Shown here one piece after another: positions 1 through 64,000 of a DNA stretch of 64,000 nt. The translations under genes were made by a program, and so were the position numbers. Location of the stretch: NCBI GenBank assembly GCA_000934385.1, contig KN880488.1, positions 62,001 to 126,000 on the forward strand, read 5' to 3'. The first letter of the stretch is position 1, and each line of letters starts with the position of its first letter. This DNA comes from Cylindrobasidium torrendii FP15055 ss-10 (lineage: Eukaryota; Basidiomycota; Agaricomycetes; Agaricales; Physalacriaceae). Under the pieces are notes generated by a model, which worked only from the letters and a program-made list of their open reading frames with translations, had not been told where the DNA came from and searched no databases.

Positions 1-47
1 AAAATTACACATTATCCCGAAACCGTCCGTAGCCATCCCATTCCTGG

Positions 48-3000
48 TCAATATACACTGACTGTAGTCCTAAACGGTACACCCTCCTCTGCCTGTATGG
101 TTAACTCGTCCAGCCCTTTTATCCTCGCTCTCAACAAGCTGTCTACTTTCTCCACCACTCTTTCCAGACTCGCGTATCCTACGCGGGTCGTCGAGTGTGG
201 CCCGCCTTCATCAACCGCAGATCCCGACGGCGCGAGCTGCACGCGTATCGACCCCACCAGGGTGGACGCATCCTTGGGCCAGAAGCGCGCCTGCGAGTAC
301 CCCGCAAGCCCCTCGATCGATTCAAGCTCTTGAAGCGCACCCTCTACAGCCTTATCTCGCCCATCCAAGTCAAGACACAATACCTTGCCCGTGTCTACCA
401 CTAGCGGCACCACACTTGCCGCAATAAGAATCGCAATGAAAAGACTTGCGATGGGGTCAAACCCTGTCCAGCCGTAGAATTGGATGAGTAGCGTTGATAC
501 GATGACACCAACGCTGCCCAATGTATCCGCCATCACATGCAAAAAGACGCCTCGCATATTGTCGGAATGTCCTTCATGGGCATGGTGGTCGTGCGCTGGA
601 GGCGAATGGGTGCCGAGATGGGCATCGTGTGTGAAGCTGTATGTCGGTGTGATCGGCGACGGTGTAATCTCGTCGTCCGCGGCTGTCCGCAAGCGCTGGC
701 CTACCGCAGACAGCACCCCATTATTGATCTTGAGGCTTGCGGGCCGCTTCTTGGGGTTCACCCGTGGCGGAGAAGTCAAGTCGATGATACTCTCGCTATG
801 CGAGTGCGTGCTATGCGAATGGGCGTGTCCGTTGGCTGCACTATGTGAGTGTGAGTGTGAATGCTCTGCAGGCCCGGCTGTCGACTGGGATCTCGAATGG
901 CGAGGAGGTTGTGGGATGAATGTGAACGCAGGGGCGAGGTCTTCCACAGGTGAATGATCTCCGTCAGAATGCTCGTGGTCACAATCATGATGGTGCGAGT
1001 GAGAATGCGAATCTGAGTGGGAATGTGCATGACCGTTGGCCTCGGGCGCTGGCGAGTGGGAGTGATGTTCTTCGGAATGGTCATGGTCGGGACTGTGACT
1101 TTCAACATGTTGCCCATGCGAATGGCTGTGACTATGATGTTCTGACGTCGGCGAATGCGAATGACCTTCATGCTCATGATGCTCGTGATGGTCGTCGTGA
1201 TGATGCTCATGCTCATGTTCACGAGAGTGAGAGTGTGAGTGGCCATGATCAGCTACATGAGAATGACCCGTTGGCTCCGTAGCGTGAGAGTGAGAGTGAC
1301 CATGGGAATGAGAATGTCCGCCCTAGTTGACTACGTTAGCGGGCATTATAGCATAGTGCTGTCACATACATGATGATGATGTCCGCCCATCGCGAACATA
1401 CCAAAAAGATTCACTGCAAGTCCCAAAGAGCTAACCAGCAACAACTGGCTGGTATTCATCTCCGGTGGCTCCAATCTAGGAGGATGTTAGGGAAATCCAC
1501 AGACAAGACGACACAACGTACATTCGTTGAATGGCCTCGAAGACAATGAAAATTGATATCAAAATCAAGAAAATGCCGTTCGCGAAGCCGGAGAGGGTTT
1601 CTATTCGACCGTACCTAGACAATGTTAGGTTGAAGCCATGCTCAAGGGATTAGCATACCCATAAGTGAATCTCTCATTGGGTTCCCAGCCTGCCATAACA
1701 GAGGCAAACAGTCCAACGCCGATAGCCATACAGTCGAAGGCCATGTGTATCGCTGTAGTATGTGAGCATTGAATAACTTCATACTGACGCAAGCATACCA
1801 TCTGAGATTAAACCCAAGCTGTTTGTCCATACACCATACAACATTTGGACGAGCATGTACGCCATATTCAGCATCAAGAAATAGAATATTTTGCGCGACT
1901 CTGGGTTTGATAGGATATTCTTGAGATATAAACGCATGAGGCGCGACATTGGGGTACGCGGTGCAACAGACATGGCAGGTGTCTTGCTGGGATAGATGCC
2001 AACATAGAGGAAAGCAGCCACAAAAAGGTCAGACCAATATGGACTTTGAGAAAATGCAAGTGGTCCGAAAACGGAGGCGATGATGAAGGTGAACGGGAAT
2101 GACACTGCGACGTGTTGATGAGGAAATGGGGTGTGCTGCCCGAGGGTGCGGGTTGTACTCGGCTGAAGCCAGAGCAGAACGAAGGAGAGTACTGGGATGA
2201 CCGCCATTGAGCTAATAGGGAGTGAGCTGGACGTGGATTCGACCTGAAAAGTGATGAGGTTGTTTTTGCAATGGACCAAGTGTGGTGCGTACGATAAATG
2301 AACGGAATAGGTAGAAGGGGAGAGAGAAGACCGCCGCGCCGAGTATACTGGCGCCAATGGTAAATGTCGTGCCAAGCGATGGAGCGAGTACACTGTGGGT
2401 GTGCTCGAGCGCTGCAGACGATAGGCCGTGAACGAACAGCGCAACATAGCCTGGGAGAAGCGGGCCAGCCTTCTGAAGCGCAAAGCCCGCATCTGAAAGT
2501 ACTGCCAGTGCAAATGCGCATGTAATAAGGAGTGTTTTGCGAGACTGTGAGTGTGTTTAGTTGATGCTAGGGTGGGTGAATGAAGACGCACAAGCTGGGT
2601 ACTTATCACGGTGTCTACCCAAACCGCAGAAAATTCGGTGAACATGACCACCCTAATCAAGTCTGAATATTCCATTTATTTTCCACCATGCGAGACGCGT
2701 ACCGAACGCAGGACAGCCGGTAGAGAGCGGTGAACAGGCAAGCTTGTTGTACGAATAACAGAATAGACGCTGTGCCTACTGCTGACCACTGTGGGAGATG
2801 ATGAGCATGGCTCCAGGCATCAACCGCGACGCACCTCAATCTCCTTTCGCTTCGCTAATTGCCCGCTTCGCCATTCCCAGATCATCGCACCGAGTCCTCC
2901 GCAAGCCAGCAGTCGCATCACAAGCCAGAACACTCCAACATCGTAGGACAGAACCCAATCCTTTGCGAGGTGTGCCGACGCTGCAAACAGCCCGCTTGAC

Positions 3001-3145
3001 AACAATATCCGGGGCAGAAGCTTGCTGGGCACCCTGCACCGCCGTTAGTCCCGCTTCCCCGCTCGCCGCGCGCCACGTACGATGCCGGCAGCACCTTCGG
3101 ATTTAAACTAATCTTGCTTCGCGTCCTCGCATCCGGAACAGGCAT
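48..3145 (-). CDS. MSC2: Msc2/ZnT5-type cation diffusion facilitator (zinc transporter), spliced
   Basis: Likely carries zinc into the ER/Golgi lumen; in yeast Msc2 works as a heteromer with Zrg17. The CDF core is spread over several exons: a segment near 1780-1950 reads NPESRKIFYFLMLNMAYMLV, then YGRIETLSGFANGIFLIL near 1530-1620, then HVMADTLGSVGVIVSTLLI near 500-570, whose HxxxD is the metal site of the family. A loop between them (about 560-1390) is extremely His-rich, with about 70 histidines in HSHSH and HEH strings. The N-terminal part is a run of hydrophobic segments, as in Msc2/ZnT5 but not in short CDFs. I chose the ATG at 3145 because the exon beginning MPVPDARTRSKIS joins, across a 47 bp intron with GTACGT donor, CTAAC branch and CAG acceptor, to VPSKLLPRILLSSGLF in frame. 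The 3' end is the TAA-side frame ending RTTVSVY at 48. The subfamily is confident; exact exon joins in the middle are less so. Confidence 0.85.
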
Positions 3146-3489
3146 CCTCGTCGCCACAGACGGAGTGATGGTAGAATTAAACCAAAAGTATGTCTGCCGG
3201 TGGTTTGCCGGCATCAACCACGTCTCCTTTCCTCCATCACCTGACTGCATTCACTCGCACGTCGAGTAACTGGGAAAGTTGGTGCAGTATATTTGATACG
3301 CTCATTTCGTTCATTCTCTGTCTTCCGCTTTTCCACTTTTCCCCCATCTAGCGGCGTTTGTCTGGATCGAGCCCAAGACTCTGCACTCTCAACTGCAAGA
3401 TGCGAAGACCAGTTATTGGCGGCTCAAATCGCCCTCAGAATTTACATTTGTACAACAGGTCTACTACTTGCTGTCCTTATTCATTCTAT
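3146..3489. other. Intergenic, 5' of MSC2-like and 3' of OYE-like gene
   Basis: About 340 bases. No coding signal or RNA gene seen. It must hold the promoter of the leftward MSC2-like gene at its left edge and the 3' untranslated region of the next leftward gene at its right edge. Confidence 0.5.
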
Positions 3490-4952
3490 CTATGCTGCGA
3501 CAGGATAGTCCGTGTAACCCTTCTTCAACACCTCCAAATCGTCACCAGTCCCGTACAGACTCGTGTAGTCTACATTCATGTTGACCTCCTTCCCCAACTC
3601 AAACCGCTTCGCGAGGTCGGGGTTCGATATCCATTGCATCCCAAAGAAGACTGCGTCGAGTTCACCCCTTGCCACTGCTTGTGCAGCCTCTTCGCCAGTA
3701 TAGCCAGTGTTCCCAAACTTCAGGCTGTGCTTGATGAGAGGCGTGTACGACCCGATAACATCGTGGGGCGTCCCTCGTCGCTTCCCTACAGATAGAGTCA
3801 GCAATGGGTGGGCGCATACGGCGAGGACAGAATGTACCGTCGAAAACAGGGTCGATTGCCTCTCCGTAGCGGGCTAGAACAATGTATGCAAGCTTCAACT
3901 TGTCCGCCTCAGTGATGAAGTAGCTGAATGTCTCCAGAGTTTCCTCCAACGGCATCCTAATCGTTCGTATTAGACTGGAAATCGGAACCTGGCAATTTGG
4001 AACAACCAACCCCATGTCATTATAGCCGCCAGTGGGACTCAGCTTGATGCCGACACGGTCAGGGCCCCAAACATCCACAATCGTCTTCAGCACTTCCAGT
4101 CCCAGTCGCGAGCGGTTTTGGATGCTTCCTCCCCACTGGTCGGTCCGCTGGTTTGACGAGCTGTCGAGGAATTGGTGGATCAAATAGCCATTGGCCCCGT
4201 GCACTACGTGGGTCGCTTGTCAAGCAAGTACGCAATACAGCAGAAGTTAACACACCTTCAACGCCATCAAAACCAGCTTCCTTGGCGTTGATAGCTGCCT
4301 GTTTCCAGATCGGAAGGAGCGTCGATGGGTCCTCGATAGCGGTCGGTGTCACATAACCGGGCTCACCCTCAACGAGGCGGAATTTCCCACCGCGCGCAGA
4401 AATGGCTGACGGTCCATACACGGGCTTTAGGCCGCATAAGCAGATGATGGCTCGGTGAAAGAGAAACGCCCTTGCCTTTCCAGCTTTGATTTGTTCCGAT
4501 GCGTCGGGATGGCTAAGACGACCTAGATGCCACAGCTAAAGGAGGTGAGCCAAGGAATCGAAATGCAGGAAATTATCACGCACCTGAGCAAAAATCAATC
4601 CGCCTTCAGCGTGAACGGCTTCGGTGACCTTCCGCCATCCTTCGACATGGTTTTGGGACCAGATTCCAGGTGCATGCTCCCATTCAGTTCTTTGAGTACG
4701 CTCAGGACCATAACTGTCGACCGAGAATAACAGAAATTACCCTTGTTGTTCGACTAGAACGCCCTCGGTGACAATGAGCCCAGCAGCGCCAGCAGCGCGC
4801 TGGCGATAGTAGTCGACGTTGATGGCATTAGGTATACTTGTTGGAACAGAGCGGTTTCGCGTAGTTGCAGATACTCCGACACGATTCTTCAGGGTCAAGG
4901 GACCGAGTTGAAGAGGCGAGAATAGAGGGGCAAGGGATGTCGGAGTAGTCAT
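3490..4952 (-). CDS. NADH:flavin oxidoreductase of the Old Yellow Enzyme family, spliced
   Basis: FMN-dependent ene-reductase fold. The N-terminus has the family opening LFSPLQLGPLTLKNRVGVSA and DYYRQRAAGAAGLIVTEG. Later exons carry LWHLGRLSHPDASEQ (near 4480-4540), YGPSAISARGGKFR, the HGANGYLIHQFLDSSSNQR block followed by TDQWGG and NRSR, KLSPTGGYNDMG, and GMQWISNPDLAKRFELG near the C-terminus. The order and spacing match 12-oxophytodienoate reductase/NemA-like members of about 370 residues. The ATG at 4952 (MTTPTSLAPLF) is the first that gives the canonical start; a longer TTG-led frame was ignored. A TTATAA motif lies about 60 bp upstream. The natural substrate cannot be told from sequence; relatives reduce activated alkenes and serve in secondary metabolism or stress. 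It is transcribed in the same direction as its left neighbour, but fungi rarely use operons, so no functional link is implied. Confidence 0.9.
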
Positions 4953-5509
4953 AACGAGGATTTCAAGACGATGAGGATTGGAGCTGGGGGACAAGAGCTC
5001 AAATCCAGTCCTTATAAGCCTATCTAAACATCAAAGATTGGGATGCCTATTGTGCCTCCATTGAACGGGACTTAGCAAGCCACACGGAAGAAAGACCTTT
5101 TTTCCGCTTGCAGGTGATGAGAGTGGGTAGGTGCTGCTCCGAATGCGCAGGACGCCAATATGTCGAAACTGATGAAGAAACAATTCTCAATGGCGCCGCG
5201 AGGGGGAGCGCATATGCTTCTGAGTTGAGTTGCGACCGAGTTACGACCTCGAGGCCTGTGGTTGTCGGCTGATCGGGCCGATGCTGGAATTGATCGAAGA
5301 TACGCAAAGTTTGTTGCCTTTGAACGTACATCTCTCCGACCAATGTTTGCATCCAAAACAACTACCGTCTAATACCTGGCGCTAGTTGCGTCTCAATCGT
5401 GGGAATCCAGCGGTAATACGTTGCAAACGGCAAGGATTGAACGTCAACAATAAATATTCCTTGACAAGCATATGTACATTTTCTCCATTGGATCATATAA
5501 TATCTTTCT
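4953..5509. other. Intergenic between OYE-like and Lyc1-like gene A
   Basis: About 560 bases; upstream region of the leftward oxidoreductase and 3' flank of the Lyc1-like gene. Apart from the TATA-like motif at 5012-5017, nothing recognised. Confidence 0.5.
5012..5017 (-). promoter_or_regulatory. TATA-like motif of the OYE-family gene
   Basis: TTATAA lies about 60 bp upstream of the leftward ATG at 4952, a normal fungal TATA-to-start distance. Motif and distance only; no transcript evidence. Confidence 0.35.
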
Positions 5510-6826
5510 CTAACACCAGCAGTACCTTCCTTTCGTTAGTGCCGGTGAAATGCATCAAAATATGCAAGACTCACTTTTGGTTATACAACCAGGCGACACT
5601 GTCTGGCTTCTCGGGACCATACCACTTGAAGGAAGGCAAATTCCTCGTCCTCTCTTTATGTTCAAATCCAATCTCGGCGGCCGCATCTTTCACAACCTCC
5701 GGCATATTCCATATCTCGATGTCCTTCAATCCATGTTTCGCAGCGACTGCGATAATACCAAGCAATGCGCTCCTCCCACCCTCCGCGGACGACGCGCGAA
5801 ATCGAGTCACCGTGAGTCCGTTGGGCTCTTTGAAAGCCTTCGCGCCGCTGAGAGTCCAAGCAATGACTGTATCTCCGCCTTCGGATACCGCCGCAGACAC
5901 TTGCATAGGTGGTTTGACCGCGTCGAAGAGGCAACTTACGATGGCGCGCTGATATTCCTCTACTCCTCCGGATGGGAGTATCGAGAAAGCTGCGCTACCT
6001 GTGTCTTTGGCCTGTACGCTCACCTCCGCAGTAACAAACCGCTTCTCGTCCTCCCAAAGCGCCGCCATTTCTTCGAGTCGGACGCTACGCCATCCTTGCG
6101 GGAACTCAGAGCCGGAGGAGGCGACCGTCTCGTCAGGAATGGTATAAACGCTCGACTCGGGCTCTCGAAGTACCCATCCGACCGTGTGGTCCTCTCCATG
6201 CCCTTCCGGTTGAGAGTATGGGGCACAGGTCGCGTAAAATTTGGGTCCAATGCCGCTGTACAGAACCGAAAACAGCGCAGGCTTGAAATCTTGCGGACGA
6301 GAGAGCCCTTCGGGGAGTGTCTGTGAGCCCAGAATCTCGTGCAGGAGGCGCATCATGAGCGACGCATATCCTTTGCCACGGTTCTGCGGTGGGGTCAATA
6401 CAGCCATGATCGCGTATGATTCCGATTCCTGAGGCTCGCTGTCCTCGGCGCGTTTAACGAGCGCAGTGCGCCGATACCTAAGACTGTGTTAGGGTCTGTC
6501 TAGCACGCTCCGTCGGCATCAGAACTTACACTGAACAGGAGCATTTGAACTCCAGGGTGGTTGGATCGTTACGTGGCGCAAGAACCCTAAATACTCGAGT
6601 AAGTCTGACTGCTCATCGAGGGTCTCTCGACTGACCATCGCGTTACCCTCCCTTCGCTTGCATGAGGTAGCACGGAAAGAGCCGCATTGCCAGCCGCAAA
6701 CTCGTCGATCGATAACCCGTTTGGGACTCCCCATTGTTCACCCGCGCGATGGACGTATACTAGCTCTTGCTCTGGAGTCGCAGGAAAGAGGCTGAGGTAT
6801 GGAAAAGTGTCTTGATCTGTGGACAT
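5510..6826 (-). CDS. Lyc1-like lysine N-acetyltransferase, paralogue A, spliced
   Basis: GNAT-fold protein resembling yeast Lyc1 (lysine N6-acetyltransferase of lysine catabolism, described in Yarrowia). It starts MSTDQDTFPYLSLFPATPEQ and has the acetyl-CoA loop NRGKGYASLMMRLLH and the conserved end DIEIWNMPE, EIGFEHKERTRNLPSFKWYG. The longest frame stops at 5571 with YNQK, but a 49 bp intron (5526-5574: GTGAGT donor, CACTAAC branch, AAG acceptor) joins it to a 16-nt last exon reading YCWC-stop. Paralogue B at 12563 ends FCWC through the same structure, so I extended the gene to 5510. Other introns match B too: one splits the Trp codon before VL, another sits just before YRR. It has the same overall length as B (roughly 390-400 residues). 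The real substrate is not proven. A MITE-like element sits directly upstream of its TATA-like motif. Confidence 0.85.
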
Positions 6827-6868
6827 GGCGAGAATGCGAGTTGACTTCAGTGTGGTGTCTGCTTGATG

Positions 6869-6876
6869 TTTATATA
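6869..6876 (-). promoter_or_regulatory. TATA-like motif of Lyc1-like gene A, abutting a MITE
   Basis: TATATAAA on the minus strand, about 45 bp upstream of the ATG at 6826. Its first two bases are the TA target site of the adjoining element at 6877-7120, so the element appears to have inserted into the TATA motif itself. Confidence 0.4.
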
Positions 6877-7120
6877 CAGTTGCGGCGGAAACTCGACGCA
6901 TCACGTGACGTGACGTAGCTCAATCTCACCGCCGTCCCACAAGGACTTTGAACTATGGGTGCGCCATACCAAACAGAGTGCATAGATAGTACGCGAATAA
7001 CAAGATTACCACTGGATAACCCGTCAGAGAGTCAACAACACGATGGTAGGCCCGCTCGACCTTGCTGTGTTGGGGGTATCACGTCATATCACGTGATGCG
7101 TTAAGTTTCCGCCGCAACTG
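6877..7120. mobile_element. MITE-like element, 244 bp, with about 41 bp terminal inverted repeats and TA duplications
   Basis: The left end reads CAGTTGCGGCGGAAACT and the right end is its exact reverse complement. The arms pair over about 41 bp (6877-6917 with 7080-7120) except at two dinucleotides, where the left arm has CG and the right arm, read on its opposite strand, has TA. TA flanks both ends (6875-6876 and 7121-7122), the duplication made by Tc1/mariner-type transposases. The interior has no open frame, so it would need an autonomous partner. Each arm contains a palindromic CACGTG E-box (6902-6907, 7090-7095) next to TGACGT. CG-to-TA is what cytosine deamination at methylated CpG on both strands would leave. 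No second copy was noticed in this window. Confidence 0.7.
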
Positions 7121-8642
7121 TACGAGCTTGACGTACTCTGGACTCTCAGGCGTACTCTTCAAGTCGCAGTCGCTGAGTTGGAATCGTGATTCAGAAAAGT
7201 GCAAGTCAAGCCGGGGCCTTACCGTGGCCTTTCCGCGTCCATTCCGTAGTCACAACGTCCTCACATGGCCGTTCAGCGCTCAGCGCGCACCACTATCCCA
7301 ACATCACACCATGAAGCACGCTTGCAAAGTCAAAGCGTGATCTCCACCTTTGCTTGTAATATGTCCAAGAGGGCATTTTTTGGAGACCAAGAGTTCCGTC
7401 CGTTCAATTGGGTTTTCAGAAATTGTGGCTGCAGCACAATCAAAGGCCATCTTGAGCGTCCCACATCGCTACTTGGTAAGAATCTTTCTTCGTTGGTAGA
7501 GCCCTAGGCTTCGAGTTGCACATACCTGGATGACTCCATCACTGCGCACTATTGCACTACAATACAAACTCTCAGCAGCAAACCGCATTTGAGTCATTCA
7601 ACTTAGATATCCCTCAATCTCCGCAGCCAAGGCGAGAGCTTGCCGTCGCATCTGTGGCGGTGCAGCCCATTGTTGCATCATATCATGATTTCCCGATTTG
7701 GGCTAGGGCAATTGGCTATAGACGCCAGGTTCCTAAGCTTGGATCTGTTTATTGATTCCGTTAGTTGGGGCTCCCCCTACGGTTGTATTCGAGGTCGTAC
7801 CTTCATGCTTGGGATGTAATCATATTTCAGCCACCAGCAGCAGATGGGCACCCTAATTTTTCCCCGGGTTATCGCAGCCATCTTGATCTCCACGCCGAGA
7901 ACGCCGCGCACCAGTACACGCTGAGGAATTTGGCTAGTCCAGGACTACTATGTACTCGACCGAGGAACACCGTTCGAGCTAGGACCTACTTACATTGCCT
8001 ACTAGTGTGCCTCGAGTGTCAAGTCCTATTGTTTTACACATATCTTGACTTACTGTATATCGTCGGTCCATCCCACAAACGTTGTATTTGCATTATTACC
8101 CCATACGCATAGGTACACCCAAATGCAAATGAGGACGGCACCTCTAGTGTGAAAATTGCTGAGACTCCAAGCTCCAAGGCCCGTCGGTGTACCGGGTTGA
8201 TGTGCCTCTGAGCCTCTGGGGACTGCCGCTCGTTGATTGGTACAACACGTACATATTGGGACCGTGTCTGCATGGAAGACGCGCACATGAGAGTAGATGA
8301 TACAAATGTGCCCCTCTCCGGAGCTGTAGAACGAAGCGGCGTGGTATATGAGTATCATCACAAAGTAGCGTGCAAGATGAAGTGCTCCATTAGAATCCAG
8401 TCCAAGGAAGCGGACGGTATGACAGATGGTAAGTACTGTATTTGGATGTACTCGGTAAGTTATGGGAGAAGAACGCAAGCGCGTTAAGATACAAAATGTG
8501 CAATTTGATACAGCGAAGACAAGGTGGAGATGATCAAGGAGAGGACAGCGAAACAGACGCAAGAAGAAAAACAGTGGGAATCTCTACAACCTGTTACAAT
8601 TAGAAGCGTAATAGGACGGGTCGAGAACGGACGTACACATGG
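7121..8642. other. Intergenic, no gene recognised
   Basis: About 1.5 kb between the MITE and the leftward Ser/Pro-rich gene. Only short overlapping frames without family features or consistent splice structure. I see no RNA gene. Confidence 0.4.
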
Positions 8643-9968
8643 TCATCGTAGGCGCCTGAGCTTGGAAATGACATCCTGCATGTCCTCGCTGTTCCATTCA
8701 CCGCTCCAACCTTGACGGCGCGACCTCCGGGTGGTCGTTCGGAGATTGGATACTTGAGCTGGTACGGGAGGCGTCTGGACCCACGAAGTGGTCGAGGGCA
8801 CCTGCAGTTTGTTTTCGCGGGGGACTTCAACAATGTCAAGGCCACTCGGCTTGGGTACAGGCTCGGGCGCTGGAGGCGAAAAGGCTGTTGGAGAGTCGTC
8901 CGAACGGTCCGAGTCGAGAGAGTGGTGGCGACGAAGCATTTGTGGGATGGCAATGTCGATGTCGATCGGGATGGGACTATGTTCGCCGCTAGTTTTGCGC
9001 GGTTCGAGCGAAAATATAACTTGGGGGGTACGTGGGGAATCGTTGAGAGTATCGTTAGGTGTTGATGAATACGAGGACACCATTGATTGGTCGGAAAGCA
9101 TCCTAGTATGGCCTGCCGATGTGTGCGGACGCGCAAGAGGAGCCGGCTGCCGATACACATCAGGAACACTGGGACGTTGTCTGTGTTGAGGAGGTTGGAA
9201 TGGCGGCGCCCGCGCTAGCCAAGGTTCGTCTGACCAGAGACTACTACTGGTGGACGTCGGCGCCGTACTGGGCCGGCGCACTTTGGAGGGCTTGATGCCG
9301 GGGTTTGACCGAGCACGAGGCAGAGTCATGGACGGTGGGGCGGGAGCATCCTCAGGTATAGAAGGCGGAACAGGCTTCCGCGAGACACTCCGGACGGAAG
9401 CATGGACAGATCGTGGAGGGGACGCGACGGATGCTGGCGGAGATATTGTCGGAATTTGACGCGTCTCTGGCTCAGGCGGGGGCTTGGGGCGCAGACTGAC
9501 GCGACGGAAAAGGCCAGACAGCGATAGGGACGAACTCTTGCTGTGCTTGGCTTCAGTGTCTGGCGGTGGGACGGGCGCAGGCTCGGTCTTTGGTTTCTTC
9601 GGCTTCTTCTCTATTTTCGGCAACGGACGAGGCTGCTTTGCCTGGTGCAGCTCTGCGGGCATGTACATGGAGACTGGGGAGGGCGGCCGCCGCCGTCCAG
9701 AGCGATTGGTACTGCTCCGGGTACCCTGCGAGCGACTGCCAGAGTCGCCAGAGTACGACGAGCCGAGGGTCGACGTACTGAGCACGCTGTCGTTCACATG
9801 GTATGGCTGCTGGTGCTTGGGGCGCGGAACGTCAGGCGGCTGGTACATCGAGACTGGCTCTGCTTGTCGGGGACGGTGACCACCGCGGGAGCTACTGCTG
9901 GAAGTGCTAGCGGGAGAGCGCGTAGTGGTGGTGGTCGATCGCGAAGTGCTTGTTCGTGGGGAGAACAT
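8643..9968 (-). CDS. Disordered Ser/Pro/Arg-rich protein of unknown function
   Basis: Single-exon frame of 441 residues from ATG 9968 (MFSPRTSTSRSTTTTT). A longer frame upstream needs a non-ATG codon. Composition is dominated by Ser, Pro, Thr and Arg with no predicted fold. Repeated short phrases occur, for example EPVSMYQPPDVPRPK and SPVSMYMPAELHQAK, a two-copy VSMY-P motif at about residues 40 and 95. SP and TP sites and basic patches are plentiful, suggesting a phosphoprotein. The C-terminus RRQGWSGEWNSEDMQDVISK followed by LRRLR is the only part that looks like a conserved helix. I do not recognise the family and assign no function. The long frame with balanced codon use, uninterrupted on this strand only, supports it as real. 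Confidence 0.7.
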   Translation of the reverse strand: MFSPRTSTSRSTTTTTRSPASTSSSSSRGGHRPRQAEPVSMYQPPDVPRPKHQQPYHVNDSVLSTSTLGSSYSGDSGSRSQGTRSSTNRSGRRRPPSPVSMYMPAELHQAKQPRPLPKIEKKPKKPKTEPAPVPPPDTEAKHSKSSSLSLSGLFRRVSLRPKPPPEPETRQIPTISPPASVASPPRSVHASVRSVSRKPVPPSIPEDAPAPPSMTLPRARSNPGIKPSKVRRPSTAPTSTSSSLWSDEPWLARAPPFQPPQHRQRPSVPDVYRQPAPLARPHTSAGHTRMLSDQSMVSSYSSTPNDTLNDSPRTPQVIFSLEPRKTSGEHSPIPIDIDIAIPQMLRRHHSLDSDRSDDSPTAFSPPAPEPVPKPSGLDIVEVPRENKLQVPSTTSWVQTPPVPAQVSNLRTTTRRSRRQGWSGEWNSEDMQDVISKLRRLR

Positions 9969-12562
9969 ATTTATGCAGTCGGCATGGAGGTATGAGGCAA
10001 GATGCCACGGGGCGTCACGAAGCAATCTTTAGATTTGGATATTTGCCAAGGCACCAACCAGTGATCAATGATGTCTGGGGAAATTGGGTTATCCCACTTG
10101 CTGGGACGAGTAACCTGCGAGTAGCTGATAACGGATTTGCAAGGTTCCGAGGATATCGAGGGTCGGTGTAGTTGCTTTGAAGCGGCAAGTTACAGTAAAG
10201 CTGGACTTGGTTTCAATCTGGCGTTCAATTCATCAACTGGCCCATCACGCAAAACGCCTACGTGAGTTCTTCAGAATATCTCAACAGGGCCGAGTTTGGC
10301 AACGTGGGGGAAAGAAGCATACCTCGAATAGGCGCGATCGGATGACGTACAACCCGCACGCGCCATGCAGTCGCGTCGCGAGTGACTGTCTGGCAGAATC
10401 TGAAGGCAAGGGCGATGCCATAGCTAGCAGGCCAAAGACTCGACACGTACCCTCGCATATTCTCAAATTATCCTCCCATGGCGAACAATCGGGTGAGTAG
10501 ATCGGTGGAGCTTCAAAGCAGGGAATCTGCGAAGCTACCCACCTAACGACAATCAGAAGTGAAAAGGTTGCCTTCCGCTTTCCCCAAAGTTCCAGGGGTA
10601 CTTCATTATAGCATGGTGTGTGACACTGTGTGTGTCCTAGAGTGAGCTTAATTTTGCACTCCTCTGGCTGTTCAATACATCTTCAAGTACTATCGTCGTC
10701 GATGCTCACTCCAGCATGGGCATTGCGTCTTGAATGGATTCAAGTCACTGAAACCGGTCTTTGAATTCCCCCGCGTCATAGTGCTGCGGGTTGAAGATAT
10801 TGGGCCAATGGCATTACTGGGCGCGCCGCGTGAAGCCCACTTGAGGAAATATTCAAAGATCCAACGCCATACCATCGGGACGCACGGCGCGCAGAAGAAT
10901 AAATGCTAAATGGCCTCCATTTATATCTATGTTGCGCGAAATTGACAACTTGAAGTAGTACAAAGTCCTCTCGTGTTCAAGCTTGCTCCAGTAAGAGCGC
11001 ATTTCTCCAAGTTCCTCTTCCCTTTGCGAAACGCAGCGAGAGCCTAGTATCATGTATGTATATACTCGCGTGGGTTTCGGGCACCATCCGGTCCAGCTTG
11101 GAGCTCTGTTGATACGCAGTGATCTGTCTTGACAAGGACAAGCGAGGATTGGCCAGACGAAAACAGAGCATGGTTTAGTCGCTGCTCCAGCGTTGTCCTT
11201 GACACACATGAACGGCGGTGCTCTCTACGCCGTTGTAAATCGTCGTTGGTTCTAGGACTCGCGATGTGCAGTGGAGTGCGCAATATACTAGCAAGCCCTC
11301 TTATAGGCTGAGGCTTGCCCGAGCTCGTTACCAGGGAGCCTGTTCCACTTTCTAAAACGTGATCTGATCATGTCTTTAAAAGCCTTGTTGGCCAAATAGG
11401 GCATCAACATTGAATACACAGGCACATTCTCGAAGTGGAATAGGCTTTCATTACTTACGATGGCGAGCTGTTGACAAGGAGATTTTGCATCCGTGGATGC
11501 TAAATCCAGGCTGTCGTAGTCAAGTCGTAGTGCGTGGCTTCAGCGTGCTTGCATAGCGACGGGCTCAACACACAGCCACGCATGGAGTCATCGAGACTGC
11601 ATCGAGACAGCGCAAATCGATGCCCTGCCGACGCCTGCGACTGATATCCGCCGCCTAATACTATGCTGACTATAGTCTTGTCAAGTCGACAAGCGGAGAT
11701 AGAACCGTATGCTCGTACCGCTCGTGAGTAAACGGATGAAGCCGAGGCTTGAAGATTGACGCTTGCCTTTGAACGCCGAACACAAGCACTTACTGTTGGG
11801 CACAGATCGATGCAAAATCGAATTGGGAAAACAAAGAAACATCCGGAAGGCGGCCCGACAACCAGCCATCGATCATTGAGTGAACTGTATTTTATGGGCT
11901 CGTCGAAGCTGCATCCAAGGAATATGGCGATGTTTATGTGCTTATATCGGTGTTCCAAACCGGCTGTGTTTTCAATAAGAGTAGCACTGCCGCGTAATAG
12001 TACGAGGTGGAATGGAATGGCCGACAGACCACAGTGAATGAATTCAGCGGATACCAACCAATCCGCCTACATGCTCCATTGAGCAAGACCACCTATATCT
12101 CGCCATCGTACCCCATTCCAATATCATTGGTGATTCGTTATCGTGTCTCCTCATACGCATAGTGCACAGAACTCTTCCAGCACATTCCTCCGACAGGGCG
12201 GGTCTCTTCGGCACAAAAATGTTCACTCTGAACACTAATAATGGTGCCAGCGAAGCATGCCGCTCATCTTGGAACGACCCAACAACCTCATGGTCTTACA
12301 GCTGGTGTGTCAGCACCATTGCGAGCCACCTGGGACAATGAAAAAGGGTACTTGAAGTCGGAGCCCGGGCCGCACTCCCTGTGCGCCACTTATCGAACTT
12401 TCATCAAATTGTCGACTGGATTCCGGTGGTGGCGCCGAAAGTGTCGATGAGTCAGAAAGTCCAGTTCTAGCTCTAGCAGTCTTCCGCTGGGTTTCCGATG
12501 GAGTCAAATGGACAAAGCATGCATCACATTACCATGTGCTGAGAATATCTTGGCCTCTTACC
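9969..12562. other. Long intergenic stretch, about 2.6 kb, no gene recognised
   Basis: Frames here (the largest is 11500-12057 on the minus strand) have no recognisable motifs, no good splice structure and biased-looking low-complexity translation. It could hold decayed repeats, a long non-coding transcript or a regulatory block, but I cannot support any of these. Confidence 0.4.
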
Positions 12563-13894
12563 ATGACTGACCTGAGCAACCTCATTCTCCTCCCTGCGAC
12601 TGAAGAACAGAAATTGGAATCCAGACATCGGTCGTTCAAGGAATGGGGCAAAGACCAAACGCTAGAGCAGTATTTGGTGCGAGACACGCTCCTTGAGCGC
12701 GAAGAGCATGCGTTGAACGGGAAATTTACAACCTGGTAGGTGTTTCCTTGATAAATCTATTGAGTCTCTGCGACGAATGCGATGTATCTTGTCTTCTCGT
12801 GCAAATGCACCGTTCTTTGTCGCGCCGCCTCTTTCCCCCTACGCTGAACTCATGTGATGACTTCAGGGTCTTGACCTTGGCTGATGATCCCAAAACAATG
12901 GAATTCAAGTGTTCATGCGAAACGTAGGGACTTTCTGTCTTTACGCATCTTTTGAATGATAGCAAACTTTTCAGATACCGCCGAGACGCTCTTGTCCTCC
13001 ATCCGTCCGCGCAGAAGCCATCGTCTGCACCAGCCTTTGGAATAGCATCTGTCTTCACACCTGCAGAACACCGCAAGCGCGGCTACGCAAAACACATGAT
13101 GCGCCTCCTTCACGCCGAGCTCCAGCGTCAGGATGCCATTGCGTCTGTACTCTGGAGCGATGTCGGCGCCAAATTCTACGCTGTCTGCTCTCCGTACGAT
13201 TCCAAAGTCGTGTCCTCCGCATCAAGTCTAGATGGTTGGATTGTGCGCGGCGCACACTCAGCTCTATGGTCCACCTCGCAACAGCTTACCGCTAACACGG
13301 ACATGCCAGTCGGATGGCGCTGGCTCTCGTCCACGGACATGCCAGAGGTTTGGAAGCGTGAAGATCAAGCAATAGCTGCTCAGCTCTCAGAATCTGTGGG
13401 CAACGCAAAGGATAAAGTGCTGTTTTCTTTCCTTCCCTCAGCTGGAGTCGCAGAATTCCAGGTCGTCCGGGCATTGCGTCTGTGGAAAGCGCTCGCGCCG
13501 CCGCTTGAACATCGTGGCATCGAGCTTCCCAATGGACAAGGCCTCGTCACCTGGTCGTTCGACCGACGCCCAAATACCCTTTTGGTTACTCGCATTCGCG
13601 TAATGTCTAGTGTATCTCCAGAAGACATCAAGCAATTGCTCCTTGTCTTGATGGGTTTAGCGAGGACACATCAACAAGAGAGATTGGAGATTTGGAATAT
13701 GCCGGAAGCGCTTATACCTGCCTCGCGAGAGCTTGGTTTCGAACATGAAGAGCGGACAGCCCATCTCCCTTCAATCAAGTGGTATGGACCGGAGCCACTG
13801 GATAAGGTGGTGTGGGCAAACAATGAAAGGTGAGCACCTTATGCAACCTCGTCTGCTAGTGGCTCATCTTGTGCGTAGATTCTGTTGGTGTTGA
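12563..13894 (+). CDS. Lyc1-like lysine N-acetyltransferase, paralogue B, spliced
   Basis: Paralogue of the gene at 5510-6826, on the opposite strand about 5.7 kb away. It starts MTDLSNLILLPATEEQKLES. Exon 1 ends within the Trp codon (TG then GTAGGT); exon 2 reads VLTLADDPKTMEFKCSCE; exon 3 starts YRRDALVLHPSAQ and carries the acetyl-CoA loop HRKRGYAKHMMRLLHAEL and LEIWNMPEALIPASRELGF, then SIKWYG. The simple stop after NNER at 13831-13833 is inside an intron: a 49 bp intron (13830-13878, GTGAGC donor, TAG acceptor) leads to a 16-nt last exon encoding FCWC-stop, ending at 13894. Paralogue A has the same intron length, exon length and ending. It is convergent with the next gene, whose stop lies only 30 bp away. 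The acetyltransferase class is confident; the lysine substrate is inferred from the family. Confidence 0.85.
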
Positions 13895-13924
13895 TACAAT
13901 ACATAATACACTTGGTTACTTTCA

Positions 13925-15089
13925 TTACTGTAAGAAACCCATACAGGAGTCGTCATCGACCAGCCAACCACCATATGTGTTGTTGGCCTACAGGCGCTAA
14001 AATGAGTGTAGGTAAGGAACTAAGAGATGCGTGCACACCTTCTCTCGACACACATCCGGCGCGCCTTTGCCTGGCCACAGCGTTGTCTTGCACATTTCCC
14101 GCCAATTTCTCCGTGGTCCTTGATGATTCTCCAGCCTCGCTTCGTAATAGCGCATGTTACCAGAAACCCCGCGACAGCCCTTTGACTTGTCAGCCCATGA
14201 ACCAAGCTCAGGAAAAACGCAGGCGAACCAAATCCCGTGCTTCGACCCAGTAGGTGTGACAATCTGGATCATTGGCGACAGTCCAAACTCCGTATACTCG
14301 TCCCTTCTAGGTCGTTCAGCGGGTTGCAACAAACCAGACGATGCAAGCTCTCACTTCGTCATCCAACTTGCAAGCCTCCGGCTTCGCATAGGTCGTCCCA
14401 GTAATTGTCTGATTCAAACTCTGGCACCACCCAATTCGGTCGACATCCTCTTCTGGGACACCCACAGACGGTGGCAATCCCAACAACTCAGCAGTATAGA
14501 CTCTTGTATCCTGTCCAATGCACTGCTCGCCGCGCACAGTTTGGCTCCAGTATATTCTCGTTTTCGCCCGCAGCTCCGCGTCGCGCTGCAAACGTAATTC
14601 GACAGCAGCCACGGCCCTTTCGCGTGAAGTCAACAACGCGCTGCGATCTTCAAGCATGTTCCAGTAGACAGAACCGCCGAGGACGACGACCATGGCCGTT
14701 GCCAGTGCAATGAATGCGAGGATCTTGTATCCAACGGCGGCGACACTGTCATTGACCTCTGCTCTCCGCCCGCCGTTCAGGTTCTTGCCGCCATTGCCGC
14801 CCTTGTTGCTCTTTCCACTGCCAATGAGAAGAGGTGTCGTTTCCAGCGGGTTGTTATATCTATACGCTCGGCTTGGTGGTTGCGCAAACGAAACACTACG
14901 GCTGCCTGCCCCGCTAGGCGTTGACACAGAGACATGGCGAGGTATCGGGCGAGAGACGTGGGGGCGTGGTGATGTTGGCGCAGATTGGCGGCGATGAGGC
15001 GGTGGTTTAGGCGCAGCGGATTGCTGGGTAGCGAAGGCTATAGGCGCGAATGATGGCCGGCGAGGCTGCGGTGCAGGTCGTGAAGACAT
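13925..15089 (-). CDS. Single-pass membrane protein with Cys-rich lumenal domain, unknown function, spliced
   Basis: 337 residues over four exons (14355-15089, 14229-14303, 14039-14179, 13925-13987), all joining in phase 0 with introns of 49-51 bp. The N-terminal ~115 residues are basic, Pro/Ser-rich and probably cytosolic. One membrane segment, ILAFIALATAMVVVLGGSVY, lies at about 120-140. The rest is a domain with several cysteines and Trp/Tyr motifs: CIGQDTRVYTAELLG, YGVWTVANDPDCHTYWVEAR, RYYEARLENHQGPRRNWREM, and the end YGGWLVDDDSCMGFL. The VWTVANDPDC and WLVDDDSC phrases look like two copies of one repeat. The exon carrying VWTVANDPDC is missed if splicing is ignored. Topology looks type II. 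I do not know the family. The donor of intron 2 (GTTCGC) is weak, so that junction is the least certain. Confidence 0.7.
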
Positions 15090-15599
15090 GATGATATCCT
15101 AGGCGTCGCAGTCGTCATCCAACAGGTCGTCAAGTGTCGCACTGGCGTCCAGCACGATATGTCCCACCTCCTGACAGAGGTTATGGTGGTTACAAGCCAG
15201 GTTAACGCAGCGCGATCGCACCTCGTGACCGAGTCCCGGTTTGATAATTTGATACCGAAGATTGCTTTATTAGGCGCAATGTCATCAATCATGAATGATA
15301 ACACTGTAAGCCCAAAGTCCAACATGCCCATACTCACTGACTGTAAACTCGAAGCTATTCTGACGCGATACTCACTTCTTGTTCGGATGGCTTTCCAGGT
15401 CAACACTCTCCAGACGTTGACTTTGAAATCTAAAGAAAACCAACGGCTTTGTCGATCTATGGCAAGGTCTGACCTGGTACCACTCATATTCTTGGACCAG
15501 GTTTCTGACGGTCATTCAAGGTTTCCAATATACACATTGAGAAAAATCGTAGCTTAGAACAATGCAGACCGAGGATAGCAAATGTTAAATGAAGAAGAT
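15090..15599. other. Intergenic, about 510 bp
   Basis: Upstream region of the leftward membrane protein gene and 3' flank of the next leftward gene. Short frames only; nothing recognised. Confidence 0.45.
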
Positions 15600-18138
15600 T
15601 TACAACCCTTCGAAAAATGACAGATCTTGGGCAGAAAGCCCGCCCGTCTGCTTCGCTGGTTGCGCAGGCTTTGACGGCACTAGGCCGTCAAACGCTTGCG
15701 CCTCATTCGGTTTCTGGCTCTGGGAAAATGGTGCAGGTTGTGGCGTCGAGCCTCTGCTGGACATCACTCCCAAACCACCGAGGCCATTGAATGCCCCGCT
15801 CGCTCCGTTCCCCTGACTCGTACTACCGAAACCATTTCCCATGCCACCCAAACCAGTAGCACTGCTCGTGCTGCTCACACCACCCAGACGTCCAACGTTA
15901 CCAATTAATCCACCGTCCTCATCCTCGTCCAGCAGGCTGCCTACAGATGAAATCGACTCCATCGCACGCCGGTGTCCATTGGTTTGGCCAGGCGGCTTCG
16001 GGAGTGCAGGTGGTAGCGGGGAAGGCGGCGCATCCGAAGCAGCCCATGACTTTCCCGCCATACTCTCCATTAGAGACAGCGTCTTCTGATGGTTCGCCGT
16101 ACGCGTAGGGCGCTTGACCGGCGGGCTCGGCGTGTCCTCTCTGAAGGTAGAAACTGGCTGGATACTTGGCGCGGCTATTGGAATCCGCGGAGGTGGTTGC
16201 TGCCGTGTTGACGCTAAAACATTGTCCGAGAATGATGTCGGCATCGGCATCTTTGCTGGGACACGCGGCGGGGACGGTGTACGCAGCGTCCTTGGGGGCG
16301 GGGACGTTATGAAGTCGTCAAAGTCGTCAAAAGACATCGAGTTGTTCTTCCCACCCGTATTTACACCATTGAAGAGTCCCTGTGTTGATGACGAGGAACC
16401 AAAGCTCGCATCGCCGATGCTCGAATACGTCTTGTGGTGGCTCAGCGAGGTCGCAGGTCCGGTGTGAGTCTGGAAATCCGCAAAATCGTCGTCATCATCG
16501 TCTTCGAATATCTTACTCTGTTTCTCAACGCTGGGGGTGTGCCCCCGCGACGACGGCGGAGGCGGCAGCGCAAACGCAGAGGGAGCATTGGTAGCCGTCG
16601 CGGACGACATGATGGCCGTTGGCATGGTTTTTCGTGAGGGTGGAATAGGCGTAAAGTTCTTTAGCTGCGGCGAAGGCAGGGCAGGCATAGGCGACATAGG
16701 AGGCATCCCCGGAGACGCGAGGGGTTTCATGGTGGGCGTGTAACTCGTCAAAGATACAGCAGGTGGTCGTGGTGATGCCCTCGGCGGCGGGGCTAATGGC
16801 GGGGGGAGCGGTGTTGGTTCTGAGCTCACAAAACTGGCCAGAGCGTTGAGCTGGTGGTTGCTGTTGTCACCGAATAAGTCTTCTCCCTCGTCGCTGGCAC
16901 TGGGCACGCTATCAGACAGAAAGTCGAGGTCGTCAGAGGAGAGGGCAAGAGAGTTATTTCGCGAGCCGGATTTGGTTCGTGAGAAACGGTTCAAAAATCT
17001 GGAAACTGCCGAAGGTGGAACGGCCTCGGGAACGACGGGCGTTGTGACGGGCACGATGACCGCCGCGGGTGCAGGTGGGGCCGTGGCTGTTGTGGGCGAA
17101 AGCGGGGAGGAATTGGACGTAATGGACGAAGTTGACAATCGCTTTGTCGCGTCCAGACTTGGTCTTGGAGATGAAGAAACTGAGCGCGGGGAGGTTTGCC
17201 CAGATGCTGGCGGAGTCGATGCTCTTCTGCCAAAGAAAGAGAGTAGGCCACCCGTCTTTTTTGTCTCCTGCGGGGCCGCCGCCTCGTCTTTGCCCATGAT
17301 GCGCCAACCAGATGGCACATACTCATCTTCCTTCAGAGTTGACTCCCACACAAATGTGCCCTTCGTGGACGTGTAGTGCGAGAATGGACTGGATCGTGTG
17401 AGGCTACTGTGCCGCGTCAATTTCAGTGTGTCCGCGAGATGCTTCGAAGTAAATGTTTGTCCAAAGTCGCGTTGCGGTGGGATAACGATGTCTTCAGGTA
17501 CTAATCGCTGAATGCTACTTGATCTACGAACAGTGTGAGCCTCATGCGTCAAGGGTCGCGTACTTTGCTCACAACTCTGCAATGTCCTCCACTCCTTGTA
17601 GATTCGGGGTTGGGATATCCTCATTCGGGAACAAGTCGCTGGATAATTCTTGGAATTCAGCTAGAATAGATGCTAATAACTCCGGAGGCTTTCGATTCGA
17701 GACATTAGTATGGCACAGTAGCAATTCAAAGTCACGCACCACATATCTATCCTGTTGTTCCTTCTGCTTGATAGCTGCCTGCCACTCATCTGGTTCTTCT
17801 CTTCCCTCCTCGCCGTCCGCTGCCTCTGCTGCCGCCGCTTTCCAAGTATCCTCCGCAACGGCTTCTACATCATCCACAATACGGGGGCTGTAGATCTCGT
17901 CAACGGCGGGCGGCTCTTCGTCGGGTTCAGAGGGTTCAGAACGTGTCGGCTCAGTCCAAGCTGGCTCAGACCATGCCGGAGCTGCGACCGGCCACGGCGC
18001 CGCGCCCTCGTCGTCCGCAATATCAAGCTCGGCAACTGGCGGTGGTGATGATGGAAACCACGTTCCCGACGCGAGAGAGGCCGGCTCCGGCTTGGCGTCG
18101 TCGTTGTCGCCCCATGCATTGGCCCATGGATCATCCAT
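15600..18138 (-). CDS. Disordered protein with acidic-Phe motifs, possible trafficking adaptor accessory factor
   Basis: Starts MDDPWANAWGDNDDAKPEP at 18138 and ends SAQDLSFFEGL at 15600. An intron near 17520-17570 joins the ~185-residue first exon to a ~640-residue second one. The N-terminal third has a structured-looking stretch (KEQQDRYVVRDFELLLCH, LLASILAEFQELSSDLFP, then HLADTLKLTRHSSLTRSS). The rest is Ser/Pro-rich. Several acidic-aromatic motifs stand out: DDDDDDFADFQ, SFDDFDDFI, FDGLV and FFEGL. Such DFxDF-type motifs bind AP-1/GGA ear domains in aftiphilin and yeast Laa2, so a clathrin accessory role is possible but is inference from short motifs only. It diverges from the STE50-like gene across only 137 bp, so the two may share a promoter. 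Confidence 0.75.
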
Positions 18139-18275
18139 CCAGGCAGAGAGCTGCGAACTTCGAGTTCAGGTCCAAGTTATGATCGCCACGTGCTGGCACT
18201 GTCCTCTCTCTCTCGTCCATCACCGACCAGTTCTCTCCTGCCTGCCGTTGTCGCTGCGTCTCTGCTCTCGCCGCC

Positions 18276-20586
18276 ATGGACGCCGCCAACATAGACGAGA
18301 AAAGTATTCTCGAATGGGAAGAAGAGACCGTCGCTGCCTGGTTCGGCGAGCTGGGTTATCCACAATACAAGGAGAATATTATTGGTGTGTCTCCCCGTGC
18401 CCCCGCTTGCTGCCGTTGCCGATGTTACCGGTAGAGCACAGCATTACTGGAGACATCCTGGCTGTTATGGACGCCGATACACTCAAGTCACTAGGCATCG
18501 CAACTGTCGGCCAGCGCCTGCATATTCTGAAGTCCGTATACATGATCAAGGTCGCACACAACATAGCTTTTGAGCCGGATGACTATGTTCCCCCTTGTGT
18601 GTGGCATGCTTAGCCCGGCATCTGCTTACTAAGGCTTTTACTAGCCAAAGCTGGCGGGGAAACCTTGTCGGTGGACAAGCTGAACGCAATTGTCCAGGAC
18701 CAAGGTTCGTTTGCTTGGTGTCCCCTCGCGCATATCTGACTTGCTACAGCTGACCGTTTGCGCATTCTCGAGGAGGAGAATGACATTATGAGCAACACCC
18801 TACAGTCCTTTGTGGACGAATTCAACTCCCTCAAGGAATCACTAGGCCGATCAGTGCGTCGTTCAATCAGGTGGTGCTCATCTTTTCTAAAGCGCCTTAG
18901 GTACCAGATGATGGCCAGGCACTACGAAGACAGCCATCTTTCAAGTGGGCACAGTACGCGTCCAAGTCGCCTACAAAGGCGGATATGGACACACCACAGC
19001 CCTCTCCACAACAAGTTGAACATGACATCACGCCACCAGCAACAGTACGACCACCTCCGCCGCTCATTGTGCAACCTCCGCCACCACCTCCGCCGTCCAC
19101 GAGCAATGGACAGCGACGTACGCCTTCCGATCCTTCTCCGCGCAATCCCAGCCCACAAGATCCGCCGAATGGTCACGGCCAGCCCCCGAAACCGGTGCGC
19201 CAGGAAAGCTCGGACAACCTCCATCGATTCAAAGTGTCATTGGATGACCCTACACATAAAGTGCTACCGGCCGCACTCAAGAAATACAAGATCAACAACG
19301 ACAATTGGGAGGATTATGCCATGTTTATATGCTTTGGATCCCAAGGTCTGACCGACGCCTCATTTCTTGGTACATCCTCTTACAGGCGCACAGGCAACCG
19401 TATCGAGCGATGTCTGAGCTACGACGAAAAGCCGTTGCTGCTCTTCCAGAAGCTCAAGGATGCGAAGAAAAATCCGGTATTCATGCTGAAACACATCAAG
19501 GATATCCGTTCGCCGATTGTCGTTGCCCAGCAAAAGCACGCAGCACGCAAAGCGTCGAGCATTGCGAGCGGAGAGGGCACGGTTCAAGCGTCAACGAAGC
19601 CTGCGCGACCGACGGTCACTGTGCGCCCGCCACAGCTAGAAGTCACTGCGCCTCAGTCGAACTGGCCGGATATCGCGATTGCTTCACCTCTTGTTGAACA
19701 TCCGCAGGACGGGTTGGTCGCACCGCATTCGGCTGTTACACAAGCAAGCCCATCACTAAACGGAGGCGGAGAGCACAAGGCAGAGTCGTCGCATAGTGGA
19801 CGGGAGATTCTGCCCTCGAGTGGGGTCTCGTATGCGGTTGCAATCTACCCATATATGGCTGAGCAAGATGATGAGTTTGATGTTGTTGTGTGAGTGGCAA
19901 AATTTGCTTTTTGTACGAGGGGCATGGCTAACATTGGTGGTCACAGAGGTGACACCTTTATTATTGTCTCGCGAGCCAGGGGATGGTGGGTCGTGCAACG
20001 AGACCCAAATGGAAGCGGAGTGATGGATACCGATGTCTCGAAGCATGGATGGGTGCCCGCAGGTTGTTTGCTGGAAACGAATGTGCCAGTAGCCTCCGCC
20101 ATTGCGGAGGCACGATCGACCACTGGAGGAAATGTCACTGGCGCCTCAAAGATGCCCATCCTGCCGTTAAGCATCATCTCGACAAGTTTCCCTGGAATCG
20201 CCTTGATGGAGTATAAGAGAAAGGGCGAAGAGGAGCTGGATTTGTACACCAATGACCTGTTGAGAGTGTTCAAGCGATACAATCATTGGTCTTATGTGCG
20301 TACACACCTTTCTTTCCTCGACATTAGCTAATAAAAATCAGGCTGTCAAGGAGGATGGAGGCGATCGTGGTTGGGTACCGGTGCGTTCTCTTTCACCATA
20401 TGCTGACATCGGGAAACTGACATGCTGGTGTAGTCATGGTTCATCGGAAAAGTCAGTCCTGCGAATGCGGGAACACCGCCGACTCCCAGTCAGCCCTCAA
20501 TGGCGGTGAACCAATCCTTGACGTTAGAGGATACTAGTGGGCAGCCTTCGCCGATGTCGTCCGCGTTCCCCGCGAGGATGAGTTAG
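18276..20586 (+). CDS. STE50: Ste50-like MAPK adaptor: SAM, coiled coil, RA and two SH3 domains, spliced
   Basis: Adaptor that links Cdc42/Ras input to the Ste11-type MAPKKK in mating, filamentation and osmotic signalling. Domains in order: SAM from the first exon (ILEWEEETVAAWFGELGYPQ to LKSLGIATVGQRLHILKSVY); a short coiled coil (RLRILEEENDIMSNTLQSFV); a Pro-rich linker (VRPPPPLIVQPPPPPPPS); a Ras-association domain (FKVSLDDPTHKVLPAALKKY to LKHIKDIRSPIVV); SH3-1 (AVAIYPYMAEQDDEFDVVVG to GWVPAGCL); SH3-2 (SFPGIALMEYKRKGEEELDL to DRGWVPSWFIGKV). Ascomycete Ste50 has only SAM and RA; the extra C-terminal SH3 pair is the form known from basidiomycetes. The start is the ATG at 18276 in a Kozak-like context (CCGCCATGG). 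The last codon block AFPARMS ends with TAG at 20586. Introns are short and consistent with the domain joins. Confidence 0.88.
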
Positions 20587-21289
20587 TGCGCTGGTGTTCA
20601 TAGCTGTTAAGGAAATCTTCTGGCTCCTAGCTCGTGCAGAGAACACCCGTGTTGTTGGATGGATGGACGTGTACCTGTTCGGGAAAGGACTTGTACGTGT
20701 CGAGGAAAATCCCGTCCTGGACTTGTATTGCACCCTGTTCATTGATTGGGCCTTCCGGCCAGTCTACTTTGTTCATTCTTTCTCTTCGGTTTCGATTCGA
20801 TCTCTCACCCACTTTTGACATTGACAACTCACTCTTTCGTACTGCTGTCCATTTTGCTTATTATTTACAATACAATGATTGATATGAACTGTTCGTAGAG
20901 GATGACTGGGTTTCTGGGCGGCTCACAAAGCTCGTTTCGACAGCTACATTGCGCAACATATCGGTCAATGTTTATCTCAGACAACATTTGCTCAGCCTTT
21001 TCATTACCTCCGCGAGCGGCCTTGGAGTCGAGGCTTGAGGGATGTTCCAAGAAGGATAGTTAGAGGAAGGGCACGTTCAGTATCCTTTCATCATACAGAG
21101 CTCCTTCCATTCAGTGGAGGCATGGTATGTATACTAGTACAAATGTGTAGACGTAGAGAAAGCAAGTAAGTAGGGATGCACAGCATAGTAGAGAGTTATC
21201 AAAGTGAAATATGAGAATAACCAGCCACAATGAATCTAGATATTGACACAGACGAAAATAATGCCTCAGAGTCACTGGGTCGGAGGAAC
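20587..21289. other. Convergent intergenic region, about 700 bp
   Basis: 3' flanks of the rightward STE50-like and leftward DnaJ genes. Nothing recognised beyond short frames. Confidence 0.5.
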
Positions 21290-22652
21290 CTAATAGTCGT
21301 ACCGCGTAGGGTCGTAGACATCGGCCCGGTCTGTAGGCTGTTCAGTACGCTGTTCCCTCGACTGAGTGTTTGTACTTACGTCCTGCGCGAGTATGAGCAG
21401 GAGGATCATACCGGTTATTTGGATAATCAGAGTAGCTATGCGACCCTTGTCTGTAAATACCATGCCTCGGATTGTCGTTGTACCCTGTGGGAGGATGAGT
21501 GGATGTGGGCGTTAATTCCCTTCAGAGACCCACCATCTGTCGCAGCTGTGGACCATGCCATGTTAGGCGTTGGCGATGGACGGGTGGTATGAGGAGGCAG
21601 CGCCGGTGGTGCAGGATGCGAGGATTGCGGAGGGCGTGTAATTTGCTTGAGAGGCGGCGTAGGGGCAGAGCCCGGAAGAGCCTGGCGCTCTCCATTCACA
21701 CGGTACGACACATGGCCGTCAGGATAAGTTTTCTTGACATGCTGATTTCCCTAAAGAATTTCGTTAGTTCAAGAGTATACTGGCAGAATATAGACATACA
21801 CTCGAATCAGTATGGGACTCGATGGTCATAACGTTGCCATGAGCATCAGTCGTTCGCTGGATGGACTTCTGCTGAACGCCGTTATTGCTGCTGCTGCTGT
21901 AGGAGAACGATGAGGATGAACACTGCGATCCGCCAGTGCTAAAGGGCATGGGTAGCATGCCCCGACCCAAGTTGAAACCCATGAATGGCGAAAACATGTC
22001 CATGCCCCCAACTCCCCTGCCCAAACTTTGGCTGAAGAACGGGTCTCTGGCAAAGGATCTGTCCATTTCCCTGAAAACCTCGTCGAACAGTTCGAAAGGG
22101 TCCTTGAAGGTGTACTGTGTCGCTCTGCCGTTTGTGCGATAACCTAAATGAGCCGTCAGAGAGCTGAAATCCATGCACATCTGTGTGCGCACCTCGCGTG
22201 TCTTGGTAGCCGCGCTGGCTATTGGCCCCACCAGCAAATTGTGGCGCTTGTGGTGGAGGGTAGGTGCCGTAGTTATCGTATATCTGTGGGGTTAGAGTAA
22301 GTTATAAAGCAATGGGTATCATGTATCACAACGAACCTTCCTCTTTTCCGGGTCGCTCAGCACCTCGTAGGCCTGGGAAACCTGAAGTGGCATTAGAACG
22401 TCACGCCAGAAGATGGCAGAATAAACGGAGCGCGTACCAGTCTAAACTGTTCCTCGGCATTCGCCTTGTCTGTTGCACTATGTCCACGAGGAAGACGATC
22501 TGGGTGCGACTTGAGCGCCTGCTTATGGAACGCGCGACGAACTGTTTAGCTGTTAGTCAGATGCCTACCTCCGTGGAAGCAAATTTGTACTCACTTTCAT
22601 CAGCTGTTGCGTTTCGACCAATTTCAAGTCTTTCGTATAGTCTGCTGGCCAT
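21290..22652 (-). CDS. DnaJ/Hsp40 co-chaperone (class B-like), spliced
   Basis: J-domain protein that stimulates Hsp70 ATPase. The first exon reads MASRLYERLEIGRNATADE; the next supplies the diagnostic HPD in ALKSHPDRLPRGHSATDKAN, then AEEQFRL and YEVLSDPEKR. After it come a Gly/Phe region (FKDPFELFDEVFREMDRSFA, GGMDMFSPFMGFNLGRGMLP), a Ser tract, then SIQRTTDAHGNVMTIESHTD and YPDGHVSYRVNG. This order resembles DNAJB6/B2-type proteins and lacks the Cys-rich zinc domain of class A. I read two further introns at the 3' end: one removes a stop-bearing stretch and continues YNDNPRHGIYRQGSHSYSDY; the last joins to DRADVYDPTRYDY with TAG at 21290. A simple frame would stop earlier at 21436. It is divergent from IPI3 over 189 bp. 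Confidence 0.82.
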
Positions 22653-22841
22653 CGATGTGATAGTTATAGTGATGGTTTGTGGCGGAAAGTGAACGTAGAA
22701 GGAGGCGTCACTTATAGATTGCTGCCCAGACCCGGGCCGAGCTTCCGATGAGCGGATGCGGTGGCCGGGGGCATTTGGCGTCACCAAACGGCGAATGCCG
22801 CACGCATCGAAATTTCTCGATCGGTCCAGCAATCGCTTCTG

Positions 22842-24552
22842 ATGCAGCACCACGAAACCGTGTTCTGCTCGACCGCCAGCGAGACTGCAGGCCCTGGCGC
22901 CGTGTATATCCACGATATCCAATCTGGCAATGCTCTTGCGAGTTTCAAGCAAACCAATGCAGCGACACACTGTACAGCTTTCGTCGACTCGGTAGACTCT
23001 CAAGGAGGCTTTATACTTGCTGCCCAGCCTACGAAATCCCTGCTACACGTTTACAACTTCCAGAAGGTATAAAAAATCACACCTCATCTTCCTCTTACGA
23101 ACCAGTCGTAGGATCAAATAAGTCTGAAGATTGTCCTTCCGGAAAAGTTGTCTTGCGTCGCACTGGATCCCAAAGGAGAATATGCTGCGGGTGGTACTGC
23201 GAATGGGCGACTATATCTTTGGGAGGTGCGTGGCCGCCAAGCGTAATCGATTCTTCCGTTAAACTCGACGCCAGGTCTCATCAGGAGTGCTTTTCCATGC
23301 TTGGGATGCGCACTATCGTGAAGTGACAGTCCTTCGCTTCACGCAGGATAGCGCTGCACTTATTTCTGCAAGCAAGGATTCAGGTGTTAGCGTCTGGTCA
23401 ATATCAAGGTATGTCTGTGATCCTGCCTTTCACTCCAGTGCTCATTTCACCTAGACTGTTGGACGACGACCAACAAAATGAACTGGTAGTCCCTTATTGC
23501 ACCTTCTCCGACCACACTCTGCCTGTCACAGACCTTATCTGCGGCGCCGGCTCTTTCCCATCTTGTCGCGTTCTCACCAGCTCCCTCGACCACACTGTCA
23601 AATTATGGGACATGTCCTCCAAATCCCTGCTCACCACATTCCAACTTCCAAAACCTATCACTTGCCTTGCGTGGGATCCTACGGAACGCCTATTTTTCGC
23701 AGCCTCTGCGTGTGGTTCCATCCACCAAATGAATCTTTTCCGCGAGCGACAAAGCAAAGTTGCTGGTCACCATTTTGAAGCAGTAGGGGGTGCAGGTGCT
23801 ACGGACAATATACAATTTGATGCGGACGGTGCTGCCCCAACTAATAAGCGGCTCATTTCTGTTGGGTAATTCTTCGTTTTTGCCCTCTTGTACACTTCGC
23901 TGACCTGTCGCAGACAAGAAGTTACTTGCATGGCCTTCTCGCTCACGGCTGCCCTCTTACTCGTAGGCACAGCTGCAGGGCTCATCAACATCTACGATGT
24001 TGCGTCACATCAGCTTATACGAAGCATAACCTCGCACAAAGGTTTCGCCATAACACACTTGGCGACAATGTTACGCCCACCAGACCTCGTCGGGCACGTC
24101 ACTCTTACTTTGAGCTTGGGCTCGACTTCAGAGGCGCGCGATGTTATTCCCGTGAAGCCAGTACAGCCATTCCAACGCATGCGCGATCCGGGGACGAGAG
24201 AGAGGCATGAGGTGTCGATGCTCTTGCCTTCCCGAGGATCGGTACGCCATCCTTTGCCCATTCAACATTATTTACTGACTATCTGTAGCACTTTGAACAT
24301 GAGGAGGACTTTGTAGACGACCTGACCTTCATGCGTGATCATGCTCATTTCGTTGCACCTGCCGAGGCTACGAACGACTCTGGCGCTTTGAGAATACGGG
24401 TCGCAGATTTGGAAACGGAAGTGCAGACACTGCGGGAACAGCTCGGCAAGGCAAAGGGCGTCAACGATGTCATGTGGACAAATGTTGTGCAAAAGGTCAT
24501 TGGTGGAGGCAAAGATGAAAGACCAAGAAAGCGCGGCCGCAATGATGCGTGA
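22842..24552 (+). CDS. IPI3: Ipi3/WDR18-like WD-repeat protein of the Rix1 ribosome-assembly complex, spliced
   Basis: Component of the Rix1-Ipi1-Ipi3 complex required for pre-60S maturation and ITS2 processing in the nucleus. WD repeats visible: GAVYIHDIQSGNALASFKQT; LSCVALDPKGEYAAGGTANG RLYLWE; REVTVLRFTQDSAALISASK DSGVSVW; SCRVLTSSLDHTVKLWDMSS; ITCLAWDPTERLFFAASACG; VTCMAFSLTAALLLVGTAAG LINIYD. The C-terminus is a helix (RVADLETEVQTLREQLGKAK) and a basic tail RPRKRGRND, as in Ipi3. Start chosen at 22842 (MQHHETVFCSTASE), which places the first repeat at the family's usual distance; an ATG at 22761 in the same frame adds 27 residues and cannot be excluded. Several introns of about 50-60 bp. 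Shares a 189 bp divergent promoter with the DnaJ gene. Confidence 0.88.
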
Positions 24553-25276
24553 ATTTGTGTTTTCGTTACATTCGTACCCGTCATAAAATCTATGTAAACC
24601 AGTCATTGGTCGAGGGTACGGGAGCAGCCTTGGAGTCTCCGGAGCCGTAACGCGTCACGACGTGACAGCATCTTGACAAGTAACCACCAGTTGACCGCTT
24701 ACAACTCCCTACACGCAACCCAAGAAATTTGAACATTAGCCTCAATTTCTTGCAGCAATTGTGACACAAACCGAGGGGCATTGTCTGCACGAGGAACCGT
24801 TGTCGGCGCTATAGACTGCAATTCTTCGGATTCGGCGTGTTTACGCAGCGCAGGAAGGCCAGGCTACATATGGTCGCTTTACCTGAAGTGTATATGCCAA
24901 GTTACCATTGTAGGCGCGCCATATCAAGCTATGTACTCCGTGCGATAGGGAAGTAGACGTACTACCACTGACGGTGCAGGGAATAGAGTGTGAAAATCAT
25001 GATGGTGCCCGAACCCTAGAGCAGCCAAACACAGCGACCGCAAGAGATTTACAGAAGCTCCAGCACGACAAAAAGCCTCTTTTCGCCCTTTGAGACCCCG
25101 TGCTGGTATTCAATGACTTACCCTCGCGGAGAGGCAGACGCCTTGCGAGCATGTGCTCGCAAAATCTCAGGCTTCTTCAACAGAAAAGTACTTAAGCGCG
25201 GATTGCTCGAGCCTGGTTTTATACCTTTTGCTCGCTCGGCCTTGTTACTCATTGACTTCTCCATTTACCTGTTTTG
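24553..25276. other. Intergenic, about 720 bp
   Basis: 3' flank of IPI3 and promoter of the GH55 gene. The right end holds the TATA-like motif listed separately. No other gene seen. Confidence 0.5.
25217..25223 (+). promoter_or_regulatory. TATA-like motif of the GH55 glucanase gene
   Basis: TTTTATA, about 55 bp upstream of the ATG at 25277, just before a pyrimidine-rich leader. Position and motif only. Confidence 0.4.
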
Positions 25277-28187
25277 ATGTTGCTTACCCTCCTTTGGGCC
25301 GTGGCGTCTAGCTGCGCCTTTACTCTCGTTTCTGCGCTTGGCTCAGCCTGCACCTCTCCTCTCGGAGCGGGGACAGCAGCAGCTGGAGACCCATACTGGC
25401 TGGAGTCGATACAGCATCGAGGTACTGCTGCCTTCAACCCCGACCCCGCCAACTACGTTGTTTTCCGCAACGTCAAGGATTATGGTGCAGTTGGTGACGG
25501 TTCTACCGACGATACTGCGGCCATCAAGTACGTCTTCTTCCTCTATCGTATCATCTGTGTTCTAACTACCATATGTGAAGCGCCGCCATCCAAGACGGTG
25601 ACCGTTGCGGCGGTTCTGTCGGTATAGAGACAGTCTGCAACTCAACTACGTAGGCCATCTTCGTTTCCCATTGACTGTTTCTGACTGGACCACAGTATCA
25701 CTCCTGCTGTCGTGTACTTCCCCTCTGGGTTCGTAGCTGCTGGCCCCGAGGTCCGCTGTTGGGAAATACTAATCGCAAAGCCCACAGAACCTATGTTGTT
25801 TCTACACCCATCATTGCATACTACACAACTCAGCTCATTGGGGACCCCAATAACATTCCCACACTCTCTGCATCTCCAAGCTTCGCTGGAATCGCAGTGA
25901 TTGGTGAGAACTTGATGCTAGGTATCTCATTCGGGTTTGCTGACGATTCCAGACACTGACCCGTACATCGATGGCGGCAGCGGGGCACAATGGTACTTTA
26001 ACACCAACAGCTTGTCAGTTCTGTAATGCCTCTACCATCTACTCAGCTAAACACTCTGCAGCTTCCGCTCCGTCCGCAATTTCAGAATCGACCTGACCGC
26101 AGTGGCCGGCGGGGCGACCGGTCTTCATTGGCAGGTATCTCAAGCGACATCTCTCACCAACGTCGTCGTCGATATGTCACAAGGTGCAGACTCTCAGCAC
26201 CAGGGCATCTACATGGAGAATGGCTCCGGGGGGTTCATGGGGGACCTCGTCTTCAATGGTGGAAAATTTGGTATCTGGGTTGGCAACCAACAGTGAGACT
26301 TTCTTTCTCTTGTGTTGGCTTCCCCAGCTCATGCCAGCGTCAGATTCACTGTCCGTAACATTACTATCAACAACGCAGTGACTGCCATCCATGGGTCCTG
26401 GAACTGGGGATGGACATTCCAGCGCGTCACTATAAATGACTGCAGCGTCGGATTTGAACTAGAGAGCGGTAGCATCGACGGCGATGCCCAAACCGTTGGT
26501 GGCGAGGCCATCATTGACGCCGTGGTCTCCAACACTCCCGTCTTTGTCCAATCCACGACAGCTACCACCAGTCTGGCTGGATCCCTCGTCCTGAACAATA
26601 TTCAGCTCACTAATGTCCCTACCGCCGTTGGTATTGCGGATGGTAGCGTCGTTCTCGAGGGTGGTACGACTACAATCGAGTCGTGGGGTCAAGGCAATGT
26701 CTACGAGGGTACTGGAACCACTGGCACTTTTGTCCAAGGCGAAATAGTGTCCGCAAACAAGCCCTCGAGCCTGCTCGATGGCAACGGTCACATATTCGGC
26801 AAGGGTTATCCACAATACGAGGCGTATGCTCCCAGCCAGTTTGTCAGCGTGAAGGCCGAAGGAGCAGCTGGAGATGGTATTACAGACGATACCCAGGCGC
26901 TGACGGACATCTTTTCCAAGGTACGTTTTCTTCCAATATCAACTCACATTACTGAGGCTGCCGTTCGAATGAAAGTACTCGGGCTGCAGCATCATCTTCT
27001 TCGACGCTGGTACTTATGTTGTCTCTGACACCGTGACTATCCCTGCCGGTACCCAAATGATAGGCGAGGTGTGGTCTGTGCTCGCCGGGAAGGGGTCAGC
27101 TTTCCAGGATGTAGAGAACCCTAAGCCCGTCTTCAGAGTCGGCGAGTCGGGAGATCAAGGTGTCACCGAAATTTCGAACATCATTTTCCAGACCATTGGC
27201 CCTGGTAAAACGTTTTCTTATTTCAGCATAGTGCCCTTCAATCTGATGTCTTCTCCTAGCTGCTGGTGCTATTGTTGTCGAGTGGAACGTTGCAGAGCCA
27301 GCCGATAGTCAAGGCGGCGCTGGAATGTGGGACAGCTACATTCGTCTTGGAGGATGTGTGTATGCTTGCCATTGACTGTGAACGACCGCTGATTCGAATC
27401 CAGCCGAAGGATCTGAGCAGGACATTAATACATGCCCATGGACAAGCACAAATAACTACGATCCTTGCATGTCCGCTTTCATGGCGCTCCATCTGACCGC
27501 AGGCTCGACAGCATACCTCGAAGGCACTTGGGTGTGGCTAGCAGACCACTTTATGGACGGTGATGGGTACACTCGCCTTTCCCTTTACTCCGGTCGTGGT
27601 ATCCTCTCTGAGTCGACTGGCCCCGTTTGGATGATTGGAACAGGTTCAGAACACCACACTCTCTATCAATACAACATTGTCAACGCTGCCAACCACTACA
27701 TGGGGCTCATACAGACTGAAACCGTGAGTCAGAGGTCAACTTTACTTCTGCAAGGCCTCATTGTACACCGCTAGCCTTACTTCCAACCCACGCCTGCTGC
27801 GCCGACACCCTTCACTTATCGCGAGGACTACAACGACCCTGTTTTCGGGGACCAAATCACAGAGGCCCTCGGTCTGAATGTCATTAACTCGCAAGACATT
27901 ATCATCTTCGGCGCCGGGTTGTACAGTTTCTTCGATGTAAGAAAGTCTTTTGGTGGACAATGTATCGAAATCCTGACCCACTCTATCAGACGTATAGTGA
28001 AGACTGCGTCGACACGCGCAACTGCCAGCAGAGCATCGCCAACATAGACTCTGCGTCCTCTGTCACAATATACCAACTGAACACAGTCGCCATCACCTAC
28101 CAACTGAGCGTCGATGGTGTGGGCATCATCAACCAGGCTGACAACATCAACGGATTTACGAGCACAGTTACTGCCTGGAGTCAGTGA
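25277..28187 (+). CDS. Secreted GH55 exo-beta-1,3-glucanase, spliced
   Basis: Cleaves glucose from the non-reducing end of beta-1,3-glucan, for cell-wall remodelling or feeding on glucan. The N-terminus MLLTLLWAVASSCAFTLVSA is a signal peptide. Two beta-helix domains each begin with the pectate-lyase-3 style motif: NVKDYGAVGDGSTDDTAAI and VSVKAEGAAGDGITDDTQAL. Family blocks include YFPSGTYVVSTPIIAYYTTQ (across an intron), GIYMENGSGGFMGDLVFNGG KFGIWVGNQQ, AVTAIHGSWNWGWTFQRVTI, and in the second half GAIVVEWNVAEP, WVWLADHFMDGD and YQYNIVNAANHYMGLIQTET P. About 770 residues after splicing of at least nine short introns, the usual size of fungal GH55. The ATG is at 25277; the longer frame starts with a non-ATG codon. 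TGA ends at 28187. Confidence 0.93.
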
Positions 28188-28678
28188 GTCTATGTAGCAG
28201 ACTCGATGTCCTTGCTACTGTTGAGCGGTAGGCGGCGAGTATGATATGATACACGGCAGGTATTTCTTACGTTCGTCATTCCGTAGTGTATGTACGCTTA
28301 CTGTTGGCAATCTCTGAGACCGAGCTGTATCATACATGTATAAATCCTTCTCCTTTGAAAGGGGCTGTCGGGCACAGACTGTAGTTCTAAGAGCAGACGG
28401 TGTGAAATGACAGGGTAAGAAACGCGATCGACCGATTACTATGAGCGAGGGGGAAGCGCGTCCAAGCTAAATCTAAGCGTTAATCATGAATTTCGATTCG
28501 GAAATATTGTTCGAAGTGGCAGTAGGTTGGCAACAACGAGCGTGACAAGAGGGCTACGCCGGGTAAAGAGAGTGGAACACGCATCTGATGTAGTGTCAGG
28601 GTCAACACTGCTTTTTGCTTTTCGACTTCCACCAAGCGTGTTTCCATGCACTTTTCTTGACAATTTGCGCCCACTTCA
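28188..28678. other. Intergenic, about 490 bp
   Basis: 3' flank of the GH55 gene and 5' region of the CCCH-Smr gene. Nothing recognised. Confidence 0.5.
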
Positions 28679-31407
28679 ATGTCGCTGCTTTCCCTTCCGT
28701 CCGACCCGGGCTATCTATCTGACTCTGGAGAGCTCAACGTCGAGGAATTAACGGAACCAAAGTATCCCCACACACGGGCGCAGCTGTCGTCGCTGGCGCG
28801 GCAGTACAGGCAACCCGACAACGTAGACAGCGATATCGAACAGGATGATATTCCGCGGGTGCCTACGTCGTTCGTGAAAAGAGTGGTTGCGATGCTTGTC
28901 GACGAGCGAGAGGACGAGCTCAAGATGTTGTTGCAAAGCGCCTTTGGCCTTGATCACGACACGGTGCGCACACAATAGCTGACTGAGACGGCGGTTCAAA
29001 CTGACAATACTTAGGCAGAGCAAAGCGTACTCGACCTCATGCACAAGCATCGCGACGACGCCGCCGGAGTGCCGTTTCTCTTCCTGACGCCGACCAGGCG
29101 CCCGATTTCGCGACCATCGTCTCGGGCGTCTAACAGGCTGATTCCGGCCCGGCCTGACACACCCAACTCAGCCCCCGGATCCCCTCTTTCCCACGTTTTC
29201 CGACGTCCACACACGCCATCACTAGGATCCCCGCTCGCAACCGGCCAGCCTTCATCATACATGTCCGTCGGCCGTGCTGGAAGTGACTATTCGCCAACTT
29301 CATCACCGGTGCTGAATTATCATCCGCCCACGATATACACCCAGCAATTCACGGCATCGCTCCCGGCGTCGCCGTTGTCATCCCCGCGCCTGCTCAATGC
29401 CAAAGCGAACGAATTCAAGCCAATACCCAGGCCACTCTCCGCCGCTGGCCACATCAGAGATCGCGCAGAAACAGCCTCGCCAGATCTGTGGGCGCATTCT
29501 CCGACCCGTGCCACCTCCAATCTGGCCATTGCTGCACCTCTGCTCCCGGAGCAGTCGCTGCTGACGCGCGCTGCCACCCCCAACTCCGGCCTGCGCACCT
29601 TCATCCGGCCCGATGAGCGCGACAGCGATGAGGAAGATCCGTTCGACCCCTTCCAGAAGCAGCCACTCCATCACCAGCTTCAGCAGCAGTTACCGTCGTT
29701 CCCCACATATTCAGAGTACGATTCGCAATGGTCCAACTCGTCCATGTCCATTTCGCCCGAAGATTCACAGTACCAATTTTACAACTCGTACTCTTCCTAC
29801 GATTCTCTTGTATCCGACGAGATGCCACCCACCGAGGAGGAGGTCGCTGCCGCCGCGCTTACGGACGGCATGACTCCTTTCGACGTCCTCAGCTCTGTCT
29901 TTGGTTCGTCCCTGGCTCCCTCGGAACTTGAAGAGGCGTTGGCCGAAAACGCGTACGATTTCGACCGTGCCATGGCTTGGCTCGTTGACCGCGCCATGCC
30001 CACTATTCCAGCTGGTCAACCCAGGACGCAGTCCCTTGGAAGCAGGATAACTGTTGTTTCCAGAGATAATGGACTTCGTGGTGGGCGGGGAAGCCCTGCT
30101 GCTGCTCGTTTTCCTACTAACGGCGGTCGTCCAGGACCACAAACGGCCAACAGAGTCTGCAGGTACTTCGTCGCCGGCGAGTGCCTCCGCGCCGACTGTC
30201 GCTTCAGGTATGCCCGCCATTATCTATTGTTCGTGTCTCTGATGATCTCAGTCATGATCTCGAACGTGCCCTTTGTCGATTCTGGCTCCGCGGAACTTGC
30301 GCAAAGAACGAAACCTGTGAATTTATGCACCATCTTCCTGAGGGCGCGGATATAGCTAGTCTCAATCTCGCTATGTCGCGCGCCAACGTTGCTCCGGGAA
30401 CTGGTCCATTCGCGTCGCAGACGGCTCAGCAGTTGGACGACTTCCCTGCACTCGGCCAAGAACCAGGGCGAATGAACAAACGCGGCGCATACAGTCAACC
30501 GTATGACCCTAGCCGCACCAGGTTCGCTGCTGCGGTCAAGAAATCGGGCCCGCCGCCGTCTCATGCCGAACTGGCTGCTCGTCGCCAAGCTATGGGCAAC
30601 CTGGCGGATAGTCTGCACCACAGATCTGCTATTGTCGCTCCACGGGCATCCCCAAGAATCAAGTTGCACCCACCGACGCTGTTGCCGACACTGCCTACCG
30701 GCGAATCTATCAATGCACTGTACATGACTTATCGATCTCGCGCCCTTCAACTGGGCGCTGCGCGCAACGCTTGCCTGTCGCGGGCCGCAGATGCATGGCG
30801 CCGGGGCGACGGTGCTGCTGCCAAACGCTTCAGTCGGGAGGGTCATGAGCTGAACACAAAGATGCGCTCTGAGATGAGCAATGCAGCAGAAAACCTGGTC
30901 CGTGAGCGGGCTAACCTGGCCGAGCAGGCGGTACGTGTGCGGGATTTGAACTGGTCTGACGATCCGGGCGACCGTGCTGCTCGCGGGCGCACTCTGGGAG
31001 GTGGCTTTGGTGTTTGCTTGGGTATTGCGAGGATAGACAGTGGAGACGGCAAAGCGACGCAGGAGGAGCGGACAGAGGCGATGCTGGATTTACATGGGCT
31101 GCATTCTAACGAGGCAACGGAAGTACTGGAGACGTTCCTTCTCTCTTTGGAGCATGACCATTTCTATGGCCTGGGTGCGTTCACTTTTGCTTTTCATCGT
31201 TCCTTTTGGTTCAGGAAGTTGATGATTGCCCTAGCATACGCGGTAGTTGGAGAAGAAAAACACACTGGGACGCAGGACCCAGGGCGCGGGTCGTCGCGGT
31301 CGCGACTGGCGACTGGCGTACGCGAGTGGCTGCACCGGTGGGGATACCCTTGGAGCGAGCGGGATGGGATCATCTGCATCGACCCCCTCACACACTCGTC
31401 TGAGTAG
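28679..31407 (+). CDS. CCCH zinc-finger, DUF1771 and Smr-domain protein, spliced
   Basis: Probable RNA-binding protein with an endonuclease-like Smr domain, the architecture of proteins acting in mRNA quality control (yeast Cue2 is an Smr protein in no-go decay). Seen in order: N-terminal helical region (FVKRVVAMLVDEREDELKML); a Ser/Pro-rich linker; a UBA/CUE-like stretch (PFDVLSSVFGSSLAPSELEE to FDRAMAWLVD); two CCCH fingers after splicing, CRYFVAGECLRADCRFSH (C-x7-C-x4-C-x3-H) and CRFWLRGTCAKNETCEFMH (C-x7-C-x5-C-x3-H); DDFPALG; DUF1771 (YRSRALQLGAARNACLSRAA DAWRRGDGAAAKRFSREGHE); Smr with LDLHGLHSNEATEVLETFLL, an intron, then AYAVVGEEKHTG and GVREWLHRWGYPW. The intron at about 30207-30250 lies inside the first CCCH finger. 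Substrate unknown. Confidence 0.87.
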
Positions 31408-31979
31408 ACGGTGTGGGGGCGCCTCAGGCGACGTGTCCGGCAATGCGTCGTCGTGTTGTTGGGCCATCCCGTGACTCCTCATAGACTGACGAAGAAAAGA
31501 AAAGCAGAGAAAGGATAATGAAAGAAATATGGTTGTAAATGTATTGGCTTTACCTGTATGGTGGTTGGTTGGTATACAGCAGGAGATCAGTAGTTCTGTT
31601 GCTTACTGCCAGTTAATAACCATTTGAATACGCGTGCATGGTCCTAGCTTTTGGACCTTGGGTGGCTCGTAGAACGGCCCCGTACATTTTGGTCGCCCGG
31701 TGGACTAGATTGCGCATGCCGGACAGTAGTTCATGCGCAAAGTTGGAATAATCCGTAGCCCAATGTACACTCAAACAACTTTAATAAGGCCAAAAGATCA
31801 CCGGATAACCTATCCTGTCATCTCCTCGTGAACGTGCTTACTGGCAGAGCTACAGTTTATCAATGTTTTCACGTCGACGCCCTATTTGTAGTTTGCGCAG
31901 ATACCTAGACGTATAATGATATAAATACAAAACAATACCTACTGCAAAGCCCGGTATGATAAACCTATCCAACCTTCCT
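31408..31979. other. Convergent intergenic region, about 570 bp
   Basis: 3' flanks of the CCCH-Smr gene and the leftward CDF gene. Nothing recognised. Confidence 0.5.
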
Positions 31980-33501
31980 CTAACTGTCGCGCGGGTGGAA
32001 CTGCACTCTGACCTCTGCAATCTCCTTGCGCGCATCCTTCAGTGTGCTCGAGATAGTATTCTCCAGCTCAGAAGTCTGGACAACTGACAGCGTACTACGA
32101 ACGTCCGCAACCAAGTCGACGTAGATCATAGAACCGGCGTGTCGTGCTCGGACGCTGCGGATAGCGAAGAGGCCTTCTGTTGAATCGACGAGGGGGTTGA
32201 GCAGCCTTGCAAGTGAAGATTTTGTCGAGTCGGATACGCTGGCGTCTGTGAGATCTGTCCAGCAGCCGAAGAGTACGCTCAAGCCTTGTCGTGCAACAAC
32301 AAATGAGACCAAGAGACCTGAAAGAGTTCAGGAAAGAGTCTAGACTGGCTGCTCAGGGTACGCACCGCCTATCGGATCCAGAGGTAGCGCTGGGAACCAG
32401 GTTGTACCAAGGATGGCGAGGAGCGCGACACCGCTCGAGTATGCGTCGCTACGGTGGTGATAGGCGTTGGCGAGAAGAACAGGGCTCTTTTCTTGGTCAG
32501 CGACGCGCCGTGTGAGTCTGTACATGCCCTCCTTGACGGCGACGCTGAGAAGTGCGACCCAGGCTGCGTTGGGATCGACGGCGTGAGTGTGACCGTGTTG
32601 GGCGAGCATTTCTGGGACGGGGGCAATGGTGGTGACATTATGGAGCGCCTCTTGAAGGGGACCACTTGGCATAGTCGCTGCCGTTTCTGTCAGGGCATGG
32701 AGGAGAAGGTGGTAGGAGTGGAAGCCGATGCCGAGCGCGCCGCCGATGAGGAGCAATGATATTGTTGCAGAACCGATGGTTTCGAACTTTGCAAAGCCAT
32801 ACGGGTAGCGTGCAGATGGTGGGCGGCGAGACAAGTTCCAGCAGATGAGGACCACAAAGTCGCCGAGCAAATCTGGGGAAGTGAGCATTGACAATTCGAG
32901 GCTTGCCATTGGACCAACGAACCGCTCATAGAGTGTCCTGCATCGGCGAGCAGAGATGCAGAGTGCAGCCACCAGCCAGCGGCGCCTTTTATGCCAGTGA
33001 GGGCGACATTGGAGAACAAGCCCAGTAGCGTGATGTTGCTCCCACGGTCGCCTAAGCGTCGGGATGAGCAGCTATAAACGCGATGTCATTATATGGCGCA
33101 CCTTTTCCCTGCAATGCCGCAATGATTTCTGCCCCTTGGTTATGGGCTTCGTCGGCCGAATGTGTGTGTCCGCCAAAGATGGAGTGCGAGTGTGTGTGCC
33201 CGTAACCGTCGTGTCCATGCTCGTGTTCATGCTTATGAACGTCGTGTGTGCCATTGGCGGGCTTTGAATCTGCGTTTGGCTCGTCTTTTCCTGACTGCGT
33301 AGAGTGCGTCCGTCGCTGCATGTTGTAGCAGGAGTCAAAGGGTGATTTTAGGTTTTCTGACCCAACTGTACGTGTGACCACGTTGGCAATCGTCTTCCTG
33401 GACAGGAATACCGCAGCAATTCGCCGTGTGCTCGCTGTAGGACAGGTCGAAGCAGGAGAAGCAGAGAGGCGAGCCAGACACCTGGTCATCGTCGTCGCCA
33501 T
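31980..33501 (-). CDS. Mitochondrial-type cation diffusion facilitator (Mmt1/Mmt2 or ZnT9-like), spliced
   Basis: The N-terminus (MATTMTRCLARLSASPASTC) is Arg/Ser-rich without acids, a plausible mitochondrial targeting peptide. A His-rich segment follows (HKHEHEHGHDGYGHTHSHSI). The CDF core reads SNVALTGIKGAAGWWLHSAS LLADAGHSMSDLLGDFVVLI across an intron, with the family HxxxD pair, RYPYGFAKFETIGSATISLL and NAYHHRSDAYSSGVALLAIL. The cytosolic tail has DLVADVRSTLSVVQTSELEN. Yeast Mmt1/2 export mitochondrial iron; animal ZnT9 handles mitochondrial zinc. Sequence alone cannot decide the metal. I took the ATG at 33501; a longer frame begins with GTG. About 430 residues. It is not closely related to the larger Msc2-like transporter at the left end of the window. 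Confidence 0.82.
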
Positions 33502-34226
33502 CACGCCCGGGGTTATCCTCGGCACACTGTGAAGATCACGCGCCAACTGTGCGTCTGCTGCGCGTCCGAGTGTGCGCACACCGAGGCGTCAAGGCGGGAA
33601 GAGGAGCAACGGTGATGGCGGGTTCAGAGGTTGGTGTCGGTCGGTCGGTTGGCAGTGACAATGACACCATAATTTCCAGTAAATACAAATACACGCGTCG
33701 AACGGCACTATCACAGTCATCATTTGCCCTGCGAAGCCCGTACAGTCAAATACAGTTGCTGGGGTCCACCAATTATCGCATCACGTTCGGTAGCGCGGCC
33801 TATAGTTCTATAGTTCAGGTAAGTTGGATTTGTAGCCGCCTTCAAGCTTCATGATCAACGCCACTCACTGATTATTGAACTTCTCGATCATGCAACATCC
33901 CACGATGCTACTTGTTCAAACACGGCCATCTGCGGTACTCTGGGTGAGCCTGGTTTGATTTTACAATGTTTCCCAATTTCCGAGTTGTTGAGGCTGATAA
34001 TCGTCGTTCCATTAAAACTCAATAAAGCCAGTGGCACATCGCAAGCCAGACTGGAATTGATGGCTACTGCTACAACTCGTTCCAGCCAGATGAACGTGAG
34101 CGCACGCAGGGTGGAGGGCTCCGGACACAATACAGCGGTAAACAACCCACGTTACCTCTTCATGGTCGAACTAGGTTCATTCTACCCATCATCGTCTGAG
34201 CACCACCTTTTCTTCCTCTACATCCC
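33502..34226. other. Divergent intergenic region, about 725 bp
   Basis: Separates the leftward CDF gene from the rightward MARTKA gene A and should hold both promoters. No gene or RNA seen. Confidence 0.5.
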
Positions 34227-34794
34227 ATGGCGCGCACGAAGGCTGGCCAAATCAGGCGTCTTGACGCACTGCGTAAACAATATCCTGCATTAGACGAACA
34301 GCGCCTCGAGGAGAAGGCGCTGGCCGAATCACTTGTGCATGCTAGATTGCTCTCCCTCGGGATTGTCAATGAGGCATTTGCACCGCCTGACGACGAACCA
34401 GGCATCGTCGTGCCCGAACAGCCCAAACACAAGTGCGTCCTCAAGCACGTACCGTTTGGTCACCCACACCAATACTAACTCCCATCCGTGCAGGAAACGG
34501 CCCCGCGCCTCCGAAGAGAGACTCGACAGCCATTCGGACGGAAAGAAGCGTCCGAGAAACAGCAAGACCTCGAGTGAAGATTCTGACCTTGAGGTCGACA
34601 AGTCGGAGTCGGAGGATGACGAATATGGAGTCACCGCTGCGGACAGAGCAAAGCTGCAGACCGCCGCAAGGCGGCGACAACGCCAGAGGGACCGTTTGAA
34701 GAAGATCCGTGAAGACCCAGAGAGGGCCAGAGAAAAATACGAACGGGACAGGGCGAACAGGAAAAAGAGGGAAGCAGCCGGCTTGTGGAGATGA
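34227..34794 (+). CDS. Small charged protein with histone H3-like N-terminus (MARTKA), paralogue A
   Basis: 168 residues from two exons (34227-34432, 34494-34794) with a 61 bp intron (GTGCGT donor, TACTAAC branch, CAG acceptor) that splits a Lys codon. After Met removal the N-terminus would be ARTKAGQIRR, the first four residues being identical to histone H3 (ARTK). The first 35 residues share 21 identities with the gene at 37842, so this end is the conserved part. It continues LRKQYPALDEQRLEEKALAES, then a Pro-rich stretch, an acidic Ser-rich segment (SSEDSDLEVDKSESEDDEYG) and a strongly basic helical tail (QTAARRRQRQRDRLKKIRED). Composition suggests a nuclear, nucleic-acid- or chromatin-associated protein. 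I do not know a named family; function is not assigned. Confidence 0.75.
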
Positions 34795-35390
34795 GTCGCC
34801 GAGGTTCACTGAATTGTGGATGACTGGCGCCTAGTGCTGTATCGTTACAAGCGTTGACAGATTCGATGATGAATGCCCCTAGTACTGTATGCTTATGCAA
34901 ACCATTCCATGCAACCTCCCAGGATCAAACAGGGACAGAAGCAGGACAACTACTCACTGAATTTGCCGAGTCCTCATATCTTCGAATGAACTTTTATGTT
35001 TTGCCGCATACTCAAAGGTGCTTGCGGCCTGCAAGTCAACAAACCTTGCACTCTCCAAGATCTTAGCCTGGTAAAGTGTCGAGAAGTGTTTGAAAACGGC
35101 CACACGAGCCAGGAGATTCACAAACGGGCCCAGGGAAACAACAACGGGCGACCACAGACGAAAGCTAGTAGTAGTAGAACAAGAAAGCGATTGATTGGAA
35201 ATACAAATACAGGTGGCTGCGAGACCTAATCTATGAGTAACTGAATATACGATATGTGATGCGCTGAGAAAACGAAGCCGTCTAGCGGCATAGTCCAAGG
35301 GGAGCATACCGTCCAGAAGTCTATGTACAGCCCTGCTCCAAAACTTACAAGTCCGACAGATGCAGGCGAAGCTCGAAATGATAACAGCAT
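34795..35390. other. Convergent intergenic region, about 600 bp
   Basis: 3' flanks of MARTKA gene A and the leftward glycosyltransferase-like gene. Nothing recognised. Confidence 0.5.
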
Positions 35391-37104
35391 CTATGGCAAC
35401 TCCCTCGTTTTGATACCACGGTATTTCACTTCGCCGTTTTCCCAGACCTCGACGTAGTCGTCAATGCCGCCAAAGGAGAGAATACCGCCGTTGTCGAGAG
35501 CGTCTCCGGGTATCGACTTGAACCAGTCTACCGTCCCTTCAGCCTCCCTTCAGCAGAGAGAAACGGGAAATGCTCACCTTGCTTTTTGATATGCAGATAA
35601 TGCATATACAGCCATTGCTGCATCCCTTTTCTCAACCCGACCATATCGAATTTCGCAGGTGCCTCGAGTCTTTCCCTGACCTCGCCACCATTCTTTCTAT
35701 ACACATATCGCCTGTTGTCTACATTGTGCACGGGCGATAGGAAGTGGACGGCGTTCCACTGAGGGAACCACAGCGTTCCAGCGCCGTTGTAAGTACCGCG
35801 CTCGAGGGTGACGACAAGGTCGGACACAGGTTCGTCTGACCAAGTCGGTGTAGTTGGAGGACGGGAGGGGAACGAGAGTGGGTACGCTGGTTGCTCTGGC
35901 GTAGTAAATGCGACTGGCTCGGGATAAAGCCGAGCGGTCTTGTGCTGCGAGTCTCCCAGTGCATCGAATGTGAGGAAGTCCATCACGGTCGAATTGTAAA
36001 AAATCCACGTCCCGAACTCGGCTTCCTCTGGCAAGAGTATTAGTACGTGCCAGAAAGGTCCAGCATATCTGTACGCACCGGCCTCCATGGAGGGTACATC
36101 CTCCGTCATGAAGTCGTTAAAACTATGGTACACAGGATATTGAAGCAGCTTCGACTCAGTTTCGGGAGAATTCTTGAAGAAACACATGTGCCCGCGGAGG
36201 TACATGAGTACCTGCGAGCCAGAGTCGAGATGTGTGGGTACAACAACGTCGAAGTCGCGCGCTATGTCCCAAGGGAAGGCGCGCTCAAAGTCGCCCATGA
36301 TGGTGTCTAGGTCCGCCCAGCCCCAGTATGTTGTTTTCGAGAGGAAGAATCGCGAGAAGATAGGTCCTCGGAAGATACGGTAGTATGAATGAATCTGAAA
36401 AGCGGGTCAACACAAGTTGATTAGCGGAATGAAGGGAGCTCACCATGTCACCTGGCGCACGACGTGTTATTTCGGCGAGGGTGTCTTTCCTTTGCTCAGC
36501 GCTGCATCCCCATTGATGGCAGAAGTAGTCTCGATGAATTTCGAGGTCTAATGACAAACATTCAGCGGGAGGTGGTTCGGGCTGGTGCAACGCACGCACA
36601 TTCACGGTGATCCAGGCATACCAGTCGAATATTATCTCCCAAAGGCCCGAGGTCGATGCATGCGCCGTCCGCTTTGATGGCAACAATAACAAGGTCGAGA
36701 TATTTCCTATTGGCTTCGACAGAGCGGAGGAACCACTGGACGAAGTTCGGCATAGCAAAGTCTTCGCGCACCGACCAGATCACAACAAGAGTGATTCTGT
36801 CTATAGGTGTGTGCGTAGTTGGGGAAGATAGCGCCGCTGATGGTGGCAGTTGCGGTGATGATGGAGGTGCTGGGTACGCATCATGGTATGCAGGAAGTTG
36901 TGGGCAAGCCGCCTCGAGTTCAGCAATGCTAGGCTCCCTACATGTCGATTCTGAGTACACAATCGCTGGTCCGTTCTGCCCGACACCGAAACGCTCGAAG
37001 AATGGGCCCGATATTTGAACGAGAAAACATGTGAGGAGAATGACAGCCAATATCTGGAACAGAAAGGACCGTGTGCGACGCTGTTCGAACAGCTGCATGA
37101 ACAT
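35391..37104 (-). CDS. Type II membrane glycosyltransferase-like protein (DUF6625-like), paralogue 1, spliced
   Basis: Starts MFMQLFEQRRTRSFLFQILA with a signal anchor (ILAVILLTCFLVQISG), then a lumenal domain. Core motifs: ITLVVIWSVREDFAMPNFVQ WFLRSVEANRKYLDLVIVAI; YRIFRGPIFSRFFLSKTTYW followed by GWADLDTIMGDFERAFPWDI, where DLD is a candidate metal/nucleotide-sugar DxD; then QVLMYLRGHMCFFKNSPETE. This layout (FWG-xD-D, a G-rich turn, then GH-x3-KN) is what I recall for DUF6625 glycosyltransferase-like proteins. The last exon, after HIKKQ, reads DWFKSIPGDALDNGGILSFG and ends TRELP with TAG at 35391; it is parallel to the end of the gene at 42794, which confirms both. Donor, acceptor and glycan are unknown. 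The ATG at 37104 follows a non-ATG longer frame. Confidence 0.75.
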
Positions 37105-37841
37105 GGTAGATAGAGACAACAAAACAGGCAGTCAACACGGAAAAGTGAGTGTGGGATGCACGCCGTACGCGTCGATGATGATGGGAAAAGGCAGAGTATG
37201 AAAAGTAGCTCAATTGCTTCCACCAACCCCAGAATTGCTGGCAACCGGCTTGTGGAGCTATCCGTAACGTCATCAAAATGCGCCACGCTCCGCAGCTATG
37301 CCCGCATCTAGCCCGCATTCAGTGCTCTGCAAACAGTCAACAAAAGTTGAAGACAAAGCCGCATGAGTAAGTTGTTGAAGTCACGCAAGCATTCCTGGCC
37401 GACCGGGTCCACCGTTGACATATTGGGCCGTGCAAAGACAATGGCCGATCACACCTTCCTATTAGGTCGTTCCCCGAGGGCGCATCAGCTGCTTGATATT
37501 CCCCGCATTATTCGGCACCGCTGGCACTGAGATTACCAGTCAGAAACCGGATGAAGGTTACATCTAGTCAGCCAGCTACACAATGGACCATTATGCTGAT
37601 CGTGCCACTACCACCGGCGCCCTAACTATGCTCGACGCTTCCGTGACAAGACAAAGGCCTATTTTTCCTACAGTAAGTTCAACCTGATGGTCTCTCCAGA
37701 AATATAGTGCTATGGTCTCGTGCAGAGCACGACACTTCCGTCGCAGTCCGACATTTCTCGTAGAAAACAGTGGGATGTGCACTGACAGCCTCTCCATCCG
37801 TTCATCGGTGGTCATTATATCTCTTCCCCTAGCGCGCTGGA
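37105..37841. other. Divergent intergenic region, about 740 bp
   Basis: Between the leftward glycosyltransferase-like gene and the rightward MARTKA gene B. Should hold both promoters; no gene seen. Confidence 0.5.
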
Positions 37842-38406
37842 ATGGCGCGCACGAAGGCTACGCAGAAGAAACGCATGAAGCAGCTGCGAAAACTGTACCC
37901 AGACGTGGCAGAGCAGCTCCTGGAAGACAAGGCACGGCAAGAGTCGGTCGAGGCTGGTCGTCGTCTACAAGAGCAAGAGCGCGCAGAACGAGAGTTGAAG
38001 GCTTCGCGTCAGCAGGAGCGAAAGTACGACTTGTTTAATAATCCGTGTGTATGCTCTGACGTCCTGCAGGAAACGCTCTACCAGATTGGACAATGAGAAC
38101 TTGCTGAAGCAGGTAATGTCGGCCAAGGGCAAGGTGAAGGGTCCCACGGCGGACAAAGTTCACATCAAGTATATCGCCTGGTCTTTGGTTATACTGCAAA
38201 AGATGTTAATTTTCATTCCTAGCCGCCGCAGGTATGCTGTATACGATACAGAGTCGGAAGACGAGCCCGAAATCGAAGAGGTCGTCGTTATGTCGGAACG
38301 TGGAAAGCGACACCAGTTGTTGGAACAGAAACGTGAAGAGGCGAAGTTGAGGGCCAGAGAACAGAACTCTTCTGATGAGTCCCAAGAGGATTCGGATGAC
38401 GATTGA
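37842..38406 (+). CDS. Small charged protein with histone H3-like N-terminus (MARTKA), paralogue B
   Basis: 151 residues from three exons (37842-38023, 38070-38168, 38232-38406). The mature start ARTKATQKKRMKQLRKLYPD copies the histone H3 ARTK end and matches paralogue A at 21 of the first 35 positions. Intron 1 (46 bp) splits a Lys codon at the same place and phase as the intron of paralogue A (K then KRST here, K then KRPR there). Exon 2 continues KRSTRLDNENLLKQVMSAKG; exon 3 reads YAVYDTESEDEPEIEEVVVM and ends in an acidic tail SSDESQEDSDDD. A long basic/acidic helix precedes intron 1. The translated frame past 38023 that reaches a stop is intron sequence. Likely nuclear by composition. 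Function unknown. Confidence 0.75.
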
Positions 38407-38817
38407 CAAGTAAGTCAGGTTGAGGGAAGGGCGAGTAGATTCTCTGTGTACGAACAATCTTACACAGTCAACTTAGCGAATGGACGTACATTGAATGCCG
38501 GCCCTTAAGTTTGCACACCTCACTTGCTGACCCAGCATTCATCAACACATCAGCCCCACGTTATGTCAAGCGTCCCAGCGCCAAAGGTTTTACACATTAG
38601 CAATCCATGCAATACTCAAATTACACCACAGCAAATGCTCTAAAATACCTCATACTTGTGCAGGCGCGGAAAAGTAGAGTATTGGCACACTAAACAAAGA
38701 AGAACGCCTGGAGGAAAGGAAGAGTAAGAGAGATAATAAATGATCGTGGGGGGGGTATCCAGTCCGTCTCATACAAAGAGTCCATTTACGCATGGGTGCC
38801 CGCAGGTGCCCGCCTGC
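38407..38817. other. Convergent intergenic region, about 410 bp
   Basis: 3' flanks of MARTKA gene B and the leftward NIPA gene. A short G run near 38748-38756 is the only low-complexity feature. Confidence 0.5.
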
Positions 38818-40263
38818 CTATACCTGCCCCACACCGCGCGGTGGCTTATTGCGCGTTGCATACCTACTCCGTTCCTCCTCATCGTCAGTCTCGCTCTCGT
38901 CCTCTTCCCTCAGTTGCTCGAGACCAACGTGTTCTGATCCATCGAATAACGTTGTGCCATTGTATCCTCCCCTTGCGTTGCCATTCTGGCCCTCCACGAT
39001 GCCATGCCACCCGTCTATGGATAGCCTTCCTGTTAGACTTCCTCGCGTCCGGTGATTGGAGGGCGTGAAGTTTAGATCATCCTCTGGGGCCGCGCTGTAT
39101 CCTTGAATTTCTGCCATGCGTTCGGGGTCGCGCGAAAGGTTTAGGACGTGCACTCCAAGGAAGGTTACAACGAAGCCAGCGATGAGGCTGACCGTGTTGG
39201 TAGCGTCGGTTGTGTTGAAGCCTTGGAAGAGGATGAGGGAGGCCACAATGACGGACGTTGAGAAGCCGACATAGTACATCGGGTTCACGCTGCATCCAGA
39301 ATGATTAGCCAGGGTGAACGGTTTGAGATAGAGACGCACATGTTAACGGAGAAAGTGTCCAGAGACTTGTTGTAATAGTTCATTTGCACTGCGATGCAGA
39401 ACACGGTTACAAAACCGAAGATGTATGTGCTTGGCCGCAGGAACTGGTTATTGCCTTCAAATGTGAGGCGGACAGCCACGCCAAAGCCTTTGATGGCCAT
39501 AACCGACACGGATCCGACCAAGGAGCAGATAGAGATGTAGACGAGTGGATTAGTACGACCGTGCACCGGAACGACAACATAAATCATGATGAGCGAGAAC
39601 ACCGTCACGGTGAACACGTATAACAGAAACCCTGGGGAGAGCAAATTAGATGAAGGGAAGGCGCAGTGGTCCTTGCGACGCACCGGGGTGTACTGCATAC
39701 GCCAAAATTTCATCTACTGTGGTCACGTCCTTGTCCTCTGGGGCATGTAGTACGATGATGAGGGATCCAATGAGTGCTAATGCACATCCTAATCGTCCCA
39801 AATGTCCTAGCCGTTCCTTCAACAAGAACGATGCTAGCACGGCTCCCACCAGCACACTAAGAGCGCCAAGCGGTGTGACGAGTATTGGCGGCGCGAAAAT
39901 GTAAGCCGCAAAGTTTGCAACTACACTTTGGTTAGTAGATGAATAAGGGACGAGCGTGGAGAAACGCACTTTCTCCTAGAATCACTGCACCCAAAAAGAT
40001 GGTGTTAACACAAGTTCTCCAATATCACAGACGGCGTACAGGTAGACATGCCGGCCCACCATATAGGATTCTTGAGATATTCATGATTTTCTGACGCTTG
40101 ACCGTTGTACGATCCGGAAGCGTTGAGGCCCTGAAAGAACGAGTTGGCGGACATCCCGCCTGCGATACTGTGCGCGGACCTTTTTCGTTATGATTGCGCT
40201 CACACCGATAGCAGCTGAGCCCGACACGGCCAGAGAAAGGCCTATCCATTTATCGTCGGCCAT
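38818..40263 (-). CDS. NIPA-family magnesium transporter, spliced
   Basis: Multi-pass membrane protein of the DMT superfamily; animal NIPA1/2 carry Mg2+. The start MADDKWIGLSLAVSGSAAIG followed by VSAIITKK is the family opening, with NPIWWAGM in the second exon. Other segments: ANFAAYIFAPPILVTPLGAL SVLVGAVLASFLLKERLGHL; LALIGSLIIVLHAPED; FSLIMIYVVVPVHGRTNPLV YISICSLVGSVSVMAIKGFG; STYIFGFVTVFCIAVQMNYY NKSLDTFS; MYYVGFSTSVIVASLILFQG; IAGFVVTFLGVHVLNLSRDP. The cytosolic C-terminus is Ser- and Glu-rich. The frame stops after RGVGQV at 38818; a 3' intron cannot be excluded because the stop lies in GTATAG. Introns are about 50-60 bp. Family confident, ion inferred. Confidence 0.9.
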
Positions 40264-40559
40264 GGTAATAGAAGGAGAGTATGCGGCCGATTATGTGTGG
40301 CCCGCCGGAGTGATGGTCAAGAACAAAGTACACATTCGGCCGTCGGCAGTTGATGGCACGACACGTTGGATTCCGGAGCGCCACCCGCACGTCCGCAACC
40401 CTCTCAATACCGCCTTAATTCGCGAAAGCAGAGGCCTGTGAAATAAGCGGTAAAAATCCTTGAATCCTTGAATAATACATCTAGTTGTAGTTGGATACAA
40501 TACAGTGCGTAGGGTAAATAAAACTGTGAGTCCTGTTGGAGGATATCAAATACAAGTAA

Positions 40560-42497
40560 TTAGCGCGACGCTTCCTCTGCCGCCTTCACCGCCCTCGCCG
40601 TGCTCTCAAGAAGCACATCCTTTGCCTCAAGCCCAACACTCACCCTAACCAATCCTTCCTCCACGTCGTACTGCGCAGCCCAAGGCAATTCGGCAAAATG
40701 CGCCAGGACCGCATAGGGAGATGCCAGCGTGAAATTCGTCCCTAGACTTGGTCCCTTCAGGAATGGTAGGGCGTCGAAAAACGCCTCAGACGCCTTCAGC
40801 GACGTGAATGTCACTGAGAACAATCCACCGAATCCTCCATCTTGAATACGACAAAGCTCGTAGTTCTCCGGTGTGGTGTACTTTGGATAGTACACCTGCT
40901 TGATCACACCATCCGACGCGCCGCCAGCAATAGAGCGTGACCGCAAGTAGTCGCAGACGGCCTCGGTATTTTCATCGATGCTGCGGATACGGCGCAGCGA
41001 GTCACGCGAGTTACGCTCGAGAAAGATAGCGTCCTGGTCGAAATATGTGTCCTCATAGGTGGCCTGCATTCTTGCCTTGAGTGCAGCATAATGGCGGCCC
41101 CGAGGGTTCAGCGTCATACTCCCTCCCATACAGTTGGCCGCACCGCTGAATATCTTGGTGAGACTGCTGACGACCGCGTCCGCATAGGGAAGAATTTCGA
41201 CGTTCATGAAGTTGCCAATCGATTCGTCGATGATAATCAGGAAGTCGTATTTATCCGCAAGAGCACGCAACCTTGGCAGGTTGGCAGAGCGCAGAAGAGG
41301 ATTCGAGGGAAACTCTGTGAATAGAGACAGGATGGGTGGCCGGGAAGGGTCCTCCTTGGACTGTTTCTCGAGCATGGCTTCCAGGTCGGCAATTTCAGCG
41401 TCAAGCCCAGTGCCGTAGAAATGGCATCCTGGCCCCCACTTTTCCAGAATCTTGAGCGTGTCGGTGTATGGAAAGCTGAGAGTCATGAGCAGTGATACAA
41501 ACGATTTTCCCAGGCAACTTACCCAAAGCAGACACTCTTTGCTGCCGGCCGTAGCGCTGTCGCCAGACGATGGGCATTGTAGATGGCCGACATGCCAGTG
41601 GGGAAGAGAAACACATCGCTCTCTGACATCTCTGATATCCGGGAACTTGGACCGACTGCAAGACCTTCAACACCCATAGCTGGCTCTTCGCATATCGAAG
41701 TATTGATAACGTGTTGTTGTTCAAGGACGCCGGCAATGCGCCTGCGTAGTGCCCGCTTGGCCGAGGGTCCGTATGCTAGAGGGAGATTCCTGCCGTAGCG
41801 CTCCTCAAGATAGTTACTCTGGGAATCATCGATGCTTTCTGTGCGTGCTGCCGCACCCTTGGCAAAGCCTTTCGCCGCATAATGTCTGTTCGATGGTTTG
41901 GTGCGCAATGGAGGCGTGGTGGGACTCTCGTTGCCTTTCTTGAGCATCGCGAGACAGTAGTCTGCGAGACGACTGGATATTCCAAGACCAGTGTGTTGCC
42001 AAAACTGCTTGGCGTGTCCGGAGGCGGCGCTGGGGTATAGAGCAATGTGGAGGTCGGCAGACGCGCCTTCGAGCTCGGATGGCGCGTTGTCTTCGGGTGT
42101 GATAAGAAATTGGACGAGACGGGGGCGGAAGGGGGTTCCTTCAAGTGCAGAGCGCCGTTCGACGAATTCGCGACATTGCTCGGCAATGTTCTTGCTTGGG
42201 AAGAGCATGCATTGTTCTCCTTGGACTCCAAACTTGTTGGCACATATCTCGGCCAGCTACAAAGATTATATGAGCCAGATTGAAGCCGCGAAGAGCCACT
42301 CGACATACCTTGCGAATGTTGAGTCCGATGAAGAATCTGGGATAACCAGACACCATCACATCGACCACGCGTTTGTCGCCCTCCTCGTATGCGACGTTAT
42401 CGCGCCATGTCGGCAGAGACACTGAGATGGCATGTGGGGTAAACGCGGGGATGCCGAGCCCCAGTGCAACTTGGCCTTGTGTGGTGGTGATGGTCAT
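40560..42497 (-). CDS. STR2: Cystathionine gamma-synthase (Str2-like), PLP enzyme, spliced
   Basis: Joins cysteine and an activated homoserine to make cystathionine, a step of transsulfuration toward methionine. About 615 residues, close to yeast Str2 and longer than bacterial MetB because of an N-terminal extension. Start MTITTTQGQVALGLGIPAFT at 42497. Catalytic half: YFPTGMSAIYN-type block (DVFLFPTGMSAIYNAHRL), FPYTDTLKILEKWGPGCHFY, LSLFTEFPSNPLLRSANLPR, LIIIDESIGNF (the Asp that pairs with PLP nitrogen), and SSLTKIFSGAANCMGGSMTL with the Schiff-base Lys. The C-terminal VRVSVGLEAKDVLL is also typical. At least two introns (one near 41490-41520, one near 42260-42310). Divergent from the next gene over about 300 bp. 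Confidence 0.92.
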
Positions 42498-42793
42498 CGT
42501 CCGAGCTGCTAAATATTTGATCGCACGAAATTTCTGACTTGAATAACATGCTCGGAGCTGTCGGCCGATCGGACCGTCTTTCCTTCTTACACGCGCTTGT
42601 AACCAGTGGCACAAGTCAATCTGGCAGCTGTATGGGCTTGACAGAGAATCAGGCATAGCTTAAATAATGCTAACTCTGCGATACATTCACGCTTGTAACT
42701 CTTGCTTCGGAACCTTCTTTTGTTTGTGTCACCCAAAAATGCAGACGCCCCTTGTATGCCAGACGGACAGGAGCTCCACAGCGGCTCGAGTCT

Positions 42794-44610
42794 ATGGCAT
42801 GGCCTTTTATGAACCTTCCCTCTTCCCTCCGCTCTGTCAACATGCGCGCTCTTCTTGCGCGCCCTTTCTTCAAATCCGTTGCTTTCCGCGTCCTAGCTGC
42901 CCTCTTTGCGATTTATTACGCATCCTATCTCTTTCATCAATGCATCCTTGCCGACTACTGCTCCTGGACCTCTGGTCAATCCCTTTCAACGGAGAAAACA
43001 TCACATAACATCAATGCGGATTTTGAACGACTGGGGCACGACCGAATAACGTTCGTGATGGTGTGGAAAGGGCTCAACCGCCCAAATCATGTCGACTGGT
43101 TCTTGCGTTCTATCGAGGCAAACAAGAAACACACAGACCTACTTTTTGTCGCCATTCAAGATATACACAACAATAACCGCTGCGTAGATTTGGGACCCGT
43201 CGGGGATAACATCAAATTCATGTGTGTGGACTGGACAGACTGTGCGTTCAATACCTATGCCCTCTTGAAATCGTTCCCTCACGCCTTTCTTAGACCATGC
43301 GTGGCATGCAGATTACTTGTGCGGCGCCTGGGGGTGTGACCAGGAGCAGTTCGACGCGGTTCTTGACGAGATAGTCGCACGTTCGCCGCAGGATATTGTA
43401 AGCCCCTCTTCACCCAGACAAGAGTTCACCCTGCCCATACCGAAACCCTTTTGTAGATCTCATCGTTCTACCGCATTTTCCGAGGTCCCATATTTTCGAG
43501 ATTCTTCTTATCACAAACGCGATATTGGGGATGGTGCGACGCCGATACAATCATGGGCAGCTTCGAGCGGACGTTCCCGTGGGACATTGCGCGCGAAATG
43601 GACTTGGACGTGATACAGCCTTCGCACACAGAGAATGGGCCCGAGATTTTGGTTTATCTGCGGTGCGTATCCATCTGCACCCTCGAATACCATGCTGACG
43701 AGCGTGTAGCGGCCATTTGACTGTCTTTAAGAACGACAAGAAGACACAAACGAAGTTGCTTCAATATCCCATATATAAAGACATCGATTCTTTCCTGCAC
43801 GGCGAAATCCCTATGAAAGAAACCGGTGCGTGCTGTTTGAACGAGTTTCCACAAACCTGACAGCGCCGTGCAGAGGAAGCACAGTTTGGAACTTGGATCT
43901 TCCACAACTCTACTCACCTCGACTTCCTTACTTTCGACGGCCTAGGTACGCCTGATTTTCTTCCCTTATTCGTCAGGCCAGCCACTGACGGATGTCAGCC
44001 GGCGATGTCTTCTACAAGACAGCCAGGATTGTCCCTGACCCAGCCATCTTTGCATCACCGCAGAACCCGTCCGCTCTCCTCGACAATTCGTCGTCGCAAA
44101 GCCACTATCCCGAAGGGCAGAGCACGGTTGCCTGGAGTGCTAATCCCGTCGCCGACTATTCTGTCCACCTTCAGCTCGGTACCTATCCAAACGTACTGTG
44201 GTTCCCCAAATACAACGCCGTCATGTACCTAACAAAATACCCTGGACATGATTGGAGGCGCTTCCTATATCGGAAGGATGGTGCGCTCCGGGAACATGTA
44301 GAGAGGTTTGTGGGCGAAGAAGGCGGGGAGGCGGGGCGGGAATGGTTATATGCTCACTGGTTGCATATGAAAAAACAAGGTCTGTTCTTTATATTCTTTG
44401 ACTTGATTGAGAGAGCTCACGTATTATTTGACTGCAGACTGGTTCAAAGCAATCCCTGGAGACGCGCTGAATACGGGCGCGGTGCTGATCACGAAGGGTG
44501 TGGAAGATGCTGCCGAGGTGTGGGCGGATGGCAAACGGTTGTATCATGCGTGGCGCAAGGACGCAGAGCACACGCCCAGGAATCTGGAGCAGAACGCTCT
44601 CGGTCACTAG
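42794..44610 (+). CDS. Type II membrane glycosyltransferase-like protein (DUF6625-like), paralogue 2, spliced
   Basis: Paralogue of the gene at 35391-37104. N-terminal anchor FKSVAFRVLAALFAIYYASY LF; the first in-frame ATG is 42794, others at 42809 and 42842 would also leave the anchor intact. Core: ITFVMVWKGLNRPNHVDWFL RSIEANKKHTDLLFVAIQD, CVDLGPVGDNIKFMCVDW, then after an intron DYLCGAWGCDQEQFDAVLDE, YRIFRGPIFSRFFL (read across 43455-43515), YWGWCDADTIMGSFERTFPW DIAREMD with a candidate DAD, and ILVYLRGHLTVFKND. The end DWFKAIPGDALNTGAVLITK parallels paralogue 1. It lies immediately 5' of, and on the same strand as, the GH47 mannosidase gene. Exon joins near 43690 and 43830-43990 were not fully resolved. 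Confidence 0.72.
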
Positions 44611-44851
44611 ATTTGTTAGGCATATTGTTATGTATGTATTGTAATTCCTGTATTTCGTGACTTCCGTTCTACCACCACTAATGTTACCAGCATGAGCTTG
44701 ATGATTCTTATGCCCATCTGCTATGGCACTCCAAGACGACAACGAAGCTAGGGAAACAAAGTTCAAACAAGGAAGGCCACATCAATATATAGTATATACC
44801 GTGATCGGGCTACACGTCGATCACCAGAACGCGTCTTGGAGAGCTGCTCTC

Positions 44852-47462
44852 ATGGTCAACTTTAATGCACTCCCACGCAGGTTAACCCGTGTGGGGACCT
44901 GGCTGCCCCTGCTATCCATATTGACACTCTTTTATCTTGGCTATACTGTGCGTCGCCCGCTCCCCAGCTCCAGCAATGCCCTCAATCTTGGTCGTGTGCA
45001 AGTGTGAATGGTCATGGTGCTGATGCATCATACAGTACAGAGAAGAAATCGAGCCACAGCTCCCGGAGAGCTGGATGGACACAGTCAAGCTGCCCAGTTG
45101 GAAGGACGTTGTCAACGTCCCGACGAAAGTCCAGGCTCCAACTTTTAAGCCGAATGAGAAGCGTGAGGCCATTGTGGATGCCTTCAAGGTAAACAATGTC
45201 AGCTATGCCGTTGAAGGGACAGTCCGCTCATGACACCGTCCAGTACGCATGGCACGCTTACGGTATGCCAGTTTCCCCCAATCCTCTGAATCGTGACGCG
45301 TGAAGCCGTGCTCATCAGGCATCGAACAGAGCGCGATGCAATGGGCTCAGACGAATACCACCCCATTTCGCATAAGGGACAGAACATATCCAACTCAGGC
45401 GGATTTGGATACACTATCCTCGATACCCTCGATACTATGTATCTCATGGGTCTGACTGACGAGATCCAGCGCACACGCGACTGGGTGGAGAAAAATCTCT
45501 CCTTCGACCGGTTTGGTACTTTCAGTACATTCGAGGTGCACGGAACTTCATCACATGTCCTGACGTTCTAACAAGGAATGTAGACGACAATCCGTGTCTT
45601 GGGTGGCCTACTCTCTGCATACCACCTGAGTGGAAATGATGCCCTGTATCTGACCAAGGCTATCGACCTTGGGGACAGGCTTATGGCGGCATTCGATACC
45701 TCGTCAGGCCTGCCCACACCCTCTGTAAACTTTAGACAACGCAGTCCTGTACACGAAACAGGCGCGCACGATAGACTTAGCACTGCTGAGGCGGCAACTC
45801 TCCAACTGGAATTCAAATACCTATCGCTACTCACCGGGAAGGAGGAGTATTGGCGCAAAGCGGAGAACGTCATGAAGATGGTTTACGAGGCTTTGAAGGC
45901 TGCTCCAGAGTATAACGACCTAGTGCCAATCTACATGAGGTTAGTACTTGGCGAGTTGACGACGACAATTTGCCTGACACTTCGTGCATCCAGCATTGAG
46001 AAAGCGACATTCATAAGGTCGGATATCCGATTAGGTTCACGGGGAGACTCGTACTACGAGTACTTGCTGTACGTGATTTTTAGGGCTTCGTTCTGGTCAT
46101 GCTCACTCATGCACTGCAGTAAGCAGTACTTACAGACGGTCAAAATTCCGTATATGCAGTACAAGATCGGTCGCTGATGGCCCCGATAGAACGGAAAGGA
46201 GTCCATATACAAGAAGGTCTGTAGCGACTCTTCACAGCCATTATAAAGTTGAACCGGCAACAGATGTATGAAGAGTCGATGCAAGGTCTGCACGACAAAC
46301 TGGTGCACAAGACGTACCGACAAGGGCTCACATACATCGCTGAACTTGTCCCGCATGGCAGGTGTGTGTCTTCCCCGTCAGTCCACCGGGCCCATCTTGG
46401 CTCATGAAGCTTGATCATGGAGAAGCTCACTTCGGAGTGACTATGTAAAACGCGTACTGACAATGTGCATTGCAGCTCTTTCCAGGTTGCACACAAGCAG
46501 GATCATCTTGTCTGCTTCCTCGCCGGATCGCTGATGCTTGGTGCAACAACTGTAGGAGCGAAGAAGAGCCAGATTCCGTCGGTCCCTCCGCTGATGAGTG
46601 AGCTGCGGGCGACGGGGCAACGGGATTGGAATACGGGCGTGGAGCTGTTGGAAACCTGCATGAAGACCTATCTAGAGTCGGAAACGTGCGTTTGTTCGCA
46701 TGCTGCTGAACAAGTGTATTCACCAATGCAACATAGAGGCCTATCGCCAGAGATTGCAATGTTCAAAGCAGACGAGAGCTTAGCGAAACAAGGCGATGCA
46801 GACAAGGATTGGTACATCAAGAACTGGAGGTACGACGGCTCGGGCTAGACGGGAGTCCGAGACGAGCTCATGCTGGCACAGGAAAGGCGCCAGGGTCTAC
46901 GATGCGCGCTACATGCTCAGGTATGCTCTGCTTTTGCTATCTCACTTTGGCGTGGGCGCTCATCGTGACTGGTAGACCAGAAACGACCGAGTCGGTCTTC
47001 CTGGCTTGGAGGTTAACCAAGGATGTGAAGTATCAGGACTACGCATGGGCAATATTTTCGGCCATTGAGAAGCACTGCAAACTACCGGATGGTGGGTATG
47101 CGACGCTCCTAGATGTGAACACGCTCCCGGTGGCACTGGAAGACAAGCAGGAAACATTCTTCTTGGTGCGTGCGATATTGAGGCGATATCGGCGGTCTTC
47201 TTATACGAGTCACAGAGCGAGACACTCAAGTATCTCTATCTGACCTTTGCAGACGACGATGTCGTACCGCTTTCCAGTGAGTGACCCCGTTTTGTGTCGG
47301 TGTAGGGGCACTGACAGGGATTTCGCGTAGAATATGTGTTCAACACTGAGGTGGGTCGTTGTGTTTTGCTGAAGAATTTGCATTGACAGTTGTTGCAGGC
47401 CCATCCTTTGCCAGTATTCGATCCCCACCTCGAGCCCAAGTTTGTGGGAAAGGCACCTTAGG
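44852..47462 (+). CDS. GH47 class I alpha-1,2-mannosidase, type II membrane protein, spliced
   Basis: Trims alpha-1,2-linked mannose from N-glycans in the ER/Golgi, Ca2+-dependent. Start MVNFNALPRRLTRVGTWLPL with a signal anchor (LLSILTLFYLGYTV). Family blocks: YAWHAY; MGSDEYHPISHKGQNISNSG with the first catalytic acid; GGFGYTILDTLDTMYLMGL; STAEAATLQLEFKYLSLLTG; GSRGDSYYEYLLKQYLQT (spliced); HKQDHLVCFLAGSLMLGA; DARYMLRPETTESVFLAWRL with a catalytic Glu; DKQETFFLSETLKYLYLTF; and the Ca2+-binding VFNTEAHPLPVFDPH near the end. The frame that stops after YDGSG at 46848 is a 52 bp intron: reading through gives KNWRKGARVYDARYMLRPE. At least ten short introns. TAG at 47460-47462. Confidence 0.9.
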
Positions 47463-47866
47463 ATTGGCTGTGTACTAGTAGAGATGGAGACTGATGCAAG
47501 GGGTCTTTACCTTAGTCGATGGGCCTGACTTTGGACTGTAGTCTTCCATTCATGAACAGAGTCGGATGCGCGAAAGTTGCTAGATGATTTCGCTAGTATA
47601 TATGCTTGTCAGTGTGGGTCATATGAAGCAGTTCGGCGCACGCGCGCCCTTGTGTCTGAGAACGGGAGTGTTTGAGGCTATGTTTCTGACCGGTTTCTGG
47701 ATGGCGATGTGTGACGCGGGGTTACTAACCACGTGTGAAGGGGAGGCCCTAAGAGACCGATCAGTTTCGGCACCAGCCTGCTGCTTGGCAACCTTCCACC
47801 ACGACGGAAGCATATCGTATCCCGTAGGCTCTTTGTTTTTTGACCACGACTACGACCACGACCACG
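47463..47866. other. Intergenic, about 400 bp
   Basis: Between two rightward genes; 3' flank of GH47 and 5' region of the coiled-coil gene. It ends in a (CGACCA)n-like stretch just before the ATG at 47867. Confidence 0.5.
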
Positions 47867-49275
47867 ATGAGCGCCGACGCCGTTCAGAAGCCAACGACCC
47901 CACCCACCTCCGCCAAAGGCAAAGGCCACAAGAGGCCATTCTCAATTGATTTATCCCTTGAGCTCGAACACCAGCTCGAAATGGAAGACGCACCTACCTC
48001 ACCGACGGCCGGTAATGGCATCCTGCCGAATCCCGATACGTTAGACCCCCAGATTCTATCGCACATTGTTGTGCAGCTCCGGCAGAGCATGTCGGACCTC
48101 ACCAAAGAACGCGACGACCTGGTTCTTCTACTGTCCAAGTCGACTTCCAAAGAAGCGGAGCTCAGCGACGCGCTGCAACACATGACGGAAGCGGCGACGG
48201 TCTTGGAAGAGAAGTATTCGGCCGCAAAACAGAAGATGCACGACGACGCGGAGTCTATCTCAATGCTACGCAGCAAGGTCGATGAGAGCAGGTGCGTTTC
48301 CCAGCCGACCGATGTGGCGACATACTAACCTCTTTCAGGCGCGGTCTCATGCGTCTGCAGTCCGAGAGTCGACGCCAAAGTGCTGCCCCGAGCGCATTGG
48401 ACCTGTCCCGGGCGGGAAGCATATTTAGCAGCCCACCATCGTCCAAACGTGCTTCGTTCACGCCACTCACTGGAAGCTATGCCGGCTCTGCCCGACCATC
48501 TCACGGACATCGTCGCATTTCCTCTGAATTCTCGCTCGACAGCAGCGACCCCGCCGGCCAGACCTTCCTTATTCATGACACTCCAACAAAGGCGTCCCGT
48601 CGTCAGTCCTCTATCTTCAACCGCACACCCCAAAGTCTGGACGGCGAGCGCGATCCTATGTCGATCGAATTCGACAGGCAGCGCCAGGAACTTGTGGCCG
48701 TTAAAGACGAGCTCGACGAGACCCGCAGCGAGCTTGCAGAGGTCAAGGAGGCGAAAGAGGCGTCTGACTCCTGCGTTATCGCTCTTCGCGAGTTCATAGC
48801 CACCAACAATGTCGGCGTAGACTCACCTGGAATGCCCTCGCCCTCGGCTGAAGTCAAGAAGCACTTCGCGGGCTCGTCAGGTTGGGGATTCAACAAGCTT
48901 TGGAAAGTCGATACCAGTGTCCGGTCCCCATCCGTCGATGCTGACCCAACACCGACGAACCAAATGCCCGCCTCCGCGGTACCTTTCACGCGGAAAATTG
49001 GCGGCTTCTTTGGATCCCGAGGTGGAAGCGTATCGTCAATCATGTCTTCTGACAGCTTGTCGCCCATGCAGTCGAATGCTGCGTTGCAGAGGCAGTCGGT
49101 CTACAGTGGATCGGATGTGTCGTCGCTCGCGGAGCCGGTCAGCCCAACTGGAGGGGAGGAGTCGCATGTCACTATCCGGACTTCATCAGACGACAACAGC
49201 GTGGCGGGCTCCCCGCAAGTGACTGGCAAAGGAATCGAGCAGCTCCCTGTTGTGCCCCAAGGTGTCGCGGCTTGA
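47867..49275 (+). CDS. Coiled-coil, Ser-rich protein of unknown function, spliced
   Basis: Two exons joined near 48292-48339. Start MSADAVQKPTTPPTSAKGKG at 47867 (the longer frame before it lacks ATG). A first coiled coil lies in exon 1 (QLRQSMSDLTKERDDLVLLL to AKQKMHDDAESISMLRSKVD), a Ser-rich linker follows, and a second coiled coil (IEFDRQRQELVAVKDELDET to VKEAKEASDSCVIALREFI). A conserved-looking aromatic motif, GSSGWGFNKLWKV, follows, then RKIGGFFGSRGGSVSSIMSS and a disordered tail ending VVPQGVAA. About 455 residues. Coiled coils plus Trp motif suggest a scaffold or membrane-traffic role, but I do not recognise the family. Confidence 0.75.
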
Positions 49276-51360
49276 ACACATTCTCTGCATCTCCCATTCG
49301 TTCTCTCTACTGCCTATTGCCTCTATGATTTATGACTATGATGACACTAGACTTTCGTTTCAAGACAACACAAGCATAACACGGTGTACATAACTCTTAT
49401 CCCCACCCACCTACCTCTCTGGAAGATCAACCATCGTCTGTATACTTCTCACACACACATCCCGTACCTACTATCTGAGACCCACGTCGTAATTACTGCG
49501 TCCTTTTGATGCCCTAATACAAACGCAGATTTACGTTTTGAACCTTTGGAAATTCGTGTTTGGTCGTCGCGGGATGCTGCAGTGGGAGTTGTTTCATTGC
49601 CACTTGCCAATTTGCTTTCGGAAGATGCTAGGGCACGAAGAACTGATGGGGGAGGGGATGGATGTAGGAAGTAATCTGAAGCTGATGGAGATGGACAACT
49701 AACTATGTGCGCCGAAACGGTTGGAGGAGCCAAACAGGATATGGCTTTCTGTCTGCCAGGAAACTTTGAGACGTCGCTCGCCGCGTGGTAAGAGTCCAGA
49801 GAAGCTAGGTACTACAATGTACAAATCATCGGTGATTCCTCAGAGCACCGACCATAATAAATGCATGAAGTTGTGCTATCGTTTTTGTTGCAGACCGTGA
49901 GTCTATTTTAATTGTGTGTCCACTGGGCGAAAGGCAGTTGATTTTTTCAGTTGGTGCTCGTTCCAGTGTAAAATCATAGATGCTGTTAACACCAAATAGC
50001 TCTCGCCCCAAGCTGCATTTCTTCCAACCGAATTCCACAAGGCTGAGACGAAGGTCGAGCAACTCGCTGTTCGATTCCGGGTGAATGAACGGAGCTTTCA
50101 GATGTAAGTCCTGTCTATAATCGGTTCCTTGGACGCATCTTCGTGCTATACCCATTTCTTAATGCCGCAAAGAGGTATGCTATTCGATAAAATCAACAAA
50201 ATATACACTCAAGGAGAGAATCACATACAGAGCAACCTATCACACTGATGATTGGTAAATCATGCGCGTAATGGAAATTGACGTTCTTTGAGCTGGAAGA
50301 CTTGACACCGGCGGCGAGGAGGCAATGTGGTGCTTGTGGCGCAGGTCCGCACTCTTCGGAATGACTTCTACGCTGCTCTACGGAGAAAACTTCACCGCTC
50401 CAATGAGCTCGAGATTGCCCTTCGGGACGAGTGCATTACAATAATGAATCTGGTGAATTTTCCCGTGCCATCAATATCGAGATCCTTCGTTCTTCGAACT
50501 CTGAATCCTTGTGCTACTTGAAGTTGTAATATCATCGCCAATGGTGATGCAAAGGTAATATACATTTGATGATGACGGAGTTGTATAGCCAAAATGGGGG
50601 CTTTCTACCTGTTTTTGTCGAATTGAGGCGTCGACTCGTCGGCCATCAGATCGGATCGGCGCGGACCCACGTGTTGGACGTAGAACGTAATCTCCTCTCT
50701 CATCCACTCTCAGCATCGCATTCAGGCTGCCACTCACATGCATGCATAATCCTTGCATAATCCCCTCGTACCTACGCGAAAGGCACGACCCATAAATCGA
50801 ACTCTTACTTACCCACCTCCGATTTTGTCTTCGATTTCGCCTGTCTACTCGCTTGTCCTCGACTGCCGACTCATCTGTGTCGCTGTTCGACAACCTGCTG
50901 AAATATTTGTGTATACAAGCGAAGGACGCTTTAGAAGCCATCTCTGGTCTAGCCAAGTGCACAATTGCTCGTCCCTGATACCTCGCAGCTTATGAAAGCA
51001 ATCGGCCTTAACGGTGTTGTGCTGTTGGTGAAGAGCAGACTCAAATTTGAAGGTAAAAGACATTCTGGTAATGTAGCTGCACTATCTAGCTGAATTATGC
51101 TGTCCAAGTGTGTAGTAACGCGTGCTACGACCTCCACTCGTCGACACGGGAATGCATCACTTCAGGAAATGCATTCGGAATAGCAATTTCGAGAATGGCA
51201 AACCCTGAACAAGGGATAGCCTCCGGCGGTCAAAACTCACAGCGTTACCGCAAGTCCGAGCGCCGGCAATCTCCATCCTCCGTTACAGTGAGGCTGACTG
51301 GGATCCTTGAATAAAGCTACACCTCTGGCGCTGTATCACCATTCTTTCCCTCCCACCATC
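49276..51360. other. Long intergenic stretch, about 2.1 kb
   Basis: Upstream of the Zn2Cys6 regulator. The largest frame (50471-50962, minus strand, 163 codons) has no recognisable features. It may be an extended promoter, as is common for regulators. No RNA gene seen. Confidence 0.4.
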
Positions 51361-54300
51361 ATGTCTGCCCCAATCCCGACCAAGCGACCAGACCTTCACC
51401 CGCACGATGATGGCGCACTCAAGAAACGACGCAAAGGCGCTACACGGTTGAGCTGTGCGGAATGTAGACGGTAAGCGCCCGTAGAAAGCGGGAGTAAGCC
51501 AAAGACTCATATCCATTATTCCCATTAGATTGAAGTTACGCTGTGATCGCACGGTTCCCTGCAGCTCGTGCGTAAAGAGAGGTTGTGGGGCCATTTGTCC
51601 CGATGTACGTTCATATGGTATTGTGCGCTTTGCCCTGTTGAGCCTGCGTGTTTAGGGTTCGCTTACTACCGGACAAGGCAATCGGTGAGCTCATCAATGG
51701 GCGATCAAGTAAGGAATAAGTACTCAACATGCCTTTAGCTTTGTTCTAGCGTCGACAGAGGAACTACATGGGAAAATATCCGAATTGGCGACGCGGGTGC
51801 GCGAGCTAGAGGATGCGCTGAGGGCGTCCCACAGTCGGATGTCGAATGACCCCCACCCATTGTTGAAAGAAGACCTCCTTCGTATTAAAGCGCCCTTGCA
51901 GCGTGAGCCGGCACATCAGCGGAACGCTACCCATGACCCTGGAGAAAGAGAAGAAGAATCGAATCCAGATGTGGTCGATGCTTTTGGAACGCTCTCACTT
52001 AGCCTGTCTGGCCACGCCAAGTACTATGGTCAGACGGCCAACTCATGGGTGCGTTTCTCGACGCGGCGCTTCTTTGACTTCTGGCTCATCAGTGGGGCAG
52101 TATTGGCTACAGAATGAGCAGAACGAAGAACCAACCCAATACAGGGATCCCGCTGCTAACCTTGTTGGGATCCTACCACAAGAGATCCTTCAGCGCGCCG
52201 CCGCCTTCCCGGTCACTCCTGGACTGCATGCCACTTCCTCTGATAGCGATCCGGCTTGTATTCAAAATTTGCTGTGGTACCTCCCCGAGGCCCAGAGGGC
52301 AGCTGAGCTACGAGATATCTACTATCGACATGCAGCTTGGTTGTACGGCGCTTCCCCTTTCCCACCTTCCCGTGCTTAGCTGATTTGTGGCAGACACAAT
52401 CCCATAACCGAAGAGTCATTCGACTTCGAAGTGTACCAACAATTTTACGGCCAGATAGCATCCCCGGTTCTGGATGATCCACTGCTTGCACACCGTCTTT
52501 CTGTGATGTTCTTGGTGTTGGCCATTGGTACCCACATGGATCCGTCGCGTCCAGGCTACTGCACAGAAGCAGAGAAGTACTTCCAACTCGCGCGCGCAGC
52601 GCTGTTCAGCGATTCTTTCGTCGATGCCCCGACGGTCAATGCGGTACAGGCTCTGGTGAGATCCATACCATCGGGCGATGCCAATAAGGCTGACTGCTTG
52701 GCTTACAGTATTTGATGACATTCTACCTATTCTTGGCTGATAGACATGGTACGGCGTCTGGCACTCGTTGGGCGTTTATGGGGTTGGCCGTGAAAATGGC
52801 AGAAACTGTGAGTCATCCCTTACACAACAGGGTGAATGGTTATACTGACTGCCGTTAGATTGGTCTTCGTCAGTTCTGTGACTATCTAGCTGTCTGCTTT
52901 CTTGCTTACATCCCATAGACCGGGACAGTGCACGATGGGAAGGCATTGACCTCCATGAGACGCAACGCCGGCGCGAGCTCTTCTGGGAAATGTTCTCATA
53001 CGACTCCTGGCAGGCCCTCACGCTTGGTCAACCATCGTCCTTCGCCCTTTCCCATTTCGACTGCAAGATGCCTCACAGTAGCCAGCCGTCCGACGAAATG
53101 AGTTGTATGTAACCTCCTTGTGAAGTGTTTTCTGCAATACTCATCAGACTTAGTTTACGCTTGGAAGCATCGGTTCACGTCCGAGTGCATGAGCCTGCTG
53201 CATGACCAGGCTTTCGGAGCTCGGACCCCGACTTATGCCACCGTTCTCCAGCTAGACCGCAAGCTACGTTCGTTCCCTGTACCTCCAATTCTGCAAGTGG
53301 CCGGATTTGGGAACTCGGAAGCGCGACCAGGTGGATTCCCAGATACACCTATGCTCACTCTCCAACGCCATATTGTTCTTGCTATCCGAGAAATGAGTGC
53401 GTCTGAGTGTATTGACGTAGCTAATAGGATATTTGTTGACGCTCTTTGCAGACCTCCTCTATCTTCACCGCAGCTTTTTCGCTCGTGCCATCGGCGACAG
53501 TCCCAAGGACCCGCTTGGTAGCCCATACGGAACTTCCGTCATTGCTGCATACAGGAGCGCTGGTTCCTTGGTCGCACTTATGCGCAATCTGCATGCTCAG
53601 CTAAAGCAGCCCGCTGAGCGTCTGTGGTTCCTTTGGGGACATATGTTTTCGTGCTCGGTATGTTTCCCTCAGAGTCTAGCCTATCCAGCTCATTTTCGTG
53701 TAGATCGTCCTTGGATCTATAGTGACGCGATGTCCGTCTATGAGCTTTGCTCCCTCAGCTCTTGTGCAGCTTGACTCCGCTTGCGAACTGTTTTCAAAGG
53801 CCGCAGATGGTTTCCGTGCCCATAAAGTCTTGGTGCGCTTATTCTAGCGACTGTCGGACTCAGTACTCACAAGCGCTATGTAGGACATCATGCTTGCTCT
53901 ACAACGGCGTGCCCACCATAGCCTAGAGGATTTCCGTCGAGGCTTGATCCCTGGCTCACCAGGATCGCGGGGATTGACTGTCGAGACCAATGGAAACGAT
54001 GAGCTCGCCATGCTTGGAGGACGCTCCCGGTTGGTCAAGCGCGAGGATCAAGCACCGTCTCCACTCATCCTCGACCGTTCACCAAACTCCCTCAACCCTG
54101 TCGTTCCGTTGCCGCTTTCGACGACGATGCATATGGACTCAAATGCGCTCGAATATCTGAGCTCGTTCAATACAAACCAGCACCAGCATGTCTATCTGGA
54201 TCAACAGCAGACTCCGGCGTCCGCTTCGTCTCATGGGAGCGGGTCATATCATGAGATGGATCTGTCGCCGGCGAGTCGATTCGATTCGATGAATGGGCAC

Positions 54301-54726
54301 ATACAAATGCAACACCAACCACATTCAGCCTCGTCAGCGACCTTCCCACCGGATGTTCATACGCCATATAATCATCGCCAGGCGTCGCTGCCGTCCTTCC
54401 ACTCCAGCATGGACATGGGCGGCTCGCGCGTCACTCATGGGCACCACACTATCGGCTCACATCCAAACGGAAATGGCATGAACGGCCATACCAATGGTGC
54501 ACAGAACGGTGATATACACAATCAGCAGATACAGTTCCCGACGTACTTCCCTGTATATGACTACAACTTCGGGGCAGGGCAAGACAATGGGTTCGCTCCG
54601 TTGCTGGAATCGGTACCGCGAGGCCAACACCAGAGGAGGTCAAGTTCGAATTCGCCGGATACAAATACGATGCAGTCGACTTGGCAGGATTTCGTGGCTT
54701 TGCAGATGGATCAGTCGAAGTTTTAG
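51361..54726 (+). CDS. Zn2Cys6 fungal transcription factor with fungal_trans-like middle domain, spliced
   Basis: Nuclear DNA-binding regulator. Start MSAPIPTKRPDLHPHDDGAL at 51361. The cluster is split by one intron: CAECRR then LKLRCDRTVPCSSCVKRGCG AIC (C-x2-C-x6-C-x6-C-x2-C), followed by a linker and short coiled coil (ELHGKISELATRVRELEDAL). The middle region resembles the fungal-specific TF domain: DPACIQNLLWYLPEAQRAAE LRDIYYRHAAWL, FYGQIASPVLDDPLLAHRLS VMFLVLAIGTHMDP, AEKYFQLARAALFS, ALYLMTFYLFLADRHGTASG, RRRELFWEMFSYDSWQALTL GQPSSF. The C-terminal ~280 residues are Ser/His/Gln/Asn-rich and probably activating, ending DFVALQMDQSKF. About ten short introns. Target genes cannot be told. 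The GMC oxidoreductase next door is convergent with it, which alone does not show regulation. Confidence 0.88.
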
Positions 54727-54942
54727 GTGTATCGATGGCAGCAGTTAAAAGTAGTTTAAATACTAAAGAGCTAGAAAAATAATGCGCCCAATAAACTGAC
54801 TTTCCGCTATCGCTCAGCAAAGTCATCACCCAAGGAACTGGGTTGTATTGGCCGATTTGCATGTACACTGGAGCTCGAGTATTCCTGTCATCGAAACGAT
54901 GTTTATTGGTGCAACACTAACACTACTGAAAGCAGGCAGGTC

Positions 54943-57185
54943 TCAGGCGTAAGCAGCCTTAATGAGGTCTGCCGCGCGCTCCGCCAGCGCATAGGTCGAC
55001 GCGGACGTATGTGCCGCAGGTAGGCGAGGCTAACATCTATCAGCAAAAATTCACCATCCCTTTGGGTGACTGAACACTCACAATTACACCAGCATCAACA
55101 ATCCTCAACCCCTTCACTTTCTTCACCGTCAAATCCGGGTTCGTCACACCATAGTCGGCATCTACAGGAGACATGGACGATGTCGAGACGGGATGGAAGA
55201 ACGAGACGGCGTTGTTCCTGATGTAGTCCTCCAGGTCTTCATCGGATTCGGCGTTGTTGTTGAGTTCCCCGAGAACGACGCCGTCCCAGGCTGGTGCAGC
55301 AAAGAAGCGACGGCCGGCACGGATGGCTTCGCGCACTATCTTCATGTCGAGCTCTTCGGCGAGGAGGTTCGGGTTGACGAGCGGCGGGGCGAAGGGATCG
55401 GTGGTGTTGATGGAAACATTGCCGCCTGGAATGAGTGTCTAGTACAGCATTACAGATGCGTTGAGAGAATCAACGTACGAGACAAGGGCGACACGCAAGC
55501 GGCGGGGAGGTTGATATAGTTACCCTCTTCAGTGTACGAGCTCAAACCACTCTGAGCATGCTGTCAGCCTGATCAATTGCAAGCCAAGGCCCGTAACGCA
55601 CCTGGAAAATCCATTCATAGTGAGCCGTGAGTGGGCCAGAGGATGGGTCTTCATAAGACTCCCAAAGACTCGAGTTGTCCGCAATGCGCAAGAACGCGGC
55701 ATGGTTTTCAGAAGTGTCGACAAACATGCCTGTCTGGTTGGCCTTCCACTGGTCAAGCCAGTAGTTGAACAATGTTTCATTGCGAACGACTGAATCCAGG
55801 GTGTCCGTCTCGTTCACAATGTATGTTGTAGAGACGCCGATGTGGTCGGTGAGGTTCTTGCCGACGGAGGGCAGATCAACGAGCACGTCGATGTTGAGTG
55901 ATTCGAGAAAAGCCGCTTCGCCAATACCGGAGTGAAGGAGAATGTTGGGTGTGCCAACAGCGCCAGCAGACAGGATGACTTCCTTGGACGCGGTCAAAGT
56001 TTGTACATCACCGCCTAGGGATAATCAGACGAGGTTAAGGATACGAGACGACGTATAAAAGCTGACCATTGGCACTTGAGACTTCGATATTGTTGAAAGA
56101 AAGTGTCTCGCCATCCGAGGAGGATCCATCGCTGGTAACTCGCGAAACACGAGTGTGCAGAAGAATGTCGAGGTTGTCGCGGGAGGCGGCCGGTCCAGTA
56201 AGATGATCCTTTGCACTTGAACGTTTGCCATCAAGGACGAGTGCCTGCACATAGCCTTCACTCGCTCATTAGCATGCCAATGTGTTGTAAAGACGCAAGA
56301 CGAACCAATGCCAGTCTGCTCGCCAGAGTTCATATCCTCGCGGAATGGAAACTCTTCGAGCTGCTCGGTGGTAGCCATGACTCGCTTGTCGATGGCGTAT
56401 GGGTATCCGGGCACGCTAACGCCAATGACACCGTCTCGGCTGTGGAACTCGGGGAGGTATTGGCCAGTAGCGTCATGACCGTCGCGGGGATCGTTGTACC
56501 GCTCACTCTAACATCGGTCGGTTAGCTTTGGACAAACATTGAAACACAGAGAGATCACCTTTTTGAAGTACTGCAGCATATTGTCCCATGACCAGCCGTC
56601 GTCGCCGCTGAGCTCCGCCCAAGCGTCAATGTCGTTCTTGGATCCACGAGTGTAGACCAGACAATCTGCGCCGTTGAATCAATAAAGAAGTTGATTCACA
56701 AAATCAGACACGTACTGACGGTGGTCGAGCCGCCAAGACCAATGCCCGTCGGAAATGGGACAACACGGTTGTTGAGGCCCGGCTGGGCTGTGGTTGTATA
56801 GTTCCAATCGTATAGTGTGTTGGGCGTCAGACGCGTGCAAAGCAGCGGAACGTCAACTGTGATATCCCCATCGTTGCTATACAGCTTGTTGGTGCAAGGA
56901 GCTCAGTGAAGAGAGAGAACGTACGCGCCGCCAGCTTCCACCAGAAGAACAGAGAAATCTGGGTTCTCGCTCAACCTGTTTGCCGTAGTACTTCCACCAG
57001 CTCCAGCTGGAAGATAATACGCGTCAATTCCGAGTGCGACGATGGAGAGCTGCAGACGGACCTCCGACGATGATAAAGTCGTACGCCTTGGTCGCGTCAA
57101 AGTCGGCGAGACTTTCAAAAGTAGCGCCGAACGCGGGCGCAGCTGCGCCTGCGAGTGTGACAGCGAGGGCCAGGCGGGAAAACAT
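54943..57185 (-). CDS. Secreted GMC oxidoreductase (aryl-alcohol oxidase-like, AA3), spliced
   Basis: FAD-dependent alcohol oxidase/dehydrogenase; relatives supply H2O2 for lignin peroxidases. Signal peptide [23 protein letters not shown] site: DFIIVG spliced to [26 protein letters not shown]. Further blocks: [100 protein letters not shown], and the catalytic region [27 protein letters not shown], then [28 protein letters not shown]. Both family histidines (FHPVST and PAAHTS) are present, so it should be active. Introns are short; TGA at 54943-54945. About 590-600 residues. Confidence 0.9.
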
Positions 57186-58258
57186 GGATGGATGGAAGCA
57201 ACCATTGTCTGTCTGGAATTTGGATTTTATATGTTTATGGCTTTGGCACCAAGTAAAGAAGTGTAAGGGGTGGTCACGGTTGCAAGAGAAGGAAGCCGCG
57301 CTCATTGTATTGACTCCGCATGCTGACTGGATTATGTCAGCTGTAACAGTGATCCCGACGGGCGCCATTTCTCCAGCTCATTCAACACTGATTCAACACC
57401 GACGGTAGCTGCTCTGAAGACCCTGCCTACGAGGAGACCATCCGAGGAACATTTCAGAAGGGTCCCAGGTCCCTGCGAGTGCTTGGCAGTGCCGGCTTGA
57501 TACGTTCTCGAGGTGCTGAAGGACTTGAATTGTCGTGTCCAGAGAAAACATTGAGAAATTTCCCACTGCCCAAGCAAGCTATGCGGGCCGAGAAGGTCCG
57601 CGATAAACGTTAAACAACTACATAGAGTCACGAAATAATGATTGATTAATGCAACATTAGTTGAGCAGCATTCATTGCCACAATGCGCCAGTGTCCATCG
57701 CGTGGGAGGTAGGTTATAAATCGTAAAACATACTTTTTCATCTTCTACCCACTCTTATAATGTTATAAAGCTCGAGGTGCGAGGCCCTTCGGCTACTTGC
57801 ATGTCAGGGAAAGAACGAGTAGAGAGCTTTATCAGCGAGCATATTGGGAGACAGGAAAATCCGCGGCTATGTTAGCGTATATCGTTAAGCTGTAGCTTCC
57901 AGGATTTCGTTTGGGCGACTCCGAGTCGTAGTGATTGAACAACTGTGCCACTCAACCGATCGTTGGTCCGGCTAAGCGCTTCAGATGCGCAGTTGCGGGG
58001 CGTAGCATTTGACGACATATTTGGAAATAAAGCCATTACACTTTCTCAAGCCTCACTGCCGCTACCAAATACGCCTCATCCCCGCCTTTCGAAGCTTGAC
58101 GCCTTGTTCTGTCTGCTGGCAGGCGGGCCGTGTAACGGCACCCGCTCGATCGACCGAATGCCGAGCAGGTGGTCAGGCACAAAATCAGTGTCTTGTCTTT
58201 TTCACCGTCACTGTCCAACTCCTTGCTCGTCGTCCGCCTGCTCCTCCTCATTGACGCC
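57186..58258. other. Divergent intergenic region, about 1.07 kb
   Basis: Holds the promoters of the leftward GMC oxidase and rightward GPI-protein genes. No gene or RNA seen. AT-rich around 57720-57770. Confidence 0.5.
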
Positions 58259-59002
58259 ATGTTCACCCGCTACTTCGCCATTCTTGCCACCGCTGCCACC
58301 TCCGCCGTGGCCTTCGAGGTCGTTGCACCCAACTCCCAGACCTGGTGGGGTACGTGCTGCCTGCCCCATCGCCGTGCATGACAGCTGACACGGAACAGTG
58401 GCCGAATCCCAGAACGTCTTTGCATGGACTTGTAACGCGGAAGACCACCCGACGGAGTTCACCGTCTTGTACGTTTGTGCCATTGAGGGATAGTACTGTC
58501 TGTTGAACGTGGGAACAGGATCTGGAACACAGACCACTCTCTGATGGCGGCCCCTCAGGCCATGTACGTCGTCTATCATTTCTTTTCGTCCATCTCCCTG
58601 ACCTTCATCAAAGCATTGCCCAGCAGGCCAACTCTGACTGCTCCCACCTCCTGACCAACCAGCAGGTTGGTTTCAAGGCGGGAACGAACTACATCGTGCA
58701 GCTCGCCGACACCCTGAACAACACCCATGTGCGTTGCATTGTGCACACCCCAATTAAGCTCAGCCCGTGCTCATGAAACGCAGGTCTACGGCGAGTCTGA
58801 GCCGTTCGAGATCAAGGACTCTGGCGCAGCATACCCGACGACCACCCCCGGCCTTGAGTCCACCACTGCTACCGCCGCCGGCTCAGCCACCGGAACCTCT
58901 TCGGGCTCCAGCTCCTCTTCCACACCTGACGGTGCTGCCCGCGCGACCGTCGGCATGGGTCTCGGTGCATTCAGCGCCATCCTCGGCTTCCTTGCCCTCT
59001 AA
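58259..59002 (+). CDS. GPI-anchored Ser/Thr-rich cell-surface protein (Kre9/KNH-like), spliced
   Basis: Small secreted wall or membrane protein. Signal peptide MFTRYFAILATAATSAVAFE. The body has the Kre9/KNH style start VVAPNSQTWW, then AESQNVFAWTCNAEDHPTEF TVL, IWNTDHSLMAAPQAI, DCSHLLTNQQVGFKAGTNYI VQLAD, VYGESEPFEIK. A Ser/Thr/Gly/Ala tract (TTATAAGSATGTSSGSSSSS) follows, then a hydrophobic end (ATVGMGLGAFSAILGFLAL) fitting a GPI-attachment signal. About 180 residues; four short introns that fit the frames. Start ATG 58259, stop TAA 59000-59002. Role probably in beta-glucan wall assembly by family. Confidence 0.85.
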
Positions 59003-59649
59003 ATGCCCGGTCATGGAATAATGGAATAATGGGATGTGGATATGATGGGCTGGACATATATGCATGACTTGTGATCTTCCCGGTTTTCTTGAGCTTTTAT
59101 TCCCTAGCCATTCTGATAAATACCCCTACACTCGTTTCTATAATGCGCGCCGTGACTATGAACTGTCTTGGTATGCTTGATATCCTCGAGGGTCTTCACT
59201 GGCAAGGCAAGTGGGAATCATGAATCATGGCTTTGATCTCAGGGTCGCTTCCATGCAAAGTGTCGGTTGGACCTCGGTGAACTGTGAGGTGAGAGTTTGA
59301 GGGTAGCGTCCTTTACGGGTCTGCGGAAATGACATTCAGTCTGACAATAACCTTTCGATTTCATCAGTCAAGCAGGAAACCTGTTTGGTTTATTGATTGG
59401 GAAACCCGATTTTCTACTTATCTATGGCCACCACCGGCGCCTATATTGGCGGCCCTTGACGGAAGCGAAGGCAATCATTGCGGTCCCGCGTTGCGTTTCG
59501 ATGGTGAAAGTTCCTGCTTTCGTCTCTCTTTCCAACCTCCGCCAGTGGCGACTCCGCATCAGCACAAGATATAGCAGTGCCCGTATTTGAATTTCTTGCA
59601 TATAACGCTCACTGGCATCCTATTTCTCTTTTTGCCGCTCTTCTTGGAT
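59003..59649. other. Intergenic, about 650 bp
   Basis: Between the GPI-protein gene and zinc-cluster array gene A; the 5' region of the latter. No gene seen. A frame that begins with TTG just before 59650 continues into array gene A but lacks an ATG. Confidence 0.5.
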
Positions 59650-61515
59650 ATGTTTGCATCGGTCCCAGGGCTTCAGGCGGGCTGTGACCCTCTGGCATGC
59701 GCATGGGAAGGATGTTGGTACACAGCTGACAAGACTTTGGAGTTGCTAGAGCACTCCCAGCACTGTGCGTACCGTCCTAATGGTTGGGACCAGCCCGGTT
59801 ACGGTCCAGGACATCCCACACACGGATATTCCGCCCAACGGGGCGCCGAAGAGCCTAGCTCCCGCTGCGACGCGTCTGGGTCGGGAAGCATCTCTAGCGC
59901 GTTTGCAACGCCACCTGATAGTGATGGGGGGTACGCACCGAGTCCTGCCAGCTCCCTACCTGTTCGTCGCGTAACATGGCAGAACGACGAGGAGGATGAT
60001 CGCCCTGCACACGTGATGTCGACCTCCGGATCGACGGCACGCCCAACCGGAATGGAAGAATGGGGACAAGTCCCAGCAGGCTCTTCCTCGCCGTCTTCGA
60101 CTACTGCTTCTTCACCGTTTGTGCCACTGAGTCCTCCGGAGTCCACTGCCATCCAGTTTCGGGTATACGATCCTCGCGAAGAATCAAGTAAACCGAGCTC
60201 ATCCAAATCGTACTCTGACGACGAATCCCGAGATGAAGACAGTCCAGAGCTATTTTCCTCGGCATCTGCATCACTTATCAATGGACCGGCATCAACTTCA
60301 CGGCCGCCGCTCCCTCCTACAAGCTATTATTCCGCCCCACTTTATCCAGATGTCGAGGACGCACATGTGCCCTATAAGTCGGCCTCGGCCACAGCGTCAC
60401 CTAGCTCCGAGGATAACCATCCTGCCCGTCGTAAAATCGCATGCCTTCCTTGTCGGTCAGTTACCATTTTCTCCTACTTCCTGAACGAACATTTACGCCA
60501 AACGTGCAGAATACAAAAGCGGGTATGCGACATTGCTCAATGAAGAACATTCATTCTAAGACGCTGGTTCAATAGAAGTGTGACGCTGTGCGCCCCGTGT
60601 GTGGACATTGCGACACTGCGATGCGTGCACCGCGCAAGCCAGGCGTACCAGAGCTCCAATGTGTATACGACACGCGACGGTCGCAGTCAAGAGACCTCGA
60701 AGATACCCCAATCAGCCAGAAACCGAAATCTCATCGAACAAATGCATGTCTGTCCTGTCGGTAAGCCTTTCCTTACCTTCCGGTGGATAAATCACACAGG
60801 ACTTAACGAGCATCGTTTAGGAAACTAAGAAACGTGTGTACCACACAGGTGAGGATTAACTTCAAGCTAATGATTGTGTAGAAATGTGACGGAGTGCATC
60901 CCGTATGCGGGCACTGTGTTACTCTACTCCACGATCCAAGTGCGGCCAGCCAACAATGCGTTTACCATGAGCGTGTTAGTAATCCATGTAACCGATGTCG
61001 GTGGGTGTCGTTCTCTGCTACTAGCCTGGATACGTTTGACCGAGACTTGCTTCTAACAGGACACAAAAAACGGTGCGATCCACTACCCGTTTGCTTCTCA
61101 CGAGCAACACGCTAAAGTGCTCTTGATTTTACTAGAAGTGCGATGGTGTGAAGCCCTCGTGCGAGAGATGCATGCACAACGGCTATAAATGCGAATACAG
61201 AGACAGCTCCAAGGGTGCTGCCCGTAAGGGGGTTCCAGAACCTTATGTCAACTCGACCAGAGGGTTCGCCTGCGTATCCTGTCGGTGCGTACATTCCTCT
61301 GCAGTTGGACCAATACTTAAGGCATATGTAGGCAGTCGAAACGAGTACGTGACAGTGTATACATTGTTCGGTATGCTGATAATGCGTCCCAGAAATGCGG
61401 CGGCGAACTACCAACTTGTGCACGCTGTAATGAGCGCCACAAAATCTGTGTTTACCCTGCGAGACAAGCGTATACCCCAGGAGAAACAACAAGAGATATG
61501 GATGTAGGAGCATAA
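59650..61515 (+). CDS. Tandem Zn2Cys6-array protein A: C2HC finger plus four zinc clusters, nine exons with four 13-nt microexons
   Basis: 477 residues; exons 59650-60455, 60510-60522, 60576-60760, 60821-60833, 60882-61000, 61060-61072, 61136-61284, 61332-61344, 61393-61515, every junction keeping phase. The N-terminus has a C2HC finger (C17-x4-C22-x12-H35-x3-C39, ending CAYRP). Residues ~45-255 are a Ser/Pro/acidic linker. Then four clusters with C-x2-C-x6-C-x6-C-x2-C: starting at C265 (last gap x16), C331 (x13), C375 (x6) and C429 (x6). Each is cut after CxxCR by an intron, a 13-nt microexon, and another intron, then KCD or KCG. Basic residues between the second and third Cys (RIQKRK, RKLRNK, RTQKTK, RQSKRK) are those of a DNA-binding zinc cluster. 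No middle TF domain or signal peptide. A convergent paralogue is at 61664. Function inferred only as nucleic-acid binding. Confidence 0.82.
60510..60522 (+). other. 13-nt microexon of zinc cluster 1, array gene A
   Basis: CAG before it and GTATGC after it. Completes Arg269 and adds I-Q-K-R. Flanking introns are 54 and 53 bp. Without it the C-x2-C-x6-C spacing fails. Confidence 0.75.
60821..60833 (+). other. 13-nt microexon of zinc cluster 2, array gene A
   Basis: TTTAG before, GTGTGT after. Completes Arg335 and adds K-L-R-N. Flanking introns are 60 and 48 bp. Confidence 0.75.
61060..61072 (+). other. 13-nt microexon of zinc cluster 3, array gene A
   Basis: CTAACAG before, GTGCGA after. Completes Arg379 and adds T-Q-K-T. 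Flanking introns are 59 and 63 bp. Confidence 0.75.
61332..61344 (+). other. 13-nt microexon of zinc cluster 4, array gene A
   Basis: TGTAG before, GTACGT after. Completes Arg433 and adds Q-S-K-R. Flanking introns are 47 and 48 bp. Confidence 0.75.
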
Positions 61516-61663
61516 CATGATGATAAACATATGTACCATAGGTTGCCCAGAATGGGGCTTTCCAGCTGCGAATGCCTTGTTCATTGCGAAGTATTCGGAT
61601 CCCAAGTCCATCGTGCATGTAGAGGGTATAGGTCGTGGAGGTCGTATGTCCATAAGTGCGTAT

Positions 61664-62967
61664 TCAACCATCTGAGGCAGGAAGCATGCTCGGCGTGTCC
61701 GTTTGCTGCAAGGATAACTTCCGTCTGCCCTTCCCTCGAGAGTTCTCTGCGTACACGCATTCGAGAACCCGTCCCAATCTGCTGCCCCTTTGGATGCAGC
61801 GTCCACAGGAGGGCATCGCACCATCGCATTTCTGGAAGGGAACGTGATAGCATCAGTGGCGCACGCACTTACAGGAAGGGCACATTCACGGACCGTCTTC
61901 AGCTTTCTGAACAGATGCACGCTCGGGATCAGTGAAGAGCGTGGTATCGGGAGAAAGACAAGGCACTTACCGGCATGCATTACAGGCCGTACTCTTAGGG
62001 CCTGCGCCCGGCGCCCTCGCGCTAGGTATCCGTGCAGGCACGTAGATACACTCCTTCGTTGGATCCCCTTGAGGCTGCTGTTCGGCATACTGAACACAAT
62101 GAGAGCAGGGCCTTTCGCCGTTGCACTTCTGTCAGAGGTATGAGTTACGTGCGCTTGCTGGGGTGGGCGAAATAACCGACTATTTTGCGCTCTCTATCCC
62201 TTGAGTCAGTACGGCGCCTCAGCGAGCATGGCTTCGGAGGCTTACCTGCACGGGACACAGGTCCCAAGGACGCGAGACGGACCTTCTTCCAAGTCTGGCC
62301 TATCTTCTGTAATCTTTGTTGGACCAGGTAATGTATTTCGACGGTGCGGTGGCTGAAAATCTGAAGGGTCGCGCAAGGTAGAATACTCCGATCGTGATGA
62401 AGAAGGAGAATCTGAATCGTAATCCATAGGTCTTGCTCCTGCCACAAGAACAGAGTGCACCGTCGAACGCGGTGGCCATTGTAAGCGTGGTGGGGTGGTT
62501 TCCACTGCTTCGTCCCCATCTGTCCAAGGAAGTTCGTCTGCAGTTCTTGAGGGATAAGATGGCTTTGGCTGCAGCGGCAATGGTAGACCGCCTCTCCCGA
62601 GCTCCTCCATCTCCCTTGGCTGCGTCGGGCCAGTGGCAAGGGTCACGTGTAATCGTCGATCGCGGTCCTCCTCATGTCGCCACGCGTGTGCTATTGGCGC
62701 CATAGTTGTACCGTCCGTACGCGAGGTATAGCCGTTGGGCGAGTGGGTCGGCCCCCCGCCAGCAGGATCCCAGCCATTCACACGTGCAGACGACCCGAAC
62801 GCCTCTAAATCAAGTCCAGAGAGATGGGGCTTGTTCGGTGCGGGATCGTCCAACGCAGTCTGACGGTAGGCGCAGCTCCTGGAATGGGTGTGCACTTCGG
62901 AGAGTTCCCGTGCCGTGAAATCACATTTGGGCCAGAAACACGCCCAGGGAGGTCGGCTCCAGGACAT
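61664..62967 (-). CDS. Tandem Zn2Cys6-array protein B: C2HC finger plus two zinc clusters, five exons with two 13-nt microexons
   Basis: 357 residues; exons 62246-62967, 62181-62193, 61971-62128, 61894-61906, 61664-61831, all in phase. It has the same plan as the convergent gene A: a C2HC finger with identical spacing (C10-x4-C15-x12-H28-x3-C32, again followed by AYR), a disordered linker of about 200 residues, then CVPCRERKIKCNGERPCSHC (cluster at C237, last gap x15) and CNACRKLKTKCDGAMPSCGR C (cluster at C294, last gap x12). Cluster 1 has x5 instead of x6 between the third and fourth Cys. The tail (ENSRGKGRRKLSLQQTDTPS) is basic. Start is the ATG at 62967; the longer frame opens with TTG. 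Donor of the first microexon is GTCGGT and of the second GTCCGT, weaker than usual. The stop codons of A and B are about 150 bp apart. Confidence 0.8.
61894..61906 (-). other. 13-nt microexon of zinc cluster 2, array gene B
   Basis: On the minus strand GTTCAG precedes and GTCCGT follows. Completes Arg298 and adds K-L-K-T. Flanking introns are 64 and 62 bp. Confidence 0.72.
62181..62193 (-). other. 13-nt microexon of zinc cluster 1, array gene B
   Basis: On the minus strand GATAG precedes and GTCGGT follows. Completes Arg241 and adds E-R-K-I. Both flanking introns are 52 bp. Confidence 0.7.
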
Positions 62968-64000
62968 TATTCGTGAGATGCACAATGCGAGTGACGGCGA
63001 AGCGGTAAAGTCAGAAGAGAGGAATCTTGGACCAGCAGAAGCGTTAGCAGGAACGGTGGGGGAAGTAGTGGTAAGAGACGAAGCATTGATGCCGATCGGT
63101 CAGAAGGAGTCCCGTATTAGGGCTGTTCGCGGTCGGGGACTTGGACAGGAACTCGTGTGGCAACAACCCGGTCTGCGCAGGACCCCGGTCATTTGCGCCT
63201 ATTGGCGCAGCGCGCTCAAGCTCCAAGCGTGCTCGTGGAGCACATGATGAAGCAATAATTTGATTGCTCGCGAATTGTTTGATTACAGAATTGTTTGTTG
63301 GGTTTGAATTGACTGATTGTTTGATGGTTCTAGGAAATCCCCGCTTATAGCTTCTTTGGTCGAAAACTGTACCTGTTTGTCCCATTCCTGGCGAGTTTTG
63401 TGAGTAAACGCAAGCCCTTGTCGACATAAACATCGGATTAACCGACTTCCGGGGAAGGACACTTGTTGATGCAGGGAGCAAATCAGGATAAACAACCAGT
63501 GGTATTGTACAGGGATGAAGAAAGCACATACAACGACGTACATGCGAACAAACTTCAAAAGACTGTAGCGGGAATTCCCCTCGTAGTGTGAGCCTGGATT
63601 GACCCGATAAGAAAGTCTTGTCTTTTGTGGAAAAAAGATACGCACCGCTTACCAAACATTGCCTCCACCGAGTTATCCGTCTTTGTGCGGCTCCTAATAA
63701 CACCAAACTGCCGGAGAAAATTGCGTGCCCTCGCACCAAGCAGCGGACATTTCCTTCGAGCCTGCATTGACAGAGCATCGACCAATGACGAAATTGCAAT
63801 CTGAAATTTGGAATAGCGAGTTTGGCGTCGGTTCACGAAGCGTAGAGCTAGCTCTAACCCAAGGACTTGAGGTTGTCGCCAAAGCATAATAGCTCAAGGT
63901 ATACTGTATACCGTATACACGCTCGAACCGCATATAGAAGGTCGAACCCCACTTCCTTATTCGAGATCCTCAGGCAAATGCCGATTTTAAAATTCCTTTA
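62968..64000. other. Right-end region, no gene recognised
   Basis: About 1 kb upstream of array gene B. A low-complexity TTGTTTGATTG-like run lies at about 63250-63330, and a palindrome GGTATACTGTATACC at 63898-63912 is followed at once by another GTATAC (63913-63918). The frames here have no family features. Part of a gene beyond the edge cannot be excluded. Confidence 0.4.

Follow-up and report, generated by a model that had tools for sequence, protein, structure and literature searches.

Zn2Cys6 proteins form a very large family of fungal regulators and the common model gives each of them one cluster and dimerisation. GAL4, PPR1, LAC9 and HAP1 carry a single cluster together with a dimerising coiled coil and a middle region, and the cluster itself has the form C-x2-C-x6-C-x5-12-C-x2-C-x6-8-C (PF00172). 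In GAL4 the residues Lys17 and Lys18 are presumably those which contact DNA.

In the present study two convergent genes, encoding the proteins p1 and p2, were analysed in a window of 64 kb, by which the whole stretch of DNA under study (64,000 nt) is meant. The array of p1 matched GAL4 (E = 1.7e-5), PPR1, LAC9 and HAP1 in the PDB (1d66, 1pyi, 1cld and 1hwt, respectively) and weakly RSC3 (E = 0.013), and the shared features are the six-cysteine cluster and its basic loop. However, p1 and p2 contain four and two clusters, respectively, placed C-terminally after a C2HC-type finger, and the typical Gal4-type plan, in which one cluster is followed by a coiled coil and a middle region, was found in neither. 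Judged from their sequences, both are likely multivalent DNA-binding regulators.

Structure of the two genes and their products

Four clusters in one gene and two in the other, the lengths of both open frames, twelve introns of 47-64 nt and microexons equal in length and phase had been proposed in a first-pass annotation, and all of these were reproduced by independent splicing, the frames to the exact residue (Table 1). Every one of the twelve introns is GT-AG and lies within that size range, and all six microexons are 13 nt long and occupy the same place and phase in each cluster: the upstream intron splits the Arg codon of CxxCR after its second base, the microexon supplies the third base of this codon, and it ends directly 5' of the Lys codon in K-C. 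The microexons had been called identical, which is correct for length and phase, whereas the six sequences differ among themselves.

Table 1. Features of the convergent gene pair; positions are those of the 64-kb window.
Feature	Position	Strand	Description	Evidence
Gene 1 (p1)	59650..61515	+	9 exons, 477 aa, four Zn2Cys6 clusters	independent splicing; Pfam
p1 N-terminal finger	59698..59766	+	C-x4-C-x12-H-x3-C, residues 17-39	
p1 acidic low-complexity middle	59785..60429	+	residues 46-260, 61% S/P/T/G/D/E, net charge -15	
p1 cluster 1	60442..60662	+	residues 265-302	
Microexon of p1 cluster 1	60510..60522	+	13-nt	
p1 cluster 2	60747..60959	+	residues 331-365	
Microexon of p1 cluster 2	60821..60833	+	13-nt	
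p1 cluster 3	60987..61192	+	residues 375-402	
Microexon of p1 cluster 3	61060..61072	+	13-nt	
p1 cluster 4	61271..61449	+	residues 429-456	
Microexon of p1 cluster 4	61332..61344	+	13-nt	
Spacer between p1 and p2 stop codons	61516..61663	.	148 bp	
Gene 2 (p2)	61664..62967	-	5 exons, 357 aa, two Zn2Cys6 clusters	independent splicing; Pfam
p2 cluster 2	61757..61984	-	residues 294-327	
Microexon of p2 cluster 2	61894..61906	-	13-nt	
p2 cluster 1	62048..62259	-	residues 237-272	
Microexon of p2 cluster 1	62181..62193	-	13-nt	
p2 N-terminal finger	62872..62940	-	C-x4-C-x12-H-x3-C, residues 10-32	

All six clusters were recovered in the two-intron arrangement with the 13-nt microexon by a cluster finder, which joins CxxC to K/R-C-x5-6-C-x2-C through none, one or two introns; unspliced or single-intron readings of them were rejected, as none was returned. 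The same finder also read p1 cluster 4 with a 9-nt microexon, and under looser loop rules one extra 13-nt alternative with less canonical loops appeared in each of p1 cluster 4 and p2 cluster 2. Seven clusters were found in the real window, six of them with the 13-nt microexon, and 300 dinucleotide shuffles of the window yielded no match of any kind. The seventh cluster (51539, + strand, CAECRRLKLRC...) is situated 8 kb away, and its one intron falls at another point of the cluster. In the spliced proteins Pfam Zn_clus detected four stretches in p1 (E = 5.3e-29) and two in p2 (E = 6.9e-17), both proteins lying above the cut-off for PF00172. Clusters 3 and 4 of p1 fit the form of this family in full, and the remaining four fit it except for a longer last loop, with 16, 13, 15 and 12 residues between Cys5 and Cys6 in p1 clusters 1 and 2 and p2 clusters 1 and 2, respectively. 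The loop from Cys2 to Cys3 is basic, with an Arg after Cys2 and a Lys before Cys3 in all six.

Finger, acidic middle and basic C-terminal array follow each other in this order in both proteins. The middle of p2 consists of 56% S/P/T/G/D/E with a net charge of -8, the array regions carry net charges of +22 (p1) and +12 (p2), and the tails beyond the last Cys comprise 21 and 30 residues, respectively. Residues 14-352 of p1 aligned with residues 7-315 of p2 at 29% identity (E = 2e-29, aligned without filter or composition adjustment), and on these sequence grounds p1 and p2 are divergent paralogues over their whole length; this homology and the N-terminal finger are new beyond the first reading of the locus. 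When residues 1-72 of p1 were searched against the genome, two places were returned, p1 and p2 only. Whole p1 gave eight matches in the genome, including itself, p2 (E = 0.07), C225 (E = 1.2e-4), where the matched part is the zinc-cluster stretch, and C329 (E = 0.09), and whole p2 returned itself, p1 (E = 0.015) and C249 (E = 0.02). A recent duplication within the array was rejected, the only direct repeat of at least 20 nt in 58800-64000 being one of 26 nt at 73%; the best inverted match in the same interval is 74% over 50 nt.

Zap1-like zinc sensors possess paired CWCH2 fingers. In the PDB the finger of p1 was closest to yeast Zap1 (1zw8, E = 8.4e-4 over 25 residues), with Krueppel-like factor 15 (E = 0.0037) only a little behind, and the C-x-W-x-x-C of the Zap1 fingers recurs in p1 and p2. 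However, each of the two proteins has one such C2HC finger only, its last ligand is Cys and not His, and the remainder is dissimilar to Zap1, the likeness of which may serve as a lead and not as a sign of membership.

It had been remarked in the first-pass annotation that Zn2Cys6 proteins normally have one cluster and a middle TF domain; the 148 bp between the convergent stops leave no room for such a domain. A pattern search of the 1.8 kb that follow the last cluster in each of the two genes found no middle-region-like block, and a continuation of the genes into a downstream middle domain was rejected on both grounds.

Microexon clusters and arrays elsewhere in the genome

The window's own genome (29.3 Mb), in which it lies on contig C58, was scanned with a stringent DNA pattern of the microexon layout, which returned 17 places versus two for a reversed control pattern. 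Five of the 17 belong to the p1/p2 pair, whose p2 cluster 1 is missed by the pattern (an Asn codon follows), and the other 12 include ten Zn2Cys6 clusters with the same microexon, C25 and C168 being the exceptions. A Pfam search of the genome gave 112 places when E values of up to 10 were admitted; the Zn2Cys6 family was also matched, under the cut-off, in one of 14 control genomes. When pattern places, Pfam loci and further loci were taken together, the same microexon in the same phase was found outside the window in at least 22 clusters at 17 loci, a lower bound because 64 of the 112 Pfam places were never read. Ten extra loci had been selected for a Pfam match starting near K-C, and their outcome (two with the microexon, four with the second intron only) is for this reason no random sample; four of them (C32, C61, C15, C7) and C57:17.9k gave no finder solution. 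C72 and C411 contain microexon clusters additional to the main list of 20.

A further 13-nt reading was also admitted in four of the 22 clusters (C12, C41, the first of C4:148k and the second of C451). In the last of these (L052 reverse complement, about 5464-5600) two 13-nt microexons are possible, with the loops SKKR or VRRQ, of which the latter would require a 39-nt intron and may be due to chance. The 26 clusters formed by the pair and 20 others have 52 introns of 47-69 nt (mean 54) with one GC donor; a GC donor is located 5' of the microexon in the first cluster of C249 (L042 1361-1504).

Both flanking introns were also encountered singly, the second alone at five loci (C11, C169, C269, C88, C165) and the first alone at two (C98, C226) as well as in cluster 1 of C288, there with a GC donor. 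Since each occurs alone, the microexon is best explained as what lies between two intron positions of older date, which in the simplest account would have been kept, lost singly or copied with the clusters. This account does not cover the sole layout, because a different single intron is present in C329 and in the window at 51539; cluster 4 of C288 and C225 have no intron. As the microexon is common to a wider set of Zn2Cys6 genes, no array-specific origin is needed.

In view of the microexon clusters at 17 loci and the arrays found at other loci, a plan peculiar to the pair is not supported. Two microexon clusters in tandem were detected at five loci (C4:148k, C4:240k, C4:244k, C249, C451), and C298 is probably a sixth, with one microexon cluster and, where the contig stops, the second half of another, the first half of which was not recovered. 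C288 presents five canonical Zn2Cys6 clusters in one reading path (L036 4279-5228; contig about 18278-19227) with four introns of 45-56 nt at mixed places, the first of them GC-AG, and no 13-nt microexons; a start codon was not found for this gene, which by eye adjoins an apparent phosphoglucomutase end. Although it resembles p1 and p2 in its tandem clusters, it is not among the eight genome matches of p1. At C329 two CNFCR-type clusters 582 nt apart on the - strand (L034 about 3632-4640), in both of which the sole intron is placed differently, apparently belong to one gene, and a third cluster of this type lies near C329:17.5k. One cluster was recovered at C195, and a stretch upstream of this microexon cluster (L050 reverse complement, about 3950-4200) may be a worn first cluster, which may make the locus a case of array loss.

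Unlike p1 and p2, the two-cluster microexon genes (the five tandem loci and, in part, C298) are followed by a middle-region-like block, doubtful in C451, and the finger region of p1 was not found in them. This block, G-L-C-L...G-D...A-x-x-L, which we take to be the middle region of such genes, was detected by pattern downstream of four of seven loci (C4:148k, C4:244k, C298, C195); at C249 and C4:240k it is dubious by pattern and visible by eye, and C451 gave no pattern match. Four pieces of the block yielded no Pfam match above the cut-off, and the label derives in part from its repetition at several loci. In a tree of the 26 clusters, for which 37 columns were kept, one of 23 forks was supported, and the pair's clusters were grouped weakly with the first clusters of two-cluster genes (82/68). 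The earlier proposal that the array grew by duplication is plausible, with the order of events left unsettled by this tree.

Function of the arrays and competing explanations

The residue equivalent to Lys17 of GAL4 is basic in one of the six clusters of the pair versus 18 of the 20 microexon clusters compared from other loci (Fisher p = 0.0018, for a comparison chosen after looking), the two exceptions being C41 and the second cluster of C4:148k. It is basic also in C72 and C411, both outside the Fisher test, and in ten of 11 clusters of the two-cluster microexon genes, C298 being included in part. At the Lys18-equivalent, K or R was seen in all six clusters of the pair and in 26 of 26 overall. 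Given that the Lys17-equivalent is mostly non-basic, some clusters of p1 and p2 may lack the GAL4 mode of DNA binding, and the change hints either at an altered choice of DNA or at clusters which are out of DNA contact.

We lean towards the explanation that p1 and p2 are divergent paralogues within the Zn2Cys6 (Gal4-type) family in which several clusters in one chain would bind DNA, and in which this multivalency would take over from the coiled-coil dimer and middle regulatory domain found in ordinary relatives. The acidic middle might then touch the transcription machinery, the N-terminal finger might give an extra contact to DNA, protein or zinc, and the microexon would be a remnant between the two older intron positions, carried along in cluster duplication. 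Against this explanation stand the mostly non-basic Lys17-equivalent, the lengthened loop between Cys5 and Cys6 in four of the six clusters, and the different intron positions at C329 and at 51539.

It is conceivable, if rather doubtful, that the clusters are now mostly protein-binding or structural modules, at most one or two of which bind DNA, and that the protein serves ordinary Zn2Cys6 regulators as an adaptor or competes with them. A non-basic Lys17-equivalent in five of six clusters, with all cysteines and the Lys18-equivalent kept, would fit such modules, as would the lack of a middle-region-like block by pattern downstream of p1 and p2; however, both arrays are net basic, the Arg after Cys2 and the Lys before Cys3 are kept in every loop, and the two exceptional clusters of C41 and C4:148k are likewise without the basic residue.

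A splicing switch, in which skipping of a microexon shifts the frame and the position of the skip sets the number of clusters in the protein, is considered unlikely. Tiny exons are often skipped, and omission of these microexons loses the frame because 13 is not divisible by three: in silico, skipping microexon 1, 2, 3 or 4 of gene 1 left 0, 1, 2 or 3 intact clusters, and skips in gene 2 left 0 or 1, although frame loss is to be expected for any skipped exon of such length and the occurrence of the same microexon in genes with one cluster found makes an array-specific function unnecessary. Retention of a single intron kept the frame in two of twelve cases (the first intron of p1 cluster 1 and the second of p1 cluster 4). 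Similarly improbable is a class of regulators without dimerisation and middle domain in which splicing of the 13-nt microexons dials the number of working clusters and the length of the DNA site; such a dial is possible and not needed.

Over the stretch of 12 codons which starts at Cys1 and extends one codon beyond Cys3, the 15 pairs of the six clusters gave a mean pS of about 1.0, a rough value of which only saturation can be stated because some pairs exceed 1, and a mean pN of 0.26; synonymous differences in Cys codons were counted in 51 of 90 comparisons. That p1 and p2 are a decaying gene pair without present function is very improbable, for although one of the twelve introns lacks the yTnAy branch-like site which all others possess, the saturated synonymous sites, the 36 intact cysteines and the two long open frames speak against decay, with the caveat that cysteines were required when the clusters were picked.

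Gene predictors which bar 13-nt exons would break genes of this kind, and hence arrays, whose make-up differs within this one genome, and clusters with a DNA-contact loop encoded by such an exon may be under-reported. The arrays permit a clear test of cluster number and linker length, in place of dimerisation, as the basis on which DNA sites are chosen.
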